Assembly: GCA_944347775.1 (NCBI GenBank)
Contig: CALVMT010000072.1
Span: 38,383 to 102,382 of the forward strand
DNA from: an uncultured Clostridia bacterium
Lineage (GTDB): Bacteria > Bacillota > Clostridia > Christensenellales > Christensenellaceae
Direction of reading: 5' to 3'
Length of the DNA stretch: 64,000 nucleotides
Shown: positions 1 through 64,000 of the stretch, piece after piece
Numbering within the stretch: position 1 is the stretch's first letter
Layout of the letters: every line of letters starts with the position of its first letter
Position numbers and translations under genes: made by a program
Notes under the pieces: model-generated
The model's database searches: none
Told to the model about the DNA's origin: nothing
What the model saw: the letters and a program-made list of their open reading frames with translations, nothing else

Positions 1-1211
1 CTCAATCCGGTGGAAATATTATTTATCAGTTACCTGAAGAAAATCAAAAAAATATTGAGGTGACAGTGTATAAAGATGCAGGATTAAATCATATGCTGCA
101 GGCTCTATTTAGTGACCGGGAGCTGAGCTTTCGCGATTATCAGGTGTTTTATGAATTAAAAGAAATATACGGTTTGCCGGAACAAGTTCTGTTGATGCTT
201 GCTGAATACTGTATCGGCAATAGTAGTGCTGGAAACAAAGTTAGTATGGCCTACATAAAAAAAATAGGGAAAAGCTGGTCGGAAGAAGGAATTGATAGTA
301 TTGAAACAGCGCAAAGAAAAATCTCATCAATTAAAAGGAACTCTGCTGAGTTAAGAGAATTATTGGCATCGCTGAATATATTGCGCATTCCTACAGAGCA
401 GGAATATAAATTGTATAACAAATGGGTAAATGAATGGGGGTTTTCCTTTGGCGCAATTAAAGAAGCGATGACAGCAACAACGGGTGCACAGTACCCGACG
501 CTTAAATATCTTGATGGTATTTTAAAGAATCTTTATCAGCAAGGATGTCTTTCGTCAGGACAGGTAAGGGAATATTTTGTTGTTAATGAAAAATTGGATG
601 AACAGATAAAAGAGGTGTTGCGAGCACTTTCTTATGCACGGCTTACGGTTTCACAGGAGCATCGTAATCGATATATGAAATTTCTTAAAATGGGCTTTGG
701 TCAACAAGAAATATTGTTGGCCTGCGCGCAGGCTTCAGCTAAAAATATAGCGGGATTTGATTATGTTGAGCGGTTGCTTTCAGATTGGAAACAACGGCAT
801 CTGCTAAGTAAATCGGCGATATTGGACTTTTTGGAAACAGAAAAAAAGCAACAGAGTAAAGTAAGAAAAATGTTGGATATGGCGGGTTATAAAAAACGTG
901 TCACACCGGGAGATAAGGCGTTGTATGATAAATTTTCTCAGGAATATGGATTCCCGGATGAAGTGATCCTTTTTGCGGCATCCTGTGCGATTGGCTCAGC
1001 ATCTCCTCTGCGTGCAATGGATAGCATGTTGTCCAGATGGAAAAATGCAGGCGTACATACGCTGCAGGACGCAAAGCAGGCAAATGAGAAGTTTCGAAGT
1101 CGGGTAAAGAAAGCACCCAACCTCAGCGATGTTGACAGTCGAACTTATTCAAGTGAACAATTGGCTGATTTGGTCCCAGATCCCACATTAAAGTATCAGA
1201 AAGAACAATAA
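1..1211 (+). CDS. DnaD-domain replication protein with four repeated modules, 5' end cut off
   Basis: Member of the DnaD/DnaB group of Bacillota replication initiation and primosome proteins, which remodel origin DNA and help load the replicative helicase (family knowledge). The frame stays open to the left window edge, so the GTG at 60 is probably not the start and the N-terminal part is missing. Counting from that GTG, four similar blocks of about 55 residues are visible at 27-84, 116-170, 205-256 and 289-340. Each has an aromatic start, a GF or GL turn, an Ala/Ile-rich helix and an ending like W-x-x-x-G; this is the layout of the DnaD C-terminal (DnaB_2) domain. The next gene, 21 bp downstream, is a helicase-loader-like ATPase, which supports a primosome role. 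Four copies is more than the one or two usual for the family. Confidence 0.85.
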   Translation, partial: QSGGNIIYQLPEENQKNIEVTVYKDAGLNHMLQALFSDRELSFRDYQVFYELKEIYGLPEQVLLMLAEYCIGNSSAGNKVSMAYIKKIGKSWSEEGIDSIETAQRKISSIKRNSAELRELLASLNILRIPTEQEYKLYNKWVNEWGFSFGAIKEAMTATTGAQYPTLKYLDGILKNLYQQGCLSSGQVREYFVVNEKLDEQIKEVLRALSYARLTVSQEHRNRYMKFLKMGFGQQEILLACAQASAKNIAGFDYVERLLSDWKQRHLLSKSAILDFLETEKKQQSKVRKMLDMAGYKKRVTPGDKALYDKFSQEYGFPDEVILFAASCAIGSASPLRAMDSMLSRWKNAGVHTLQDAKQANEKFRSRVKKAPNLSDVDSRTYSSEQLADLVPDPTLKYQKEQ

Positions 1212-1232
1212 GAGAAATATAAGGAGAAAACG

Positions 1233-2180
1233 ATGGCGAAAACAATGGCAGACCTGTTTGCCAGATATGACAGTATAAAAAATGAACAAGAGGCAAAAGC
1301 TGTAGAATGGCAGCGAAAAATATATGCGCAACATCCGATTTTGGAAGAGCTGGATACGCAAAAAAAAGAACTGCTTGTTGATCAATTGAAAGAAATTATA
1401 TATACGCCGGAGAGAAAAAGTAAAATAAAGCAGGAAGTAAGCAAGAAGATACTGATACTAGATAAAAAGATTGCGGAATATAAAAAGAAGAATCATATCC
1501 GGGAATATATTTCGGAAGAAATATGCCCGTTATGTCATGGAACGGGTTATTTTCAGGGAAAATTATGTCGATGTATTCGGCAGATGGCTTATGTGGAAGT
1601 GTTGGGTGCACAAGAATTATCTGCAACGGAGGGCGACTTTTCCAAGTTTAGTGAAAATATTTTTGGTGATAAGGAAAAGCAGAGAAATCAGGCATACGGA
1701 ATTAAATTGTTTTTGCAAGATTATGCCCATTGTTTTCCGGATAATGACAAAAATCAGTTGTTATTGCGCGGCAGATCTGGGCTTGGAAAAAGTTTTTTAC
1801 TACAGGCTTTGCTTAAAGAATTAGAAAAAAAAGAGCAAGACATTTGCTATATTACTGCGGGAAATATGTTTGATTATTTTTATCAGCATCGTTTGGGTGA
1901 AGGGTACTCAATAGAGTTGTTTTATCAAGCGCGTATATTGGCTGTTGATGATTTGGGAGCCGAACCAATGACACAGAATGTAACAAGAGAGTACCTTTTT
2001 GATCTGTTGTGTGAACGCAAACAAAAAGGTTTATATACTTTTTTTGTAACCAATCATTCATTAGAAAGCTTAAGCGAACGTTATACAGAAAGAGTATTTT
2101 CAAGGCTAGTCAGTGCGCGCGATAGTCATGTGCTGCGGTTTGACGGGGATGATTTACGTATAGAGGGAAAAGTGCAATAA
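1233..2180 (+). CDS. DnaC/DnaI-like AAA+ helicase-loader ATPase
   Basis: Probable loader of the replicative DNA helicase, 315 aa, of the DnaC/DnaI/IstB-like ATPase family. The N-terminal part (about 1-95) is charged and helical. It is followed by a Cys cluster (C98, C101, C112, C114) resembling the zinc-binding segment of DnaI. The AAA+ core has Walker A GRSGLGKS at 180-187, Walker B ending in VDD at 238-240, and a sensor-like FVTNHS at 271-276. The ATG at 1233 follows an AAGGAG ribosome-binding site. It forms an operon with the DnaD-type gene upstream, as expected for a primosome pair. IstB-type transposition helpers share this fold, but no transposase is nearby. Confidence 0.85.
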   Translation: MAKTMADLFARYDSIKNEQEAKAVEWQRKIYAQHPILEELDTQKKELLVDQLKEIIYTPERKSKIKQEVSKKILILDKKIAEYKKKNHIREYISEEICPLCHGTGYFQGKLCRCIRQMAYVEVLGAQELSATEGDFSKFSENIFGDKEKQRNQAYGIKLFLQDYAHCFPDNDKNQLLLRGRSGLGKSFLLQALLKELEKKEQDICYITAGNMFDYFYQHRLGEGYSIELFYQARILAVDDLGAEPMTQNVTREYLFDLLCERKQKGLYTFFVTNHSLESLSERYTERVFSRLVSARDSHVLRFDGDDLRIEGKVQ

Positions 2181-2200
2181 ACGAGAAAGAGGAAATTGAA

Positions 2201-2229
2201 TTGCAAAGAGACGTGCGCTCTGCTATAAT
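2201..2229 (+). promoter_or_regulatory. Sigma-A promoter of the GNAT gene
   Basis: TTGCAA at 2201-2206 and TATAAT at 2224-2229 are separated by 17 bp. A TG one base before the -10 (2221-2222) makes it an extended -10 promoter. It lies just after the helicase-loader gene and gives the downstream acetyltransferase its own transcript. Confidence 0.75.
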
Positions 2230-2264
2230 TAAAGAGAAAATGTTGTATTGAAAGGATGATCCCT

Positions 2265-2726
2265 ATGGCGATTGAATATTTTCATATTAGCGAAGGCGAC
2301 CATGATATGCTGGATCAGATCATGGAGTTGGAGCAGGAGGTATATTCTGCAAGAGGTGCGGGATTAAACTATTTCGAAGCACATGCTTTTGTTCGTTATG
2401 GCCGGGTATATGCAGCTGTAGAATATGATGAAGTACTGGGATGTGCTTATTTTTTGAGAGATTTTAATAATCCGAGCAAATGTTTTCTTTATGAGGTAAT
2501 TATTAAGCCTTCAGAATCTGGAAAACATATTGGCGAATCACTACTGTTAAGTGCATTTGCAGATTTAAAGGAAAGTAATTTAAGAATGGCTGAAGTATGT
2601 GTGCATCCGTCGAATTATAAAGCGTTGAAGATTTATCGTGAAGCACTTGGGTTTAATGTAATTAATGCACAGGATGAAGCTTCTTATGATGACGTTGATT
2701 TTTTAATATTACGTAAAACGCTTTAA
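2265..2726 (+). CDS. GNAT-family N-acetyltransferase
   Basis: Small acetyl-CoA-dependent acetyltransferase of the GNAT fold, 153 aa. The C-terminal half shows the RimI-like pattern: a beta-strand ending in EVIIKP, a helix after GKHIGESLL (the acetyl-CoA pyrophosphate loop region), then EVCVHPSNYKALKIY and the GF of the last strand. The substrate cannot be read from sequence. An ATG at 2256 is in frame, but the AAAGGA Shine-Dalgarno at 2251-2256 overlaps it and is ideally placed for the ATG at 2265, so the later start is used. It is monocistronic, between its own promoter and a terminator. Confidence 0.8.
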   Translation: MAIEYFHISEGDHDMLDQIMELEQEVYSARGAGLNYFEAHAFVRYGRVYAAVEYDEVLGCAYFLRDFNNPSKCFLYEVIIKPSESGKHIGESLLLSAFADLKESNLRMAEVCVHPSNYKALKIYREALGFNVINAQDEASYDDVDFLILRKTL

Positions 2727-2743
2727 CGTTTACTTAAAACAAG

Positions 2744-2787
2744 CTGCTGTTTTTCCTAATTTAATTGGAAAGGACAGCAGTTTTTTA
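2744..2787 (+). terminator. Rho-independent terminator after the GNAT gene
   Basis: CTGCTGT at 2744-2750 pairs with ACAGCAG at 2774-2780, with further TTTCC/GGAAA pairing inside. A run of six T follows at 2781-2786. Confidence 0.8.
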
Positions 2788-2813
2788 TTGGAGCTGCATA
2801 AAAAAAAGATATT

Positions 2814-2840
2814 AAAAAAGCAGCCATTTAAAATGACTGC
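2814..2840 (-). terminator. Rho-independent terminator of nrdDG
   Basis: On the minus strand GCAGTCAT pairs imperfectly with ATGGCTGC across a short AT loop (2820-2840). A T-run follows (A-run at 2814-2819 on the plus strand). It lies 10 bp beyond the nrdG stop. Confidence 0.75.
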
Positions 2841-2849
2841 TTTAAATAA

Positions 2850-3389
2850 TTATGAAAATAAAGGTTTTGATGTTCCCCAACGAGAAGAGGTCTCTAAAAC
2901 AGGTTTTCCTTTTTTTAAAGAGGAAGGAATATTTAAAATACGCTGATTTCTTGAACCACGAAAGGTTATGGATAAGCTCCGTTCTTTTAGTAAAAATGGT
3001 CCGTCAATTAACGTATCCGCCAGAGATATAAGGGAAAGTGCATCACCACCGGAAGATAAAATTTCTTCAAAAGTGTAACCAGTATAAATAGCTAACTCGT
3101 AACTTTCCTGCTTAAGTTGACGTGCTAAAGGCAATAACGGTTTTGCCTGTAAAAGAGGTTCTCCTCCGGAAAACGTTACGCCACGAACTAAAGGATTGGC
3201 AGAGATCCGTGCAAATAAAGCGTGGGCGGAAATTGTTGTGCCTCCCCATAATGGTAAGGATTGGGGGTTGTGACACCCAGGGCAATAGCGCAGGCAACCT
3301 TGAAGAAAAATTACTGCGCGGATGCCGGGACCGTCAGTAATTGATTCACCAATAAAACCAGCAATGCGAATATTACTTTCTTCAGACAC
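2850..3389 (-). CDS. nrdG: Anaerobic ribonucleotide reductase activating enzyme NrdG
   Basis: Radical SAM activase, 179 aa, that generates the glycyl radical on NrdD using S-adenosylmethionine and a [4Fe-4S] cluster. The cluster motif CX3CX2C is visible at C32, C36 and C39. TFSGGEPLLQ (about residues 92-101) is the SAM-contact GGE motif. The length is normal for the family. The gene overlaps the end of nrdD by 8 bp, so the two are co-transcribed and probably translationally coupled. It acts in the cytoplasm under anaerobic conditions. Confidence 0.96.
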   Translation of the reverse strand: MSEESNIRIAGFIGESITDGPGIRAVIFLQGCLRYCPGCHNPQSLPLWGGTTISAHALFARISANPLVRGVTFSGGEPLLQAKPLLPLARQLKQESYELAIYTGYTFEEILSSGGDALSLISLADTLIDGPFLLKERSLSITFRGSRNQRILNIPSSLKKGKPVLETSSRWGTSKPLFS

Positions 3390-5706
3390 TGTGTTTCACC
3401 CGATCTCTCTCCTCAGCGCGCTTTGCATCATTAAAACGATCCAAGGTGCCTACAAGATAGCCTGTTATTCGACGGATGCGTTCAATAGGAATGCTGCCGT
3501 CGTCTTTTCTACCGCATCCCGGGCATTCATCATTGATAATGCCGGTGTAGCCGCAGACAGGATCGCGATCAACAGGATGATTAATTGAACCATATCCAAC
3601 GCCGGCTTCTTTCATTGCACGGATAACTGATTCAAAAGCATCAACATTATTCGCAGTATCACCGTCTAGTTCAACATATGTGATGTGCCCGGCATTGGTT
3701 AACGCGTGGTAAGGTGCCTCTAATGCAATTTTATCAAATGCAGAAATGTGATAATATACTGGGATATGGAAACTGTTTGTATAATATTCTCGGTCGGTAA
3801 CACCTGGAATAATACCGTATTTTTTTTGGTCAATGCGTACAAAACGTCCGGACAATCCTTCTGCGGGAGTAGCCAGTAATGTAAAGTTAAGCTGCATTTT
3901 TTCGCTCAAGGAATCAAGGTAGTGACGCATAAAACTTACAATTTCCAATCCTAAATTTTGCGCTTCATCCGATTCGCCATGATGTTTACCAATAAGAGCA
4001 ACAAGCGTTTCTGCAAGTCCGATAAAGCCGATGGAAAGTGTACCGTGACGTAAAACATTTTCTAAGGTATCTTCTGCTTTTAAGTTATCAGAATCCAACC
4101 AGACCCCTTGCCCCATAAGGAAAGGGTAATTTTTCTTTTTCTTTGCACATTGAATGGCAAAACGATCTAAAAGTTGTTGGCTGACAAATTCAAGCTTGCG
4201 TTCAAGTTCTTCAAAAAACCAATCGATATTACCATTACTACGGATGGCAATGCGGGGGAGATTAATGGATGTAAAACTTAAATTACCCCTACCAAAACTA
4301 ATTTCTTTTTCCTTATCGTAAACATTACCCATTACTCTTGTGCGGCAACCCATATAGGAAATTTCCGTTTCGGGATGACCTTCTTTATAATACTGTAGAT
4401 TAAAAGGTGCATCAATAAAAGAGAAGTTAGGAAATAGACGTTTTGCGGAAACCTCACAAGCTAACCGGAAAAGATCGTAATTTGGATCTCCGGGATTATA
4501 ATTTACCCCTTCTTTCACGCGAAAAATATGAATTGGGAAAATTGCGGTTTCTCCATGCCCCAAACCGTCATAACATGCTTTTAAAACGCTTCGAATAATC
4601 AAACGACCCTCTGGCGAAGTATCCATTCCATAGTTTATAGAAGAAAAAGGTGTCTGTGCTCCTGCGCGACTATGCATTGTATTCAAATTATGCACCAGTG
4701 CCTCCATTGCCTGATCAGAAGCACGTTTAGTTTCTGCCTCGGCGTGTGGAATTGCAAAATTACGCAACAAAATCAGAGTATCGTGAGGAATTTTCTCTTT
4801 TAACTTTTCTTCTTCTAATTCAAAGTATTCGATATTTCCGGCGAGGCAAGGAAATACCCCTGGATGCTCAGCTTCAATTTCAGCAATAATCTGCCGCATT
4901 TCCGCTTCATTTATTGATGCTTCAGGAAGAAGAAATTCGCTGGCTTTGGCAAAATTGGATGCATATAAACGTTTATATGTTTTTTGAATACCAATAGCAA
5001 GAGCGTAATCAAAGTTAGGAATACTTTGTCCTCCGTGCTGATCGTTTTGATTGGATTGTATAGCAATGCATGCCAAGGCAGAATAACTGGAAATGTCGTT
5101 AGGTTCACGCAAAAATCCATGCCCAGTAGAGAAACCGCCCTTAAAAAGCTTTACAAGGTCGATCTGACAACAGGTTGTGGTAAGAGTATAGAAATCAAGG
5201 TCGTGAATATGAATATCCCCTTCAATATGTGCACGACTCTGCTCAGGAGAAAGAATACTTTTGAGATAGTAATCTTTTGCGCCTTCAGAACCATATTTAA
5301 GCATGGAGCCCATGGCGGTATTACCATCGATGTTGGCATTATCGCGCTTCATATCGCTATCTGCTGCGTCAGCAAAAGTAATTTCATCATATGCACGCAT
5401 CAAGTTTGTATTGCGTTCCCGGGCACGGGTGCGTTCTGCTCTGTAAAGAATATATTTTTTGGCAATAAGAGGATAGCCATTTTCCATAAGGATTGTTTCT
5501 ACAATATCTTGAATATCTTCAACGCCTGGTTCATCTTTGGAAAAATGATCAAGTAAGCGCTGCTCAACCTTTTGTGCTAAGGTCTTTGCTGCAACAGCAC
5601 ATTCTTGGCGCCCACCGGCTTCCATTGCTTTTTGTATGGCAACTTCAATTTTATGGATATCATAAGGAACTTTTCTGCCATCACGTTTAATAATAAGAGA
5701 AAACAT
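3382..5706 (-). CDS. nrdD: Anaerobic (class III) ribonucleoside-triphosphate reductase NrdD
   Basis: Reduces ribonucleoside triphosphates to deoxyribonucleotides for DNA synthesis without oxygen. It is 774 aa. An N-terminal ATP-cone (about 1-95) would provide allosteric control, followed by the catalytic ten-stranded barrel. The C-terminal glycyl-radical site RRITGYLVG places the radical glycine at about G749. A Cys-rich stretch just before it has C718, C728 and C731; the fourth Cys of the usual zinc site is not seen at the expected place. The ATG is preceded by AAAGGTGAG. Transcription is probably controlled by NrdR, given the boxes in its promoter. Confidence 0.97.
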   Translation of the reverse strand: MFSLIIKRDGRKVPYDIHKIEVAIQKAMEAGGRQECAVAAKTLAQKVEQRLLDHFSKDEPGVEDIQDIVETILMENGYPLIAKKYILYRAERTRARERNTNLMRAYDEITFADAADSDMKRDNANIDGNTAMGSMLKYGSEGAKDYYLKSILSPEQSRAHIEGDIHIHDLDFYTLTTTCCQIDLVKLFKGGFSTGHGFLREPNDISSYSALACIAIQSNQNDQHGGQSIPNFDYALAIGIQKTYKRLYASNFAKASEFLLPEASINEAEMRQIIAEIEAEHPGVFPCLAGNIEYFELEEEKLKEKIPHDTLILLRNFAIPHAEAETKRASDQAMEALVHNLNTMHSRAGAQTPFSSINYGMDTSPEGRLIIRSVLKACYDGLGHGETAIFPIHIFRVKEGVNYNPGDPNYDLFRLACEVSAKRLFPNFSFIDAPFNLQYYKEGHPETEISYMGCRTRVMGNVYDKEKEISFGRGNLSFTSINLPRIAIRSNGNIDWFFEELERKLEFVSQQLLDRFAIQCAKKKKNYPFLMGQGVWLDSDNLKAEDTLENVLRHGTLSIGFIGLAETLVALIGKHHGESDEAQNLGLEIVSFMRHYLDSLSEKMQLNFTLLATPAEGLSGRFVRIDQKKYGIIPGVTDREYYTNSFHIPVYYHISAFDKIALEAPYHALTNAGHITYVELDGDTANNVDAFESVIRAMKEAGVGYGSINHPVDRDPVCGYTGIINDECPGCGRKDDGSIPIERIRRITGYLVGTLDRFNDAKRAEERDRVKHSV

Positions 5707-5765
5707 TGCCTCACCTTTCTTTCCGATATCAAAAATAGCAATTGGAAATCTGTTTTAGATATAGT

Positions 5766-5781
5766 ATACTATATAAAGATA
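5766..5781 (-). promoter_or_regulatory. Additional weak NrdR-like box in the nrdD leader
   Basis: ATACTATATAAAGATA has the left half of the NrdR consensus (acaCwAtATaTwGtgt) but a poor right half. It overlaps a perfect 16-bp palindrome, ATATAGTATACTATAT, at 5759-5774. The region is very AT-rich, so chance resemblance is possible. Confidence 0.35.
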
Positions 5782-5814
5782 TCAAAAATAAAATTTTTTA
5801 AATGAGATATTTAT

Positions 5815-5843
5815 ATAGTATATCACTAAATGTAGTATGTCAA
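5815..5843 (-). promoter_or_regulatory. Sigma-A promoter of nrdDG
   Basis: On the minus strand, TTGACA (5843-5838) and TACTAT (5820-5815) are separated by exactly 17 bp. This leaves a leader of about 100 nt before nrdD. The spacer contains a candidate NrdR box. Confidence 0.75.
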
Positions 5844-5870
5844 TACAGTTTAATATACTATATTTGGTTT
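5823..5870. promoter_or_regulatory. Tandem candidate NrdR boxes at the nrdDG promoter
   Basis: TCACTAAATGTAGTAT (5823-5838) and ATACTATATTTGGTTT (5855-5870) each agree at 12 of 16 positions with the published NrdR consensus acaCwAtATaTwGtgt, as I recall it. Their centres are 32 bp apart, about three helical turns, which is the usual spacing of NrdR box pairs. The first lies in the spacer between -35 and -10, the second just upstream of -35. This is the expected repressor arrangement for a ribonucleotide reductase operon. The nrdR gene itself is not in the window. Confidence 0.6.
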
Positions 5871-6453
5871 ATTTGAGGTGATTTAGCGGAGGACCGCTGA
5901 ATTGTAGAATTTCATTGGAAAGCATTTGTGCTTCATCAAGGTGATGCGATGTATATATGCATAGTTTACCTGCTGTATGCTGGTGAATAAAGCAGATCAT
6001 TTGTTTGCGAAGCGTGTTGTCTAATCCCGTAAGAGGTTCATCAAATAGATAAACTTCGCCGTTTGCAGCTAATGCACGGGCAATGGAAAGACGTCGGCAC
6101 ATGCCGCCGGATAATTCTGAAGGATATGCTTTTGAAAATGCAGTTAAACCTATTGCATTTAGCCAATATGTCGTGTCGTAACGATGGCAGACCAAATCGA
6201 TATTTTGTTGCGCAGTATACCATGGCAGCAGGCGATTTTCCTGGAAAACGTATGAAAAATTCTGGTCAATACCGGAAATATTTCCACTATCGGGCTGGAT
6301 AAGCCCGCAAGCCAAACGCAGTAATGTGCTTTTGCCGCAACCGGAGGGCCCCATTAAGCAATAGTGTTTTCCCGTCTGAAAAGAATAGGAAAAGTTGTCC
6401 ATTACGCAAAGTGAATCAAAATATTTTGAAACTTTGGAGAAACATATATCCAT
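5869..6453 (-). CDS. ABC transporter ATP-binding protein (SsuB/TauB/NrtD-like)
   Basis: ATPase subunit of an importer of the nitrate/sulfonate/taurine type, 194 aa. Walker A GPSGCGKST, signature LSGGMCRRLSIARAL and Walker B YLFDEPLTGLD are all present. It is shorter than typical SsuB proteins (about 240-260 aa), ending soon after the H-loop region (YTSHHLDEA). An upstream in-frame ATG at 6546 lies inside the permease gene and adds residues unlike the family. The ATG at 6453 follows GGAGGG by 12 bases and starts 8 bp after the permease stop. It is last in the operon Crp/Fnr regulator, binding protein, permease, ATPase. Confidence 0.88.
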   Translation of the reverse strand: MDICFSKVSKYFDSLCVMDNFSYSFQTGKHYCLMGPSGCGKSTLLRLACGLIQPDSGNISGIDQNFSYVFQENRLLPWYTAQQNIDLVCHRYDTTYWLNAIGLTAFSKAYPSELSGGMCRRLSIARALAANGEVYLFDEPLTGLDNTLRKQMICFIHQHTAGKLCIYTSHHLDEAQMLSNEILQFSGPPLNHLK

Positions 6454-6461
6454 AATGATGG

Positions 6462-7199
6462 TTAACCCTCCTTTTTTAAAGCGGCAAGAGCATAGCGAAT
6501 AAATTTTTCCAATATCATACTTAAAAAAATAACCATGGCTGTCCATGCGAAAAGGTCTGCCGTTTCAAGGTAAATTTTGGCGTCGTACAGAGCTTTTCCC
6601 ATAGAAAATTTAGGATGACATAATACTTCTGCGGCGACACCGGATTTCCAGGCCAATCCCAGAGAAGCAATTGCAGCAGAAGAAAAAAAAGGTCGAAGAG
6701 AAGGAAGATAAATTGCTGTTACACGTTGTTTGAAAGGTAGACGGTATATAAAAGCAAATTCGATTAATTGGCTATCTACCGATTCAATTCCTTCATAAAT
6801 ATTTTGCCAAAAAATTCCGATTACCATGAGTAAGCTAATAAAAACGGGAACAAAGTCTGTAGCAATCCATAATAAAATAAGGATAATAAAGGAACTGACT
6901 GGAGTAGAGCGGATAATGAGGAGTAAAGGATGCAGTAAATGGCGAATAAAAGGGAAACGCCAGGTAATTGCGCCCAAAAAACAACCCAATACCATGCCGA
7001 GAACATAGCCGGTAATAACACGTAGTAAGGTGGCAGCAATGGAAAGCCAAAAAGAAACACGTTTTGCTAAAATATAAAGATGCTGCAAAACGGTGTATGG
7101 GGAGGGAATAAGTAATTCCTGATCCATAAGCATACTGAAAAGTTGCCAAAGGCCTACCCAAAAAATGAGGATAAATATGGTTTGATATAGTTTACGCAT
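6462..7199 (-). CDS. ABC transporter permease (SsuC/TauC-like)
   Basis: Inner-membrane permease of an SsuABC/TauABC-type importer, 245 aa. Hydrophobic segments near residues 7-25, 60-85, 92-115, 118-140, 175-195 and 215-235 suggest six membrane spans. The cytoplasmic coupling (EAA-like) loop contains GLAWKSGVAAEVL, which is highly characteristic of SsuC/TauC/NrtB permeases. The substrate may be a sulfonate, nitrate-like anion, thiamine precursor or similar small molecule; sequence alone does not decide. A strong hairpin precedes the gene, so its expression may be lower than that of the binding protein. Confidence 0.88.
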   Translation of the reverse strand: MRKLYQTIFILIFWVGLWQLFSMLMDQELLIPSPYTVLQHLYILAKRVSFWLSIAATLLRVITGYVLGMVLGCFLGAITWRFPFIRHLLHPLLLIIRSTPVSSFIILILLWIATDFVPVFISLLMVIGIFWQNIYEGIESVDSQLIEFAFIYRLPFKQRVTAIYLPSLRPFFSSAAIASLGLAWKSGVAAEVLCHPKFSMGKALYDAKIYLETADLFAWTAMVIFLSMILEKFIRYALAALKKEG

Positions 7200-7215
7200 A
7201 ATTTTCTCCTAATGG

Positions 7216-7245
7216 TAAAAAAACGGCGCATTTGCGCCGTTTTTC
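7216..7245 (-). terminator. Strong hairpin with T-run inside the ABC transporter operon
   Basis: ACGGCGC (7223-7229) pairs with GCGCCGT (7234-7240) around a four-base loop, flanked by A-runs and T-runs on both sides. Read on the minus strand it is a textbook intrinsic terminator between the binding-protein gene and the permease gene. Since the permease and ATPase have no obvious promoter of their own, it probably allows partial read-through or protects the upstream mRNA. Confidence 0.75.
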
Positions 7246-7254
7246 CTGCATTTG

Positions 7255-8289
7255 TTAAGAAATGTAATAAAAATCTTCATCAGGTAAAGCTCCGCCGACA
7301 GAGGAAGGATTCGCTTCAAAAAGAATTTCCAAAAAGGGATTTAATGAATCCCGCATAGTTGTCCCACTAATAAAGGCAATCCCGCAGGAAGGAAGGGCAG
7401 TAGCGGCAAGGGCTTCATCGGTCATAATTCCGTATTCTACGACCAATTTGGCAGTATCTTCTACATTGGTTGAAACATAGGCAACAGAAGTTAAATATTC
7501 TTTTAAAAAGGCATCAATTGCTTCAGGGTGTTCTTCAATAAACTCGCGGCGAGCAACAACGCATCCCATGACAATGCTGCTGGTATTTCCGGTAATGCTA
7601 CAAGCCTGTTCCCAAGCATCTGCGATATTAATTGCAATAGATAAATTTTCCAATTTACTTTGAGCAGCACTAACGAAAGGTTGCGGCAACATGGCAATCG
7701 TTTCTTCGCCGGCGGCCAATTTAGAAACGACTTCACTGTGCTCTGTATAGAAATTTATCTTTACTTTTCCTTCCAAATCATTGGCAGCTAGAATGTAGTT
7801 GAGAACGTATTCGGGTGTGGATCCCTGGCCTGAGACGGCAATGGATTTTCCTTCAAGATCGCTAAGAGAAGAAATTTCTTCGCCTGTCTGAACAATATAT
7901 AAGTTATTTAACGTATTAATGGCGAGAACCTGTATTGCTCCTTTTGTCTTGGCGTATAATGTTGCTGCAAGATTTGCGGGAATGGCAGCGATATCTGTTT
8001 CACCCGAAGAAATTTTTCCTACAACATCATTTGGATTAGATGTTAATGTAAAAGAATAATTATTTGAGGCGTTACCAGTTTCATTATCTTTCATCAGTTT
8101 GACCATTCCCATACCTGTAGGTCCGGAAATGGCAATAATATTGACATCCGTTTTTTCAGCAGGTGTAATAATGCTGGATTGGGGATTAGAAACGATTTCT
8201 GCAGGTTCGGGTTCCTTTGCACAGCCAAAAAAGAACAGGCTAAGAAACGCAAGAACCAATGCCATTGCAATTTTATTTGCGTGTCTCAT
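7255..8289 (-). CDS. Substrate-binding lipoprotein of an SsuA/TauA/ThiY-like ABC importer
   Basis: Periplasmic-type solute-binding protein anchored as a lipoprotein, 344 aa from the chosen start. The signal peptide runs to FFGC with the lipid-modified Cys at residue 23, after a hydrophobic stretch LVLAFLSLFFF. The body has the NMT1/SsuA pattern: a GPTGMGMVKL loop, SGETDIAAIPANLAATLY, SDLEGKSIAVSGQGSTPEYVL and a C-terminal helical region. An ATG at 8313 is in frame, but the GAGGAG ribosome-binding site lies between it and the ATG at 8289, so the latter is chosen. The ligand is unknown. It follows the Crp/Fnr gene in the same operon. Confidence 0.88.
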   Translation of the reverse strand: MRHANKIAMALVLAFLSLFFFGCAKEPEPAEIVSNPQSSIITPAEKTDVNIIAISGPTGMGMVKLMKDNETGNASNNYSFTLTSNPNDVVGKISSGETDIAAIPANLAATLYAKTKGAIQVLAINTLNNLYIVQTGEEISSLSDLEGKSIAVSGQGSTPEYVLNYILAANDLEGKVKINFYTEHSEVVSKLAAGEETIAMLPQPFVSAAQSKLENLSIAINIADAWEQACSITGNTSSIVMGCVVARREFIEEHPEAIDAFLKEYLTSVAYVSTNVEDTAKLVVEYGIMTDEALAATALPSCGIAFISGTTMRDSLNPFLEILFEANPSSVGGALPDEDFYYIS

Positions 8290-8336
8290 GAAAATAATAC
8301 TCTCCTCTTTCATAGATAATAATATTTTTATGCATA

Positions 8337-8984
8337 CTATTCTGTAGGCATAGAAGATAAAATTAATTGCTTGCCACGACGGATAATAGCCCCGTACTCC
8401 TCTAATTGTCCAATGGCACGATATAAAGAAGCACGGCTGATATTAAGTAAAGATGCAAATCCCGTCATGCTTGGAATATCGTAACATCCGGATTCATCGG
8501 CATGCTCCTGTAGATAGGCAAAAAGACGGTCGGCTGCATTTGTATTGGCAAGGTGTTCTAGCTTTCCTGTTAAAAAGGCTACACGTGTACTTAAATAATA
8601 AATAAAATTTGTGCGAAAACACGGGTAGGTATCAAGTAAAAAATCAACTTCCCGGCGGGAAAAACATAATAGCCGCAATGGTGTTAGTGCATAAATTTCA
8701 CTAAGACGTATATTTTTTAGATATATTGAAGCCAAGCCAAATGCGCGAGGTGGAAATATATAATCCAACACGGAATTATGCTTCCCAAGCTGACGGATAC
8801 ACGCACGGCCATAAAGCAAAATACCAAGTATATTGCCGGTATCCAGGCGCATGTTTTTTTCATATACGGAAATTGTGCCGTAAGATTTTAAAAGTTGTAA
8901 AATATCCTGTTCAGAAAAACTGGTAAACAATGGATTTTGTTTTAAAATATTCAGTTCTCCTTCGCTAAGTTGCACAAGTCCCAT
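8337..8984 (-). CDS. Crp/Fnr-family transcriptional regulator
   Basis: DNA-binding regulator, 215 aa. The N-terminal cyclic-nucleotide-binding-like barrel (about 1-120) is followed by a dimer helix and a C-terminal winged helix-turn-helix (about 165-210) with MTGFASLLNISRASLYRAIGQL. No Fnr-type N-terminal Cys cluster is seen, so it is not an obvious oxygen sensor. It is the first gene of the operon with the ABC importer and probably controls it. A palindrome over its own -10 suggests autoregulation. The effector is unknown. It resembles the YeiL-like or CooA-like branches rather than Crp itself, but this is only an impression. Confidence 0.85.
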   Translation of the reverse strand: MGLVQLSEGELNILKQNPLFTSFSEQDILQLLKSYGTISVYEKNMRLDTGNILGILLYGRACIRQLGKHNSVLDYIFPPRAFGLASIYLKNIRLSEIYALTPLRLLCFSRREVDFLLDTYPCFRTNFIYYLSTRVAFLTGKLEHLANTNAADRLFAYLQEHADESGCYDIPSMTGFASLLNISRASLYRAIGQLEEYGAIIRRGKQLILSSMPTE

Positions 8985-9009
8985 AAAGAAATCCTTTCAA
9001 AAATGTCTC

Positions 9010-9057
9010 ATTTGATACATTTTATTGTATTGTATCGAATGAATAAAAAAAAGTCAA
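9010..9057 (-). promoter_or_regulatory. Promoter and palindromic operator of the Crp/Fnr-ABC operon
   Basis: On the minus strand TTGACT (9057-9052) and TACAAT (9034-9029) are 17 bp apart. An inverted repeat with near-perfect 10-bp arms, ATTTGATACA (9010-9019) and TGTATCGAAT (9031-9040), with 11 bp between the arms, overlaps the -10 and probable start point. It is a good candidate binding site for the Crp/Fnr-type regulator encoded immediately downstream. Confidence 0.6.
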
Positions 9058-9081
9058 GAAAAAGGAAGTGGGCAATAGTGG

Positions 9082-9110
9082 TTGCGGCGGTAAGGTAAAG
9101 AAGGTATACT
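9082..9110 (+). promoter_or_regulatory. Probable promoter of the PQQ-propeller gene
   Basis: TTGCGG (9082-9087) and TATACT (9105-9110) have a 17-bp spacer and lie about 48 bp before the GTG start. The -35 is a weak match. Confidence 0.5.
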
Positions 9111-9157
9111 GAAGTTGAAAATATTGTAAAATTTTATGGATATAACGAGGTATACAG

Positions 9158-10804
9158 GTGAAGACAAGCAGGATATTTCGAATTTTCATGATGGCATTGG
9201 ATTTTTTCATGATGGCATTATTGCGTCCGTTTCGTCAATTTACAAAATTACGGCGCTTTCGTCCAAACGGCAAAGCGCAAAATGATCTTTTTCCCCACGC
9301 TGTAGAGCAGACAGAACCTCAAAAGCATGGAATTTGTGCTCAGTTAGAAATTGACGGGCGTCAGGTGGAAAACTATCAAAGGAAGCAACCGATTTGTGTA
9401 GAAGATGAAACAATTTATGCAAAGTATGATGGAATTGTTACTTTTCGCGGAGATCACAGGAGAAGCGGTGCATCAATAGGTAGAGCCGAACTTACGCAGA
9501 AAAAATTAAAAATAAAGTGGAGCGTCAACACGGGAAAGCTGGCCAAAGGTTATGGTAAGGGATTTTGGACAGGAAGTGGATGGACAGGCCAACCGTTAAT
9601 TGTTCATTGGACGGAAGAACAAAAGATGCGGATGAATTTATATGAGGAGAAAAAAGAAAAAAAGGATTTATGGGAAGTTATTTATGCAACAATGGATGGG
9701 AATGTCTATTTTTTAGATTTAGATGACGGAAGCGCAACAAGAGATGTGCTAAAAGTAGGACTCCCGTTTAAAGGCGCCGGTGCATTGCATCCTTCGCTGC
9801 CAATTCTGCATTTAGGGCCTGGAGATTCGGGTGCAGGAGAAGGAGAATATGCAAGAGCATATTTATATCGTTTGGAAGATTGTGAAAAGCTTTTGGAATA
9901 CGGAGGTCAAGATCCGTTTTCTATTCGCCAATTTTGCGGATTTGACAGTTCCCCTTTATTTTTTAATGACTATATATTTGAACCTTCAGAAAACGGAATT
10001 ATTTATTCATTTAAACTGAACACATATATTGGGGAATCAGGAAAATTGGAAATTGCACCGGATGAATTTGTAAAACTTCGTTATACAACAGCGCGCTCAA
10101 GCGAACAAAGTTACTGGCTTGGAATGGAAGACAGTCCGGTGATGTGGAAAAATTATTTATATATTGCAGATAATGGTGGGACAATGCTTTGTGTGGATGT
10201 GAACACTATGAATATTGTTTGGACACAGGATGTTGCGGATGATACCAATGGTTCTGCAGTGCTTTCCATAGAAAATGAGCATCCTTATCTCTATATTGGA
10301 ACATCGTTGCATTGGACGCCCAGTAAACGATTGAGACTCGGAGATTGCCCAATTTTTAAACTGGATGCCATCACGGGAGAGTATGTTTGGATTCGTTCTT
10401 ATTTTTGCAGCACAATTGCCGGGATATCGGGAGGCATACAGGCGACAGCGGTATTGGGAAAAGAAGAAATAGAAGATATTGTTGTTTTCCCAGTAGCAAG
10501 AACGCCAAGTGTAAGAAATGGACTCCTTGTTGCTTTGGATAAAAAAACCGGCAGAGAAGTTTGGCGTTATCGGATGAAAGCATACACATGGAGTTCCCCC
10601 GTTGCAGTCTACGATGAAAGTGGAAAGGCCTATATATTGCAAGGAGATTCGGTAGGTACACTGCACTTACTTGACGGCCGGACAGGTAAATTACTGCATA
10701 AAATAGAGTTGGGTGCGAATATCGAAGCCAGCCCAGCGGTTGTTGATCATACTTTGGTTGTGGGGACACGTGGCATGAAAATATTTGGAATTCAACTAGA
10801 ATAA
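9158..10804 (+). CDS. PQQ-type beta-propeller repeat protein
   Basis: A 548-aa protein with repeated beta-propeller blades of the PQQ/quinoprotein type. Blade-like motifs include IYATMDGNVYFLDLDDGSATR, LYIADNGGTMLCVDVNTMN, LVALDKKTGREVWRYR and AYILQGDSVGTLHLLDGRTGK. The last two are classic 'A-LD-x-x-TG-x-x-W' blades. A basic, partly hydrophobic N-terminus (residues 1-35) may be a membrane anchor, but no clear signal peptidase site is visible. No catalytic dehydrogenase residues can be assigned, so it is probably a binding or scaffold protein. The GTG start follows ACGAGG. It is monocistronic, ended by a strong hairpin. Confidence 0.8.
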   Translation: MKTSRIFRIFMMALDFFMMALLRPFRQFTKLRRFRPNGKAQNDLFPHAVEQTEPQKHGICAQLEIDGRQVENYQRKQPICVEDETIYAKYDGIVTFRGDHRRSGASIGRAELTQKKLKIKWSVNTGKLAKGYGKGFWTGSGWTGQPLIVHWTEEQKMRMNLYEEKKEKKDLWEVIYATMDGNVYFLDLDDGSATRDVLKVGLPFKGAGALHPSLPILHLGPGDSGAGEGEYARAYLYRLEDCEKLLEYGGQDPFSIRQFCGFDSSPLFFNDYIFEPSENGIIYSFKLNTYIGESGKLEIAPDEFVKLRYTTARSSEQSYWLGMEDSPVMWKNYLYIADNGGTMLCVDVNTMNIVWTQDVADDTNGSAVLSIENEHPYLYIGTSLHWTPSKRLRLGDCPIFKLDAITGEYVWIRSYFCSTIAGISGGIQATAVLGKEEIEDIVVFPVARTPSVRNGLLVALDKKTGREVWRYRMKAYTWSSPVAVYDESGKAYILQGDSVGTLHLLDGRTGKLLHKIELGANIEASPAVVDHTLVVGTRGMKIFGIQLE

Positions 10805-10844
10805 TAAATTATGCGTTTCTTTATGGAAACGCATAATTTAGTTT
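10805..10844 (+). terminator. 15-bp perfect hairpin after the propeller gene
   Basis: TAAATTATGCGTTTC (10805-10819) pairs perfectly with GAAACGCATAATTTA (10826-10840) around a 6-base loop. The stem starts right at the stop codon. The T-tract after it is short (GTTT), so termination strength is uncertain. The remaining stretch to tilS (to 11004) shows no further feature I can support. Confidence 0.6.
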
Positions 10845-11004
10845 AATCTGATAGAATATGCATTGAAACATAAAATTTTTTTGATCATGTCAGAGCTTAA
10901 TGGACAAGAAAAATAAGAGAATACTTTATTTATAATTATTAATAATTTGTTTAATATCATAGGTATTGTAAACAGATTGAACAGAGCGTAAAATAAAGGC
11001 AATT

Positions 11005-12381
11005 ATGATAGAAAAAATTGTAGAATCAACGATAATAAGACATTCATTAGTAAATCCCGGTCAACGCGTAGCGGTAGCAGTGAGTGGCGGCGTCGATTCG
11101 ATGGTATTGTTACATTTATTTTGGCGCCTCCAAAATCAGTTTGATTTTAAACTTTATGCGTTGCATTATGAACATGGTATTCGCAAGGAACAATCAATTG
11201 AAGACATGGAGTTTGTTAGAATAATTTGCAACACCCTTGATATTCCGTTAGTTATTGAGCAAGGCGATATTGTAAAAATGGCTAAGGAAAAAAAAATGAA
11301 TCTAGAAGAAGTGGCGCGTAACTCACGATATGATTTTTTTTCGCGTTGTCGCCGTGAGTATGCAATTGATCGGGTTGCCGTTGCCCATCATAAAGATGAT
11401 CTTGTGGAAACATTTATGTTGCATTTGATACGTGGAAGCGGCCCCAAAGGGTTATGTGCGATGCCATATATGCGTAAAGATGGCGTTATTCGTCCGCTGC
11501 TTGATGTTTCCAGGCAGGAAATTGAACAATATGCTCATCAATACAAACTCAGGTTTAGGCAGGATATAACCAACAACGATATGCATTACAGTCGTAATTT
11601 TTTGCGCTTGCGATTGATGCCAGAGATGCGTACGTTAAATCCCAAGTTAAACGATGCAATTGCACGCGTATCTCACATGATTAGTGAAGAGCAGAATTTA
11701 CTGGAAGACTATACCATGCAGGAATATATTCAAATTGCCCATGAAGATGGACAGCATATTGAAATGGACTGCAAAAAGTTGTGTCAATGCTCTCAAGCGA
11801 TGAGGAGACGTCTTTTGCGATTGGCTGTTTTTCGGTGCGCAAAAACGTTAAAAAATGTGGATAGCGTAGTTATAGAGCGGTTGGAAAGAATGGTGCAGCG
11901 TGGAATTACGGGAAAAAGATTTTGCTTATCGGATGTTTTTTTTGCGCAAATAAGCTATGATTTATTGATTCTTGATGCAAAAATGTATACAATAAATAAG
12001 ATTGGCGAAGTGCGGTTACAAAAATGGAAAACATGCTTACCGGATGGCAGTATGTTGATACTTAAAAAATCGCAAATGCCGAAACATTTCCCTAATGCGG
12101 AAAGTTTGTGTCAGTATATTGATGCAGATAGACTCTCTAGTCGATGCGTGGTACGCACACGGCAACCGGGTGATATTTTTTCTCCTTTGGGGATGCAGGG
12201 GCATCAAAATTTAAAAAAATGGTTTATTGATCATAAAATTTCCAGGGAGATGCGTGAAGCGCAATTACTGCTTTGTGATGGAAATGAGGTACTTTGGATT
12301 ATTGGCCGACAGTTAAGTGAAACCTTGCGTATACAGGCGAATAGTTCCAACATTTGCGAGATAAAATATATCATGCCCTGA
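11005..12381 (+). CDS. tilS: tRNA(Ile)-lysidine synthase TilS
   Basis: Essential enzyme that converts C34 of tRNA-Ile(CAU) to lysidine with ATP and lysine, changing the codon read from AUG to AUA. It is 458 aa. The PP-loop ATPase motif SGGVDS is at 27-32, and YEHGIR plus VAHHKDDLVETFMLHLIRGSG follow in the N-terminal domain. The C-terminal domain carries RTRQPGDIFSPLGMQGHQNLKKWFID, typical of the TilS substrate-binding tail. It begins the conserved tilS-hpt-ftsH order of Bacillota. The gene ends with TGA. Confidence 0.97.
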   Translation: MIEKIVESTIIRHSLVNPGQRVAVAVSGGVDSMVLLHLFWRLQNQFDFKLYALHYEHGIRKEQSIEDMEFVRIICNTLDIPLVIEQGDIVKMAKEKKMNLEEVARNSRYDFFSRCRREYAIDRVAVAHHKDDLVETFMLHLIRGSGPKGLCAMPYMRKDGVIRPLLDVSRQEIEQYAHQYKLRFRQDITNNDMHYSRNFLRLRLMPEMRTLNPKLNDAIARVSHMISEEQNLLEDYTMQEYIQIAHEDGQHIEMDCKKLCQCSQAMRRRLLRLAVFRCAKTLKNVDSVVIERLERMVQRGITGKRFCLSDVFFAQISYDLLILDAKMYTINKIGEVRLQKWKTCLPDGSMLILKKSQMPKHFPNAESLCQYIDADRLSSRCVVRTRQPGDIFSPLGMQGHQNLKKWFIDHKISREMREAQLLLCDGNEVLWIIGRQLSETLRIQANSSNICEIKYIMP

Positions 12382-12396
12382 AGGCGGAGATGATTT

Positions 12397-12954
12397 ATGC
12401 AAACGAAGAGTATATTGGAACGAGATATTGAAGAAATACTTCTAAATGAAAAATGTATTTCAAAAAGAATTAAAGAAATAGCCGTACAAATTGCAAAAGA
12501 TTATGAAAATAAAGATTTTATTATGGTGGGAGTTCTTAATGGTGCGGCAATTTTTTATATTAATTTGATTATGGAATTGGATATTCCGTTGGAAATGAAT
12601 TTTATCCGTGTTTCAAGTTATGGGAAAGGCGTGAGAAGTTCAGGTAACATACGCATGGTTTATGATTTGGAGGCGGATATTACAAATAAGGATGTTCTCA
12701 TTGTAGAAGATATTATTGATTCAGGCAATACATTATACGCGTTAAAAGAATTGTTCTGTCAACGGGGAGCCAAAACCGTGCGTTGCTGTTGCCTGTTAGA
12801 TAAAAAAGAGCGTAGAGAAGTAATGGTGGAAGCAGATTATGTCGGTTTCAATGTACCGGATAAATTTTTAGTTGGTTATGGTTTGGATTATGCAGGCAAA
12901 TACCGGAATTTAAAGTTCGTGGGAACATTAAAGCCTGAAATATATAATAAATAA
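12397..12954 (+). CDS. hpt: Hypoxanthine phosphoribosyltransferase
   Basis: Purine salvage enzyme making IMP (and often GMP) from hypoxanthine or guanine and PRPP, 185 aa. The PRPP-binding loop VLIVEDIIDSGNT and the catalytic segment are intact. GVLNGAAIFYINLI and FIRVSSYG are typical of bacterial Hpt. The C-terminal VGYGLDYAGKYRNL motif also fits. It sits 15 bp after tilS and 24 bp before ftsH, the classic tilS-hpt-ftsH operon. Confidence 0.97.
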   Translation: MQTKSILERDIEEILLNEKCISKRIKEIAVQIAKDYENKDFIMVGVLNGAAIFYINLIMELDIPLEMNFIRVSSYGKGVRSSGNIRMVYDLEADITNKDVLIVEDIIDSGNTLYALKELFCQRGAKTVRCCCLLDKKERREVMVEADYVGFNVPDKFLVGYGLDYAGKYRNLKFVGTLKPEIYNK

Positions 12955-12978
12955 AGATAATGAGGAGGAGCATGAAGT

Positions 12979-14847
12979 TTGAAAAAATTTGTTCGAGGCC
13001 CGTTGATCTATCTGTTGCTAATTTTGGCGATTTTTCTTGTGGCACAATCGGTTGTCAATACAGATAATCAAAGAGAAGCCGTTTTGGGATATACGGAATT
13101 TTTGAAAAAAGTAGAATCGGGCGAAATTACAGATATTACAATTATAGGTTATGAGGCAGTTGCGTTAAAAAAGGATACAGTTATTGAGAAAGATATGTTT
13201 CCTAAAAAGTATGACTATTATGTCTATCTGCCTTCCTATTATCAGATTGATGTTGATTTAAAAGCAGCACTCGGTGTAGAGAGCTTGGCGGAGAGCAATA
13301 TAAATATTGTATATCAAAAAGTGCAGGATAGCTCGATTTGGCTGGATGTAATTTTACCGTATTTGGTTCCGATTCTGTTGATGGCGGCGTTGTGGTATAT
13401 GATGTATCGGCAGACACAGGGCGGAAAGGGAATGAGTTACGGGAAAAGCCGTGCCAAGATGACAATGGGAGAAAATGTTGATAAAACATTTGCGGATGTT
13501 GCAGGTGCGGACGAAGAAAAAGCAGAGCTCGAGGAAATTGTACAGTTTTTAAAAAATCCCAAACAGTTTACAAAATTTGGTGCACGTATTCCGAAAGGAG
13601 TATTACTTGTAGGCCCGCCCGGATGCGGAAAAACTTTATTGGCTAAGGCAGTTGCCGGAGAGGCAAGAATCCCTTTTTTTAGTATTACAGGATCTGATTT
13701 TGTAGAAATGTTTGTAGGTATGGGTGCTGCGCGAGTCAGAGATTTATTTGACAGTGCAAAAAAGAACGCACCTTGCATTATCTTTATCGATGAAATTGAT
13801 GCAGTAGGGCGTCAAAGAGGAGCCGGTTTAGGTGGCGGACATGATGAGCGCGAGCAGACGCTTAACCAACTATTGGTCGAGATGGACGGATTTATTGTCA
13901 ATGAAGGAATTATTGTCTTGGCGGCAACCAATCGTGTAGATATCTTGGATCCGGCATTGTTGCGTGCGGGAAGATTTGATCGTCAAATTGTAGTCAATGT
14001 ACCTGATGTGAAAGGCAGAGAAGATATTTTAAAGGTTCACTCCAAAGGTAAACCGTTGGACTCAGATGTTAATTTGAAAGTAATTGCAAAGCGTACGCCC
14101 GGATTTTCCGGCGCTGATTTGGAAAATGTGCTGAATGAAGCGGCAATTTTAGCGGCAAGGTTTAAAAAACAGGCGATCGGTATGGCGGAAATTGAAGAAG
14201 CAATTACACGAGTTATTGCTGGCCCGGAAAAGAAAAGTCGTGTAATGACCGAAAAGGATAAAATGGTAACGGCTTATCATGAAGTTGGGCATGCAATTTG
14301 CGCTAAAGTATTGCCAAACTGTGATGAAGTACATGAAATTTCCATTATTCCGAGAGGTATGGCGGCAGGTTATACAATGACTTTGCCTCATGAAGATGAA
14401 AGCCATTATTTTAAATCCAAAATGATTGATGAAATGACAATGATGCTTGGAGGTAGAGCGGCGGAAGCATTGATTCTCGGTGATATTACGACGGGAGCAA
14501 GCAATGATATTGAACGTGCGACCAATATGGCAAGAGCGATGATTGTAAAATATGGGATGAACGATACAATAGGCCCTGTATTCCATGGCAATAACCAGGA
14601 AATCTTTTTGGGTAAGGAGTTAGTACAGTCTAAAACATGTAGTGAAGAAGTTGCGGCACAAATTGACAGTGAGCTGAAAAAACAACTTGTCTATTGCATG
14701 GAAAAAGCAAAGGAGATTTTGCAGGGGAATATACACAAACTGCATAGAATTGCGAAGGTACTAATGGAGAAAGAAAAAATATCTGGAGAAGAGTTTGAAA
14801 AGCTCTTTAATGAAGAAGAAATTTTGGCATCGCCGGAATTGAGTTAA
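12979..14847 (+). CDS. ftsH: ATP-dependent zinc metalloprotease FtsH
   Basis: Membrane-anchored AAA+ protease for membrane-protein quality control and turnover of regulators, 622 aa. Membrane spans are at about 9-24 and 124-142, flanking an extracytoplasmic region. The AAA domain has Walker A GPPGCGKT at 212-219, Walker [12 protein letters not shown] and the second region of homology [21 protein letters not shown]. The protease zinc site HEVGH is at 434-438. The start is TTG at 12979, 8 bases after GAGGAGGAG; an ATG at 12972 is in another frame and too close. The gene closes the tilS-hpt-ftsH operon. Confidence 0.97.
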
Positions 14848-14859
14848 AATATTTTAAAA

Positions 14860-14886
14860 CGAGCAGAAAAATTCTGCTCGTTTTTT
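14860..14886 (+). terminator. Rho-independent terminator after ftsH
   Basis: CGAGCAGAA (14860-14868) pairs with TTCTGCTCG (14872-14880), followed by six T. Confidence 0.9.
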
Positions 14887-14940
14887 ATAAAATGATTTAG
14901 CTATGTTGCAGAATGGTAAATTATAATAAAGGGGATCATG

Positions 14941-15774
14941 ATGAAAATTGATTTACATATACATTCTACTGCCTCAGATGGGACAGATTCGCCGGAAACG
15001 CTTGCTATTCAGTGTGCGGAAAAAGGAGTTGATTATGCTGCATTGACCGATCATGATACATTGGCGGGTTCTTCAGCATTTTTAAAAACAGCTAAAAGAC
15101 TAGGTATACAAGCTGTTAACGGGATTGAATTTTCAGCGCAGTATACAGGAGAATTACATATTTTGGTTTATCGTGTCAACTTAGAGGATGCTTCTTTTCG
15201 CGGTGTTGTCAAAGAGGTAATGCGGCATCGTAGTAATAGAGTTGTGGCGATGACGCAGAAATTAATTGATCAAGGCTATGATATCAGTCATGAGCAGGTA
15301 CAAAAATATGCGGCAGGAGGTGCTCCGGGTAGGCCTCATATTGCGAGGGCATTAGTAGAAAAGGGATATGCAAAGACAATAGATCAGGCATTTTGTAAAT
15401 ATTTAAATGTAGGTTGCCCTGGCTTTGTCAAAAGAAAAAATTTAACGCCGACGCAGATTTTACAGGCCGCCAATACAGCGGGAGGAGTCGCTGTGTTGGC
15501 ACATCCCAAACTCACCTATGCTCCAAATTTTGACAAATTATTTTGTGAACTGAAATATTTGGGATTGGCAGGGGTTGAGGCCTTTTATCCAGAACACAGC
15601 GACGAGGAATGTAAATATTTTTGCGAACTGGCACAAAAATATGGATTGTTTGTTACGCAGGGGAGCGACTTTCATGGCCGGATGAGAAGCTCAACTGATT
15701 TAGGAAAGGAAAAAAGAGGAAACGAAAATCCTTTGCTAAAGCAGGGCCTGCATGTAATCTTTGAAAAAAAATAG
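14941..15774 (+). CDS. PHP-domain phosphoesterase (YciV/TrpH-like)
   Basis: Metal-dependent phosphoesterase of the PHP family, 277 aa. Relatives hydrolyse 3',5'-nucleoside bisphosphates or short oligonucleotide ends. Metal-binding motifs are visible: DLHIHSTASDGT near the N-terminus, TDHDTLAG, NGIEFSA, GRPHIARAL, VLAHPKL, and QGSDFHG near the end. This order matches the RNase AM/YciV group. ATG codons occur at 14938 and 14941; AAAGGGG at 14928-14934 fits the second better. It lies alone between the ftsH terminator and the next promoter. Confidence 0.85.
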   Translation: MKIDLHIHSTASDGTDSPETLAIQCAEKGVDYAALTDHDTLAGSSAFLKTAKRLGIQAVNGIEFSAQYTGELHILVYRVNLEDASFRGVVKEVMRHRSNRVVAMTQKLIDQGYDISHEQVQKYAAGGAPGRPHIARALVEKGYAKTIDQAFCKYLNVGCPGFVKRKNLTPTQILQAANTAGGVAVLAHPKLTYAPNFDKLFCELKYLGLAGVEAFYPEHSDEECKYFCELAQKYGLFVTQGSDFHGRMRSSTDLGKEKRGNENPLLKQGLHVIFEKK

Positions 15775-15792
15775 AGTGATATGCTGTTTTTA

Positions 15793-15821
15793 TTGATAGT
15801 TTGGTTTTGCTGTGATATGAT
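15793..15821 (+). promoter_or_regulatory. Promoter of the PRPP-synthetase-like gene
   Basis: TTGATA (15793-15798) and TATGAT (15816-15821) are 17 bp apart, 45 bp before the start codon. Confidence 0.65.
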
Positions 15822-15866
15822 AAATTTATCAAAGTTTTTGATATTAGAACCTATGGGAGACGTAAC

Positions 15867-16856
15867 ATGCATAGTGAACAAGGAAATGTAAAAATCTTTG
15901 CAGGAAAAACAGGACGTAGTTTTGCAAAGAAAATGTGTAACTATCTTGGGTCGGAACTGGGAAACTCTGAAGTTATACACTTCTCTGACGGAAATATTTT
16001 TGTCCGTATTAAAGAAACAGTACGGAACAGTGATGTGTATCTGGTTCAGCCAATCGGCATGGATCCAAACAATGAATTAGTTGAAATTTTATTTTGGATT
16101 GATGCATTTAAACGGGCGAGCGCTAGCTCAATAACGGTTATTGTTCCTTATTTTGGGTATGCCAAGGGGGATAAGAAGGATGAGCCAAGAGTATCAATCC
16201 GTGCAAGGGTATGTGCAGATTGTATTGAAGTCGTTGGTGCAGATCGATTTATTACAATGGATCTTCATGCACCGCAAATTCAAGGCTTTTTCCGGATCCC
16301 CTCAGATCATCTTTACTCATTGCCGCTGCTTTGTGAAAGCGTAAAAAAATACGTTGAGGTAAATAATTTGGTTGTTGTATCACCGGATGCAGGTTTTGCC
16401 AAGACAGCCAGAAAATATGCAGATTATTTGGGAACTCCGGTAGCGATTGGAGACAAGACCCGTGTAGCACATGATGAAAAAGCGAAAATTCTGGAATTAA
16501 TTGGAGATGTGAATGGAAAAGATTGTTTAATTGTTGATGATTTCAGCATTTCAGGTGGAACACTAATTGATATTGCCAATGTGCTGAAAGCAAAGGGAGC
16601 AAAACGGATTGTAGCATGTTTAGGGCATAATATTTTGAGAGAATCCGGGGTGAAGCGGATAGAACAAAGCCCCATTGAAATGGTTATCAGTACAGATACA
16701 GTAGAAAATCCTTTTACGGCGGATAGTCCCAAAATGGTTACCGTATCGGCTGCGCCGTTATTTGCAGAAGCTGTGTTGAGAATTCATAATCGTGTTTCTG
16801 TCAGTCCGTTATTTGCTAAAGTGCCGCAAAAGGTTTTGGAAGAACTGGATAAATAA
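15867..16856 (+). CDS. Divergent ribose-phosphate pyrophosphokinase-like protein
   Basis: Homologue of PRPP synthetase, 329 aa, with the two tandem phosphoribosyltransferase-type domains. Shared motifs include HFSDGNIFVRI, VPYFGYA at about 93-99, DLHAPQIQGFF from 132, and VVSPDAGF from 169. Several catalytic segments differ from canonical Prs: the ATP-loop basic motif is AKGDKKDEPR instead of ARQDRK, and the PRPP loop at 224-232 is DDFSISGGT rather than DDIIDTAGT. Such divergent Prs-like proteins occur beside normal Prs in some Bacillota. It could make PRPP, use another pentose phosphate, or be regulatory. The convergent neighbours are SIS and SDR sugar-type enzymes. Confidence 0.8.
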   Translation: MHSEQGNVKIFAGKTGRSFAKKMCNYLGSELGNSEVIHFSDGNIFVRIKETVRNSDVYLVQPIGMDPNNELVEILFWIDAFKRASASSITVIVPYFGYAKGDKKDEPRVSIRARVCADCIEVVGADRFITMDLHAPQIQGFFRIPSDHLYSLPLLCESVKKYVEVNNLVVVSPDAGFAKTARKYADYLGTPVAIGDKTRVAHDEKAKILELIGDVNGKDCLIVDDFSISGGTLIDIANVLKAKGAKRIVACLGHNILRESGVKRIEQSPIEMVISTDTVENPFTADSPKMVTVSAAPLFAEAVLRIHNRVSVSPLFAKVPQKVLEELDK

Positions 16857-16866
16857 AAATTTTGAG

Positions 16867-16892
16867 GCAGTCATGGATATGGCTGCTTTTTT
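16867..16892 (+). terminator. Terminator after the PRPP-synthetase-like gene
   Basis: GCAGTCAT (16867-16874) pairs with ATGGCTGC (16879-16886), one G-U type mismatch allowed, followed by six T. Confidence 0.75.
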
Positions 16893-16900
16893 AATATAAA

Positions 16901-16940
16901 AATAAACAAGTGCAGTTCTATAATACCGCACCTGTTTATT
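16901..16940 (-). terminator. Terminator of the SIS gene pair
   Basis: AATAAACA (16901-16908) and TGTTTATT (16933-16940) pair, with an inner TGC/GCA. T-rich tracts lie on both sides, so it may serve both convergent transcripts. Confidence 0.6.
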
Positions 16941-16959
16941 TTTTATATTTCGTTTCTTA

Positions 16960-17595
16960 TTATTCCAGATTATTATGATAATACATAATATCTTCGGATT
17001 TTGCTCCAATTTTCTCCATTACGACTTTACGAATAACTTCGTTAAGAGCAAAAGCGGATTCATAATAGCCCGTAACATCGTCATAAGCCATTTCTTCTCT
17101 CTGCTCAGGGCTCAGACCCCAATCTACGCGTTCGCCAAGGCCCTTGTTTTTCACATTTTTGTCAACAGGAGGTCTGAAATTATTCTTTTTCAGTCTGGGT
17201 ACAGTAACGTTGATATCTGCAATTTTCCCAATAATGGAATCTTCGGGAGCCGCACCGGAAATCAATGCTACTTTTGCGCCCTGCTCTTTAGCTTGTTGTG
17301 CAATAACAGCAATTGTCTTCGTGTTACCTGATCCGGAGTTAATCAATAGGATATCACCGGGATGAATAGAAGGTGTACCATTATCGCCAACACAATAAAC
17401 TAACATACCAATTTGAGACATATCCATGCCCAAAATACGAATAACGTTGCCGGCGCGACCCCAGCCAGCGGTAAATACACGCTTGGATTCGGCAATGGCT
17501 GTAGCAATTGCTTCAATCTGTGCGGGATCAACTTTATTTAATGTTTCTGCAATATTTTTGCCGGCACAATCCAGCAATTTTGTAATATCTAACAT
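16960..17595 (-). CDS. SIS-domain sugar isomerase-like protein, copy 1 (6-phospho-3-hexuloisomerase-like)
   Basis: Sugar-phosphate-binding SIS protein, 211 aa, closest in pattern to 6-phospho-3-hexuloisomerase (HxlB/PHI). Landmarks are GWGRAGNVIRILGMDMSQIG (about 43-62), VGDNGTPSIHPGDILLINSGSGNTKT and the Ser/Thr-rich phosphate site SGSGNT. Unlike short PHI enzymes, it has a C-terminal insertion with FRPPVDKN and a loop rich in charged residues, shared with its neighbour. It ends in MYYHNNLE. The sister gene upstream encodes a clear paralogue ending in IHYYHNSLE, so a heteromeric enzyme is plausible. A GGGAGAA ribosome-binding site precedes the ATG. Confidence 0.8.
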   Translation of the reverse strand: MLDITKLLDCAGKNIAETLNKVDPAQIEAIATAIAESKRVFTAGWGRAGNVIRILGMDMSQIGMLVYCVGDNGTPSIHPGDILLINSGSGNTKTIAVIAQQAKEQGAKVALISGAAPEDSIIGKIADINVTVPRLKKNNFRPPVDKNVKNKGLGERVDWGLSPEQREEMAYDDVTGYYESAFALNEVIRKVVMEKIGAKSEDIMYYHNNLE

Positions 17596-17615
17596 ATTTA
17601 GTGTTCTCCCTTCGA

Positions 17616-18257
17616 TTATTCAAGGCTGTTATGATAGTAGTGGATCGCTTCGAAGGTTTCGCCGAGCTCTTCCATTACTTTGTGTTGAATGACCTCATTA
17701 AGGACAAATGCGGCCTGATAGGTTAATTCCATCTGGTCGAGAGTAATTGCTTCTCTTTCTTCCGGAGTGAGATCATAGGTTTCGCGAGTACCTGCAGTGG
17801 ACTTAAATTTGGGGTCACGAGGAGGTCTCTTTTCAGCCATAATCTTATTCATGGGCGTTTCAATACGGGGGATTACAACATTATAATCAGCTAGTTCCCC
17901 AATAATAGATTGCGCACTGGTAGAGATTAAGCCGACCTTTGCACCGAAATCTTTTGCTTCCTTAGCAATAATAGAAATTGTCTTAGTATTGCCGGATCCG
18001 GAGACAACCAACAAGATATCGCCTTCATGAATGGAGGGAGTATTGTTGTCGCCTACACGGAAAACAACTTTGCCGATCTGGGACATATCCATGCCCAAAA
18101 TACCAGCAACATTGCCTGCACGGCCCCATCCGGAAACGAACACACGGTTGGCCTTTGCAATTGCCTTTGCCAGAGCATCAACTTGTGCGGGATCAATTTT
18201 AGAAAGAACTTCCGCCACATGGCTTCCGGCTTGCGTCAGAATTTGTTTGGTATCCAT
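17616..18257 (-). CDS. SIS-domain sugar isomerase-like protein, copy 2
   Basis: Paralogue of the preceding SIS protein, 213 aa, with the same order of motifs: GWGRAGNVAGILGMDMSQIG, VGDNNTPSIHEGDILLVVSGSGNTKT, the inserted RPPRDPKF loop, and the YYHNSLE end. Longer starts at 18263 and 18329 are open, but AGGAG at 18265-18269 is spaced 7 bases from the ATG at 18257, which also gives a length matching the paralogue. A promoter just upstream makes copy 2 then copy 1 a bicistronic unit. The substrate is unknown; a phosphorylated ketose is likely from the fold. Confidence 0.8.
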   Translation of the reverse strand: MDTKQILTQAGSHVAEVLSKIDPAQVDALAKAIAKANRVFVSGWGRAGNVAGILGMDMSQIGKVVFRVGDNNTPSIHEGDILLVVSGSGNTKTISIIAKEAKDFGAKVGLISTSAQSIIGELADYNVVIPRIETPMNKIMAEKRPPRDPKFKSTAGTRETYDLTPEEREAITLDQMELTYQAAFVLNEVIQHKVMEELGETFEAIHYYHNSLE

Positions 18258-18300
18258 ATTCATTCTCCTTTTCAGTTTGAGTAAATCATTACTTGAGTAC

Positions 18301-18329
18301 AGTATAAAACAAATTGAAGCAGGTTGCAA
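18301..18329 (-). promoter_or_regulatory. Promoter of the SIS gene pair
   Basis: On the minus strand TTGCAA (18329-18324) and TATACT (18306-18301) are separated by 17 bp, in the 76-bp gap between the SDR gene and the SIS pair. Confidence 0.7.
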
Positions 18330-18333
18330 GTCT

Positions 18334-19110
18334 TTATGGAATCATGGTAACGCCACCTTCGGCCATAATAGTTTGTCCGGTTATATGGCGGGAATCCTCA
18401 CTTGCCAAAAATACTGCTACGGGCGCAATATCTTCATATGCGTCTCCAAAACGTCCTATTACTGTTGGGTTAAAGCCCAGTTTAATAGGATCACGTTCTT
18501 CTTCTGGCATTTTTTCCAGTTGCTCATAATAAAAATCAGTAATTGCACCAGGATTAATTGTATTTACATTAATATTATATTTTCCCCATTCACGTGCAGC
18601 AGTACGCGCCATTGCACGGATGGCTTCTTTGATTGCACCATAGGCAGTTAGGCCAAATTGCCCCTCAACACCCGCACCTGAGCCGACGCAAATCACTTTT
18701 CCGTGCCCGCTTTTTTTAAGCCAGGGAAAACAAAGCCGCATCATATGAAAACTGCTCATTAAACCGCTTTGATAAAATGCATCAAAATCAGCCTGAGTAT
18801 GTTCTTCAAATAATTTATGGCCGCAGGTGGTTGCCATTGCATTGTTATATAAAATATCAATTCCGCCAAATTTATCAGCGGTTGCATGGACAAATGCTTC
18901 CATATCAGACAAACGGGTTACATCACAGACAAAGCTCAATACCTGTGCGCCTACTGCTTTACAACTCTTTTCGGTTTCGGCCAATCGATCAAGGCTTCTG
19001 GCGCAAATTGCAATGTTTGCACCTTCTTCTGCAAATTTGATGGCAATCTGTTTACCAAGCCCACGTCCTGCTCCAGTAATGATTGCTGTTTTTCCCTCCA
19101 GTTTTCCCAT
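18334..19110 (-). CDS. SDR-family oxidoreductase
   Basis: NAD(P)-dependent short-chain dehydrogenase, 258 aa. The Rossmann cofactor motif TGAGRGLG is at about 12-19, the NN(A)MA structural motif at about 89-93, and the active site has Ser in VGSGAGVEG followed by YGAIK (YxxxK). NTINPGAITDF and the C-terminal GQTIMAEGG are typical of 3-oxoacyl/sugar-alcohol type SDRs. The substrate cannot be told; the SIS genes downstream suggest a sugar or polyol. The start follows AGAGGAG. Its promoter has a palindrome near the start of transcription. Confidence 0.87.
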   Translation of the reverse strand: MGKLEGKTAIITGAGRGLGKQIAIKFAEEGANIAICARSLDRLAETEKSCKAVGAQVLSFVCDVTRLSDMEAFVHATADKFGGIDILYNNAMATTCGHKLFEEHTQADFDAFYQSGLMSSFHMMRLCFPWLKKSGHGKVICVGSGAGVEGQFGLTAYGAIKEAIRAMARTAAREWGKYNINVNTINPGAITDFYYEQLEKMPEEERDPIKLGFNPTVIGRFGDAYEDIAPVAVFLASEDSRHITGQTIMAEGGVTMIP

Positions 19111-19132
19111 TATAATCTCCTCTCAAAACCTT

Positions 19133-19189
19133 TTGTACTTTGTACAATATTTCTTCCATGATAGTAATATGAATTTAAAAAGGTGTCAA
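19133..19189 (-). promoter_or_regulatory. Promoter and palindromic operator of the SDR gene
   Basis: On the minus strand TTGACA (19189-19184) and TACTAT (19166-19161) are 17 bp apart. Downstream, TTGTAC and GTACAA (19133-19147) form a 6-3-6 perfect palindrome at about +7 to +22, between the promoter and the ribosome-binding site. That position is typical of a repressor operator. The regulator is not identified. Confidence 0.65.
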
Positions 19190-19217
19190 TTTATTTAATA
19201 AAATAAAGCTTTGTTTA

Positions 19218-19246
19218 TTGAATTATAAAAAGTGCTAATATATAAT
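19218..19246 (+). promoter_or_regulatory. Promoter of ilvE
   Basis: TTGAAT (19218-19223) and TATAAT (19241-19246) with a 17-bp spacer, divergent from the SDR promoter. Confidence 0.7.
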
Positions 19247-19324
19247 AATAAAAAAATCAGTTGTAATTTTGTATTGAGTAATCGAGTATATAAAGGTTTT
19301 GACCAATAAAAAAGGAGAAATGAT

Positions 19325-20389
19325 ATGAATATCAGAGTTGAAAAAATTGCAGTACCTAAGCAGAAGCCTGACGAGAAAAATTTGGGTTTTGGCAAATTTT
19401 ATACCGACCATATGTTTGTCATGGATTATGATTCCCATAAGGGATGGCATGATGCCCGTATTGTACCTTACGGCCCGATTCCATTAGAACCGACTTGCGT
19501 TACCTTGCACTATGCGCAGGAAACTTTTGAAGGGCTTAAGGCTTATCGTACAGCAGAGGGGAAAATTTTGTTGTTTCGTCCTGAAATGAATGCCAGAAGA
19601 ATGATAAATTCTAACCGCCGTTTATGTATGCCGGAATTCCCGGAAGAAATGTTTGTAGAGGCAGTAAAAGCAATTGTTAAGATGGACGCAGATTGGGTAC
19701 CTTCCGAGCCTGAGACATCTTTATATATTCGTCCATTTATGTTTGCTACTGAAGGCGCTTTAGGTGTACATGCAGCAAATTCTTATAAATTTGTTATTGT
19801 TTTGAGCCCAAGCGGTGCGTATTATAAAGAAGGTGTAAATCCGGTTCGAATTTTGATAGAAGATGAATTGGTTCGCGCAGTAAAAGGTGGAACAGGTTTT
19901 GCAAAGTGCGGTGGCAATTATGCAGCATCGATTCTTGGCCAGGTAAAGGCTGAAAAAAAGGGATGTGCACAGGTATTGTGGTTGGATGGTGTAGAAAGAA
20001 AATATGTTGAAGAAGTCGGGACAATGAATGTAATGTTTAAAATTAACAATGAAATTTATACGGCACCGATTGACGGCTCCGTACTTCCTGGCGTGACCAG
20101 AGATTCAATTTTGCATATTTTAAGAGATTGGGGCTATACTGTTCATGAAGAACGTTTGTCAGTAGATGATTTGATGGCAGCCGGTCATTCAGGCGCATTG
20201 GAAGAAGCTTTTGGGACAGGAACAGCGGCAGTGATTTCTCCTATCGGAGAATTTATTTATAAGGAAGATTCTGTTAAAATTAATGATTTTAAAACGGGTG
20301 AATTGACACAAAAATTATATGATTACCTGACCGGTATCCAGTGGGGTAAAGAAGAAGATAAATATGGTTGGACAACAGTAGTTGAATAA
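19325..20389 (+). CDS. ilvE: Branched-chain amino acid aminotransferase
   Basis: PLP-dependent class IV aminotransferase, 354 aa, interconverting Leu, Ile, Val and their 2-oxo acids with glutamate. Family landmarks include the N-terminal FGKFYTDHMFVMDY, LHYAQETFEGLKAYR, RPEMNARRM, FVIVLSPSGAYY, and KGGTGFAKCGGNYAAS (which carries the PLP lysine). EEVGTMNVMF and LPGVTRDSIL follow. Length and motifs match the long BCAT type. An AAAGGAG site precedes the ATG. It is monocistronic with its own promoter and terminator. Confidence 0.95.
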   Translation: MNIRVEKIAVPKQKPDEKNLGFGKFYTDHMFVMDYDSHKGWHDARIVPYGPIPLEPTCVTLHYAQETFEGLKAYRTAEGKILLFRPEMNARRMINSNRRLCMPEFPEEMFVEAVKAIVKMDADWVPSEPETSLYIRPFMFATEGALGVHAANSYKFVIVLSPSGAYYKEGVNPVRILIEDELVRAVKGGTGFAKCGGNYAASILGQVKAEKKGCAQVLWLDGVERKYVEEVGTMNVMFKINNEIYTAPIDGSVLPGVTRDSILHILRDWGYTVHEERLSVDDLMAAGHSGALEEAFGTGTAAVISPIGEFIYKEDSVKINDFKTGELTQKLYDYLTGIQWGKEEDKYGWTTVVE

Positions 20390-20400
20390 ACAGTAAAAAG

Positions 20401-20425
20401 ATGGCAGATAAACTGCCATTTTTTT
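20401..20425 (+). terminator. Rho-independent terminator after ilvE
   Basis: ATGGCAG (20401-20407) pairs with CTGCCAT (20413-20419), followed by a run of T to 20425. The rest of the gap to 20558 is AT-rich with no promoter I can call confidently. Confidence 0.85.
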
Positions 20426-20558
20426 ATGTCAAAAAAAGATATAAATAAGGAATAGAAAATTTTATAAAAATAATACTAAATTATGGACATATACAAAGGT
20501 GCTTTAAAATTAATAAAATAATTTTTATATTTACGAAATAAATAAAGGGAGGATTGTT

Positions 20559-22181
20559 TTGTCTGTATTTTCGGTTGTATTTCTTTTTTTTCTTTTTATT
20601 ATTACAGCCATATATTTTTCTGTTCCGAAACGATATTAATGGGTTTGTTTATTAATTGCAAGCTATGTTTTTTATGCATGGTCAGATATAACGCTGCTTT
20701 TCTTTTTATTATTTGCAACATTGTCAACTTTCTTTGCAGGGAAATGGCTACAACGGTTGGACAATCAGCGGGATGAGCAAATCATGATTGTTGCAGAATC
20801 CTTGATAAATGATAAAAGTGCTTTAAAAGCATTGAAAACAAAATTAAAATATAATTATATGGTAAAAAAAAGACGCGTTTTAGTCGTTGGAGTTGTTTTA
20901 AATTTTTTAATTTTAGCAGTAGTAAAATATACCAATTTTGTTATTGCTAATTTAAACACGCTGTTTTCATGGATGAACATAAATACTAAATTTGGTTTTC
21001 TACAAATAATTTTTCCTTTAGGGATATCATTTTATACTTTTCAATCTGTAGGATATTTAATTGATGTATATCGCGGCAAAATTAAAGCCGATCATCATTT
21101 TTTTCATTATGCACTTTTTGTTTCCTATTTCCCGCAAATTATTCAAGGACCAATTAGCAGGTACGATCAGTTGGCAAATCAATTAATGGAACCGCATTTA
21201 TTTGATTATCAGCGGATTAAATTTGGTATTCAGCGTATGCTATGGGGTTTTTTTAAAAAAATGGTCATAGCGGATCGAATTGCCGTAGTGGTTAATCAAG
21301 TGTTTGATCATTTTTATGAAAAAAACTATGGCGGGTTTGTTATTTTTATTGCTGTACTGCTTTATGGAATCCAAATCTATGCAGATTTTTCGAGTGGAAT
21401 GGATATTATATACGGAGTTTCTCAGATTTTTGGTATTCAATTATCCGAGAATTTCAGAAGACCATTTATGGCAAGAAGCGTTGCGGAATTCTGGCAGCGT
21501 TGGCATATTACGCTCGGCACTTGGATGAGAGATTATGTTTTTTATCCGCTGGCTTTATCTAAACCATTTAATTATATGGGAAAGAAAATGCGTAAATGGG
21601 GAAGTCGATATGCGGCAAAAGTAATTCCGACTTGACTGGCCTCATTCATTGTCTTTTTACTTATCGGAATTTGGCATGGTGCAAGTTGGAAATATGTTGC
21701 ATATGGATTATTTCAGGCAACTTTTGTCTCTACGGTTAGACTTTTTGAGCCATTTTATAAAAAGTGCAGAAAGTTTTTTCATGCTGATACAAAGCGATTT
21801 AGTTTTAGATGTTTTCAAGTGGTCAGGACAATCCTAATTGTAACGATAGGAAGGTACTTATCCAGAGCAGGATCGTTTATGACGGCAATGAATATGTATA
21901 AAGCAACATTTACTGTTTGGAATCCATGGATTTTCTTCAATAACATGCTATACGAGCTTGGTCTGGATATGAAAAATTTTCAATTTATGATTTTAATGAT
22001 AGGACTTTTATTTGTTGTGGATTTTTTACAGGAGAAAGGATATCACTTAAGAGAGGTTATTTCATATCAAGGAATTTTGTTTCAATGGTTCATTTATATT
22101 GCTTTAATTTTGGGAATTCTTGTTTTTGGTATGTATGGTCCCGGATATAATGCGGCAGATTTTATTTATCAGGGTTTTTAA
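20559..22181 (+). pseudogene. MBOAT-family O-acyltransferase (DltB/AlgI-like) interrupted by two stop codons
   Basis: Multipass membrane acyltransferase of the DltB/PatA/AlgI type, which moves acyl or alanyl groups across the membrane onto cell-envelope polymers. One frame runs 540 codons from a TTG at 20559, 6 bases after AGGGAGG, to 22181. It is broken by TAA at 20637-20639 (codon 27, where the family has PKRYQW-like sequence) and by TGA at 21633-21635 (codon 359). All family motifs are kept across the breaks: GISFYTFQSVGYLIDVYRG, QIIQGPISRYDQL, NFRRPFMARSVAEFWQRWHITL, and the catalytic His in IGIWHGASW after the second stop. No frameshift is present, so the lesion looks recent or is bypassed. 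It heads a Dlt-like operon. Confidence 0.85.
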
Positions 22182-22193
22182 AAGGAGGAAAAA

Positions 22194-23261
22194 ATGACAC
22201 AGAAAACAAAAAAAACGATTAGAGCAGTAATTTTTTTCATTCTTCTGACAATAAGTTTTTTATATATACAGAATATTTTACGATGGAAAGGCGAGTTATC
22301 AGAAGATCTTGCGCTAAAATATGAGCAATATTGTACTAGTGTAGAAGCAGGAGAAAAAATAGATGTTCTTTATTTAGGGACAAGCGCTATTTATGCTGGC
22401 ATTACACCAATTGTCATGTGGAAAGAAGCAGGCTTTACGGGAATGAATTTTGGTACATCCGAACAAAATGTGCTGGCAGAATATTACTTGTTGAAATATC
22501 TTTTGGAAGTAAGCACTCCACAGGTTATCGTATTAGATTTATGTGATTTGACAGAAGAAAGACTTGCCGATAGCGAAAAATGGACAGTAGCGTATACCCG
22601 TGTATTTAATTTAATTGATTCTTTTTCGCTAAAAATAGATATGCTCAAAGAGATGGTCAAGATTGTGCCGGATTTAAATGTAGCGGAGTATCTATTTCCA
22701 ATTATCCGCTATCATAGCAGGTGGACGGAGCTGACAAGCTCAGACTTTGGATTAAAAACGCAATATCCTGAATATTCCAAAGGTGCTTTAATGCATAAAG
22801 AAGTTAAGGAAATGCATTTTACAGAATATGAGAAAGAAATGGAGAAGCAGGATGTAACCGTGTTTTCAAAAACCTATTATGAGAAGATACTTGATCTATG
22901 CAGAAAAAAGAAAATTAAAGTTGTTGCTGTTGTTCCGCCGATCGCTTATACAGGTGGTCAGTTGCTTGGGAAATATGAAGAAATGCGCAAGTTTTGTGAG
23001 CAAAATAATATTGAATATATAAACTACAATGAGCCGGATGTACTGGAGGAGGCAGGAATAAATTTTAGTACCGATTTTTATAACGAAGGGCATTTAAATG
23101 CGCTTGGAAGCGTAAAAATATCAAAGTCATTAGCAAAAAGGCTTGCAAAAAAATATAATTTGGAAGATCGACGGGAAGATCCCGCTTATCAATCATGGAA
23201 TATGGCATATAAAGAGTTTAATAAAGAATACGAGCCATGGTTTGAAAGTATACAGAATTAA
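22194..23261 (+). CDS. DltD-like SGNH-type protein
   Basis: Membrane-anchored protein of 355 aa acting with the upstream MBOAT gene, by analogy with DltD or AlgX/PatB partners. Residues 8-27 form an uncleaved signal anchor. LGTSAIYAGI (about 61-70) supplies the nucleophile Ser block and DFYNEGHLNALG (about 302-313) the Asp/His block of an SGNH hydrolase-like fold. Such proteins take part in transferring or proofreading acyl groups at the outer membrane face (family knowledge). The reading frame is intact despite the broken neighbours. AAAGGAGG precedes the ATG, 12 bp after the MBOAT stop. Confidence 0.78.
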   Translation: MTQKTKKTIRAVIFFILLTISFLYIQNILRWKGELSEDLALKYEQYCTSVEAGEKIDVLYLGTSAIYAGITPIVMWKEAGFTGMNFGTSEQNVLAEYYLLKYLLEVSTPQVIVLDLCDLTEERLADSEKWTVAYTRVFNLIDSFSLKIDMLKEMVKIVPDLNVAEYLFPIIRYHSRWTELTSSDFGLKTQYPEYSKGALMHKEVKEMHFTEYEKEMEKQDVTVFSKTYYEKILDLCRKKKIKVVAVVPPIAYTGGQLLGKYEEMRKFCEQNNIEYINYNEPDVLEEAGINFSTDFYNEGHLNALGSVKISKSLAKRLAKKYNLEDRREDPAYQSWNMAYKEFNKEYEPWFESIQN

Positions 23262-23279
23262 AGACGGAAAGGATTTCTT

Positions 23280-24803
23280 ATGAAAAATGTAACAAACGTG
23301 TTAGAGTATTTGGAACGATCGGCTAAAAAGTTTCCTGAAAAACAAGCCTATATTGATGAATCAGGCGGTTATACCTTTAAAAGGATAATGGAGATTGCTA
23401 AGACAGTAGGTTCCTTTCTGGCGCAGAAAACAGGAACAAATTTACCGATTGTTGTATATATGGAGAAAAGTATCCGACAGATTGCGGCTTTTTTTGGCAT
23501 AGTATATGCAGGGGCATTCTATGTTCCTATTGATGTACAAATGCCGCAGCAGAGAGTAAAACTGATTTTAGAGACTTTAAACGCTAATTGTTTATTAACT
23601 GATGAAAAAAGTAAAGGGAAAGCGGAAAGGCTTGGCTTTTCTGGAGAAATTTTTACTTTTGAGCAAATATTAGATTTTCCCATTGATGAGGCAAAATTAC
23701 GGCATATTCGGCGTAACGCCATTGATTCTGATCCATTGTATGCCATCTTTACTTCTGGATCTACGGGTGTTCCCAAAGGTGTTTTAATTAGCCGGAGATC
23801 GGCAGTAAATTTTACAGAATGGTATTGTGAAGCATTTCACCATACGGAAGCCGTAATATTTGGGAATCAAACACCGTTTTATTTTGATGCATCAGTAAAA
23901 CAAATATATGCAACAATTCGTTGTGCGGCGACAATGTATATCATTCCCAAAACCCTCTTCTCTTTTCCGATTAAATTAATTGAATATCTTAATACGCACC
24001 AAATCAATTGTATTGACTGAGTACCTTCGGCTTTATGTATTATTGCAAATTTTAATGCTTTTGAAAAGGTATTACCCCAATATTTGACTAAAGTTATCTT
24101 CGGAGCGGAAGTTATGCCTACGAGGCAATTTAATATTTGGAGAAAAGCATTACCCAATGTGATGTATGCAAATACATATGGCCCTACGGAGGTGACAGTT
24201 GATTGCTGCTATTATATTGTTGACAGGGAATTAAGTGATAATGAACCTATTCCAATTGGTTATGCTTGCGAAAATAGCAGTATACTTATTCTAAACGAAA
24301 AAAATGAATTGGTAAAACCGGGAGAAATAGGAGAGCTATGTGTAAGAGGCGTTGGCCTTGCTCTAGGTTACTATAATAATCAGGAAAAAACGGATGCAGT
24401 ATTTGTAGAGAATCCTTTGCAAAAAAACTATCGTGAACTAATTTACAGGACAGGTGATTTGGCAAAATATAACGAGTATGGCGAAATTGTTTATATTGCC
24501 CGAAAAGATTTTCAGATTAAGCATATGGGTCACCGAATCGAACTTGGAGAAATAGAAACAGCGCTTGCAGCAGTAGAAGGGGTTTGGCGTGTTTGCTGTT
24601 TATATAAAAAGGCTGGCGAAAAAATTGTTGCAATTTATGAAGGAGAAATCTCCCGTTCGGAGATTATTGCGGGAATTAAAGAAGTTTTGCCCAAATATAT
24701 GATTCCCAATATTTACTATAAAATTGATCAAATGCCATTAAATATGAACGGGAAAATTGATCGAAAACGGTTACAGGAGGAATATGTCGATGCTTCCAAT
24801 TGA
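23280..24803 (+). pseudogene. DltA-like amino-acid adenylating enzyme interrupted by a TGA codon
   Basis: AMP-forming ligase of the DltA/NRPS A-domain type, 507 codons, that would activate an amino acid and load it on the carrier protein of this operon. Motifs in order: A3 FTSGSTGVPKG, A4 FYFDASVKQ (the Asp that binds an alpha-amino group is present), A5 YGPTEVTVD, A7 YRTGDL, A8 KDFQIKHMGHRIELGEIE, A10 NMNGKIDRKRL. A TGA at 24018-24020 (codon 247) interrupts the conserved segment that reads (stop)VPSALCII; the family has Trp there, so TGG to TGA is likely. No frameshift occurs. Without read-through, only a fragment lacking A5-A10 would be made. Confidence 0.85.
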
Positions 24804-25614
24804 ATCATTTTCCCAGTATAAATATTACGTGCAAAAAACAAAAAAGTTGCCGAATCTTATCACAAACTGCTATTTACTGCCGAATCAGATTAAACAGATG
24901 ATCCAAGCCAATAGGCTTTTTGTTATGGAAAAGGAAAATATGATTTTATTGCTGGAAAAAGAGGATCATTTCTTTAGAATTTACTATTATTTATCTTTAT
25001 CTGCAAAATATGAAAAATTGGTTTTTGATTGTCCGGCAGTGATCGAATTTGTATTTCAGCATGAGATTTCAGAAAATCAATATAAAGAAATTGCTATTTT
25101 ACACACTCTCGGATTTACTTTAGGAAGAGAAAGCGCGAGAATGTCTGTTGGGGCAGATTACAATTTTCCTATTGCAAAAATAGGCTGTTGCAATGTCTCT
25201 CGGGCAGTATCTTCTGATGCAGATAATGTTTTATGTATAATAAAAAAGTATTTTAATCCACCTTATGCATATATTCCAAATAAAGACCAGCTCTTAAAAG
25301 CAATTCAAAAAGAGTCGATTTTTATAATTCGCCAAAATGATGAAATTGCGGCTCTTTTGTTTGCAGAAACAAATCAGAAAAATGTAGAGATCCGACATCT
25401 AGTTGTCATAGAAAGATACCGTTCCTATGGTTTTGCAAAACAACTTTTGCAGGAATATCATGCAAAATACAAAGATATGGTGCGATTATTTTTTCATTGG
25501 GTTGATCTGCATAATACGTCAGCGCTTCAGTTATATAAAAAATTTGGTTACTCTTTTGACGGAAGAAGGGCAAATGAATATGTAATGTTAAATAAACAAA
25601 CGGATTTTTGCTAA
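24790..25614 (+). CDS. GNAT-family acetyltransferase in the Dlt-like operon
   Basis: A 274-aa protein with a poorly recognised N-terminal half and a C-terminal GNAT domain (about 130-270). The GNAT core shows EIRHLVVIERYRSYGFAKQLL, the acetyl-CoA-binding region, and HWVDLHNTSALQLYKKFGY. AGGAGG at 24775-24780 is 9 bases before the ATG at 24790. This start overlaps the end of the ligase gene by 14 bases, so translation is probably coupled. Its place between the adenylating enzyme and the carrier suggests it acylates the activated residue or the final product; this is inference. A similar two-half layout occurs in other uncharacterised clostridial acyltransferases. Confidence 0.72.
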   Translation: MLPIESFSQYKYYVQKTKKLPNLITNCYLLPNQIKQMIQANRLFVMEKENMILLLEKEDHFFRIYYYLSLSAKYEKLVFDCPAVIEFVFQHEISENQYKEIAILHTLGFTLGRESARMSVGADYNFPIAKIGCCNVSRAVSSDADNVLCIIKKYFNPPYAYIPNKDQLLKAIQKESIFIIRQNDEIAALLFAETNQKNVEIRHLVVIERYRSYGFAKQLLQEYHAKYKDMVRLFFHWVDLHNTSALQLYKKFGYSFDGRRANEYVMLNKQTDFC

Positions 25615-25627
25615 AAAATTAAATAAA

Positions 25628-25666
25628 TATTTCATACATTGTATGAAATATAGCAGATTTCATACA
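25628..25666. repeat. Perfect 23-bp palindrome plus a third half-site
   Basis: At 25628-25650 there are perfect 11-bp arms (TATTTCATACA and TGTATGAAATA) around one base. The 10-mer ATTTCATACA recurs as a direct repeat at 25657-25666. It lies between the GNAT and carrier genes. It may be an operator for an internal promoter or an RNA hairpin; there is no T-run, so it is not an ordinary terminator. Confidence 0.7.
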
Positions 25667-25745
25667 CTAATACACGAGCAAATGTACGGAAAAATGTTTT
25701 TTCACTATTTGCGGAAAAAACGACGATAAAAAGGAGTACAAAATA

Positions 25746-25973
25746 ATGGATAAATTGTTGGAAATTCTTGGAGAGATAAGACCTGATATCGATTTTATAA
25801 ATGAAAAAAATTTAATTAATGACGGTGTATTGAATTCATTTGATATAATTCAAGTGGTGATTGCATTAAATGAAGCTTATAATATTGATATTAATGTTGA
25901 GGATTTAGAATCGGATAATTTTAATACAGCCGATGCCATGTTACAGCTTGTTGAAAAGCTTCAAGAGGGATAA
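25746..25973 (+). CDS. Acyl/peptidyl carrier protein (DltC-like)
   Basis: Carrier protein of 75 aa with an acidic four-helix composition. The phosphopantetheine attachment serine lies in DGVLNSFDIIQ (Ser at about residue 36), followed by the acidic helix II typical for carrier proteins. It probably receives the amino acid activated by the DltA-like enzyme of the same operon. AAAAGGAG precedes the ATG. The frame is intact. A fatty acid synthesis ACP is less likely because the motif is DGVLNSFD, not the DSLD of AcpP, and because of the neighbours. Confidence 0.85.
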   Translation: MDKLLEILGEIRPDIDFINEKNLINDGVLNSFDIIQVVIALNEAYNIDINVEDLESDNFNTADAMLQLVEKLQEG

Positions 25974-26030
25974 TAAACAAAAAATTTTTATTTGCGGGAA
26001 AGAATGAATTGTCAATTTTAAAAGGAAATA

Positions 26031-26082
26031 AAAAACTTCCAGAATATGGTGTTAAAATCTCCAAAAATCCGGAAGTTTTTTA
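26031..26082. terminator. Bidirectional terminator between the Dlt-like operon and the nitroreductase gene
   Basis: AAAAACTTCC (26031-26040) pairs with GGAAGTTTTT (26071-26080) around a 30-base loop with some internal pairing. Both ends give U-runs, serving the convergent transcripts. Confidence 0.65.
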
Positions 26083-26086
26083 TTTA

Positions 26087-26647
26087 TTAAACATCTATAA
26101 TATGCGAAAGCGTATACTCATGAGGTGATTTATCCATCGCGCGATATCCGATGGCAATGCCGATACCATATTCCAACCCTAAAGGGAATTTTGTTTGTGC
26201 TCTTAAAATATCGCTCCCTTCACCTGTAAAGGCCATGCCTGGCATACCAAGGATAACAGAATCAAGCCCCATAGATTTTGCGGCTAAAGCTAAATTTTGC
26301 ACAGCAATGCCTGCGTCAACTTTTCCATAAGCATTATTAGGGTCAATTGCTATAATAATGAATAAAGGTGCATCATACAATACTTTATTATTGCGAGAAG
26401 AAATTCGGTCAATACTGGATTGATCTCCGCTTTCAGTGATGCGGTTGACGACAGCCTGTTCAATACTAGCTAATACTTCATAATTAGTAATAAAAATAAA
26501 TCGTTGAGATTGTGCGTTGACGGCAGTTGGAGAAGCTAAAGCTGTGCATTTCAGCGCTGCAATCTGATCTTGCGTGAGCGGTTTTGGCAGATAGGCGCGA
26601 ATACTGGAGCGCCGTGCAATTGTTTCCAATACAAAGTTATCTAGCAT
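26087..26647 (-). CDS. Nitroreductase-family protein
   Basis: FMN-dependent oxidoreductase of the nitroreductase fold, 186 aa. The N-terminal ARRSSIRAYLPKPLTQDQI holds the Arg/Ser FMN-phosphate contacts. DAGIAVQNLALAAKSMGLDSVILG is the conserved central helix and strand, and IGIAIGYRAMDKSPHE the C-terminal FMN-contact strand. The natural substrate is unknown; such enzymes reduce nitro compounds, quinones or flavins with NAD(P)H. AGGAGG precedes the ATG. It lies 26 bp after the Gfo/Idh gene, so the two probably share a transcript. Confidence 0.88.
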   Translation of the reverse strand: MLDNFVLETIARRSSIRAYLPKPLTQDQIAALKCTALASPTAVNAQSQRFIFITNYEVLASIEQAVVNRITESGDQSSIDRISSRNNKVLYDAPLFIIIAIDPNNAYGKVDAGIAVQNLALAAKSMGLDSVILGMPGMAFTGEGSDILRAQTKFPLGLEYGIGIAIGYRAMDKSPHEYTLSHIIDV

Positions 26648-26673
26648 AACATTACCTCCTAAAAAAGTTTATT

Positions 26674-27669
26674 TTAATCAAAGAATTGATCATTTGGAAA
26701 ATGGATATCCATTAAAACACGTGCATGATCCATAATCTGAAGAGAAAGAAGTGTGCGTTCATTAAACGGTTCTTCTGAACCATTGTTGTTCTGGATCATG
26801 CGAATAAATGCTTTGATTTCATAAACGAGATCTTTTCGGAAAGGAATATCCTCTAGAGGCAGCTCTTCTAAAGAACCGTCGCGATATGTAATATTTACTT
26901 TGGTCGGTGCATTCATTCCCTGTATTGTCATATAAGCATCTTCTCCCTGTATTTCGCAATAATTGGCTGAGGGAGCAATTTTACCATAAAACAAAGTAGC
27001 CAGCATGGTATTATAATGTGCAGTAATTGTACCAACGCCATCTATGCCATTATGTAACTTTACTGCAGAAGCTGTCATACCTTGCGGTTTACCAAACAAA
27101 GCCGTCATAAAGTTAACGGCATATACGCCAAGATCCATCAGGGCGCCGTTTGCTAATTCGGGGATAAAGGCATTTTCAATAATGCCTTTTTTAAAATTAT
27201 CATATCTTCTAGAATAAGAACAGCACGATAAAATAGCCCGACGCAAAACACCTAATTTAGGCAAAGCTTCTTGAATGCGTAAAAAATTCGGATTAAACAC
27301 TGTGCGAAGTGCTTCTAAAATAACAACATGGTGTTCTTTTGCTGTTTTTATCATTTCTTCCCATTCATGTGCATTTGCAGCGGCAGATTTTTCAACAAGC
27401 ACATGTTTATTGGCGTGAAGCATTTGTAAAGCATACTCTTTATGGCAAAAATTAGGTGTAGCAATATATACAGCGTCAATTTGCGGGCAAGCAGCAATAT
27501 CATCAAGGTTCGTAAACCATAGAGGTGCCCCCCATTTTTCGGCATATTCTTTTGCCCGTGTTTCTTTACGGGAGTGAACTCCCATTAGTTGGAAATCAGC
27601 GCAGGATTTTGAGGCTTCTAAAATGTAGTCGGTAATAAAATTAGTGCCGACAACGGCAAAACGAACCAT
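26674..27669 (-). CDS. Gfo/Idh/MocA-family oxidoreductase
   Basis: NAD(P)-dependent dehydrogenase, 331 aa, of the glucose-fructose oxidoreductase/inositol dehydrogenase family. The N-terminal Rossmann motif is VVGTNFITDYI, with AVYIATPNFCHKEYALQML. The usual EKP catalytic triad is EKSAAAN here, with the Lys kept. The C-terminal domain has NGALMDLGVYAVNFMTALFG. The substrate is probably a sugar or a trans-dihydrodiol-like compound. A start at 27690 is open, but AGGAG sits between it and the ATG at 27669. The gene is divergent from mnmA. Confidence 0.87.
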   Translation of the reverse strand: MVRFAVVGTNFITDYILEASKSCADFQLMGVHSRKETRAKEYAEKWGAPLWFTNLDDIAACPQIDAVYIATPNFCHKEYALQMLHANKHVLVEKSAAANAHEWEEMIKTAKEHHVVILEALRTVFNPNFLRIQEALPKLGVLRRAILSCCSYSRRYDNFKKGIIENAFIPELANGALMDLGVYAVNFMTALFGKPQGMTASAVKLHNGIDGVGTITAHYNTMLATLFYGKIAPSANYCEIQGEDAYMTIQGMNAPTKVNITYRDGSLEELPLEDIPFRKDLVYEIKAFIRMIQNNNGSEEPFNERTLLSLQIMDHARVLMDIHFPNDQFFD

Positions 27670-27748
27670 AAGCAATTCTCCTATCAGCAAATTCTTATTT
27701 TCAGTATACGGGAAAAAAAAGTAAGAGTCAACGAGAGGCGCTTTTTTA

Positions 27749-27777
27749 TTGACTTGCGGTGGTGATTGATATATTCT
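27749..27777 (+). promoter_or_regulatory. Promoter of the mnmA-glmU-pth-mfd operon
   Basis: TTGACT (27749-27754) and TATTCT (27772-27777) with a 17-bp spacer, 20 bp before mnmA. Confidence 0.65.
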
Positions 27778-27797
27778 AACTTAGGTGAGGTGTAAAT

Positions 27798-28871
27798 ATG
27801 AATAGGCAAAAAATCGCAATAGGGATTTCAGGCGGTGTGGATTCTGCTGTCAGTGCATATCTGCTGAAAAAGCAGGGATATGATGTTATGGGTGTTTTTA
27901 TGAAAAACTGGAATGAAGAAGATGAAAATGGAGTCTGTACGGCGGATCAGGATTTTGAAGATGTGCGCCGGATTTGCGATGCTATTGATATTCCCTATTA
28001 TTCCGTTAATTTTGCTCGGGAATATTGGGAAAAAGTGTTCTCTATTTTTTTAAGTGAGTATAAAGCTGGTAGGACACCAAACCCTGATGTTTTGTGTAAT
28101 AAAGAGATTAAGTTTAAAGCTTTTTTAGATTTCTGTATGGAAATAGGAGCGGAAAAAATTGCAACAGGGCATTATTGCCGGGTGAATAAAATGTATGGAA
28201 CTCGATTATTAAAAGGTCGGGATGAGCGAAAGGATCAATCCTATTTCTTATGCACATTAGAAGCTAATCAACTTGAAAGAGTTGAGTTTCCGGTAGGTGG
28301 GTATACAAAGGAATATGTACGGCAAATGGCAAGAGAAGCGGGTATTCCGGTGGCGGATAAAAAAAATTCAACCGGCATATGTTTTATTGGGGAACGAAAT
28401 TTCAGAAAATTTTTACAGGGTTATTTGCCTGCGCAGCCCGGAGAAATGCGTACAACCTCAGGAGAATATATTGGTATGCATGAGGGGTTGATGTATTACA
28501 CACTTGGGCAGAGGCGTGGACTTCGTATTGGAGGGCGCGGAACGGGCGATAGATGGTTTGTTGTCGGTAAAGATCTGAAAAATAACATATTATATGTAGA
28601 ACAGGGAGAGGATAGCCCCCAACTATATTCCAAAGTTTGCGTAGTGGATAATTTTAGTTTTGTGAATCCGATAGATATGAAAGAGTTTGATTGTATGGCA
28701 AAATATCGTTATCGTCAGCCAGATCAAAAGGTTCATGTATTTACGGAAGGAAATAAATTGCTGATTGAAGCATATGACAAACAGCGTGCTGTAACTCCAG
28801 GTCAGTATGCAGTACTGTATAGCGGAGATGAATGCCTGGGGGGAGGACCAGTCGCAGCGATTTTGGAGTAA
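27798..28871 (+). CDS. mnmA: tRNA-specific 2-thiouridylase MnmA
   Basis: Adds sulfur to C2 of U34 in tRNAs for Lys, Glu and Gln, using ATP and persulfide sulfur from a cysteine desulfurase. It is 357 aa. PP-loop SGGVDSAV is near residue 10. The catalytic cysteines are visible in [13 protein letters not shown] and [10 protein letters not shown]. The C-terminal domain has [11 protein letters not shown], typical of MnmA. The sulfur donor could be the IscS encoded at about 43 kb. AGGTGAGG precedes the ATG. It is followed 20 bp later by glmU. Confidence 0.97.
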
Positions 28872-28891
28872 AAAGTTTGAGGAGAAACAGT

Positions 28892-30271
28892 ATGGAATAT
28901 ACAGAGGTTAAAGTTGTGATTATGGCAGCGGGAGAAGGGACACGAATGAAATCCTCTCTTCCAAAGGTACTACATCGGGCTGCAGGGAAAACACTCGTAG
29001 AATGGGTTGCTGATGCCGCTCACGCGGTGACGGAGAAACCGATTCTTGTTTACGGAAATGGCGGAGATGCAATTTTGCAAAAGTTTGGAGATGCATTTGA
29101 ATATGCATATCAGGCTCAGCGTTTAGGAACAGGGCATGCCGTAATGGCGGCTAAAGATAAGTTTCTTAAGAGTAATTATACCGTCGTAATGGCAGGGGAT
29201 ATGCCTTTAATTCGACCGGAAACGCTGAAACGATTGGTCGATGAGGCAATTTCTACGGATTGCGACTGCATGCTGCTCACGGCATCACCGGAAAATACAC
29301 CTGCATATGGCCGAATAATACGCGATAAAGATGGACATATATGTCGGATTGTTGAGGAACGGGATGCAACACAGGAACAAAAAAGGATTAAAGAGTTGAA
29401 TGTTTCATTTTATTGTTTTAAAACAACAGCATTGCTATATGCGTTAGAACAATTACGGCCGGAAAATGCACAACATGAATATTACCTTACCGATTGTATT
29501 CAGGTACTGTATGCAGCGAGAAAAGATGTGCGCAGTATTAAGATCGATAATATGCAGGAATGTATGGGCGTTAATACACGGGTTCAACTGGCTGAAGCTG
29601 AGGCGGCTTTGCGGGCGCGTATTAATGAAAAGCTCATGCTTTGTGGTGTTTCGATGATTGATCCAGCAAATACATATATAGAAGCGGATGTTGAAATCGG
29701 GCAGGACACGCTGGTTTATCCAGGAGTAGTCATAGAAGGAAAAACCAAAATCGGGAGCGGATGTACGATTTTTCAAGGTAGCCGTATAAACAATAGCATA
29801 ATAGGAGATGGCACAACAGTTGAAAATTCAGTTCTGCTTTATGCAAAAATAGGAAATTATACAAAAGTTGGCCCTAATGCATATCTGAGACCTGGTACAA
29901 ATATTGGAGACCATTGTCGAATTGGCGATTTTGTCGAAATTAAAAACGCCATTATAGGTGACGGAACAAAAGTTTCTCATTTGACTTATGTTGGCGATGC
30001 GAAATTAGGGGAAGATATTAATATTGGCTGCGGTGTAGTTTTTGTCAACTTTGACGGAAAGGAAAAAAAGATTACAACGGTAGAGGATGGCGCATTTATT
30101 GGATGTAACACCAATTTGATTTCACCGGTTAATGTTGGAAAGGGAGCATATATTGCAGCAGGAACCACAGTAACAAAAGATGTCCCGCCTGATGCGTTGG
30201 CTATTGGACGAGCAAAAGAATTAATTAAAACAGGTTGGGCAAAAGGAAGATATAAAATACATAGAGAGTAG
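28892..30271 (+). CDS. glmU: Bifunctional UDP-N-acetylglucosamine pyrophosphorylase / glucosamine-1-phosphate acetyltransferase
   Basis: Makes UDP-GlcNAc, the first committed precursor of peptidoglycan, 459 aa. The N-terminal uridylyltransferase domain has MAAGEGTRMKSSLPKVLH and MAGDMPLIRP. The C-terminal left-handed beta-helix has repeated hexapeptides (IGDGT, IGDHC, IGDF) and the acetyltransferase residues around YLRPGTNIG and GCGVVFVNFDGKEK. An upstream start at 28832 lies inside mnmA; GAGGAG at 28879-28884 supports the ATG at 28892. It is in operon with mnmA and pth. Confidence 0.97.
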   Translation: MEYTEVKVVIMAAGEGTRMKSSLPKVLHRAAGKTLVEWVADAAHAVTEKPILVYGNGGDAILQKFGDAFEYAYQAQRLGTGHAVMAAKDKFLKSNYTVVMAGDMPLIRPETLKRLVDEAISTDCDCMLLTASPENTPAYGRIIRDKDGHICRIVEERDATQEQKRIKELNVSFYCFKTTALLYALEQLRPENAQHEYYLTDCIQVLYAARKDVRSIKIDNMQECMGVNTRVQLAEAEAALRARINEKLMLCGVSMIDPANTYIEADVEIGQDTLVYPGVVIEGKTKIGSGCTIFQGSRINNSIIGDGTTVENSVLLYAKIGNYTKVGPNAYLRPGTNIGDHCRIGDFVEIKNAIIGDGTKVSHLTYVGDAKLGEDINIGCGVVFVNFDGKEKKITTVEDGAFIGCNTNLISPVNVGKGAYIAAGTTVTKDVPPDALAIGRAKELIKTGWAKGRYKIHRE

Positions 30272-30286
30272 GAAATAAAAAAGGAA

Positions 30287-30850
30287 ATGTATTTGGTTGT
30301 AGGATTGGGTAATCCGGGATTAAAATATAAAAAAACGCCCCATAATGCCGGATTTTTGGCATTGGATGCACTGGCTGATATCCTTCAAACGCGATTTAAT
30401 AAAAACAAATTTGAAGGGAAAATAGCGGAATCAGTGATTTGTGGGGAAAAAATACTTTTATTAAAGCCACAGACGTTTATGAATCTCAGCGGTAACAGTG
30501 TCGTAGCAACAGCACAGTATTATCACATCTCAAATGACCACATTGTTCTTATTTATGATGATAAGGATTTGGATTTAGGGAAAATTCGTATTCGTGCAAA
30601 AGGAAGTGCAGGAAGCCATAATGGGATGAAATCTGTTATTGAGTGTTTGAGAACGGAGCGGTTCCCGCGCATACGTTTTGGTATTGGGAAGCCGCCTGAA
30701 GGAATGCGCCTGATGGATTACGTGTTGCACAAAGTGGGGCGACAGGAGAGAGAAGTTTATCTGCAAACTGCGGAAAGATGTGCGCGAGCGGCGATAGCAG
30801 TTGTGACAGACGGGCTGGAAATAGCGCAGCAAAAATATAGTTCGAAGTAA
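30287..30850 (+). CDS. pth: Peptidyl-tRNA hydrolase
   Basis: Releases tRNA from prematurely dropped peptidyl-tRNAs, 187 aa. Conserved motifs: VGLGNPGLKYKKTPHNAGF with the catalytic His, LLKPQTFMNLSG, IYDDKDLDLGKIRI and GSAGSHNGMKS. The length is normal for the bacterial family. Its stop codon directly abuts the mfd ATG with no spacing, implying coupling of the two genes; pth-mfd is a conserved Bacillota pair. Confidence 0.97.
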   Translation: MYLVVGLGNPGLKYKKTPHNAGFLALDALADILQTRFNKNKFEGKIAESVICGEKILLLKPQTFMNLSGNSVVATAQYYHISNDHIVLIYDDKDLDLGKIRIRAKGSAGSHNGMKSVIECLRTERFPRIRFGIGKPPEGMRLMDYVLHKVGRQEREVYLQTAERCARAAIAVVTDGLEIAQQKYSSK

Positions 30851-33800
30851 ATGGAGAACAAATCGAAAGTGGAACAATTTCTTGAATTGATAGAAAAACT
30901 TCCGGAAATGCAAAAGCTTTTTTCAAGTGTGCAGGGTAATATGCCCTGCTCGCTTGTTCATGTGGCTCAAGAATTGCGTCAACATCTTTTGCATTTACTG
31001 TTTATGCAGACAGGGAAAAGCATTTTTTATGTTTTTCCTAACGAGTACCAAGCCAAACAGGCAAGCGAAAATTATATATATCCTGAACGTATTTTTCTGC
31101 CGACGGCTCAGGCAGAGTTGCGACCGGTAGAGGCACAAAGTGCCGATGTACGGCATACTCGTGTACAGGCAATTGATCGGTTGCACCAAAAAGGGGGCGT
31201 TGTTTTTATTTCTTTAGAATCCCTGCTTTTTAAAATGCGACCCCCGAAGAAATTTTTTTCGCAATATATTGTATTAAAAGAAAATGGGGTTATCACGCCC
31301 CAAAAACTACTGGAAGATCTGGTAAAAGCAGGGTATGAATATGCCCCCCTTATAGAAGGAGCAGGTCAAATCTCGGGGCGCGGAGAAATGGTGGAGATTT
31401 TTGCGCCCGGTCTTACGCAACCATTACGTATTACGTTTTTTGACGAGGAAATTGAAAGTATTCGCTATTTCGATGTGGATTCTCAGCGTTCATTTGGCGG
31501 AAATATAAAAAAAATTAATATTCCTCCTGCACATGAGTTCGCTTTGGATACGCAGGAAAAATTTGTGATATCAGAATATCTTAAAAATTCAAAAACGGTA
31601 AAATTGGATGGCATTAGAGAAACATATCTTCTTTCCTTAGAACAGGACGGGAGTTTTTCCAACATAGAAGCATATATGGATTTATTGCCGGAAAAGAATA
31701 GTATTTTAGATTATGCAGAAAATTCAATTATTGTGTTTGACAACTGTACAGGAGTTATGGGAGAGTACCACAATCGAATAAAGAGTCAAACGGCAATGTT
31801 TGCAGAAATACTAGCAGATGACAGTGCATTTGGCTGTGAAATGCTTTGCAGATGGCAGGCAGACTCCTTTTTGGAATTGCATAAACGGGAATTGATTGAC
31901 ATTGAGGGTTTGCAATCTTATGTATTATTTGAAAATGAAAAAGCACCTAAAATTGATTTTCATACTCGAAGTACAGTTGGCTTTCAGGGAAATGCCGATT
32001 TGTTGGCGGAAGCAATTAAAGTGCGTATTGCTGGCGGCTATCAGGTTTATCTATGTGTTGGAGGGCGTCAAACAAGTATTGCAGGCGCACTTCGGGAACG
32101 GGATATTTTAGTACCATTGGGAGCGAGATTAAAGGCGCCCGGAGTAAGTATGCTGCCATTGTCTATTAACGAAGGTTTTGAAGCGGAAAGCATTAAAGCT
32201 GTTTTCTTTTCGGAAGAAGATATATTAGGAAAGCGAAAACGCAAGCAAACGCCCGGAAAAAAGAAAAAAACACAGGAAATAGGCTTAATTGCCGATTTGC
32301 ATGCAGGAGATATTGTTGTTCATGAAATCCACGGCAAGGGCAAATATTTGGGCCTTAGAACGATGGAAGTAGCTGGTGTCAGCGCGGACTATATGGAAAT
32401 AGAATATCGCGACCAGGATCGCTTATTTATTCCGACATCTCAAATTGGCCGTATTGATAAATATATCGGACCGGAAGAGGAAGAAGTACGTCTTTCAAAG
32501 CTTGGAGGCAGAGAATGGGAGACAGCAAAAGTAAAAGCGCGAGCATCAGTAAAAAAATTAGCGGAAGATCTGGTTGATATTTATCGAGAGCGCAGTCAAG
32601 CAAAAGGTTATCAATTTTCGGAAGATACAGTTTGGCAACGTCAATTTGAGGATAATTTTGCTTATGAAGAAACCCCGGGGCAGCTGGAAAGTATAGAACA
32701 GATCAAACAGGATATGGAAAGTTCTAAAATAATGGATCGCCTGCTACTTGGAGATGTAGGTTATGGAAAAACGGAAGTAGCAATGCGTGCTTGTTTTAAA
32801 GCGGTGATGGATTCGAAACAGGTTGCCGTACTGGTGCCTACAACATTATTAGCACGTCAGCATTATAAAAATTTTTTAGAACGTTTTTCCGGATTTCCGA
32901 TTCGTATCGAACAATTATCACGTTACACAAAGCACCCCAAGACAGTATTGGAAAATCTCCTTTCCGGGAAAACTGATATTGTTATTGGTACGCATAAGCT
33001 ACTTGGGAAAAATGTTAAATTTAAAAATTTAGGTCTGCTCGTCATTGATGAAGAGCAGCGATTTGGTGTATCTCATAAGGAGCGTATTAAAGATATAAAG
33101 CGCAATGTCGATGTTTTAACATTAACGGCAACGCCTATCCCCAGAACGCTGGAAATGGCTTTAACTGGAATTCGCGATATGAGTACGATTGATACTCCAC
33201 CCGATGCGAGAAAAGAGGTTCAGGCTTTTGTTACACAGTTTGATTGGGGTTTAGTCAGAGATGCGATATTGCAGGAGATGAATCGTGGAGGACAGGTATT
33301 TTTTGTTTGTCGCCGCATCAATGAAATGGAGTCGCTGGCAGCAGGAATACAGCGTGCTGTGCCGGAGGCGCGAATTATCTCTGCGCATGGCAGAATGACT
33401 GAAGCCGAATCGGAAGCGGTGATGAACGCTTTTATGGAAAGAGAATATGATGTTTTGCTGTGTACAACGATTATTGAATCGGGCATTGATATTCCGTCGG
33501 TAAATACAATTATCATCTATGAAGCGGATAAATTTGGTTTAGCGCAACTTTATCAGCTTCGTGGCCGAATTGGGCGTTCAAATCTTCGCGGTTATGCCTA
33601 TTTTACACATCTTTGTGGGGAAAACATGAATCCTGTGGCGGCAAAGCGTTTGGAAGCAATTCGCGAGTTCACTCAGCTTGGAAGCGGAATGAAAATTGCA
33701 ATGCGTGATTTGCAAATACGTGGTGCAGGAAATTTATTGGGTGCAGAGCAAAGCGGGCATATGTCGAATGTGGGGTACAGCCTTTATGTAAAAATGGTTA

Positions 33801-34303
33801 AAGAAGAAGTAATGCAGACCATGGGAAAACCAATTGTGGCTAAAATTGAAACGACGGTGGAGATGGATGAAGATGCATATATTCCAGATAGCTATATTCA
33901 AGATGAGGGATTGAAACTTGATATGTATCGAAAGGTTGCAGAGGCAGATACCGTAAAAAAAGCAAAAGAAGTTCAAGAAGAGTTTATTGATCGTTTTGGT
34001 CCAATTCCTAAACCGGCGGCTAATTTGCTTGGTGCTTCGGTTATCCGTGGGTATGGTTCCCGGGCAGGGCTTGCAAGTATTATACGAATTCGCGATGGCA
34101 TACAAATGAAATTTTCTGATCAAGTTGTTCCTAAGGGTGAATTACTGCTTCAAGCGATTAAAAGCGAACGAGGCAGAGCAGAATTGCGCAATGCAGAAAC
34201 ACCCTATATCCTCTATGGGTTAAAAAAAGGAGGGTCATATACAGAAATGTTGCAATTTATGGAGAAAATCAGGCATTGCATAACAAAGGTCAATCAAGTA
34301 TAA
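30851..34303 (+). CDS. mfd: Transcription-repair coupling factor Mfd
   Basis: DNA translocase that removes stalled RNA polymerase and recruits UvrA, 1150 aa. The N-terminal UvrB-homology region covers about 1-370. The RNA polymerase interaction domain begins near LHAGDIVVHEIHGKGKYLG (about 482-500). The helicase core has Walker A GDVGYGKT (about 634), DEEQ Walker B (about 733), TATPIPRTLEMAL and LYQLRGRIGRSNLRGYAY. The C-terminal TRCF domain carries the UvrA-interaction control region. The length is as expected. The ATG follows immediately on the pth stop. Confidence 0.97.
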   Translation: MENKSKVEQFLELIEKLPEMQKLFSSVQGNMPCSLVHVAQELRQHLLHLLFMQTGKSIFYVFPNEYQAKQASENYIYPERIFLPTAQAELRPVEAQSADVRHTRVQAIDRLHQKGGVVFISLESLLFKMRPPKKFFSQYIVLKENGVITPQKLLEDLVKAGYEYAPLIEGAGQISGRGEMVEIFAPGLTQPLRITFFDEEIESIRYFDVDSQRSFGGNIKKINIPPAHEFALDTQEKFVISEYLKNSKTVKLDGIRETYLLSLEQDGSFSNIEAYMDLLPEKNSILDYAENSIIVFDNCTGVMGEYHNRIKSQTAMFAEILADDSAFGCEMLCRWQADSFLELHKRELIDIEGLQSYVLFENEKAPKIDFHTRSTVGFQGNADLLAEAIKVRIAGGYQVYLCVGGRQTSIAGALRERDILVPLGARLKAPGVSMLPLSINEGFEAESIKAVFFSEEDILGKRKRKQTPGKKKKTQEIGLIADLHAGDIVVHEIHGKGKYLGLRTMEVAGVSADYMEIEYRDQDRLFIPTSQIGRIDKYIGPEEEEVRLSKLGGREWETAKVKARASVKKLAEDLVDIYRERSQAKGYQFSEDTVWQRQFEDNFAYEETPGQLESIEQIKQDMESSKIMDRLLLGDVGYGKTEVAMRACFKAVMDSKQVAVLVPTTLLARQHYKNFLERFSGFPIRIEQLSRYTKHPKTVLENLLSGKTDIVIGTHKLLGKNVKFKNLGLLVIDEEQRFGVSHKERIKDIKRNVDVLTLTATPIPRTLEMALTGIRDMSTIDTPPDARKEVQAFVTQFDWGLVRDAILQEMNRGGQVFFVCRRINEMESLAAGIQRAVPEARIISAHGRMTEAESEAVMNAFMEREYDVLLCTTIIESGIDIPSVNTIIIYEADKFGLAQLYQLRGRIGRSNLRGYAYFTHLCGENMNPVAAKRLEAIREFTQLGSGMKIAMRDLQIRGAGNLLGAEQSGHMSNVGYSLYVKMVKEEVMQTMGKPIVAKIETTVEMDEDAYIPDSYIQDEGLKLDMYRKVAEADTVKKAKEVQEEFIDRFGPIPKPAANLLGASVIRGYGSRAGLASIIRIRDGIQMKFSDQVVPKGELLLQAIKSERGRAELRNAETPYILYGLKKGGSYTEMLQFMEKIRHCITKVNQV

Positions 34304-34356
34304 TAAATTATATTTTATTATCATGACAAATAGGTTATGTCCGTAAGGAGAGAAAA

Positions 34357-35580
34357 ATGATAAAAAAATTTTTAATGGCAATTTTGGCTGTTTTGATGGT
34401 AATAAGTTGTACTTCCTGTAAATTGATGGTGATTGATGAAACAAAAGATCTCGAGCAGGTGGTAGCGACGGTTAATGGAGTAGAGATTACCAAAGCAGAT
34501 GTGATGGCTGTGTATCATACATATCGTTATTATTATAGTTTAACGGATGAAAATGAATTGACCGAGCAGTATAAAACTAGCCGAATCACTTTGCTGGATA
34601 GTGTCTATGACACATTAATAGAATATGAATTGATCCAGCAATATGCTGGGGAAATGACTAACATTGAATTGACCGATGAAATGCGTGAGGCAATTGAGGA
34701 AGAAAAACAGCAGGTTATTGCTTCGATTGAAACAGGAGCTGATAGCGTTGTTGCCGATTTAGCGGAAAATGATCCGGGAATGGATCAGGAGGCAGCAAAA
34801 CAAAAACGAATTGAAGAACGTTTGGTTTATCGGGGAATTTCGACCGGAGAATTCGAAAAAACCCGTGCATATGAAATGATTGTAGAAGATGTTCGTGAAG
34901 CTCTCTCGGCAGATTATGAGCCAACGGAAAAAGCAATTGAGAATTATTATGATACATATTTAAGTATGCAAAAAACCTATATTGAGGGTGATCTCAGTTA
35001 TTACGATTATTACACTTCGGAATCGGTGAATCTTTATGTTCCCGAAGGATTCCGTTATGTAAAAAATTTACTGATTGGCATTCCTGATGAGGCGCGCAGT
35101 GAAATAACCACGTTGCGCAATGAGGGTAAAGATGAAGAAGCGGACAGCTTGCTCAATGAGGAATTGGAAAAAATTGAGCAGGAAGCGCAACAGGTATATG
35201 CGATGCTGAAAAATGGTGAATCTTATGATGCGTTGCTTGCTGAATATGGGGATGATCCCGGGATGAAAGAAGGCGCAGCAAATGCGCAGACAGGATACCA
35301 TATTTATGATGGTAGCACTAGCTATGAGCAAAATTTTAAAGAGGCTGCAATGGCGCTTGAAAATCCCGGAGATATTTCGGAGCCCATTGCTTCTGATTAT
35401 GGGTATTACATTATTAAATATGAAAGTGATTCTGTTGCACATGATGTTCCTCTAGAAGGTGTTAAAGAAAAAATTCGTGAAATACTCATTAAAGAGAAAG
35501 CAAGTGAGTATTATGAAGAGATTTATGAAAATTGGAAACGACAGGCAGAAATTGTAGAATATAAAGAACGTATTTATTAA
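34357..35580 (+). CDS. PrsA/SurA-like peptidyl-prolyl isomerase lipoprotein
   Basis: Extracytoplasmic foldase, 407 aa. The signal peptide ends at a lipobox with the lipidated Cys18 (VISC), a second Cys at 21 being less likely. The SurA/PrsA-type N-terminal chaperone helices (about 35-190) precede a parvulin-like rotamase region (about 225-365). That region contains LLAEYGDDPGMKEG, LENPGDISEPIASDYGYYIIKY, the typical parvulin end. An insertion of charged helix (about 245-285) lies within it. It sits downstream of mfd, as in several Clostridia. A strong AAGGAGAG ribosome-binding site is present. Confidence 0.87.
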   Translation: MIKKFLMAILAVLMVISCTSCKLMVIDETKDLEQVVATVNGVEITKADVMAVYHTYRYYYSLTDENELTEQYKTSRITLLDSVYDTLIEYELIQQYAGEMTNIELTDEMREAIEEEKQQVIASIETGADSVVADLAENDPGMDQEAAKQKRIEERLVYRGISTGEFEKTRAYEMIVEDVREALSADYEPTEKAIENYYDTYLSMQKTYIEGDLSYYDYYTSESVNLYVPEGFRYVKNLLIGIPDEARSEITTLRNEGKDEEADSLLNEELEKIEQEAQQVYAMLKNGESYDALLAEYGDDPGMKEGAANAQTGYHIYDGSTSYEQNFKEAAMALENPGDISEPIASDYGYYIIKYESDSVAHDVPLEGVKEKIREILIKEKASEYYEEIYENWKRQAEIVEYKERIY

Positions 35581-35608
35581 AAAAGAGCAGATTTTTCTGC
35601 TCTTTTTT
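35581..35608. terminator. Bidirectional terminator between the foldase gene and the T-box operon
   Basis: GAGCAGA (35585-35591) pairs with TCTGCTC (35596-35602). A-run before and T-run after allow use by both convergent transcripts. Confidence 0.85.
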
Positions 35609-35644
35609 AATGTTATCCATATTTTTCTATTCACATTCTTTAAT

Positions 35645-38170
35645 TTAGGCCGTTTCGATTGTAGCGGCTTTTTGTAATCCAAGTTTTTTAATGGCATCTT
35701 CTCGCATTTTATATTTTAATATTTTTCCTGCGACATTCATGGGAAACTCGGTAACAAAGTCGATATATTTAGGAACTTTATGGCGCGCCATATGCGAGAC
35801 AATGTATTCTCGCATTTCTTGCTCGGTCATTTCAGCACCTTCTTTTAAAATAATACATGCCATAATTTCTTCGCCGTAACGTTCATCTGGAACACCAATA
35901 ACCTGTACGTCCTGGACTTTCGGATGCGTATAGATAAATTCTTCTATTTCTTTAGGATAAATATTTTCTCCACCACGGATAATCATATCTTTGAGACGGC
36001 CAGTAATGCGGTAATTGCCTTCCGGAGTTTCGCAAGCCAAATCTCCAGTATGTAACCACCCATCTGAATCAATTGCAGCTTCGGTCGCACGAGGCATTTT
36101 ATAATATCCTTTCATAATATTATAACCTCTGGCTACAAATTCACCAATTTCGCCAACAGGCATTTCCTGATTGGTTTCTGGGTCGACAATTTTGCATTCA
36201 ATTTCAGGAAGTGCTCGCCCGACTGTTGCAACACGAACTTCTAACGGATCATCTGTGCTACTCATGGTGCAGCCTGGAGAAGCTTCGGTTTGCCCATAAA
36301 CTATTGTAATTTCTGTCATGTGCATCTTATCTACAACGTCTTGCATAACGGAAATTGGGCAAGGGCTTCCTGCCATAATTCCGGTGCGCATATAGGAAAA
36401 ATCGGTTTTAGGAAAATCTTCATGTTGTAACATAGCGATAAACATGGTGGGAACACCGTGAAAACAGGTGACGCGTTCATTAGTCACGCAGGCAAGTGCG
36501 GGTTTAGGTGAAAAATAAGGCAGAGGGAGCAACGTAGCGCCATGTGTCATTGCAGCAGTCATGGCCAAAACCATGCCAAAACAATGGAACATCGGCACCT
36601 GAATCATCATACGGTCAGCTGTCGAAAGATCCATGCGGTCTCCAATGCATTTACCGTTATTAACAATATTATAGTGAGTTAACATTACACCCTTGGGGAA
36701 ACCGGTTGTTCCTGAAGTATACTGCATATTACATACATCGTGAACATCTACTGCTGCTGCCATGCGGTGAACTTGTTCTAATGGAATGCGGTTTGCACGG
36801 GCAACGGCTTCTTCCCAAGTTAGGCACCCTTTTTGACGGAAACCTATGGAAATTACATTGCGCAGGAAGGGTAAGCGTTTGCAGTGGAGGGGTTCTCCGG
36901 GTCGTGTATGCTCTAATTCTGGGCATAATTCAGCAACAATGGCAGAATAGTTGGAATCCCGATAACCGTCAATCATAATGAGCGTATGCGTATCTGATTG
37001 GCGCAGCAGGTATTCTGCTTCATGGATTTTATAAGCCGTATTGACCGTGACTAAAACAGCTCCTATTTTTGTTGTTGCCCAAAAGGCAATATACCATTGG
37101 GGTAAATTGGTTGCCCATATTGCAATGTGATCTCCATTTTTTACACCTAAGGAAATAAGGGCGCGTGCAAAAGTATCCACATCGTCACGGAATTCGGAAT
37201 AAGTGCGGGTATAGTCCATTGTGGTGTACTTAAATGCCAATTGATCAGGGAATTCTTCAACCATTTTATCCAAAACCTGAGAAAAAGTTCTATCAATTAA
37301 AATATCTTTTTTCCAGATAAACTTACCGGTACCGGTATTATTGCTATATAAATGGTCCCGCAAACGCGCTGGTTTTTCAAATTTTCCCATAATGCTGATA
37401 AAGTGAGAAAAAATGACTTCCATATCATCGATATCATGTTTCCAATGAGGATCCCATTCCAACGAAATAAAACCGCTGTAATTAATGGAGCGTAAAGCGT
37501 TAATCATTTCGTGAAGAGGCAAAGAGCCTTCGCCGATTAAACGATATTCAAATTGCCCGTTAACAAGTTCCGAATCTTTAATATGCACATGTTTTGTGTA
37601 GGCTCCAAGATTTTGTATCGTTGTTTCGGGAGATTCTCCATTGATCCGGTAGGGATGGTTGAGATCCCATAAAGCAGCAAGGGAATCGCAAGCAAAATGA
37701 TTTAATATATCTCTTAATTTTTCAGTATTGGTATAAATTCCAGTTGTTTCAATCAGAATAATTACGCCCAATCGTTCGGCTGTAGGAAGAAGCTGCTCCA
37801 GGCAAGAGATTACTGCAGCATCGTCTTCGGCTTCCGTACCGACACGTGTAGCCCGGACTCGGACGTAAGGAATATTTAAATTAAACGCTGTATGCAGGCA
37901 TGAAGAAATTTCGTCGCATGCGTCTTTTTGTGCTTGCGGATCTGCAATGTTGCTTACGGAATCAAGGCAAGAAATGGATAAATTGCGTTCCATTAGATCA
38001 CGGCGAATAGGCGCAGCCATGACTGCGTTGGCTGGACTATATTTATTTGAAAAATCAGATGAACGAATATCGTATAATTCAATGCCGGCAAAGCCGAGTT
38101 CCTGAGCAACATCACAAAAATTTTGAAAAGAATAACCATTCCAACCTTTTGTGGAAAAAGAGAGTTTCAT
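35645..38170 (-). CDS. Fusion of a sugar isomerase/epimerase-type TIM barrel and an acyl-CoA ligase
   Basis: An 841-aa protein with two unrelated enzyme domains. Residues 1 to about 265 match the xylose-isomerase-like TIM barrel (AP endonuclease 2 family), with LSFSTKGWNGYSFQNF, ELYDIR, ETTGIYTN, LWDLNHPYR, HVHIKDSE and FISLEWDP, including metal-type residues. Residues from about 290 form an AMP-binding acyl-CoA synthetase: YTSGTTGFPKG (about 483), VYGQTEASP, DGWLHTGDLA, GRLKDMIIRGGENIYPKEIEE and the C-terminal Lys in GKILKYKM. The second domain resembles medium/long-chain fatty-acyl ligases. The start overlaps the LeuA-like stop by 4 bp (ATGA). The reaction is unknown; the fusion is unusual. 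Confidence 0.85.
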   Translation of the reverse strand: MKLSFSTKGWNGYSFQNFCDVAQELGFAGIELYDIRSSDFSNKYSPANAVMAAPIRRDLMERNLSISCLDSVSNIADPQAQKDACDEISSCLHTAFNLNIPYVRVRATRVGTEAEDDAAVISCLEQLLPTAERLGVIILIETTGIYTNTEKLRDILNHFACDSLAALWDLNHPYRINGESPETTIQNLGAYTKHVHIKDSELVNGQFEYRLIGEGSLPLHEMINALRSINYSGFISLEWDPHWKHDIDDMEVIFSHFISIMGKFEKPARLRDHLYSNNTGTGKFIWKKDILIDRTFSQVLDKMVEEFPDQLAFKYTTMDYTRTYSEFRDDVDTFARALISLGVKNGDHIAIWATNLPQWYIAFWATTKIGAVLVTVNTAYKIHEAEYLLRQSDTHTLIMIDGYRDSNYSAIVAELCPELEHTRPGEPLHCKRLPFLRNVISIGFRQKGCLTWEEAVARANRIPLEQVHRMAAAVDVHDVCNMQYTSGTTGFPKGVMLTHYNIVNNGKCIGDRMDLSTADRMMIQVPMFHCFGMVLAMTAAMTHGATLLPLPYFSPKPALACVTNERVTCFHGVPTMFIAMLQHEDFPKTDFSYMRTGIMAGSPCPISVMQDVVDKMHMTEITIVYGQTEASPGCTMSSTDDPLEVRVATVGRALPEIECKIVDPETNQEMPVGEIGEFVARGYNIMKGYYKMPRATEAAIDSDGWLHTGDLACETPEGNYRITGRLKDMIIRGGENIYPKEIEEFIYTHPKVQDVQVIGVPDERYGEEIMACIILKEGAEMTEQEMREYIVSHMARHKVPKYIDFVTEFPMNVAGKILKYKMREDAIKKLGLQKAATIETA

Positions 38171-39585
38171 TCTACGATTTCCTCCTCATAGACAATTTTG
38201 TTAAGTGCATTTAGATATGCTTTGATACTTGCGCCGATAATATCGGTAGATGTTCCGTTCCCTGAATATAGCCTTCCATTTGAACGCAAACGCACAAGAG
38301 CAGATCCCATTGCTTCGCGCCCTTCGGTAACGGCCTGGATTTGGAAATCATCCAGTTCATAATGGTGACCTACAATTTGCTCTATAGCTATGAAAGAAGC
38401 ATCTATTGGCCCATCTCCCGTGCAAATACCGGATATCGGCTGACCATTTCTTTCTAGCTGTATATTGGCAGAAGCATTGATGACATTCCCGCTGTTAATT
38501 ACATAACTGATCAGCTTATATGTTGATGGAACTTGAAGCGCTGTACTTGCAATAATTGCATCAAACTCTTTGGTGCCAATATTTTTTTTGGAAGCAACAT
38601 TGCAAAAAGCTTCATATACTTTAATATTATCTTCTTCAGAGAGATCATAGCCCAGTTGGTGCGTTGCCTTAATTATTGTTTCTAAAGAATCGTTTTTATC
38701 TAAAGAAATTTGTAAATTGCTGTTATTTGCTCCGTTTTCAAAGGGAGTAGATTGTGCGCGGCGGGTTTGTGTAATCCAATTAATTTGACGGATGATCCGT
38801 TGCATTTCAGTAAATTTTAAATTGCAGCGCAAGCCCAGCATATCTCCGCGGTGACGAATGATATTAGCCGCCGCAAAAAGTGTTGCATAAGATGCACTAC
38901 TTGCAGCAGCTTTAATATTTGTTGCTCCAGCTTGCACTGCCTGAATGGAACAGGCTGCAGCAACGTGTAATGTATCTGAACACTGAACGGACAGGGTTAC
39001 TTTTTTTAGAGAAGGAATTTGTTCATACAACCTTTCGATAAATGCCTTAAATTCATCGGGCATCATTGCGCCCGCTGTATCGCAGATACTAATTATTGTA
39101 GCGCCAGCCTCGATTGCTGCTTGAATTGCTAAAGAAAGAAAGTCTTCTTCGCTCCTTGCTGCATCTTCAGCGGAAAATTCTACTTCCGGGCAAAGCTTTT
39201 TTGCCGCAGAAATCAAACTGGAGATCATTTCTAAAACAGCAGGAGCTTTTTTTTGGCAGGTATATGCCATTTGAATAGGAGAAACAGGCACATTAACAAC
39301 CAGGCGAGGATGCGTTGCATTTTTAATTGCTTCCCAAGAAGTTTCAATTGATTGCGGATTTAAGGCAATGGGTAATGCAACTGTACTATTATGTACGAGT
39401 GAAGCGATTGTTTTAATGAGTAAAGTATCAGTCTTTTCATCTTGCAAGGGAGCAAATTCAATAGCATCCACCTGTAACTTATCTAATTGCTTTGCAATTT
39501 CAATTTTTTCTTTAAAGCTCAGAGCGTTATCAATGCGGTGAGCCTCTTCCCGCAAAGTGATGTCTGTAAATGTAATGGTCTTCAA
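38167..39585 (-). CDS. LeuA-family (2-isopropylmalate synthase-like) protein lacking the usual metal ligands
   Basis: Homologue of alpha-isopropylmalate/citramalate/homocitrate synthases, 472 aa. The Claisen-condensation barrel is recognisable: ITFTDITLREE at the N-terminus, VEFSAEDAARSEEDFL, CDTAGAMMPDEF, and a C-terminal LeuA-dimer region from about 380 with GDGPIDASF. Key changes are clear: the LRDG motif is LREE, the metal-binding HCHND is QCSDT, and the GERAGN loop is SSASYAT. The divalent-metal triad is thus apparently lost, so classical LeuA chemistry is doubtful. The start is TTG at 39585, 8 bases after AAGGAGT. A T-box leader controls it. Confidence 0.83.
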   Translation of the reverse strand: MKTITFTDITLREEAHRIDNALSFKEKIEIAKQLDKLQVDAIEFAPLQDEKTDTLLIKTIASLVHNSTVALPIALNPQSIETSWEAIKNATHPRLVVNVPVSPIQMAYTCQKKAPAVLEMISSLISAAKKLCPEVEFSAEDAARSEEDFLSLAIQAAIEAGATIISICDTAGAMMPDEFKAFIERLYEQIPSLKKVTLSVQCSDTLHVAAACSIQAVQAGATNIKAAASSASYATLFAAANIIRHRGDMLGLRCNLKFTEMQRIIRQINWITQTRRAQSTPFENGANNSNLQISLDKNDSLETIIKATHQLGYDLSEEDNIKVYEAFCNVASKKNIGTKEFDAIIASTALQVPSTYKLISYVINSGNVINASANIQLERNGQPISGICTGDGPIDASFIAIEQIVGHHYELDDFQIQAVTEGREAMGSALVRLRSNGRLYSGNGTSTDIIGASIKAYLNALNKIVYEEEIVE

Positions 39586-39615
39586 AATTAAATACTCCTT
39601 TTTTACTGGTTAAAT

Positions 39616-39913
39616 AAAAAAATCCCTGAAGCCTTACGACTTCAGGGACGAAATTACTCGTGGTACCACCCTGTTTGCTAAAACATTAAAATAATTATTC
39701 ACACTGCTTCAGCCACTTAATCGAAATTCAAATAAATTTCTAGCCATGATAACGGGGCATCCGTAACTCCTTATCCTTACTATTATTACGACTCGGGAGT
39801 TCTGCTCTGGAATGAGACTGCATTTTTTGCTTTGATTGGCTTGCACCATCCGCCAATTCTCTAATTCAATACAAAATATACATAATTCCTTCAACGCATT
39901 TATTAATGAAAGT
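39616..39913 (-). promoter_or_regulatory. T-box riboswitch leader of the LeuA-like operon
   Basis: The conserved T-box sequence AGGGTGGTACCACG reads on the minus strand at 39672-39659. The terminator follows: CCCTGAAG (39647-39640) pairs with CTTCAGGG (39631-39624), then seven U (39622-39616). Upstream, a stem I with distal loop is visible (ATTGGC pairs with GCCAAT, about 39857-39836), and AGTAAGG resembles the AGTAGG element. A likely specifier is CUC (Leu) at 39799-39797 in the context GAACTCCC; this codon choice is an inference. Uncharged tRNA would favour antitermination, so the operon is induced on shortage of the matching amino acid. Confidence 0.9.
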
Positions 39914-39919
39914 AAATGC

Positions 39920-39948
39920 ATTATAACAAGGAAGAAAAAAATTGTCAA
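39920..39948 (-). promoter_or_regulatory. Consensus promoter of the T-box leader
   Basis: On the minus strand TTGACA (39948-39943) and TATAAT (39925-39920) have a 17-bp spacer and a TG one base before the -10. This is one of the best sigma-A promoters in the window. Confidence 0.85.
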
Positions 39949-40061
39949 GTAAATGATAAAAATAATTTTATTTTTTAAATGCAGTAAACAAAATGAATAA
40001 AAGTTTTTTGCTTGCAGATAATAGATTTGTCAAGATTATACAGTAAAGGAGTAATTTGAGA

Positions 40062-40616
40062 GTGAAGGCAACAGGAATCGTACGAAGAATTGATGATTTA
40101 GGGAGGATTGTTGTTCCTAAAGAAATTCGACGCACATTAAGAATTAGAGAGGGTGATCCCTTGGAAATATATACACAAACAGACGGAAGTGTAATTTTAA
40201 AAAAATATTCACCGGTTAACGAACTAAGTGAATATGCCGAAGAGTTGGCAAGATCTATGGGAAACGCGCTCGATCGAACAGCGTTAATTTGTGATAAAGA
40301 TATTGTTGTTGCGGCAAGTGGAATAAATCGCCGCGAATACATGGGAAAGCCAATTAGTAAAGAATTGGAAGAAGCAATAGAAAAACGTAAGGGGATTATT
40401 AGAAATAATCGGGAAATTGAGAGCTTTATTCCGATTAGCAAAAATAAGGAAGAAGAAAATTTTCGGGGTCAACTAATTCAGCCAATTATTTGCGAGGGAC
40501 AAACAATAGGAGCTGTTATTTTACTTAATCATGCACAGAATAAACCCCTGGGTGAAATAGAAGCAAAAAGCGCCGAAGTCGCTGCGATTTTTATTGGAAG
40601 TCAAATGGAACAATAA
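40062..40616 (+). CDS. spoVT: Stage V sporulation protein T (AbrB-type regulator)
   Basis: Transcription factor that in spore formers modulates late forespore genes, 184 aa. The N-terminal swapped-hairpin AbrB domain is KATGIVRRIDDLGRIVVPKE and RTLRIREGDPLEIY. The C-terminal GAF-like domain covers about 60-180 (MGNALDRTALICDKDIVVAASG). A TTG at 40056 is in frame, but AAAGGAG at 40045-40051 fits the GTG at 40062, which also gives the family's usual N-terminus. It is followed by the SpoVB-type gene, as in Bacillus spoVT-yabM. Presence of spoVT suggests, but does not prove, sporulation. Confidence 0.95.
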   Translation: MKATGIVRRIDDLGRIVVPKEIRRTLRIREGDPLEIYTQTDGSVILKKYSPVNELSEYAEELARSMGNALDRTALICDKDIVVAASGINRREYMGKPISKELEEAIEKRKGIIRNNREIESFIPISKNKEEENFRGQLIQPIICEGQTIGAVILLNHAQNKPLGEIEAKSAEVAAIFIGSQMEQ

Positions 40617-40640
40617 CAAATAAAATAATTTTTAATAAAA

Positions 40641-40674
40641 AAAGGGAAGCAAATAAAATAGCTTCCCTTTTTTA
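40641..40674 (+). terminator. Rho-independent terminator after spoVT
   Basis: AAAGGGAAGC (40641-40650) pairs with GCTTCCCTTT (40661-40670), followed by T. The following gap up to 40795 is AT-rich with nothing further I can support. Confidence 0.85.
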
Positions 40675-40795
40675 TGTTTTTAAACCTAACGATCAGCAGA
40701 GGGGAAATAATTCAAATAAAAAATAATGTAAATAAAAATTTATAAATAACCACTTATTTTTTTGCATAAATTTTTATGAGAAAGTAGGGGAAAAA

Positions 40796-42373
40796 ATGAA
40801 AAGAAGATCGAAAAGTATGATAAAAAGCGCACTCATTCTAAGCGGTGCAGGAGCAATATGTAAAGTATTGGGCATGATCTATCGAATTTTGCTTAGCAAT
40901 ATTTTAGGAACACAGGGGATGGGCAGTTATCAGTTGGCCTATTCTATATACGGAATGCTGCTTGTAGCGGTTTCAGGAGGGATGCCGGCTGCGTTATCTG
41001 CAATTGTCGCAAAGCGTTTTGCAAAGAGAGATTTTATAGGTGCAGAAGAATATCTTAGAGCATCAACGCATTTAATGGGATGGCTTGGCGTTGCGTTCGG
41101 AGCAGCTCTTTATTTATTTAGTGGATTATTAAGTAAATGGGTGGGTATGGAATCAGTAAAAAATATATTGAAGACGGCATCGCCTGCGATATTTTTTGTT
41201 GGTCTTACTTCTTGCTACAGGGGATTTTATCATGGGGCACAGGATATGCTGCCTTCTGCTTTTTCTCAAGTTTGCGAGCAGACTGTAAAAATTGCGGCCG
41301 GAATATATTTTTCGACTCTATTTATTAGAAAAGGGGAAGCATATGGAGCTGTAGGCGCGATGTTGGGTGTTACTATTTCGGAAGCGACTGGGCTGCTTGT
41401 AGCAAAGGCTTTTTCAAAGAAAAGAAAAAAGAAGAATTTACAAGGAAGAAAATGGGGAGCCAAGGCAGCGGAACTTGTTAAAATATCGCTGCCTATTACG
41501 CTTGGAATGGCGGTTATTCCTATGTTAGGTAGTGTAGACTCCATATTAAGCATGAAAATATTACAAAATGCTGGATATACGTATAAGGAAGCATCCGGTC
41601 TTTATGGTTTATATAGTGGGTTTGTGTTGCCTGTAATCAATTTGCCTGGAATATTGGCATCGGCTATTTCGGCAAGTTTGGTTCCCGCAATTTCTGCGGC
41701 AATTGCAAACGATCGGAAAGATTTGCAGCAAAAGCAGTTCAGCTTTGGGCTAAAAGCAATGTGTGTATTGGGAATTCCTCTTTGCGTGGGATTCTGGACG
41801 CTTGCAGAACCTATTTTAAGCACATTGTATAAAAATTTATCTTCTGATGAAATGACCCTTGCTGTACAATTGTTTAGACTAATGGCTCCATGTGCGTTGT
41901 TTTCAATGATCGCACAGATTACGGGAGGAATGTTGCAGGGAATGGATCATATGGGGATTCCGGTAATTAATTTAGTAATCGGTGCAGTTAGTAAAATTTT
42001 ATTGGGTGTATGTTTAATTGGTATACCACAAATTCATATGAAAGGGGCGGCAATTGGAAGTGTATGCTGTTATCTTGTTGCGGCAGTTTTAAACACATTA
42101 GCGGTTTTAAAATACGGAAACGGAGAATACGTTTTTGCTGATTGTTTTTTAAAACCTTTAATTGCGAGTCTGTTTATGTTGGTAGTTGTAAATAAAAGTT
42201 ATGCGGTATTATGCGAGAGTACAAAAGTTGGAGCATTAATTTGTTCTGTTTTTGCCGGAGTTTTGACTTATGGTTTTGGGATTATGATTTCGGGAGCGGT
42301 TAAGCGGCAGGATTTTTCTAGGCAATCACCACAAACTCCCTTTCTCAAGAAAAACGGATATATGTTGTTGTAA
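40796..42373 (+). CDS. SpoVB/MurJ-like polysaccharide or lipid II flippase (MATE fold)
   Basis: Membrane transporter of the MOP (MurJ/SpoVB/Wzx) superfamily, 525 aa, with about 12-14 hydrophobic segments. The N-terminus is basic, followed by LILSGAGAICKVLGMIYRILLSNILGTQGMG, the signature first span and Arg-bearing loop of SpoVB/YabM proteins. GFYHGAQDMLPSAFSQVCEQ and LPGILASAISASLVPAIS are typical mid-protein segments. It probably moves lipid-linked wall precursors across the membrane. The position after spoVT and before mazG matches yabM of Bacillus. GTAGGGG lies before the ATG. Confidence 0.9.
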   Translation: MKRRSKSMIKSALILSGAGAICKVLGMIYRILLSNILGTQGMGSYQLAYSIYGMLLVAVSGGMPAALSAIVAKRFAKRDFIGAEEYLRASTHLMGWLGVAFGAALYLFSGLLSKWVGMESVKNILKTASPAIFFVGLTSCYRGFYHGAQDMLPSAFSQVCEQTVKIAAGIYFSTLFIRKGEAYGAVGAMLGVTISEATGLLVAKAFSKKRKKKNLQGRKWGAKAAELVKISLPITLGMAVIPMLGSVDSILSMKILQNAGYTYKEASGLYGLYSGFVLPVINLPGILASAISASLVPAISAAIANDRKDLQQKQFSFGLKAMCVLGIPLCVGFWTLAEPILSTLYKNLSSDEMTLAVQLFRLMAPCALFSMIAQITGGMLQGMDHMGIPVINLVIGAVSKILLGVCLIGIPQIHMKGAAIGSVCCYLVAAVLNTLAVLKYGNGEYVFADCFLKPLIASLFMLVVVNKSYAVLCESTKVGALICSVFAGVLTYGFGIMISGAVKRQDFSRQSPQTPFLKKNGYMLL

Positions 42374-42393
42374 ATTTATTTAGCAATGTATAA

Positions 42394-42476
42394 ATCCAAG
42401 TAAAATAGTAGAGATTAGTATTGACAAATCATCTAAAGGATATTATGATATATCCGAGTAAAAAAGTAGGGATTGG
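42394..42476 (+). promoter_or_regulatory. iscR promoter flanked by two IscR-like operator repeats
   Basis: TTGACA (42421-42426) and TATGAT (42444-42449) are spaced by 17 bp. Two 25-bp imperfect-palindromic direct repeats surround the promoter, at 42394-42418 and 42452-42476, agreeing at 21 positions. Their core is ATCC(A/G)AGTAAAA, then AGTAG and GATT. One abuts -35 and the other covers the transcription start. The first downstream gene is an Rrf2/IscR regulator with Cys ligands, so autoregulation by Fe-S status is likely. Confidence 0.7.
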
Positions 42477-42487
42477 AGGCGGAGTTG

Positions 42488-42946
42488 TTGAAACTTTCTA
42501 CAAAAGGCAGATATGGTTTGCGGGCAATTGTAGATCTTGCTGTTCATCAGCAGCAAGGAGCGGTATCGATTAGCAGTATCGCAATGAGGCAATCCCTTTC
42601 GGAACATTATTTGGAGCAATTAATGTCTAAGCTCAAAAAGGCGGGGCTAATTTGCAGTGTTCGAGGTGCACAAGGAGGATATATTTTAGCAAAAGAGCCT
42701 TCAGAAATTTCGGTGGGCGATATTCTTCGCGCATTGGAAGGAGATTTGGTGCCGGTGGCCTGTGCGGCAATTACCGGAGTTGACGGGAGTTGCAGCGGAG
42801 AACATACATGTGTAACAAAGTATGTCTGGCAACAAATCAATGAAAGCATTAATCAGACAGTTGATCATATTTTTTTGGACAAGCTGATTGCAGAAAGCCG
42901 TAAAAAGCAACTTGAGTCCGGGGAAAAGCAAAATTGTCCCATCTGA
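42488..42946 (+). CDS. iscR: Rrf2-family Fe-S regulator IscR
   Basis: Winged-helix regulator of Fe-S cluster biogenesis, 152 aa. MKLSTKGRYGLRAIVDLA and the recognition region LSEHYLEQLMSKLKKAGLICSVRGAQGGY are typical of Rrf2 proteins. Three cysteines at 92, 102 and 108 can ligate a [2Fe-2S] cluster as in IscR. Candidate TTG starts occur at 42473, 42485 and 42488; GGAGG at 42475-42479 and the family N-terminus favour 42488. It heads the operon with iscS and iscU. CymR is an alternative identity, but the cysteines and neighbours favour IscR. Confidence 0.9.
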   Translation: MKLSTKGRYGLRAIVDLAVHQQQGAVSISSIAMRQSLSEHYLEQLMSKLKKAGLICSVRGAQGGYILAKEPSEISVGDILRALEGDLVPVACAAITGVDGSCSGEHTCVTKYVWQQINESINQTVDHIFLDKLIAESRKKQLESGEKQNCPI

Positions 42947-42978
42947 GGAGAAGATTTGAATATTTTTTGGAGGATAAT

Positions 42979-44169
42979 ATGAAAAAGCCGATTTATCTAG
43001 ATAATGCAGCAACAACGGTAACAAGGCAAGAAGTAATTGAAGAGATGCTTCCTTATTTTGGCGAATTTTATGGAAATCCCTCAACGGTGTATTCTCTTGG
43101 TACTGCCAGTAAACAGGCTGAAGAAAAGGCAAGGCAGATCATTGGTGATTCGCTTGGTGTTCCAGCACAAGATATATATTTTACGGCAGGAGGAACAGAA
43201 GCTGATAATTGGGCAATAAAAGCAACTGCAGAAGCTTATGCAAATAAAGGAAAGCATATTATTACATCTAAAATTGAACATCATGCAGTTTTGCATACGT
43301 GCCAGTATCTGGAACAGCATGGATATGAGGTGACATATTTGGATGTGGATGAAGATGGGTTAATTAGTCTGGATGAATTGAAAAGTGCAATTCGACCGGA
43401 TACGATATTAATTTCGATTATGTTTGCCAATAACGAGATTGGTACAATTGAACCAATTGCAAAAATTGGGGAAATAGCAAAGGCCAATGGAATTATTTTT
43501 CATACAGATGCAGTACAGGCATATGGTCAGCTTCCCATTAATGCGCAGACCATGCATATCGATATGTTATCGGCAAGCGGCCATAAATTAAATGGACCTA
43601 AAGGAATTGGCTTTCTATATATTAGAAAGGGTTTGAAATTGAAATCCTTTATTCACGGAGGGGCGCAAGAACGTAAACGTCGTGCGGGAACCGAAAATGT
43701 TCCCGGCATTGTTGGATTAGGTAAAGCGGCGGAACTGGCGATGGAAACAATGCAGGAGCGTACACAAAAAGAAATCGCCTTACGCGACCACTTGATTGAG
43801 CGTGTATTGAAAGAAATTCCTTATACACGGTTAAATGGGCATAAAACATTGCGCTTGCCCAATAATACAAATTTTTGTTTTCAATTTATTGAAGGGGAAA
43901 GCATGCTTATGATGTTGGATATGGCGGGAATATGCGGATCCAGCGGTTCAGCTTGCACTTCCGGATCATTAGATCCTTCTCATGTGTTGTTGGCGATAGG
44001 ATTGCCTCATGAAATTGCTCATGGTTCTTTGCGGTTAACGTTAAGCTATGAGACAACTCTTGAAGAGATCGATTATACAGTGGAACAATTAAAAATGATT
44101 ATTGAAAAACTGAGAGCAATGTCACCGCTATATGCGGATTTTATAAAAAAACAGAATAAATCCAGATAA
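42979..44169 (+). CDS. iscS: Cysteine desulfurase IscS/NifS
   Basis: PLP enzyme that takes sulfur from cysteine as a persulfide for Fe-S clusters and thiolated tRNAs, 396 aa. YLDNAATT is at the N-terminus, the PLP lysine lies in SGHKLNGPKGIGFLY, and the persulfide Cys is in GSACTSGSLDPSHVL. A longer start at 42934 overlaps iscR; GGAGG just before the ATG at 42979 and the family start support the shorter form. It is co-transcribed with iscR and iscU; it may also supply sulfur to MnmA. Confidence 0.96.
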   Translation: MKKPIYLDNAATTVTRQEVIEEMLPYFGEFYGNPSTVYSLGTASKQAEEKARQIIGDSLGVPAQDIYFTAGGTEADNWAIKATAEAYANKGKHIITSKIEHHAVLHTCQYLEQHGYEVTYLDVDEDGLISLDELKSAIRPDTILISIMFANNEIGTIEPIAKIGEIAKANGIIFHTDAVQAYGQLPINAQTMHIDMLSASGHKLNGPKGIGFLYIRKGLKLKSFIHGGAQERKRRAGTENVPGIVGLGKAAELAMETMQERTQKEIALRDHLIERVLKEIPYTRLNGHKTLRLPNNTNFCFQFIEGESMLMMLDMAGICGSSGSACTSGSLDPSHVLLAIGLPHEIAHGSLRLTLSYETTLEEIDYTVEQLKMIIEKLRAMSPLYADFIKKQNKSR

Positions 44170-44185
44170 GGTAGGAGCAAAAACG

Positions 44186-44623
44186 ATGTATAGCGAAAAA
44201 GTGATGGATCATTTCCAACATCCAAGAAATATGGGAGAAATAGAAAATGCCAGCGGTATCGGAACGGTTGGTAATGCTAAGTGCGGAGATATTATGCGTA
44301 TTTTCCTCGATATTGACGAAAACGGAATAATCCGCGATGTAAAGTTTAAAACTTTTGGATGCGGTGCGGCTGTAGCAACGAGCAGTATGGCCACAGAGCT
44401 TGTTAAAGGCAAATCGATTCAAGAGGCGATGAAGGTGACAAACCAAGCGGTAATGGAAGCACTTGATGGGCTCCCGCCAGTAAAGGTACATTGTTCCTTG
44501 CTGGCAGAAGAGGCAATTCATGCTGCGCTTTGGGATTATGCGACAAAGAATAATATTAAAATTGAAGGATTACAAAAGCCTAAAAGTGATATTCATGAGG
44601 GTGAAGAGGAAGAAGAATACTAA
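44186..44623 (+). CDS. iscU: Fe-S cluster scaffold IscU/NifU N-terminal type
   Basis: Scaffold on which [2Fe-2S] and [4Fe-4S] clusters are assembled, 145 aa. The three ligand cysteines are at C33 (with the Asp of AKCGD), C59 (FGCGAAVATSS) and C103 (VHCSLLAEEA). The C-terminal tail is acidic and longer than in E. coli IscU, as usual for clostridial NifU-like scaffolds. It ends the iscR-iscS-iscU operon, before a terminator. No hscBA or ferredoxin genes follow. Confidence 0.95.
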   Translation: MYSEKVMDHFQHPRNMGEIENASGIGTVGNAKCGDIMRIFLDIDENGIIRDVKFKTFGCGAAVATSSMATELVKGKSIQEAMKVTNQAVMEALDGLPPVKVHCSLLAEEAIHAALWDYATKNNIKIEGLQKPKSDIHEGEEEEEY

Positions 44624-44644
44624 TTGGCTTTTGAAAAACGAGAA

Positions 44645-44676
44645 ACGCCGGGATTGTAGATACCCGGTGTTTTTTA
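44645..44676 (+). terminator. Terminator after iscU
   Basis: ACGCCGGG (44645-44652) pairs with CCCGGTGT (44663-44670, one G-U), followed by a T-run to 44676. Confidence 0.8.
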
Positions 44677-44848
44677 TACAAAAAATGGGTATTTCATATT
44701 TGTAGGGAGAAAATAGTTTTGTATTTTCTGTGATTAAAAAATATCTAAGGAGAAAGGCAAAGAATGATTCTGGCTGCCGAGAAATACTTGACAATTTGAT
44801 ATGATTCATAATTCCTTTACAATCATTATGTTTCTTGACGAAAAGAGC

Positions 44849-44857
44849 ATGGTATAA
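44849..44857 (+). promoter_or_regulatory. Extended -10 promoter before mazG
   Basis: TGGTATAAT is a full extended -10 element about 35 bp before the mazG start. A good -35 at the right distance is not evident. Confidence 0.5.
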
Positions 44858-44891
44858 TTGAATAAAAAAATAAATGACAGGAGAGGTTGGG

Positions 44892-46277
44892 ATGCTTACG
44901 ATTCTTGGAGTCGGAACGGGCAGGTTTTCTTCTCTCACTATGCAGGGATATGAACTTTTATGTTCGGCTAAAACGGTAATATTGCAAACTGCGTGTATTC
45001 CGCTGGCGCAAGAACTAAAACGAAGGCAGATAGCTTTTGAAACGTTAGATATATGTTATGAACAAGCGGAAGATTTTGATGAACTACAAGAAAGAGTGAG
45101 GCTGTATCTGGAAAAATATGCAGATGCCCTTCTATGCATTGTCGGGGATCTATATACAAATACGTTGGTTCGTTCAATTTTGCAGTTTCGCAAAGCGGAA
45201 TTGATTCCGGGAATGGGATTTGGTAGCGAAGCGTTATCTTTATGTACAAAAGAAATTGGACAGAGTCGAGTGCTTTGCGCTTCTGCTTATGAATTTATGC
45301 AAACCGAATATACAGGTTTAGGTGCGCTTGTTGTTACCGAAATTGATTCACCTTATTTGGCAGCAGATATTGTTCTGAAGTTGATGCGCTATTTTTCGGA
45401 AGATCACGGTGTTTTTATAGTGCAGCATGGGAAAAAACAATTATACACGATAAAAAAATTGTGTTTTTGGAAAGATTGGGATTATAGTAGTGTCCTAGTC
45501 GTTCCTGAACAGTGTATAACCAAAAAAGAGGGGTATACTTTTGAAGATTTTTGCCGTATTATGGATATTTTATTGGGGGAAAACGGATGTGATTGGGATA
45601 AAGCACAAACACACGAAAGCCTGCGCATTCATCTAATAGAGGAATGTTATGAAGTTATTGAAGCAATTGACCAAAACGATCCGTTTATGCTTTCAGATGA
45701 GTTGGGCGATTTGTTAATGCAGATTGTGATTCACGCAAAAATTGCACAAAAGCACGGAGAGTTCGATATACAGGATGTCAGTACAGAAATTTCTCGTAAG
45801 ATGATCAGACGACATCCTCGTGTTTTTGGACAGGCGGAAGACGAAACTTTAAGTTGGGAAGACCTGAAGAGAAAAGAAAAACCTTGGAATACCTATAGCG
45901 AAGCATTAAAAAATATTCCGCAAGCAATGACCGCTTTGGTACGTACAGAAAAAATATTTAAAAAAGCAAATTCGTTAAAAATTTTTTCAATCGAGTTAAA
46001 ACAGATATGGGATGAATTATCTGATTTAGCATGTCGATTAAGAAATTCCGCGGGGCAGGAAAAGGAAGAGCTCGGGGGCGACTTTTTATTTATGACAGTG
46101 GCTCTGTTGAGCATGATGGGAATTAATGCAGAGACGGCGCTGATCGGGGCGTGCAATCGATGGATAAAAAATATGGAGAAAACAGAAGAACTTGCACGTA
46201 TGGAAGGGCAAGATTTGGCAAAAATAGGGAAAAGTACGTTTGAAAAGCTATGGCAGAAGGCGAAAAGCGTAAAATAA
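44892..46277 (+). CDS. mazG: MazG nucleotide pyrophosphohydrolase with N-terminal tetrapyrrole-methylase-like domain
   Basis: House-cleaning NTP pyrophosphatase of the YabN type, 461 aa. Residues 1 to about 220 resemble the SAM-dependent tetrapyrrole methylase fold (LTILGVGTGR, LIPGMGFGSEAL), of unknown activity in this family. The MazG domain follows, with LLGENGCDWDKAQTHESLRIHLIEECYEVIEAI holding the metal-binding EExxE-type residues, and SDELGDLLMQIVIHAKIA. A second, weaker MazG-like helical region is C-terminal. An in-frame ATG at 44874 is upstream of the AGGAGAGG site; the ATG at 44892 fits better. It precedes hup and rqcP, as in Bacillus. Confidence 0.92.
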   Translation: MLTILGVGTGRFSSLTMQGYELLCSAKTVILQTACIPLAQELKRRQIAFETLDICYEQAEDFDELQERVRLYLEKYADALLCIVGDLYTNTLVRSILQFRKAELIPGMGFGSEALSLCTKEIGQSRVLCASAYEFMQTEYTGLGALVVTEIDSPYLAADIVLKLMRYFSEDHGVFIVQHGKKQLYTIKKLCFWKDWDYSSVLVVPEQCITKKEGYTFEDFCRIMDILLGENGCDWDKAQTHESLRIHLIEECYEVIEAIDQNDPFMLSDELGDLLMQIVIHAKIAQKHGEFDIQDVSTEISRKMIRRHPRVFGQAEDETLSWEDLKRKEKPWNTYSEALKNIPQAMTALVRTEKIFKKANSLKIFSIELKQIWDELSDLACRLRNSAGQEKEELGGDFLFMTVALLSMMGINAETALIGACNRWIKNMEKTEELARMEGQDLAKIGKSTFEKLWQKAKSVK

Positions 46278-46299
46278 TCTATAAAATATGTAAAAAGTC

Positions 46300-46328
46300 T
46301 TGTAAAATATAGTCTAATTGGTTATAAT
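46300..46328 (+). promoter_or_regulatory. Promoter of hup
   Basis: TTGTAA (46300-46305) and TATAAT (46323-46328) with a 17-bp spacer. A leader of about 90 nt follows. Confidence 0.75.
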
Positions 46329-46422
46329 CTACTTCGATAAAGTTAAAAAGCGCATTGTGATGCATTTTTTTAGTAATGTAGTAACGTGTGGGATTTTTTA
46401 TTTCTCAAGGAGGTAAAACAAG

Positions 46423-46695
46423 GTGAATAAAACAGAACTGATCGCAGCAATTGCAGCGAAAGCCGAACTTTCTAAAAAGGATGCAGAAAAGGCATTGTTG
46501 GCATTTACAGATACTGTTGTAGAAGAATTGACCAATGGCCAGAAAGTACAGATTGTAGGTTTTGGTACATTTGAAGCACGTGAACGCGCAGCAAGAAAAG
46601 GAATTAATCCGCTTACAAAAGAGACGATTGATATTGCTGCTTCCGTAGTTCCTGCATTTAAGGCTGGTAAGGCATTTAAAGATGCGGTGAAATAA
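46423..46695 (+). CDS. hup: HU-type histone-like DNA-binding protein
   Basis: Nucleoid protein of 90 aa that bends and compacts DNA as a dimer. [25 protein letters not shown] is the N-terminal helical part. [23 protein letters not shown] carries the beta-arm base with the conserved GFG and the Arg/Pro arm residues. The start is GTG after AAGGAGG. It is monocistronic between a good promoter and a long terminator. Confidence 0.97.
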
Positions 46696-46705
46696 GTGGG
46701 CGTTA

Positions 46706-46746
46706 AGAAATGGTTCTGCCTGACGGACAGAACCATTTCTTTTTTA
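46706..46746 (+). terminator. Strong terminator after hup
   Basis: AGAAATGGTTCTG (46706-46718) pairs perfectly with CAGAACCATTTCT (46728-46740), followed by T to 46746. Confidence 0.92.
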
Positions 46747-46788
46747 TGGAGGGAAACATACATAAGGAATAAGCAGGGAGATAGTTAG

Positions 46789-47031
46789 ATGAGACTGGAT
46801 AAATTTTTGAAGATCTCGAGAGTGATTAAACGAAGAACGGTTGCCGCTTCTGCTGCAGATGCGGGAAGGGTACTTGTAAATGGAAGAGTTGCCAAACCTG
46901 GGCACCAGGTAAAAACGGGTGATGAGATTTTGATTGAATTTGGAAACAGTTCATTAAAAATTCGCGTAAAAGAATTACGAGAAAATATCCGTAAAGACGA
47001 GGTAGATACACTCTATGAGGTAATTGATTAA
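46789..47031 (+). CDS. rqcP: S4-domain ribosome quality-control protein RqcP (YabO)
   Basis: An 80-aa S4 RNA-binding protein. MRLDKFLKISRVIKRRTVAASAADAGRVLVNG is the S4 fold, and the protein stops shortly after it, as in YabO/RqcP. RqcP works with RqcH on obstructed 50S subunits during alanine tailing (family knowledge). Its position beside mazG and hup matches Bacillus gene order. The stop codon overlaps the next ATG (TAATG), so ispDF is translationally coupled. Confidence 0.92.
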   Translation: MRLDKFLKISRVIKRRTVAASAADAGRVLVNGRVAKPGHQVKTGDEILIEFGNSSLKIRVKELRENIRKDEVDTLYEVID

Positions 47032-48185
47032 TGAAAACTTACGCGATTATATTGGCCGCAGGGAAAGGGCTTCGAGCAGGGTTAAAAAAAAATAAAATGT
47101 TTGCGCAGTTGGCCGGGAGAACACCGCTGGAATATAGTTTGAGGGCCTGTAAAAAAGCAGAGTGTTTTGACGGAATAGTCATTGTTTGCCAGGATTGCGA
47201 AATGGGAATCGCAAAGGAAATTGGAAGTAAAATTTTTCCCGATGCAATTTATACTGTAGGAGGAAAGACACGTCAGGAGTCCGCTTATGCCGGGCTAATG
47301 GCATTGCCTGATGATGTACAAATTGTTGCTATCCATGATGGCGCACGTTGCTTTATTACCCCAGAACTAATTGTGAGGTGTATACAAAGCTGCGAGTTAT
47401 ACGGCAGTGGCGTAGCTGGGCGTAGATGTACAGATACAGTAAAAACAATTGATAATCGGGATTGCTTTGTTCGTACACTGAATCGAGATGAGATTATTCT
47501 GGTGGAGACGCCGCAGGTTTTTATAAAAGAAGAAATTATAGAGGCTTATAAAAAAGCTTTTGCTGAAGGATATACTGGCACTGATGATGCAGGTTTGATG
47601 GAACGCATGGGGAAAAAAGTGCGGTTAGTTGAATCTAAAGAAGAAAATTTTAAGTTAACTATACCCCGTGATTTTATCCGCGGTGAACAACGATTATTGG
47701 AAAGTCGTTTGATGCATGTAGGGCAAGGCTATGATATTCATGCGTTGGTGAGTGGACGTAAATTGATTTTGGGTGGAGTGGAAATTCCGAACGAAAAAGG
47801 CTTGCAGGGCCATTCGGATGCGGATGTATTAATTCATGCGCTGATTGATGCGCTGCTTGGTGCGGCGGCATTAGGGGATATTGGAGAATTATTTCCGGAT
47901 ACAAATCCCATATATAAAGATATTGACAGTATGTTGCTTTTAGAACAGATTCGGGAATTACTGGAAGAAAATTTTTGGGCAATAATGAATATTGACGCGA
48001 CATTATTTTTGGAGAAACCAAAGATGAGTCCATATAAGGAAAGCATTCGTAAAAATATTGCGGATGCATTGGGATTAAGCATGGAACAGGTGAACATAAA
48101 GGCAAAGACGGCAGAAAGATTTGGCGTAATAGGAGATGAAAAAGCAATAGCAGCTGCAGTTACCTGTGCATTGCGTAAAAGATAA
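47031..48185 (+). CDS. ispDF: Bifunctional IspDF of the MEP isoprenoid pathway
   Basis: Fusion of 2-C-methyl-D-erythritol 4-phosphate cytidylyltransferase (IspD) and 2-C-methyl-D-erythritol 2,4-cyclodiphosphate synthase (IspF), 384 aa. Residues 1 to about 222 are IspD with ILAAGKGLRAG, HDGARCFITPELI and TDDAGLMERMG. Residues about 226-384 are IspF with GQGYDIHAL, the metal ligands in DIH and in GHSDADVLIHALIDALLGAAALGDIGELFPDT, and KAKTAERFGVIG. The fusion is known from several bacterial groups. Confidence 0.96.
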   Translation: MKTYAIILAAGKGLRAGLKKNKMFAQLAGRTPLEYSLRACKKAECFDGIVIVCQDCEMGIAKEIGSKIFPDAIYTVGGKTRQESAYAGLMALPDDVQIVAIHDGARCFITPELIVRCIQSCELYGSGVAGRRCTDTVKTIDNRDCFVRTLNRDEIILVETPQVFIKEEIIEAYKKAFAEGYTGTDDAGLMERMGKKVRLVESKEENFKLTIPRDFIRGEQRLLESRLMHVGQGYDIHALVSGRKLILGGVEIPNEKGLQGHSDADVLIHALIDALLGAAALGDIGELFPDTNPIYKDIDSMLLLEQIRELLEENFWAIMNIDATLFLEKPKMSPYKESIRKNIADALGLSMEQVNIKAKTAERFGVIGDEKAIAAAVTCALRKR

Positions 48186-48199
48186 AAAGAGATTGTAAA

Positions 48200-49360
48200 A
48201 TGAGCATAGAAAAAAAGTTACGAGAAGGCAGTGTGCATTGTAAACGGAGAAATAACCGTGTACATCGCCGTATGGAAAAACGACAAAAAAATAGAAAAAA
48301 ATGGATTTATTGGGGGGCAGCAACAATCTTTGCAGTAATGCTCAGTGTACTGCTTGGTTTATTGATGAAAAAGGATCCGCCTCCTGTATTGGTGCCGGGA
48401 GCAATTGTTGATTCTGCGGTGACTGCGATTACCGCGGATGCTTCAGATATCAGTTATTTGCAAAGAGAGGCGAAAATTCAATATAATTCTATAAATGATC
48501 CCTATAAATATGGAGATGATATTGTTTTTTCTTCAACTGCAGGCAGTGCATCATATACGCGAATGGTTGTTTATCAAACTGACTTGGAAGAAAGTTATAC
48601 AATTCCTGCAAAGGTAAAATATAATAATTTGACGGGAATGGTAATGAATGAGAAATATATCGTCTATTTGGATGCATCTACCGGCGGAGGCGGTCGTATT
48701 TGCAGCTATAACCGAAACACAGAGGAATTTGATATAATTAAAGAATATGCCTATGCGATGCCAAAACTTTGCTTATATGGAGAATATCTTGCTTTTTTAC
48801 AACAGGCAGGAGAAAATACCGACCGTTTATACATATATCATTTGGAAACGGGAGAATCAGTAACGCCAAAAGTATTTGAAGGTTCGGCTGCGCAAACGGG
48901 CGGTATACATTTGGATGGAACAACCTTGACTTATGCTGTAACTTATTACGAAGACGATATTTTGATGAGTCGTGTAACAACGTTGGACCTGACAACAGGG
49001 GCTGAACAGAATTATGATTGGAGTCGTCTGGTATATTCACCGCAAAAAAATGGGAACTATATTGCCTTTCTGTCATCTGCTTCCGGGGTTGCAGATGATA
49101 TTTATCTTAGTGAAAATGGCGGGCAACCACAGTTGTTGGTTTCCGATGTTACAAACATGAAAATTGGCGACGACTTTCTGGCTTATACAAAAGGGGATGT
49201 TGTATATGCTTATGTTTTTGAAACGGGAAAAAGCTATCGGCTTAATACGACCGTTTCTAAAGGACTTTTGGCCAGTGTAAGTGGGAAAAGTGTTTGTTGG
49301 TATGATGTGACCAGTTATGATGATGTAGATATCGTAAAATATGCAAATATGGAATGGTGA
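48200..49360 (+). CDS. Membrane-anchored beta-propeller-like protein of unknown function
   Basis: A 386-aa protein with a very basic cytoplasmic N-terminus (about 1-34), one hydrophobic anchor (about 35-56), and an extracytoplasmic domain. That domain repeats short beta-strands with patterns like IVYLDASTGGG-RICSYN, LAFLQQAG-RLYIYHLETGES, IAFLSSAS-DIYLSENGG and LAYTKGDVVYAYVFETGKSY. This is the DUF5050/TolB-like six-bladed propeller style. I do not recognise a specific family or active site. It lies 14 bp after ispDF and 34 bp before radA and is probably in the same transcript. Confidence 0.65.
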   Translation: MSIEKKLREGSVHCKRRNNRVHRRMEKRQKNRKKWIYWGAATIFAVMLSVLLGLLMKKDPPPVLVPGAIVDSAVTAITADASDISYLQREAKIQYNSINDPYKYGDDIVFSSTAGSASYTRMVVYQTDLEESYTIPAKVKYNNLTGMVMNEKYIVYLDASTGGGGRICSYNRNTEEFDIIKEYAYAMPKLCLYGEYLAFLQQAGENTDRLYIYHLETGESVTPKVFEGSAAQTGGIHLDGTTLTYAVTYYEDDILMSRVTTLDLTTGAEQNYDWSRLVYSPQKNGNYIAFLSSASGVADDIYLSENGGQPQLLVSDVTNMKIGDDFLAYTKGDVVYAYVFETGKSYRLNTTVSKGLLASVSGKSVCWYDVTSYDDVDIVKYANMEW

Positions 49361-49394
49361 TGCATTAGAGGGTTATATCGGAAAGGGTGGGGAA

Positions 49395-50756
49395 ATGGCA
49401 AAAGGGAAAACTTTATATCGTTGCTCTGTATGTGGCTATGAAACGGTAAAGTGGCTGGGTAAATGCCCGTCATGTGGAGATTGGAATACGATGCAGGAGA
49501 TTGCGCGGGAAATATCACAACCATATGCTGGGAAAATAAAGCCTGCGGTGCAAGTGGACCTTTCGAAAATTGTAGAATTAAAGGATATCCGGGAAACAAT
49601 AAGTGCGCGAATAAAAACGGGCATTAGCGAACTCGATCGCGTGTTAGGCGGCGGCATTGTGCCGGGGAGCGTTGTGTTGGTCGGTGGTGAGCCCGGAATA
49701 GGGAAGTCTACTTTATTTTTGCAAATGGCAGATAAGTTAGCGCAACGTAGGGAGGTTCTATATGTTTCGGGAGAAGAATCGGCTGAACAGGTCGGTATGC
49801 GGTTTTCCCGCCTGCATCTCAATTCTTCACTGCAGTTTATGGCAGAAACACAGGTCGAAGTAATTTTAGCGGCTGCCGAACAGAAAAGGCCCGAAATCCT
49901 TATTGTGGATTCTATTCAAACAGTTTATTATACTGATGTTTCTTCGGCTTCAGGAAGTATTAGCCAGGTGCGTGAATGTGCAGCAGCGCTTGTTCGCTTT
50001 GCAAAAAGCAGTAATACGGCAGTTTTTATCATAGGGCACGTCACAAAGGATGGTAATATTGCTGGTCCGCGCGTTTTAGAGCATTTGGTTGATACAGTGC
50101 TTTACTTTGAAGGAGAAGCGCAAAGTGCGTTTCGTATTTTGCGAGCAGCAAAAAACCGGTTTGGATCGACAAATGAAATTGGTGTATTTGATATGGATAG
50201 TAATGGAATGCAAGAAGTAAAAAATCCTTCTGCAATTATGCTTTCGGGCAGACAAAAAGGAATTCCGGGTTCTTGCATTTATTGCGCTCTTGAAGGGACG
50301 CGGCCGGTATTGATTGAGGTAGAGGCTTTAGTTAGTGAGACGTCTTTTGGAACCCCGCGACGTATGACAACGGGAGCAGATTATAATCGGGTTAGCTTAA
50401 TTATTGCCGTATTGGAGAAAAAAGTTGGCTTGAAAATGTATAACCAGGATATTTTTGTAAATGTTGGGGGAGGTATGCGCATATGGGATACTTCTTTGGA
50501 TTTGCCAATTGCAGCAAGTATTGTTTCTAGTTTTCGTAACCGTGCAATCCGCTCGGGAACTGTCTTATTTGGGGAAATTGGCCTAACCGGGGAAATACGG
50601 CATATTTCTCAAGCTGAAAAAAGAATTGCCGAAGCAGAAAGAATGGGTATGCAAAGAGTAATTCTTCCTTCAAGTAATATGGTCACGGTAAAGAAAAACA
50701 TTCAATTAATCGGTGCAAAATCTTTATATGATGCATTAAACGCGATTTTTGAATAA
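49395..50756 (+). CDS. radA: DNA repair protein RadA/Sms
   Basis: RecA-like branch-migration ATPase used in recombination repair, 453 aa. The N-terminal zinc finger is YRCSVCGYETVKWLGKCPSCGDW. Walker A GGEPGIGKSTL is near residue 100, the RadA-specific KNRFGSTNEIG follows, and a C-terminal Lon-like domain begins near VGLKMYNQDIFVNVGGG. A longer frame opens at 49341 inside the preceding gene; GGGGAA before the ATG at 49395 and the family start MAKGKT support the shorter form. radA beside a PIN-TRAM gene is a conserved Bacillota arrangement. Confidence 0.97.
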   Translation: MAKGKTLYRCSVCGYETVKWLGKCPSCGDWNTMQEIAREISQPYAGKIKPAVQVDLSKIVELKDIRETISARIKTGISELDRVLGGGIVPGSVVLVGGEPGIGKSTLFLQMADKLAQRREVLYVSGEESAEQVGMRFSRLHLNSSLQFMAETQVEVILAAAEQKRPEILIVDSIQTVYYTDVSSASGSISQVRECAAALVRFAKSSNTAVFIIGHVTKDGNIAGPRVLEHLVDTVLYFEGEAQSAFRILRAAKNRFGSTNEIGVFDMDSNGMQEVKNPSAIMLSGRQKGIPGSCIYCALEGTRPVLIEVEALVSETSFGTPRRMTTGADYNRVSLIIAVLEKKVGLKMYNQDIFVNVGGGMRIWDTSLDLPIAASIVSSFRNRAIRSGTVLFGEIGLTGEIRHISQAEKRIAEAERMGMQRVILPSSNMVTVKKNIQLIGAKSLYDALNAIFE

Positions 50757-50875
50757 AATCATCAAAGATAAGAAATAAAGGATTTATAAATTGATAAGGT
50801 TGTTTTTTTAAGTTACTCTAAATAAGAGTTTTTATTGTGGGTTTATATTTTAAATGACGAGAGGAAAAATTTGTT

Positions 50876-51955
50876 GTGAAAAAACTTTTGAAAGTTTTAT
50901 TAATATTGGGCGGCGCGTCGGTAGGTTTGGGTATAGCGCAATTGGTTATCTTTGTAGTAAATACACGCTATGGAAATTTTGGCGGGAACCATGATTGGTG
51001 GATACAGCCTGTTTTTTTGGGGTTTTGTATTGCTCTTGGTAGTGTATTGGCTTTGATTTTTTCCGAGAGTCTTCTTAAAACGATAATGCAGTTTATCAAA
51101 AAAATAGAAAAGACTATTGCTCAGACATCTTATCGAACGCTTCTATTTAATGCTGCAGGGCTGTTTTTCGGGCTTATTGTTGCTTTTTTTCTTTCTACAA
51201 TTGTATCGTTTTTGGGAAAAACTTTGCTTGTATTTTGTATTAATGCAGGAATATATATGATCTGTATTTACCTTGGCTTGGTTTTCGCAAAAAAAATGGT
51301 TCATGCAAGAGAGGAAATTGGGTTTTATACTTCGGAAAATATTTCGCGCAGTAATCAAAAATTTGTTGATACGAGTGTAATTATAGATGGAAGAATTCTC
51401 GATATTTGCAAAACAGGTGTTTTGGAAGGGCAATTACTGGTCCCTGAGTTTGTATTGGCGGAGTTGCAGCATATTGCTGATTCTGAAGATCCGTTAAGAA
51501 GGGCTAAAGGGCGGCGCGGGTTAGATATTTTAAGAAAAATGCAAAATGAATTGAAAGAGTATGGTTTATTAGTAGAAGTAAAAAAACTTGAAAAAAACGA
51601 AGAAGAACCGGTTGATATTGCGTTACTTCGTTTGGCAAAGAAAACGGGAGGAAAGGTTCTGACACTGGATTATAATTTGAATAAAGTTGCTGCAGTACAA
51701 AAAGTAGCAGTAATTAATATTAATGAGTTGGCAAATGCGATTAAGCCCTTAATGTTGCCAGGGGAAGAAGTGAAGGTTTGTATTTCAAAAAAAGGAAGAG
51801 AAAGAGAGCAGGGAATTGCATATTTGGACGACGGTACAATGATTGTGGTAGAAGATACGAAAGACAGGTTAGGTGAAGAACTCAATGTTGTTGTGACCAG
51901 TGTTTTACAGACCGCGGCAGGCCGTATGATATTTGCAAAACCATCAGAAAAATAG
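50876..51955 (+). CDS. PIN-TRAM membrane protein (YacL family)
   Basis: A 359-aa protein with four N-terminal membrane segments (about 5-28, 42-65, 90-112, 117-137). A PIN nuclease-fold domain follows from about 160 with FVDTSVIIDGRI, LVPEFVLAELQHIADS, RRGLDILRKM and LTLDYNLNKVA, so the acidic metal site is intact. A C-terminal TRAM domain covers about 295-355. The family is conserved in Bacillota next to radA and may be an RNase; its exact role is not settled. The start is GTG. Confidence 0.9.
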   Translation: MKKLLKVLLILGGASVGLGIAQLVIFVVNTRYGNFGGNHDWWIQPVFLGFCIALGSVLALIFSESLLKTIMQFIKKIEKTIAQTSYRTLLFNAAGLFFGLIVAFFLSTIVSFLGKTLLVFCINAGIYMICIYLGLVFAKKMVHAREEIGFYTSENISRSNQKFVDTSVIIDGRILDICKTGVLEGQLLVPEFVLAELQHIADSEDPLRRAKGRRGLDILRKMQNELKEYGLLVEVKKLEKNEEEPVDIALLRLAKKTGGKVLTLDYNLNKVAAVQKVAVININELANAIKPLMLPGEEVKVCISKKGREREQGIAYLDDGTMIVVEDTKDRLGEELNVVVTSVLQTAAGRMIFAKPSEK

Positions 51956-52067
51956 TTCGGATTAAAAATGTTAATAATTTGTAAATTTAAAGTTGATTGT
52001 TCCATATTTTGGAAAAACAAAAAATAAAAATTCTCCAAGGGGAAGAAAAATCATATTTTTTAGGGAA

Positions 52068-52093
52068 ACACGTCGTTGACGTGTCTTTTTTTT
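52068..52093 (+). terminator. Rho-independent terminator before the rpoBC promoter
   Basis: ACACGTC (52068-52074) pairs with GACGTGT (52078-52084) around GTT, followed by eight T at 52086-52093. It isolates rpoBC from the radA/PIN-TRAM transcript. Confidence 0.9.
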
Positions 52094-52094
52094 A

Positions 52095-52123
52095 TTGACA
52101 TGAATTTAATAAAATGTTATTAT
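52095..52123 (+). promoter_or_regulatory. Promoter of rpoBC
   Basis: TTGACA (52095-52100) and TATTAT (52118-52123) with a 17-bp spacer. The transcript would have a leader of about 160 nt. A TATAAT at 52190-52195 lacks a good -35. No rplJ/rplL genes lie upstream; the rest of the 337-bp gap shows nothing else I can support. Confidence 0.8.
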
Positions 52124-52292
52124 ATCATACTGCACTATCTAGAAGTTTATGCTTTTTGAGGAATAGATGTGCAATGTGAAAGACCGCATTATAATCGCCT
52201 TTTTTAAGTAAAAGTTCGTTTTTGTTGATTAAGAGGTTGATGTAATTCGCAGGAAAAACGAAAAATAATGAATAGGAGTGAGTGGTTCAAGT

Positions 52293-55200
52293 ATGGTGCA
52301 TGAAGTAGAAGCAGGAAAAACAAAACGAATGAGTTTTTCCAAAATTCAGGAAACCATTGAAATTCCTGATCTCATTGAGATCCAGAAGGATTCCTATGAA
52401 CGTTTATTGAAATACGGTTTACGAGAAGTATTTGATGATATTTCGCCGATTACCGACTATTCAGAAACGTTGGTTCTGGAGTTTTTAAATTATCGGGTAC
52501 TGGATCAGGCAAAATACGACATCGAAGAGTGCAAAGAGCGCGATGTAAACTATGCTGCCCCTTTAAAAGTGGAGGTTCGCTTAATCAACAAAGAAACTGG
52601 CGAAGTGAACGTACAGGAAGTCTTTATGGGCGACTTCCCGTTGATGACTCCTAAGGGAACTTTTATTATAAACGGAGCCGAACGAGTGATTGTAAGCCAG
52701 TTGGTACGTTCTCCGGGCGCTTATTTTAGTTCGGTAAAAGATAAAACTGGAAAAGATTTGTTTTCATCACAGGTAATTCCGAATCGTGGAGCATGGCTTG
52801 AATTTGAAACGGATTCCAACGATGTTCTTTCTGTTCGCATTGACAGGACAAGGAAATTGCCTGCAACCGTATTGATTCGTGCGATGGGAATTGGTGAGAA
52901 CCATGAGATTCTTTCTTATTTTGGTGATGATGAGATTTTAGAGGCGACCATTGCTAAAGATACGGCAGAAAACCAACAGGAAGGATTGCTGGAAGTATAT
53001 AAGCGCTTACGGCCGGGAGAACCTCCTACGGTAGAAAGCGCTAGCATGCTGATAGAATCGTTATTTTTTGATCACAAACGCTACGACTTGGGCAGAGTAG
53101 GGCGATATAAATTTAATAAGAAGCTTTCTTTGGCGATACGGATCCAAGGGCATATAGCTGCAGAAAACATTATTCATCCTGAAACAGGCGAGTTGCTTGT
53201 TGCTGCAGGAGAAATCATTAGTGAAAAAGCAGCAACTGAAATTCAAAACGCCGGAATTAACTCTGCGAAACTGGCTTTTGGAGAAGAAGTTTTTAAAGTG
53301 ATTGGCAATCATTTTGTTGATGCGCATATATATTTGAATTTTGATCCAGAAGAAGTAGGAATTAATGAGCAAGTTTATTATCCGGCGTTTAAGCAAATTT
53401 TAGAAGAAGCGGAAAATGAAGAAGATTTACGTGATAAACTTGCAAAAAATATTGCTGTATTAATTCCCAAGCATATTATTGTTGAAGATATGTTTGCATC
53501 AATTAGCTATCAGCTTGGATTACGCTATGGTGTAGGTTCACTGGATGATATCGACCACCTTGGAAATAGAAGAATTCGTTCGGTAGGCGAATTGTTACAA
53601 AATCAACTTCGGGTCGGATTATCACGCTTAGAAAGGGTTGTGCGTGAACGTATGTCTATTCAGGATTTGGAACGTGCAACACCATCGGCTTTGATTAATA
53701 TTCGACCGGTAACGGCAGCGATTAAAGAATTTTTTGGTTCATCACAGCTTTCTCAATTTATGGATCAAACTAATCCTTTGGCAGAGTTGACTCATAAACG
53801 CAGACTTTCTGCATTGGGGCCAGGCGGCTTAAATAGAGATAGAGCAAGTTTTGAGGTTCGTGATGTTCACCATTCTCACTATGGCAGAATGTGCCCGATT
53901 GAAACGCCTGAAGGCCCCAATATCGGACTAATTGGTTCGCTTTCTACTTATGCTCGCGTAAACGAGTATGGTTTTGTAGAATCGCCTTATCGGGTAATTG
54001 ATAAAGAAAAGGGCGTAGTAACAAATGAAATCCGCTATATTACAGCAGATGAGGAAGATCACTATATTGTGGCTCAGGCTAATGAACCTTTGGATGAACA
54101 GGGAAGATTTATTAATGAGAGAATTACATGCCGTCAGCAGGATCAATTTGTTGAAGTGCCTGCTGATATGGTGGATTTGGTAGATGTCTCTCCGCGCCAA
54201 TTGGTTTCTGTCGCATCTGCAATGATACCTTTCCTTGAAAACGATGACGCAAACCGGGCTTTGATGGGTTGTAATATGCAACGACAAGCAGTACCATTGT
54301 TAATCCCGGAATCACCTATTGTAGGAACGGGTATGGAAGGTAAAGCTGCATATGACTCTGGCGTACTGGTTAAGGCTGAGCGTGCTGGTTATGTTAAAAG
54401 TGTACAGGCAAACCGTATTGTTGTGGTTGCGGATAACGGTGAAGAAGATGTATATAAACTCATTAAATATTCTCGTTCCAACCAGGGAACATGTATAAAC
54501 CAACTTCCGCTTGTATATAAAGGAGACCGGGTCGAAAAAGGAGAAGTCTTGGCGGACGGACCTTCTACCGACAAAGGAGAAATTGCTCTTGGTAAAAATA
54601 TTTTAATGGGCTTTATGACCTGGGAAGGTTATAACTATGAGGATGCTGTTTTGATTTCAGAGCGCCTGGTTAAGGATGACGTTTTTACGTCAATTCATAT
54701 TGAGGAATACGAATCCCAAGCCAGAGATACCAAGCTGGGTCCCGAAGAAATTACGCGAGATATTCCCAATGTTGGCCCGGAAGCTTTAAAAGATTTGGAT
54801 GCCATGGGAATTATTCGCATTGGTGCAGAGGTGACAAGTGGAGATATTTTGGTCGGTAAGGTTACACCAAAAGGTGAAACAGAACTGACAGCAGAGGAAC
54901 GCTTGTTGCGTGCTATTTTTGGAGAAAAAGCACGTGAGGTACGAGATACCTCTCTTCGTGTTCCGCATGGAGAAGGCGGTATTGTTGTTGATGTTAAGAT
55001 CTTTACAAGAGAAGATAAGGATGAACTTACTGCCGGAGTAAATAAGCTGGTCAGAGTGTATATTGCACAGAAGAGAAAAATTTCGGTAGGAGATAAAATT
55101 GCTGGACGTCATGGAAACAAGGGTGTTATTTCTCGTGTTTTACCGGTGGAAGATATGCCCTTTTTGCCGGATGGTACGCCATTAGATATTGTTTTAAATC

Positions 55201-56078
55201 CGCTTGGTGTTCCTTCACGTATGAATATTGGTCAGGTTTTGGAAGTTCATCTCGGCTTGGCTGCAAAAGCAAATAATTGGAAAATTGCAACACCGGTCTT
55301 TGATGGGGCAACGGAAGAAGATATTGAAGAATTGTTGGCAAATTCTGGATTATCTCCGGACGGGAAGACAGTATTATATGATGGGCGTTCAGGAGAACCT
55401 TTTGAAAATCGAGTAACAGTTGGGTATATGTATATTCTTAAATTGCATCATTTGGTGGATGATAAGATTCATGCGCGTTCTACTGGTCCTTACTCTTTGG
55501 TTACGCAACAGCCGCTCGGAGGTAAAGCGCAGTTCGGCGGACAGCGCTTTGGTGAAATGGAAGTATGGGCGTTGGAAGCCTATGGAGCAGCAAATACATT
55601 GCAGGAGATTTTGACAGTAAAATCCGATGATATCGTAGGGCGTGTCAAGACTTATGAAGCAATTGTTAAGGGGGAAAACATTCCCGAACCCGGTGTCCCC
55701 GAATCGTTTAAGGTTTTAATTAAGGAATTGCAGAGCTTATGCTTGGATGTTAAAGTCTTGGGCGAAGGAGCACAGGAGATTCAATTGTTGGAATCAGACG
55801 ATGATGATATTGATTTGGATATCAATATTGAAGGCGAAGAATTGCCAACTCAACAAAATACTGCTGAAAATCCTGATCAGGAAGAGCAAAATGAATTTGC
55901 GGAAGAAGATGAGGATGAAGATTTAGATATTGATGAAATTGATTTCAAGGGCTTGGGAGATATCTTGGATGAGGATGATGTACTTCCTGCAGAAGGGGAA
56001 GAGGACATGGACTTCCTGGATGATATTCTTTCTTCAGACTTGGATGATGTGTTTTCCGACGATGATCTGGATGACTAA
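52293..56078 (+). CDS. rpoB: RNA polymerase beta subunit with a long acidic C-terminal tail
   Basis: Beta subunit of RNA polymerase, 1261 aa. Conserved regions are intact: the rifampicin cluster with [33 protein letters not shown], the [18 protein letters not shown] segment, and the C-terminal [47 protein letters not shown] type block (here HLVDDK). Residues 1167-1261 form an unusually long tail, roughly half Asp/Glu with a single Lys. A GTG at 52278 overlaps the GGAG site; the ATG at 52293 gives the usual MVH start, though the spacing is long (14). The rifampicin-region sequence looks wild type. Confidence 0.97.
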
Positions 56079-56131
56079 TCAATAACAACTGCGACTATAA
56101 TTATAATTTTATGGAAGGGGAGGGTTTTACT

Positions 56132-59100
56132 TTGTTCGAACTCAATACTTTCGATTCGATGCAAATAGGTCTGGCATCGCCGGAAAAAATCAGAGAATGG
56201 TCCCATGGAGAGGTCAAGAAACCTGAAACAATTAACTATCGTACGCTGAAGCCTGAACGGGATGGATTGTTCTGTGAAAGGATTTTTGGGCCGACAAAAG
56301 ACTGGGAATGTCATTGCGGACGATATAAACGGATCAGACATAAAGGGATTGTCTGCGAAAAATGTGGTGTAGAAGTTACACGTGCCAAAGTTCGTCGCGA
56401 ACGAATGGGGCATATCGAGCTGGCGGCGCCGGTTTCTCATATTTGGTATTTTAAGGGAATTCCTTCAAGGATGAGCTTGCTTTTGGATATTTCTCCGCGA
56501 GCTTTGGAAAAAGTACTGTACTTTGCTTCTTTTATCGTTACTGATCCGGGAGAGACCTCTCTGGAATACAAACAATTGTTAAGTGATAAAGAATATCGTG
56601 AAGCAATCGAGACATTTGGCGAAGGCAGCTTTAAGGCGGGCATGGGAGCAGAGGCAATCAAGATTTTATTACAGGAATTAGACTTGGATGCCATAGCGGA
56701 GAGCTTAAAAGAAGATTTGCAAAGTTCTTCCGGGCAAAAACGTGCACGTGCTATTAAGCGAATGGAAGTAATTGAAGCCTTTCGCAAGTCGCATAATAAA
56801 CCTGAATGGATTATATTGGATGTTGTTCCGGTTATTCCGCCGGAGTTGCGCCCGATGGTGCCATTGGATGGCGGACGCTTTGCAACATCAGATCTAAATG
56901 ATTTGTATCGGCGTGTAATTAATAGAAATAACCGTTTAAAAAGGTTGTTGGAACTCAAAGCGCCAGATATTATTGTACGCAACGAAAAACGTATGTTGCA
57001 GGAAGCGGTTGATGCACTCATTGATAACGGCAGAAGAGGACGTCCCGTTACCGGTGTAGGAAACAGAGCATTAAAATCACTTTCAGATATGTTGCGGGGT
57101 AAACAAGGGCGTTTCCGCCAGAATTTGTTGGGAAAGCGCGTCGACTACTCCGGCCGTAGCGTTATTGTTGTTGGGCCTGAACTGAAAATGTATCAGTGCG
57201 GGTTGCCTAAAGAGATGGCATTGGAGCTCTTTAAACCTTTCGTCATGAAAAAATTAGCTGATGAAGGTTATGCGCATAACATTAAGAGTGCAAAACGCAT
57301 GGTGGAAAAAGTGCGCCCGGAGGTTTGGGATGTATTGGAGGAAGTCATTAAAGGGCATCCTGTCCTGCTTAACCGTGCCCCCACCTTACATCGCCTTGGA
57401 ATACAGGCTTTTGAACCCGTATTAGTAGAAGGTAGAGCAATTAAGTTGCATCCGTTAGCCTGTACAGCATTTAATGCAGACTTTGACGGTGATCAAATGG
57501 CTGTGCATGTTCCGCTCTCTGTAGAAGCGCAGGCTGAAGCACGTTATCTAATGCTTGCGGCCAATAACATATTAAAACCACAGGACGGTAAACCTGTTGT
57601 TATTCCGACTCAGGATATGGTATTGGGGTCATACTATCTTACTATCCTTAAGCCTGGAGCTAAAGGCGAAGGAAGCACATTTGCTTCTCCAGATGAGGCA
57701 TTGCTGGCATATCACACTCATAATATTGAGATGCAGGCAAAAATTAATGTTCGTGTTAGCCGTGAAATAGATGGCGTTAAAAAAATGGGGATTATATCCA
57801 CAAGTGCGGGAAGAATTATTTTCAATCAGGCTATTCCGCAAGATTTAGGATATTTAGATCGTACTAAGCCGGAAAATGAGCTGCAGTATGAAGTAAATGA
57901 GGTTGTTGGCAAATCCCAGCTCGGAAAAATTGTTGGGCGTTGCTTTGAAAAATTAGGAGCCAGTAAAACTAGCGAGGTGCTGGATCGCATTAAAGCACAA
58001 GGTTATCATTATTCTACTATTGGTGCGATTACGGTTAGCGTTTCGGATATTAAGGTTCCTGTAGAAAAGAAGCAATATATTGCGGAAGCAGAAGAGCGCA
58101 TCAGTCACATTGAACGGCAATATCGTCGAGGATTTTTGACTGATAAAGAACGTAAAGATAATGTTGTTGCTGTTTGGACGGAAACAACAAATAAAATTAC
58201 CGCGGCATTGGAAAACGGAATGGATGACTTTAATTCCATTAATATGATGGCAAAGTCGGGCGCGCGCGGCAGTATTAATCAGATTCGCCAATTGGCAGGT
58301 ATGCGCGGATTGATGGCAGATCCGTCTGGCGAAATTATTGAAATCCCGATCAGGGCAAACTTCCGGGAAGGATTAACAGTATTAGAGTTTTTCATTTCTT
58401 CACATGGTGCGCGTAAAGGCTTAGCAGACACGGCGCTTCGTACGGCAGACTCTGGTTATTTGACCAGACGCTTAGTCGATGTTTCGCATAATGTCATTGT
58501 AAGAGAAGTCGATTGTTTTGAACGGCTTGGCGAGCAAACGCAGGGAATAACGGTAAGCGATCTGTATAGTGGTAATAATAACGTTGTTGAACCGTTAGAA
58601 GATAGAATTCGCGGACGCGTAGCTGTTCATGATATATTACACCCTGAAACAGGAGAAGTACTGGCTTTGGCCAACGAGATGATCACTCCGGCTCAGGCGA
58701 AAGCGATTGTTGCTGCTGGAATTAAGGAGGTACAAATTCGCTCTGTACTTACATGTAAGAGTGAGAACGGTGTATGTGAAAAGTGCTATGGTGCGAATAT
58801 GGCAACAGGAAATCTTGTTGATATTGGTGAAGCAGTAGGCGTTATTGCTGCACAGTCTATTGGCGAGCCCGGTACACAGTTAACGATGAGAACTTTCCAC
58901 ACCGGCGGCGTTGCAGGAGGAGATATCACTCAGGGTTTGCCTCGTGTCGAAGAACTATTTGAAGCCAGAAAACCCAGAGGGCAGGCGGTAATTTCCGAAA
59001 TTGGCGGTACAGTCACTTTATCCGATAATAAGAAAAAACGCGAAGTCATTGTAACACCGGAGATTGGAGATTCTGTTGTATATCCAATTGCATATGGTGC

Positions 59101-59707
59101 ACGGATTAAAGTGCAAAACGGCCAGGTTATTGAAGCGGGTGATGAATTGACAGAGGGATCCATAAACCCGGCAGATATTTTAAAGATCAAGGGGATTAAA
59201 GGAGTCCAGTCTTATCTGTTAAAAGAAGTCCAGATGGTTTACCGCATGCAGGGCGTTGAAATTTCAGATAAACATTTGGAGGTCATTATTCGCCAGATGT
59301 TGCGTAAGTGCCGTATAGATGATGCGGGAGAAACAAATATGCTGACGGGTGAAATGGTTGATGTGTTCCGCTTTGAAACTGAAAATGAAAAAGCGGTAAA
59401 AGAAGGGAAGCGCCCTGCAATTGCATCGCGTGTGCTGTTGGGCATAACCAAGGCTGCGCTTTCTACAGAATCTTTCTTCTCGGCTGCTTCTTTCCAGGAA
59501 ACAACACGTGTCTTAACTGATGCAGCGATTAAAGGTAAAGTTGATCCGCTTGTAGGGCTGAAAGAAAATATTATTATTGGTAAGTTGATCCCTGCCGGGA
59601 CTGGAATGAAACGATATAAAAATATTGATGCTGCAAAAAATATTCCCGATCAAGGGGCTACAATGCAGCTGGAAAATCTTTCGGCAGAGGCGTCTGTGCA
59701 GGAGTAA
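56132..59707 (+). CDS. rpoC: RNA polymerase beta' subunit
   Basis: Beta' subunit, 1191 aa, carrying the catalytic Mg motif [12 protein letters not shown]. The N-terminal zinc site is [20 protein letters not shown], the bridge helix and trigger loop lie around [24 protein letters not shown]-type sequence ([14 protein letters not shown]), and the second zinc site is [13 protein letters not shown]. The start is TTG at 56132, 7 bases after GGGGAGGG; an in-frame ATG at 56111 lies before that site. A 9-bp hairpin covers the stop codon. Confidence 0.97.
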
Positions 59708-59720
59708 TCAATACTCCTGC
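59698..59720 (+). other. Hairpin spanning the rpoC stop codon
   Basis: GCAGGAGTA (59698-59706) pairs perfectly with TACTCCTGC (59712-59720) around ATCAA. The stop codon lies inside it. There is no U-run, so it is probably an mRNA processing or stability element rather than a terminator. Confidence 0.6.
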
Positions 59721-59740
59721 CTCTAAAAATGGGGAGGTAC

Positions 59741-60499
59741 ATGGTGGAAGTTCAGAAGATAAGTAGAAAGTGTACGGTTAAACATACACCCATTTGTAAA
59801 TTTCTCGGAAGCGATGGTTGTGAAAAATGTTCTTTGTACAATGCGAATGTTAAAGAATATGAAAAAGTAAAAACCAATGAAATATGGGAGGTAACACAAA
59901 CAAATCTTCCGCATAATGCGGACATGTTTCATGAATCAGAGACATGTTTGTTTTGCCGGAAAAGACCGGGGAATCCTAAAGTGGGATATGCTGTAATCGA
60001 TATGGCTCATCCAGATCCTCCTTACAAAAAAGGGATGATTTTTGGATTAGGGAGTTTGCAAAGAGCAGACGTTGGAAGTCTAATCCCTTTTCCGATTGCA
60101 ATTTGTAGGGAGTGCAGAAGGAAATATCGTTTGGCAGAAAATTTTAAATTTTATTCTGCTTTGCTCGGGTTTGTAATCGGACTCATCGTTGTATTGGCTA
60201 TATCGCAATGGGAAGTGATACAGTATTCACCTACATATATCCCGATGGTTCTTCTATTGTTTATTATGGCTCTTGTTTATGTAGCGGGAGGATGGTTGTC
60301 GAAAAAATTAATTAAGAAATACAGCGCAGAAATGTATTTTCGTGTGTTTGATATACCCGAAACAAGAGAAATGGATGAATTAGGATGGTTTGTCTATCGC
60401 GATGAACAAGAAAAGACGAGAATGTTGATCTCTTCAAAGAAACCAAGAAAGAATTTTAAATTTTTTAGCAATGATCCTCGTCAGCCCGGAGATCCATGA
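59741..60499 (+). CDS. Unknown Cys-rich membrane protein between rpoC and rpsL
   Basis: About 252 aa, not recognised as a named family. The N-terminal half has Cys pairs typical of zinc or Fe-S binding: CX8C then CX2C (residues about 11-34), CLFC near 86 and CREC near 135. Two hydrophobic segments follow (about 149-172 and 180-198), then a cytoplasmic basic C-terminus. In many Bacillota this slot holds an L7Ae-like ribosomal protein gene; here it is replaced. GGGGAGG is close to the ATG at 59741; the GTG at 59744 is an equally possible start. It ends with TGA. Confidence 0.65.
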   Translation: MVEVQKISRKCTVKHTPICKFLGSDGCEKCSLYNANVKEYEKVKTNEIWEVTQTNLPHNADMFHESETCLFCRKRPGNPKVGYAVIDMAHPDPPYKKGMIFGLGSLQRADVGSLIPFPIAICRECRRKYRLAENFKFYSALLGFVIGLIVVLAISQWEVIQYSPTYIPMVLLLFIMALVYVAGGWLSKKLIKKYSAEMYFRVFDIPETREMDELGWFVYRDEQEKTRMLISSKKPRKNFKFFSNDPRQPGDP

Positions 60500-60555
60500 A
60501 AGATTTTTAAAAATTCAGAATAGATAAGGAACTCTGGGTAATTATAAATTTTATG

Positions 60556-60585
60556 TTGACATGATGCCTTGGCAAATGATAAAAT
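60556..60585 (+). promoter_or_regulatory. Promoter of the rpsL-rpsG-fusA-tuf operon
   Basis: TTGACA (60556-60561) and TAAAAT (60580-60585) with an 18-bp spacer. A leader of about 125 nt follows, with a CCCCTAAGGG-containing stretch at about 60632-60641. AAGGAGG at 60692-60700 precedes rpsL. Confidence 0.7.
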
Positions 60586-60714
60586 ACATGTTACTGTATG
60601 TTATTTAATGCTGAAAATATGTATTCATTCCCCTAAGGGTTGCGTGGGAATCTTATATACATCTTTATAAAACTATATTTATATCAATCACGCAAGGAGG
60701 TAAAGAGTTAAGGT

Positions 60715-61095
60715 ATGCCTACCATTAACCAGCTTGTAAAAAAAGGAAGAAAAACCATTGAATATAAATCGAATTCCCCGATTCTTCAGCAATGCCCGCA
60801 GAAGAGAGGAGTATGCACTGCAGTACGTACGATGACGCCCAAAAAGCCGAACTCTGCACTGAGAAAAATTGCAAGAGTACGTCTGGTAAACGGCATGGAG
60901 GGTACTGTTTATATTCCGGGTATTGGTCATAATTTGCAGGAGCACTCTGTTGTATTGATCAGAGGCGGTAGAGTTAAAGATCTTCCTGGTGTCCGTTATC
61001 ATATTATCAGAGGCGCATTAGATGCTGCCGGTGTTAATGGAAGAATGCAAGGTAGATCGCGTTATGGCGCAAAGAAGAGTAAAAAGAGCAAATAA
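60715..61095 (+). CDS. rpsL: 30S ribosomal protein S12
   Basis: Decoding-centre protein S12, 126 aa. [30 protein letters not shown] and [17 protein letters not shown] are the family signatures. The lysines commonly altered in streptomycin resistance (TPKKP and GGRVKDLP regions) have the wild-type sequence. It begins the str operon order rpsL-rpsG-fusA-tuf. Confidence 0.98.
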
Positions 61096-61151
61096 GTGTT
61101 TGGCAAAACAGATAAGGCCAACTTTATGACCAAAAATGACGGAGGTATAAC

Positions 61152-61622
61152 ATGTCTAGACGTGGTGGAACACCGAAGCGTATTGTTACGCCGGATCCAA
61201 TCTATAAAAGTACAGTTGTAACAAAATTAATTAACCAGGTTATGCTGGATGGGAAACGTGGCACTGCACAACGCATTTGTTATGATGCATTGGAGCTTGT
61301 TGGCGAAAAAACGGGTAAAGATCCTATGGAAGTTTTTGAAGCAGCTATGGAAAATATTATGCCTGCACTGGAAGTTAAAGCAAGACGTGTCGGTGGCGCA
61401 ACATATCAGGTTCCTATGGAAGTGCGTCCCGAAAGGAGACAAACCCTTGCGATCCGTTGGATGACGAATTTTTCCAGAGCGCGCGGAGAAAGAACAATGT
61501 CTGAACGTGTTGCTGCAGAAATTATAGATGCGGCAAATAATGCGGGGGCAAGTGTACGCAGAAAAGAAGAAATGCATAGGGCTGCTGAAGCGAATAAAGC
61601 ATTTGCACATTTTCGCTTTTAA
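61152..61622 (+). CDS. rpsG: 30S ribosomal protein S7
   Basis: Primary 16S rRNA-binding protein S7, 156 aa, with [51 protein letters not shown] and the C-terminal [15 protein letters not shown]. The length is standard. It lies 56 bp after rpsL with GGAGG before the ATG. Confidence 0.98.
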
Positions 61623-61660
61623 GCATTAGCTAAAAATGATCTTAACATGGTTTATGAGAA

Positions 61661-61692
61661 TTTACGCGCGCGATATATTTTGCGCGCGTAAA
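61661..61692 (+). other. GC-rich hairpin between rpsG and fusA
   Basis: TTTACGCGCGC (61661-61671) pairs perfectly with GCGCGCGTAAA (61682-61692), and flanking bases extend it. No U-run follows. It is strikingly GC-rich for this genome and lies in the middle of the operon, so processing, attenuation or stability control is likely. Confidence 0.65.
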
Positions 61693-61753
61693 ATTCATAA
61701 AGCCAACGAAAAATAATTGCTTTTGGAAACTTGTTTTGAAAGGAGAGTTACAA

Positions 61754-63832
61754 GTGGCAGAGAGAGTTCCTTTAAATCTTGTCAGAAATATTGGTATTAT
61801 GGCACACATAGATGCCGGTAAGACGACAACGACGGAAAGAATCTTATATTATACAGGTGAAAACTATAAACTGGGTGAAGTGCACGATGGCGCAGCGACG
61901 ACAGACTTTATGGAACAAGAGCAGGAAAGAGGCATTACGATAATGTCTGCTGCAGTTACTGCACATTGGCGCGGTCACCAGTTAAATATTATTGATACGC
62001 CCGGACACGTTGACTTTACGGTAGAAGTTGAACGTTCTTTGCGTGTATTAGACGGTGCAGTTGCCGTATTTTGTGCAAAAGGTGGCGTTGAGCCTCAGTC
62101 GGAAACTGTATGGCGTCAGGCAGAAAAATTTGGTGTACCTCGTATTGCATATGTCAATAAAATGGATATTACGGGAGCGGATTTCTTTAATGTTGTTCAC
62201 ATGATTGAAGATCGTCTCAAAGCGAATCCGATCCCATTGCAATTGCCGATTGGTAAAGAAGCAGAATTTGTGGGTATGGTCGACCTGTTAAATATGAACG
62301 CAATTCTATACGATACGGGCGATACGACCGGCGCTAAATTTGAAGTTGTCGATATTCCTTCAGATATGGTAGAACAAGCAGAAGAATACCGAGCCAAACT
62401 TGTTGAAGCCGCTGCAGAAGCTGATGAAGCATTGATGGAAAAATATTTTGAGGGTGAAGAACTGACAAAAGAAGAAATTATTGCAGCGCTGAGAAAACGT
62501 ACTATCGCGGGGGAAATCGTTCCTGTATGCTGTGGCTCCTCTTATCGAAACAAGGGCGTACAGCCAATGTTGGATTATGTTGTGGATTTATTGCCGTCAC
62601 CGCTTGACATTAAACCGGTCGAGGGCGTAGAACCGGAAACGAAAGAACCTGAAATCCGCAAGGCAGATGATAGTGAACCACTTTCGGCATTAGCGTTTAA
62701 AATTATGACAGATCCATTTGTGGGAAAGCTTGCATTTATCAGAGTATACTCTGGTGAATTGAAAGCCGGATCATATGTCTATAATGCGTCTAAAGGGAAA
62801 AGAGATCGTGTAGGGCGTATTGTAAGAATGCAGGCAGATCGTCGTAATGAAATTGACAGTGTACACACAGGCGATATAGCAGCAATTGTTGGTATGAAAG
62901 ATGTTGGTACTGGCGATAGCTTGTGTGATGAAAAGCATCCAATTGAATTGGAAGATATGGAATTTCCAGAACCTGTTATCCGTGTTGCCATTGAGCCCAA
63001 AACAAAAGCTGGTAGAGATAAGATGAGTCTTGCATTGATCAAGTTGGCAGAAGAAGATCCTACCTTTAAGACATATACTGATGAAGAAACCGGCCAGACA
63101 ATTATTGCAGGTATGGGTGAATTGCATTTGGAAATCATGGTAGATCGTCTGCTTAGAGAATTTAAAGTTGAGGCAAACGTGGGCAAACCGCAGGTTGCTT
63201 ACAGAGAGGCATTGACTAAGGCGGTAGAAGCAGAAGGTAGATATGTGCGCCAGTCCGGTGGACGTGGTCAGTTTGGTCATTGTAAGATTCGTGTCCAGCC
63301 TCTTGAACCAGGTACAGGTTATCAATTTGAAAATGCAATTGTCGGTGGTGTGATTCCTAAAGAATACATTCCTGCGATTGATGCAGGTATTCAAGAAGCG
63401 GCAAAGAGCGGTATTATTGGAGGCTATGAAGTTGTGGACTTCAAAGTAACACTCTATGATGGTTCTTATCACGAAGTTGACTCTTCTGAAATGGCATTTA
63501 AGATTGCTGGGTCGATGGCGTTTAAAGACGCACTTTCTAAAGCAGCATGTGTATTGCTTGAGCCGATTATGAAGGTTGAAGTCAATGTACCGGAAGAATA
63601 TTTTGGTGATGTACTGGGTAATATTAATGCACGGAGAGGTAGAATTGAAGGCTCAGAGATGAGAGCCGGTGCACAAGTAATTCATGCGATGGTTCCGCTT
63701 TCTGAAATGTTTGGTTATGCAACAGATTTGCGTTCCAAAACACAGGGAAGAGGGACGTATACAATGCAATTTGCACAGTATGAAAGAGTACCGAACAATA
63801 TTGCTGAAAAAGTTGTAGGAAAAAAAGTGTAA
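61754..63832 (+). CDS. fusA: Translation elongation factor G
   Basis: GTPase driving translocation on the ribosome, 692 aa. G1 [14 protein letters not shown]3 DTPGHVDF and G4 NKMDI are present. The later domains include [13 protein letters not shown]-type sequence ([13 protein letters not shown]), [14 protein letters not shown] and the domain V QYERVP. The frame opens at 61736, but AAAGGAGAG precedes the GTG at 61754, giving the usual start with [11 protein letters not shown]. It is followed by tuf. Confidence 0.97.
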
Positions 63833-63877
63833 AATAATTATATAGAAAGTTTCGAATAAAGGAGTATAAGAAGAAAC

Positions 63878-64000
63878 ATGGCAAAGCAAGTATTTAGCAG
63901 AACGAAGCCGCATGTCAACGTAGGGACAATCGGGCACGTAGACCACGGCAAAACGACGCTGACGGCAGCGATCACCATGACGCTGGCCGCATTAAATGGG
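63878..64000 (+). CDS. tuf: Elongation factor Tu, 3' end beyond the window
   Basis: The first 41 codons of EF-Tu, running off the right edge. [27 protein letters not shown] contains the first GTP-binding motif GHVDHGKT. It completes the rpsL-rpsG-fusA-tuf order. AAAGGAG lies 17 bases before the ATG. Confidence 0.97.

Follow-up and report, generated by a model that had tools for sequence, protein, structure and literature searches.

A Leu T-box operon joining a LeuA-like protein to an acyl-CoA ligase fusion: a proposed leucine-controlled entry of isovalerate into leucine synthesis in Clostridia

Introduction

T-box leaders usually govern ilv-leu genes or a tRNA ligase. In the window, the whole stretch of 64,000 nucleotides from an uncultured Clostridia bacterium that was analysed here, a complete leader (RF00230) with a Leu specifier governs an acyl-CoA ligase and a relic of LeuA instead. 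The question raised by this locus is what such an operon does for its host, and what role is left for a LeuA homologue without the metal and catalytic residues of LeuA.

Organisation of the locus

The features of the operon, and one further gene of the window, are as follows.

39641..39903, minus strand: Leu-specific T-box leader (RF00230; cmscan 110.2 bits, gathering score 93)
39814..39816, minus strand: T-box specifier codon CUC (Leu), from the RF00230 alignment and the sequence
38167..39585, minus strand: ORF of the LeuA-like protein, a putative pseudoenzyme; TTG start, 472 aa
38776..39576, minus strand: HMGL-like TIM barrel (138.6 bits), aa 4-270, degenerate and without the metal ligands
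38188..38538, minus strand: LeuA regulatory (LeuA_dimer) domain, aa 350-466 (PF08502, 104.7 bits)
38167-38170, minus strand: overlap of the LeuA-like and fusion ORFs, 4 bp
35645..38170, minus strand: fusion ORF, xylose-isomerase-like barrel and AMP-forming acyl-CoA ligase, 841 aa
37406..38170, minus strand: xylose-isomerase-like TIM barrel, aa 1-255 of the fusion (AP_endonuc_2, PF01261, 99.3 bits)
35675..37300, minus strand: AMP-forming acyl-CoA ligase domain, aa 291-832 of the fusion (AMP-binding 309.2 bits, AMP-binding_C 66.6 bits)
19325..20389, plus strand: branched-chain amino-acid aminotransferase, elsewhere in the window (TIGR01123, 407.5 bits, cut-off 250.05)

This layout bears out an earlier note on the same DNA. 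The ORF ends agree with the 4 bp overlap that it had described, the Pfam matches and the recurrence in relatives make the joining of a sugar-type barrel to an AMP-forming acyl ligase a real fusion, and the probable Leu specifier that it had read stands, as the leader scores above the gathering score and its codon is CUC.

A T-box was found ahead of the LeuA-like/fusion pair in 77 of the 93 loci and none was detected in the other 16; the core-motif pattern misses T-boxes that Rfam detects, so a motif-negative leader does not amount to proven absence. The leaders of the relatives also carry a Leu codon at the specifier position of the window, and every readable one is Leu, under a final reading rule that was set after inspection of the leaders and completed by eye. 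One locus (L113) holds a second, upstream T-box (3118-3370) before a gene without an NCBIfam match, in which no clear codon was readable. Ligases resembling MbcS, with HTH and cupin domains, occur in 21 of the 93 loci; a T-box core precedes 27 of 28 MbcS-like ligases, 20 reading Ile and six Val, and in many loci such ligases stand before VorB. An MbcS-like ligase is also present in the window genome, where the T-box core ahead of it reads Val.

The pairing of the two genes is not due to chance. A search for genomes holding both genes side by side, as proposed earlier, showed the fusion directly after the LeuA-like gene in 76 of the 80 relatives kept; the other four contigs stop 210-383 bp past the LeuA-like gene, and one of them shows the start of the fusion. 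In the wider set the two adjoin in 89 of the 93 loci, the remaining four being cut by contig ends, and the fusion adjoins the LeuA-like gene in all 22 class genomes that hold the latter. Cultured carriers include Bittarella massiliensis and Neobittarella massiliensis. Of the 72 class genomes with the fusion, 50 have no LeuA-like partner, and the fusion therefore does something without it.

The fusion protein

The ligase domain is strongly conserved and its core motifs are intact. The P-loop YTSGTTGFPKG was present in 64 of 64 sequences, and the C-terminal lysine, K816, is kept in at least 98%; the four commonest types show the GK of the A10 motif. The fold and motifs of an AMP-forming acyl-CoA ligase are shared with MbcS and the PRK12583-type ligases; the fusion differs from them in its N-terminal xylose-isomerase-like barrel and in scoring below the named-family cut-offs. 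The best NCBIfam match was PRK12583 (712 bits, cut-off 832), and no assignment naming isovalerate was obtained for the ligase. Isovalerate is the probable substrate as judged from the gene context described below. In an unrooted ligase tree, 75 of the 76 partnered fusions formed one clade (support 0.999), with L103 outside, and the ligase part is alike in partnered and partnerless fusions.

The putative metal site of the isomerase barrel, assigned here to E141, D169, H172, H196 and E238, is intact in the window fusion and in 31 of 31 partnerless fusions. This would be expected if the ligase acted on some other acid, such as a product of the barrel or one modified by it, in a different pathway towards leucine or a compound related to it. 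However, the full site is kept in only 29 of the 76 partnered fusions, and isomerase catalysis thus appears unneeded in most carriers, while the trio of ligases behind Leu, Ile and Val T-boxes fits three branched volatile acids. We consider another acid unlikely. A catabolic role in leucine degradation was also judged unlikely, by reasoning, because expression is coupled to a lack of leucine and activation by an AMP-forming ligase costs ATP.

The LeuA-like protein

The protein shares its fold, domain order and C-terminal LeuA_dimer domain with LeuA (TIGR00973/PRK00915). It differs from LeuA in its length (472 aa, against 494 positions of the model), in being partnered by a ligase fusion, and in lacking all four metal ligands and the segment of the catalytic His, and it does not reach the LeuA equivalog score (TIGR00973, 282.1 bits, cut-off 598.7). 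Alignment to LeuA placed LREE at LRDG, QCSDT at HCHND and SSASYAT at GERAGN, an exchange of metal and catalytic motifs that the earlier note had claimed and that extends to the His of the SGIHQ segment. The D, H, H and N that we take to be the metal ligands of LeuA are E, Q, S and Y in the window protein, and the SGIHQ His, presumably catalytic, is gapped in 81 of 81 LeuA-like members. The loss holds across the family: 79 of the 81 members keep none of the four ligands and two keep one, against all four in 7 of 7 LeuA.

The former ligand positions vary among the 81 members (D to E in 39, Q in 18 and L in five; the first H to Q in 44 and E in 12; the second H to S in 58; N to Y in 18, A in 14 and F in 11). 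No His was found in residues 1-270 among the positions at least 97% conserved; the closest to a replacement is position 111, which is His in 52 of the 81 and Gln in the window protein. An active isopropylmalate synthase with its ligands restored elsewhere was rejected on this absence of a near-invariant His from the barrel.

The earlier note had also raised the idea of a new chemistry, here a metal-free one acting on a 2-oxo acid or an acyl-CoA. The model of the barrel is of high confidence, D8, T10, E43, D141, R144 and D169 remain near-invariant, and 22 of the 108 barrel residues invariant in LeuA are still at least 90% conserved in the family, which agrees with an active enzyme and suggests that the barrel may bind a ligand. 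Nevertheless, the free variation of the former active site, the gapped SGIHQ His with no near-invariant His in its place, and a barrel less conserved than the regulatory domain argue against catalysis, and an active enzyme is quite unlikely from the alignments.

The regulatory domain is the most conserved part of the protein, with a mean pairwise identity of 74% in the family compared to 50% in true LeuA; a decaying LeuA pseudogene was ruled out on the ground of this conservation. Its mean identity is 40% to seven LeuA from carrier genomes and 22% to citramalate synthase. The AF2 model of the protein (pLDDT 87) matches the leucine-bound LeuA structure 3fig. From the pairing and this conservation pattern, we infer that the LeuA-like protein contacts the fusion and affects its activity. 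Matches of 350-390 bits were canonical LeuA (31-34% identity to the LeuA-like protein) and not evolutionary intermediates.

Genomic context

Work of the 1960s established that rumen bacteria build leucine from isovalerate, by a carboxylation route known since 1962 (Allison and colleagues 1962, 1966; cited in PMC7356843), and branched volatile acids are growth factors for ruminococci (PMC7356843). No genes for this route are named in the open-licence literature searched. Its expected steps are activation, reductive carboxylation and transamination, and genes for each step adjoin the pair in relatives or lie elsewhere in the window genome; the system of the window adds a Leu T-box and a proposed leucine-sensing pseudoenzyme.

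Among the 93 loci, an aminotransferase was found in 13, VorB or a NifJ-type enzyme in 41, and an aminotransferase with one of these in 11. In L046-L048, L056 and L107, the aminotransferase and VOR stand in one gene run with the pair behind a single Leu T-box. With 1624 bits, the NifJ-type neighbour is above the cut-off of pyruvate oxidoreductase (911) and may be an ordinary enzyme. Neither VOR nor the aminotransferase adjoins the pair in the window genome. This genome holds the fusion, VorB (552 bits, L119, with beta- and gamma-like subunits under the named cut-offs) and a branched-chain aminotransferase together, the last 58% identical to the one adjoining the pair in L048. The link to branched-chain acids that had been suggested earlier is supported by the aminotransferase and 2-oxoacid:ferredoxin oxidoreductase adjoining the pair in relatives. 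The statement that the set matches no pathway does not hold, as the neighbours and T-box specificities fit activation, reductive carboxylation and transamination of branched acids.

Most carriers lack LeuA. No LeuA of either type, LeuB or IlvC was over cut-off in the window genome, a 90%-complete draft in which absences are provisional. With both types counted, LeuA was over cut-off in 12 of the 51 carrier genomes (seven TIGR00973, five PRK03739), and in 4 of the 22 class genomes that carry the pair, against 160 of the 221 that do not (p 9e-7). LeuB was over cut-off in 8 of the 51, with four more full-length at 251-267 bits and under cut-off, and IlvC was found in 18.

The synthesis of iso-fatty acids is usually primed by isovaleryl-CoA, and the operon could supply this compound chiefly for iso-branched fatty acids instead of for leucine. 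The resemblance of the ligase to fatty acyl-CoA ligases fits this, and isovaleryl-CoA would also be limited under leucine shortage. We hold a primer role to be very unlikely, given the single-T-box loci with aminotransferase and VOR, the sister ligases with Ile or Val T-boxes, in many loci ahead of VorB, and the want of LeuA in most carriers. An assembly join or decaying pseudogenes, which the lost catalytic residues and the draft genome might suggest, can be given practically no credence, since the frames are open, the ligase and regulatory domain are strongly conserved, and the same fusion and gene order recur in many separate assemblies, among them some whose records name a strain (L015, L021, L023 and L071), which refutes the join that the earlier note had named as a threat to novelty.

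Proposed mechanism

The reading that we consider probable is leucine-controlled activation of isovalerate for leucine synthesis by reductive carboxylation, with the LeuA-like protein as a pseudoenzyme leucine sensor. The operon would be the leucine-controlled entry point by which isovalerate taken up from the gut becomes leucine. Leucine shortage, signalled by uncharged tRNA-Leu, would lead to readthrough at the T-box. The ligase part of the fusion would convert isovalerate to isovaleryl-CoA, which VOR, or perhaps the NifJ-type enzyme in other genomes, would turn into 4-methyl-2-oxopentanoate by reductive carboxylation, and a branched-chain aminotransferase would form leucine in the proposed last step. 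The LeuA-like protein, a non-enzyme keeping the leucine-binding domain of LeuA, would probably bind the fusion in a complex, perhaps barrel to barrel, and leucine bound to it would presumably feedback-inhibit the first committed step, as leucine does through LeuA in the classical pathway. The Ile and Val T-box circuits would drive the MbcS-like ligases, whose presumed substrates are 2-methylbutyrate and isobutyrate.

HisG-HisZ is a known pair of an enzyme and a pseudoenzyme regulatory subunit. An inactive paralogue of a metabolic enzyme serves there as an allosteric subunit, as is proposed for the LeuA-like protein; the LeuA relic differs in coming from a different pathway and in being the proposed regulator of an unrelated enzyme. 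We lean, by a little, towards the view that the leucine-sensing domain of LeuA, on a catalytically dead body, was moved to an alternative leucine pathway and regulates its first enzyme, which is unrelated to LeuA, and that together with the ligase fusion, the Leu T-box and the Ile/Val sister ligases it constitutes the missing set of genes with which Clostridia of gut and rumen convert branched volatile acids to branched-chain amino acids. Such a protein would be a clear example of how a metabolic enzyme can become a detachable sensor of an amino acid. The locus family provides testable candidates in hundreds of loci. If the proposal is true, the pair would explain leucine synthesis without the textbook pathway in such gut bacteria, and the prediction of amino-acid auxotrophy would change for genomes without LeuA.

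Organisation and recurrence of the operon

P1, a LeuA-like protein, and P2, a fusion of a xylose-isomerase-like barrel with an AMP-forming acyl-CoA ligase, are encoded downstream of a T-box on the minus strand, and their genes share a 4-bp overlap. The features of the window are as follows.

39641..39903, minus strand, T-box (110.2 bits)
39814-39816, minus strand, T-box specifier CUC (Leu codon), from the T-box alignment
38167..39585, minus strand, P1, LeuA homologue, 472 aa, TTG start
35645..38170, minus strand, P2, xylose-isomerase-like barrel and AMP-forming ligase fusion, 841 aa

The earlier note had described the overlap, the fusion and the Leu T-box as they are found here, and the motif exchanges it named in the window P1 are correct. 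It had also raised the recurrence of the pair in other genomes. A search of genome contigs confirmed P1 in at least 570 of 596 candidate stretches, of which the best 80 were kept; these share 48–77% identity with P1 over almost the whole length and come mostly from gut and rumen, judging from record titles. Adding 13 loci from 21 other P1-bearing genomes of the same class gave 93 loci (numbered with the prefix L). P2 adjoins P1 in 89 of these, and the P1-P2 gap has a median of 2 bp. In the other four (L009, L033, L061 and L077) the contig stops 210–383 bp past P1, with the start of P2 present in L009. The P2 reading frame is apparently broken in L034 and L076. The P1-P2 pair is real and widespread.

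P1 has a degenerate barrel and a conserved leucine domain

We set 81 P1 proteins, that of the window among them, against seven LeuA proteins from carrier genomes having both. Of the four positions which we take to be the metal ligands of LeuA, 79 P1 proteins retain none and two retain one, while the seven LeuA proteins retain all four. The replacements vary at the first (E in 39, Q in 18, L in 5), second (Q in 44, E in 12, S in 8) and fourth positions (Y in 18, A in 14, F in 11), and S occupies the third in 58. All 81 show alignment gaps at the GER of GERAGN and at the SGIHQ His. Among P1 proteins the regulatory domain (mean pairwise identity 0.742) is better conserved than the barrel (0.447); in the seven LeuA the order is reversed (0.504 for the regulatory domain, 0.655 for the barrel). 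Residues invariant in LeuA are kept in at least 90% of P1 proteins at 22 of 108 barrel positions and at 16 of 23 regulatory-domain positions (Fisher p ~1e-5). The regulatory domain is closer to the seven LeuA (identity 0.396) than to two PRK03739-type LeuA (0.267) or three citramalate synthases (0.220). An AF2 model of P1 (pLDDT 87, pTM 0.60) resembles LeuA structures, including the leucine-bound 3fig. The L104 protein, a less derived P1 (TIGR00973 338 bits, cut-off 599), has by eye already lost the D ligand and the two H ligands; its locus is a single run of ParA-like, VorB, KorB, aminotransferase, P1 and P2 genes.

The sequence evidence makes P1 a pseudoenzyme that has kept its leucine domain; it would behave as the regulatory module of LeuA and, by three tested features, is not LeuA itself. 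The ligand loss in which the earlier note saw a possible new chemistry is conserved, and the new chemistry itself appears unlikely. HisG-HisZ offers a comparison for an enzyme with a pseudoenzyme regulatory subunit.

The ligase fusion with and without P1

The ligase part of P2 is near-invariant across 64 full-length sequences (window included). We surveyed 243 genomes of the class at completeness of at least 90%. P1 was found in 22 at a threshold of our own (>460 bits) that could miss low-scoring fragments; this count includes G119, where P1 is split across two contigs. The fusion was found in 72 by hand count, four of them truncated or frameshifted. All 22 P1-bearing genomes have the fusion, and 50 of the 72 fusion genomes are without P1.

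Regions were compared for 33 of the 50 partnerless fusions and for five ligases without the barrel (L141 without upstream DNA). A motif search detected no T-box core on the fusion's strand in any of these regions, and the neighbours differ from locus to locus; in L146 the fusion is followed by ParA-like, VorB and KorB genes. The partnerless fusion (L121–L152) is widespread in its own right (50/243 class genomes), without the core motif where looked for.

All 31 full-length partnerless fusions have the complete isomerase site E-D-H-H-E, compared with 29 of 76 partnered ones, and barrel identity is 0.641 versus 0.411, while ligase identity is alike (0.803 versus 0.767). The lower values in partnered fusions suggest that gain of P1 was accompanied by relaxed constraint on the isomerase site, although the window P2 retains the site despite having its partner. 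In an unrooted tree, all but one of the 76 partnered ligases group in a single clade (support 0.999). The exception, L103, may reflect a second pairing or a replacement; it shares a genus with L102, and both have the pair with no T-box found in the locus and LeuA in the genome.

Leucine T-boxes precede P1 in most loci

A T-box lies upstream of P1 in 77 of the 93 loci by core motif and Rfam combined. The core motif occurs in 65 of the best 80 loci, to which Rfam adds four (L032, L037, L051, L079); among the 13 class loci, four were found by core motif and four by Rfam (L111–L114). No T-box was found before P1 in 16 loci, of which L059 and L072 have less than 300 bp upstream.

Specifiers were read in 66 motif-bearing leaders (65 loci and the window) by a rule whose final form was fixed after the sequences had been read, giving CUC in 49 and CUG in 11. 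CUC is a later candidate of the rule in L047, L050 and L071; by eye, L043 reads CUC and L078 CUG, and the L016 leader is incomplete. The four Rfam-only leaders read CUC, CUG, CUG and CUC (the last by eye), and the eight class-locus leaders carry CUC at the expected offset, among several candidate triplets. As a positive control, the T-box ahead of ileS in L105 reads AUC by eye.

Sister ligases carry Ile and Val T-boxes

A second ligase, combining HTH, cupin and AMP-forming ligase in one protein of ~755–795 aa, is MbcS-like but under the MbcS cut-off.

L008:7278-9545, MbcS-like ligase, an example of 28 genes in 21/93 loci

A T-box core lies within 450 bp upstream of 27 of the 28 genes; the other (L109) has 64 bp upstream. 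Rfam detects eight of the leaders at gathering level (L008, L010, L028, L036, L042, L055, L068, L111) and two more under that level (74.6 and 84.0 bits; E 2e-16 and 8e-19). Specifiers, assigned by the rule, visually or from an alignment for every core except that of the second L024 copy, are AUC (Ile) in 20 and a Val codon in six (GUA in L028, L045, L055, L062 and L078; GUC in L042). Tandem copies comprise one Ile and one Val in all six loci with both read. In some tandem pairs the Ile copy is first and the Val copy second, and the pair leads into a ParA-like gene followed by VorB/KorB. A single ligase of this kind (L159:3581-6007; 65% identity with the L008 protein) is encoded in the window genome, upstream of the VorB cluster there and behind a T-box core, identified by motif, that reads GUC (Val).

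Pathway neighbours and genome content

VorB, a subunit of 2-oxoacid:ferredoxin oxidoreductase (VOR), neighbours the pair in 21 of the 93 loci (19 co-directional), a NifJ-type oxidoreductase in 20, and one or the other in 41. An IlvE type II aminotransferase is present in 13, and aminotransferase and oxidoreductase together in 11. The full order of Leu T-box, P1, P2, aminotransferase, ParA-like, VorB and KorB occurs in L046, L047, L048, L056 and L107, with 15–59 bp between P2 and the aminotransferase.

Carrier genomes were surveyed for 50 of the best 80 loci plus the window genome (51 in all). LeuA exceeds the cut-off in 12 (seven TIGR00973, five PRK03739) and LeuB in eight, with four more full-length LeuB matches under cut-off at 251–267 bits; IlvC exceeds it in 18 and VorB in 40. 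In the window genome, LeuA of either type, LeuB and IlvC gave no match over cut-off; VorB (552 bits) lies on a contig other than that of the window, together with beta- and gamma-like subunits, and a branched-chain aminotransferase lies within the window. In a hand-typed tally counting L020 (VorB split over two contigs) as VorB-positive, NifJ adjoins the pair in 9 of 10 VorB-lacking genomes versus 8 of 40 others (p ~8e-5). Among the class genomes surveyed, LeuA of one type or the other (78 and 86 genomes without overlap, by hand count) exceeds the cut-off in 4 of 22 P1 genomes versus 160 of 221 without P1 (p 9e-7); kinship among genomes weakens all p-values of these genome-content comparisons. 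The NifJ-type enzyme and VorB seem to replace one another.

Several other genes were observed. An Amidohydro_2 protein without NCBIfam match occurs in 26/93 loci, often directly 3' of the fusion (e.g. L050:6723-7547), and a ParA/CobQ-like ATPase (PF01656 weak or none) regularly stands just ahead of VorB (L008:9545-10222, L119:7912-8598). The window genome encodes another HMGL-like protein (L002:1045-2439, 464 aa, FRDG and HGHND motifs), possibly a Re-citrate synthase; by eye, its neighbours resemble an Lrp-type regulator and an aminotransferase. In the region L113:2763-3370 a second T-box (116 bits), whose sequence yields no clear specifier codon, precedes a 508-aa protein without NCBIfam match, with a cobalamin riboswitch beside it on the other strand.

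A putative leucine-controlled route from isovalerate

Leucine can be formed from isovalerate by carboxylation and then amination, as stated in PMC7356843, which cites Allison 1962 and 1966. In the proposed mechanism, leucine starvation would open the T-box of the P1-P2 operon, the P2 ligase would activate a branched acid (isovalerate being the likeliest), carboxylation by VOR or by a NifJ-type enzyme would follow, and a branched-chain aminotransferase would yield leucine. The most likely role of P1 is to report leucine to the P2 ligase. Ligases under Leu, Ile and Val T-boxes that share a VOR would fit isovalerate, 2-methylbutyrate and isobutyrate, respectively. These sister circuits raised our confidence in leucine-controlled isovalerate activation for leucine synthesis, with P1 as leucine sensor, from modestly favoured to fairly probable. 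This reading, put in place of the new chemistry, is of high interest, since it lends itself to direct testing.
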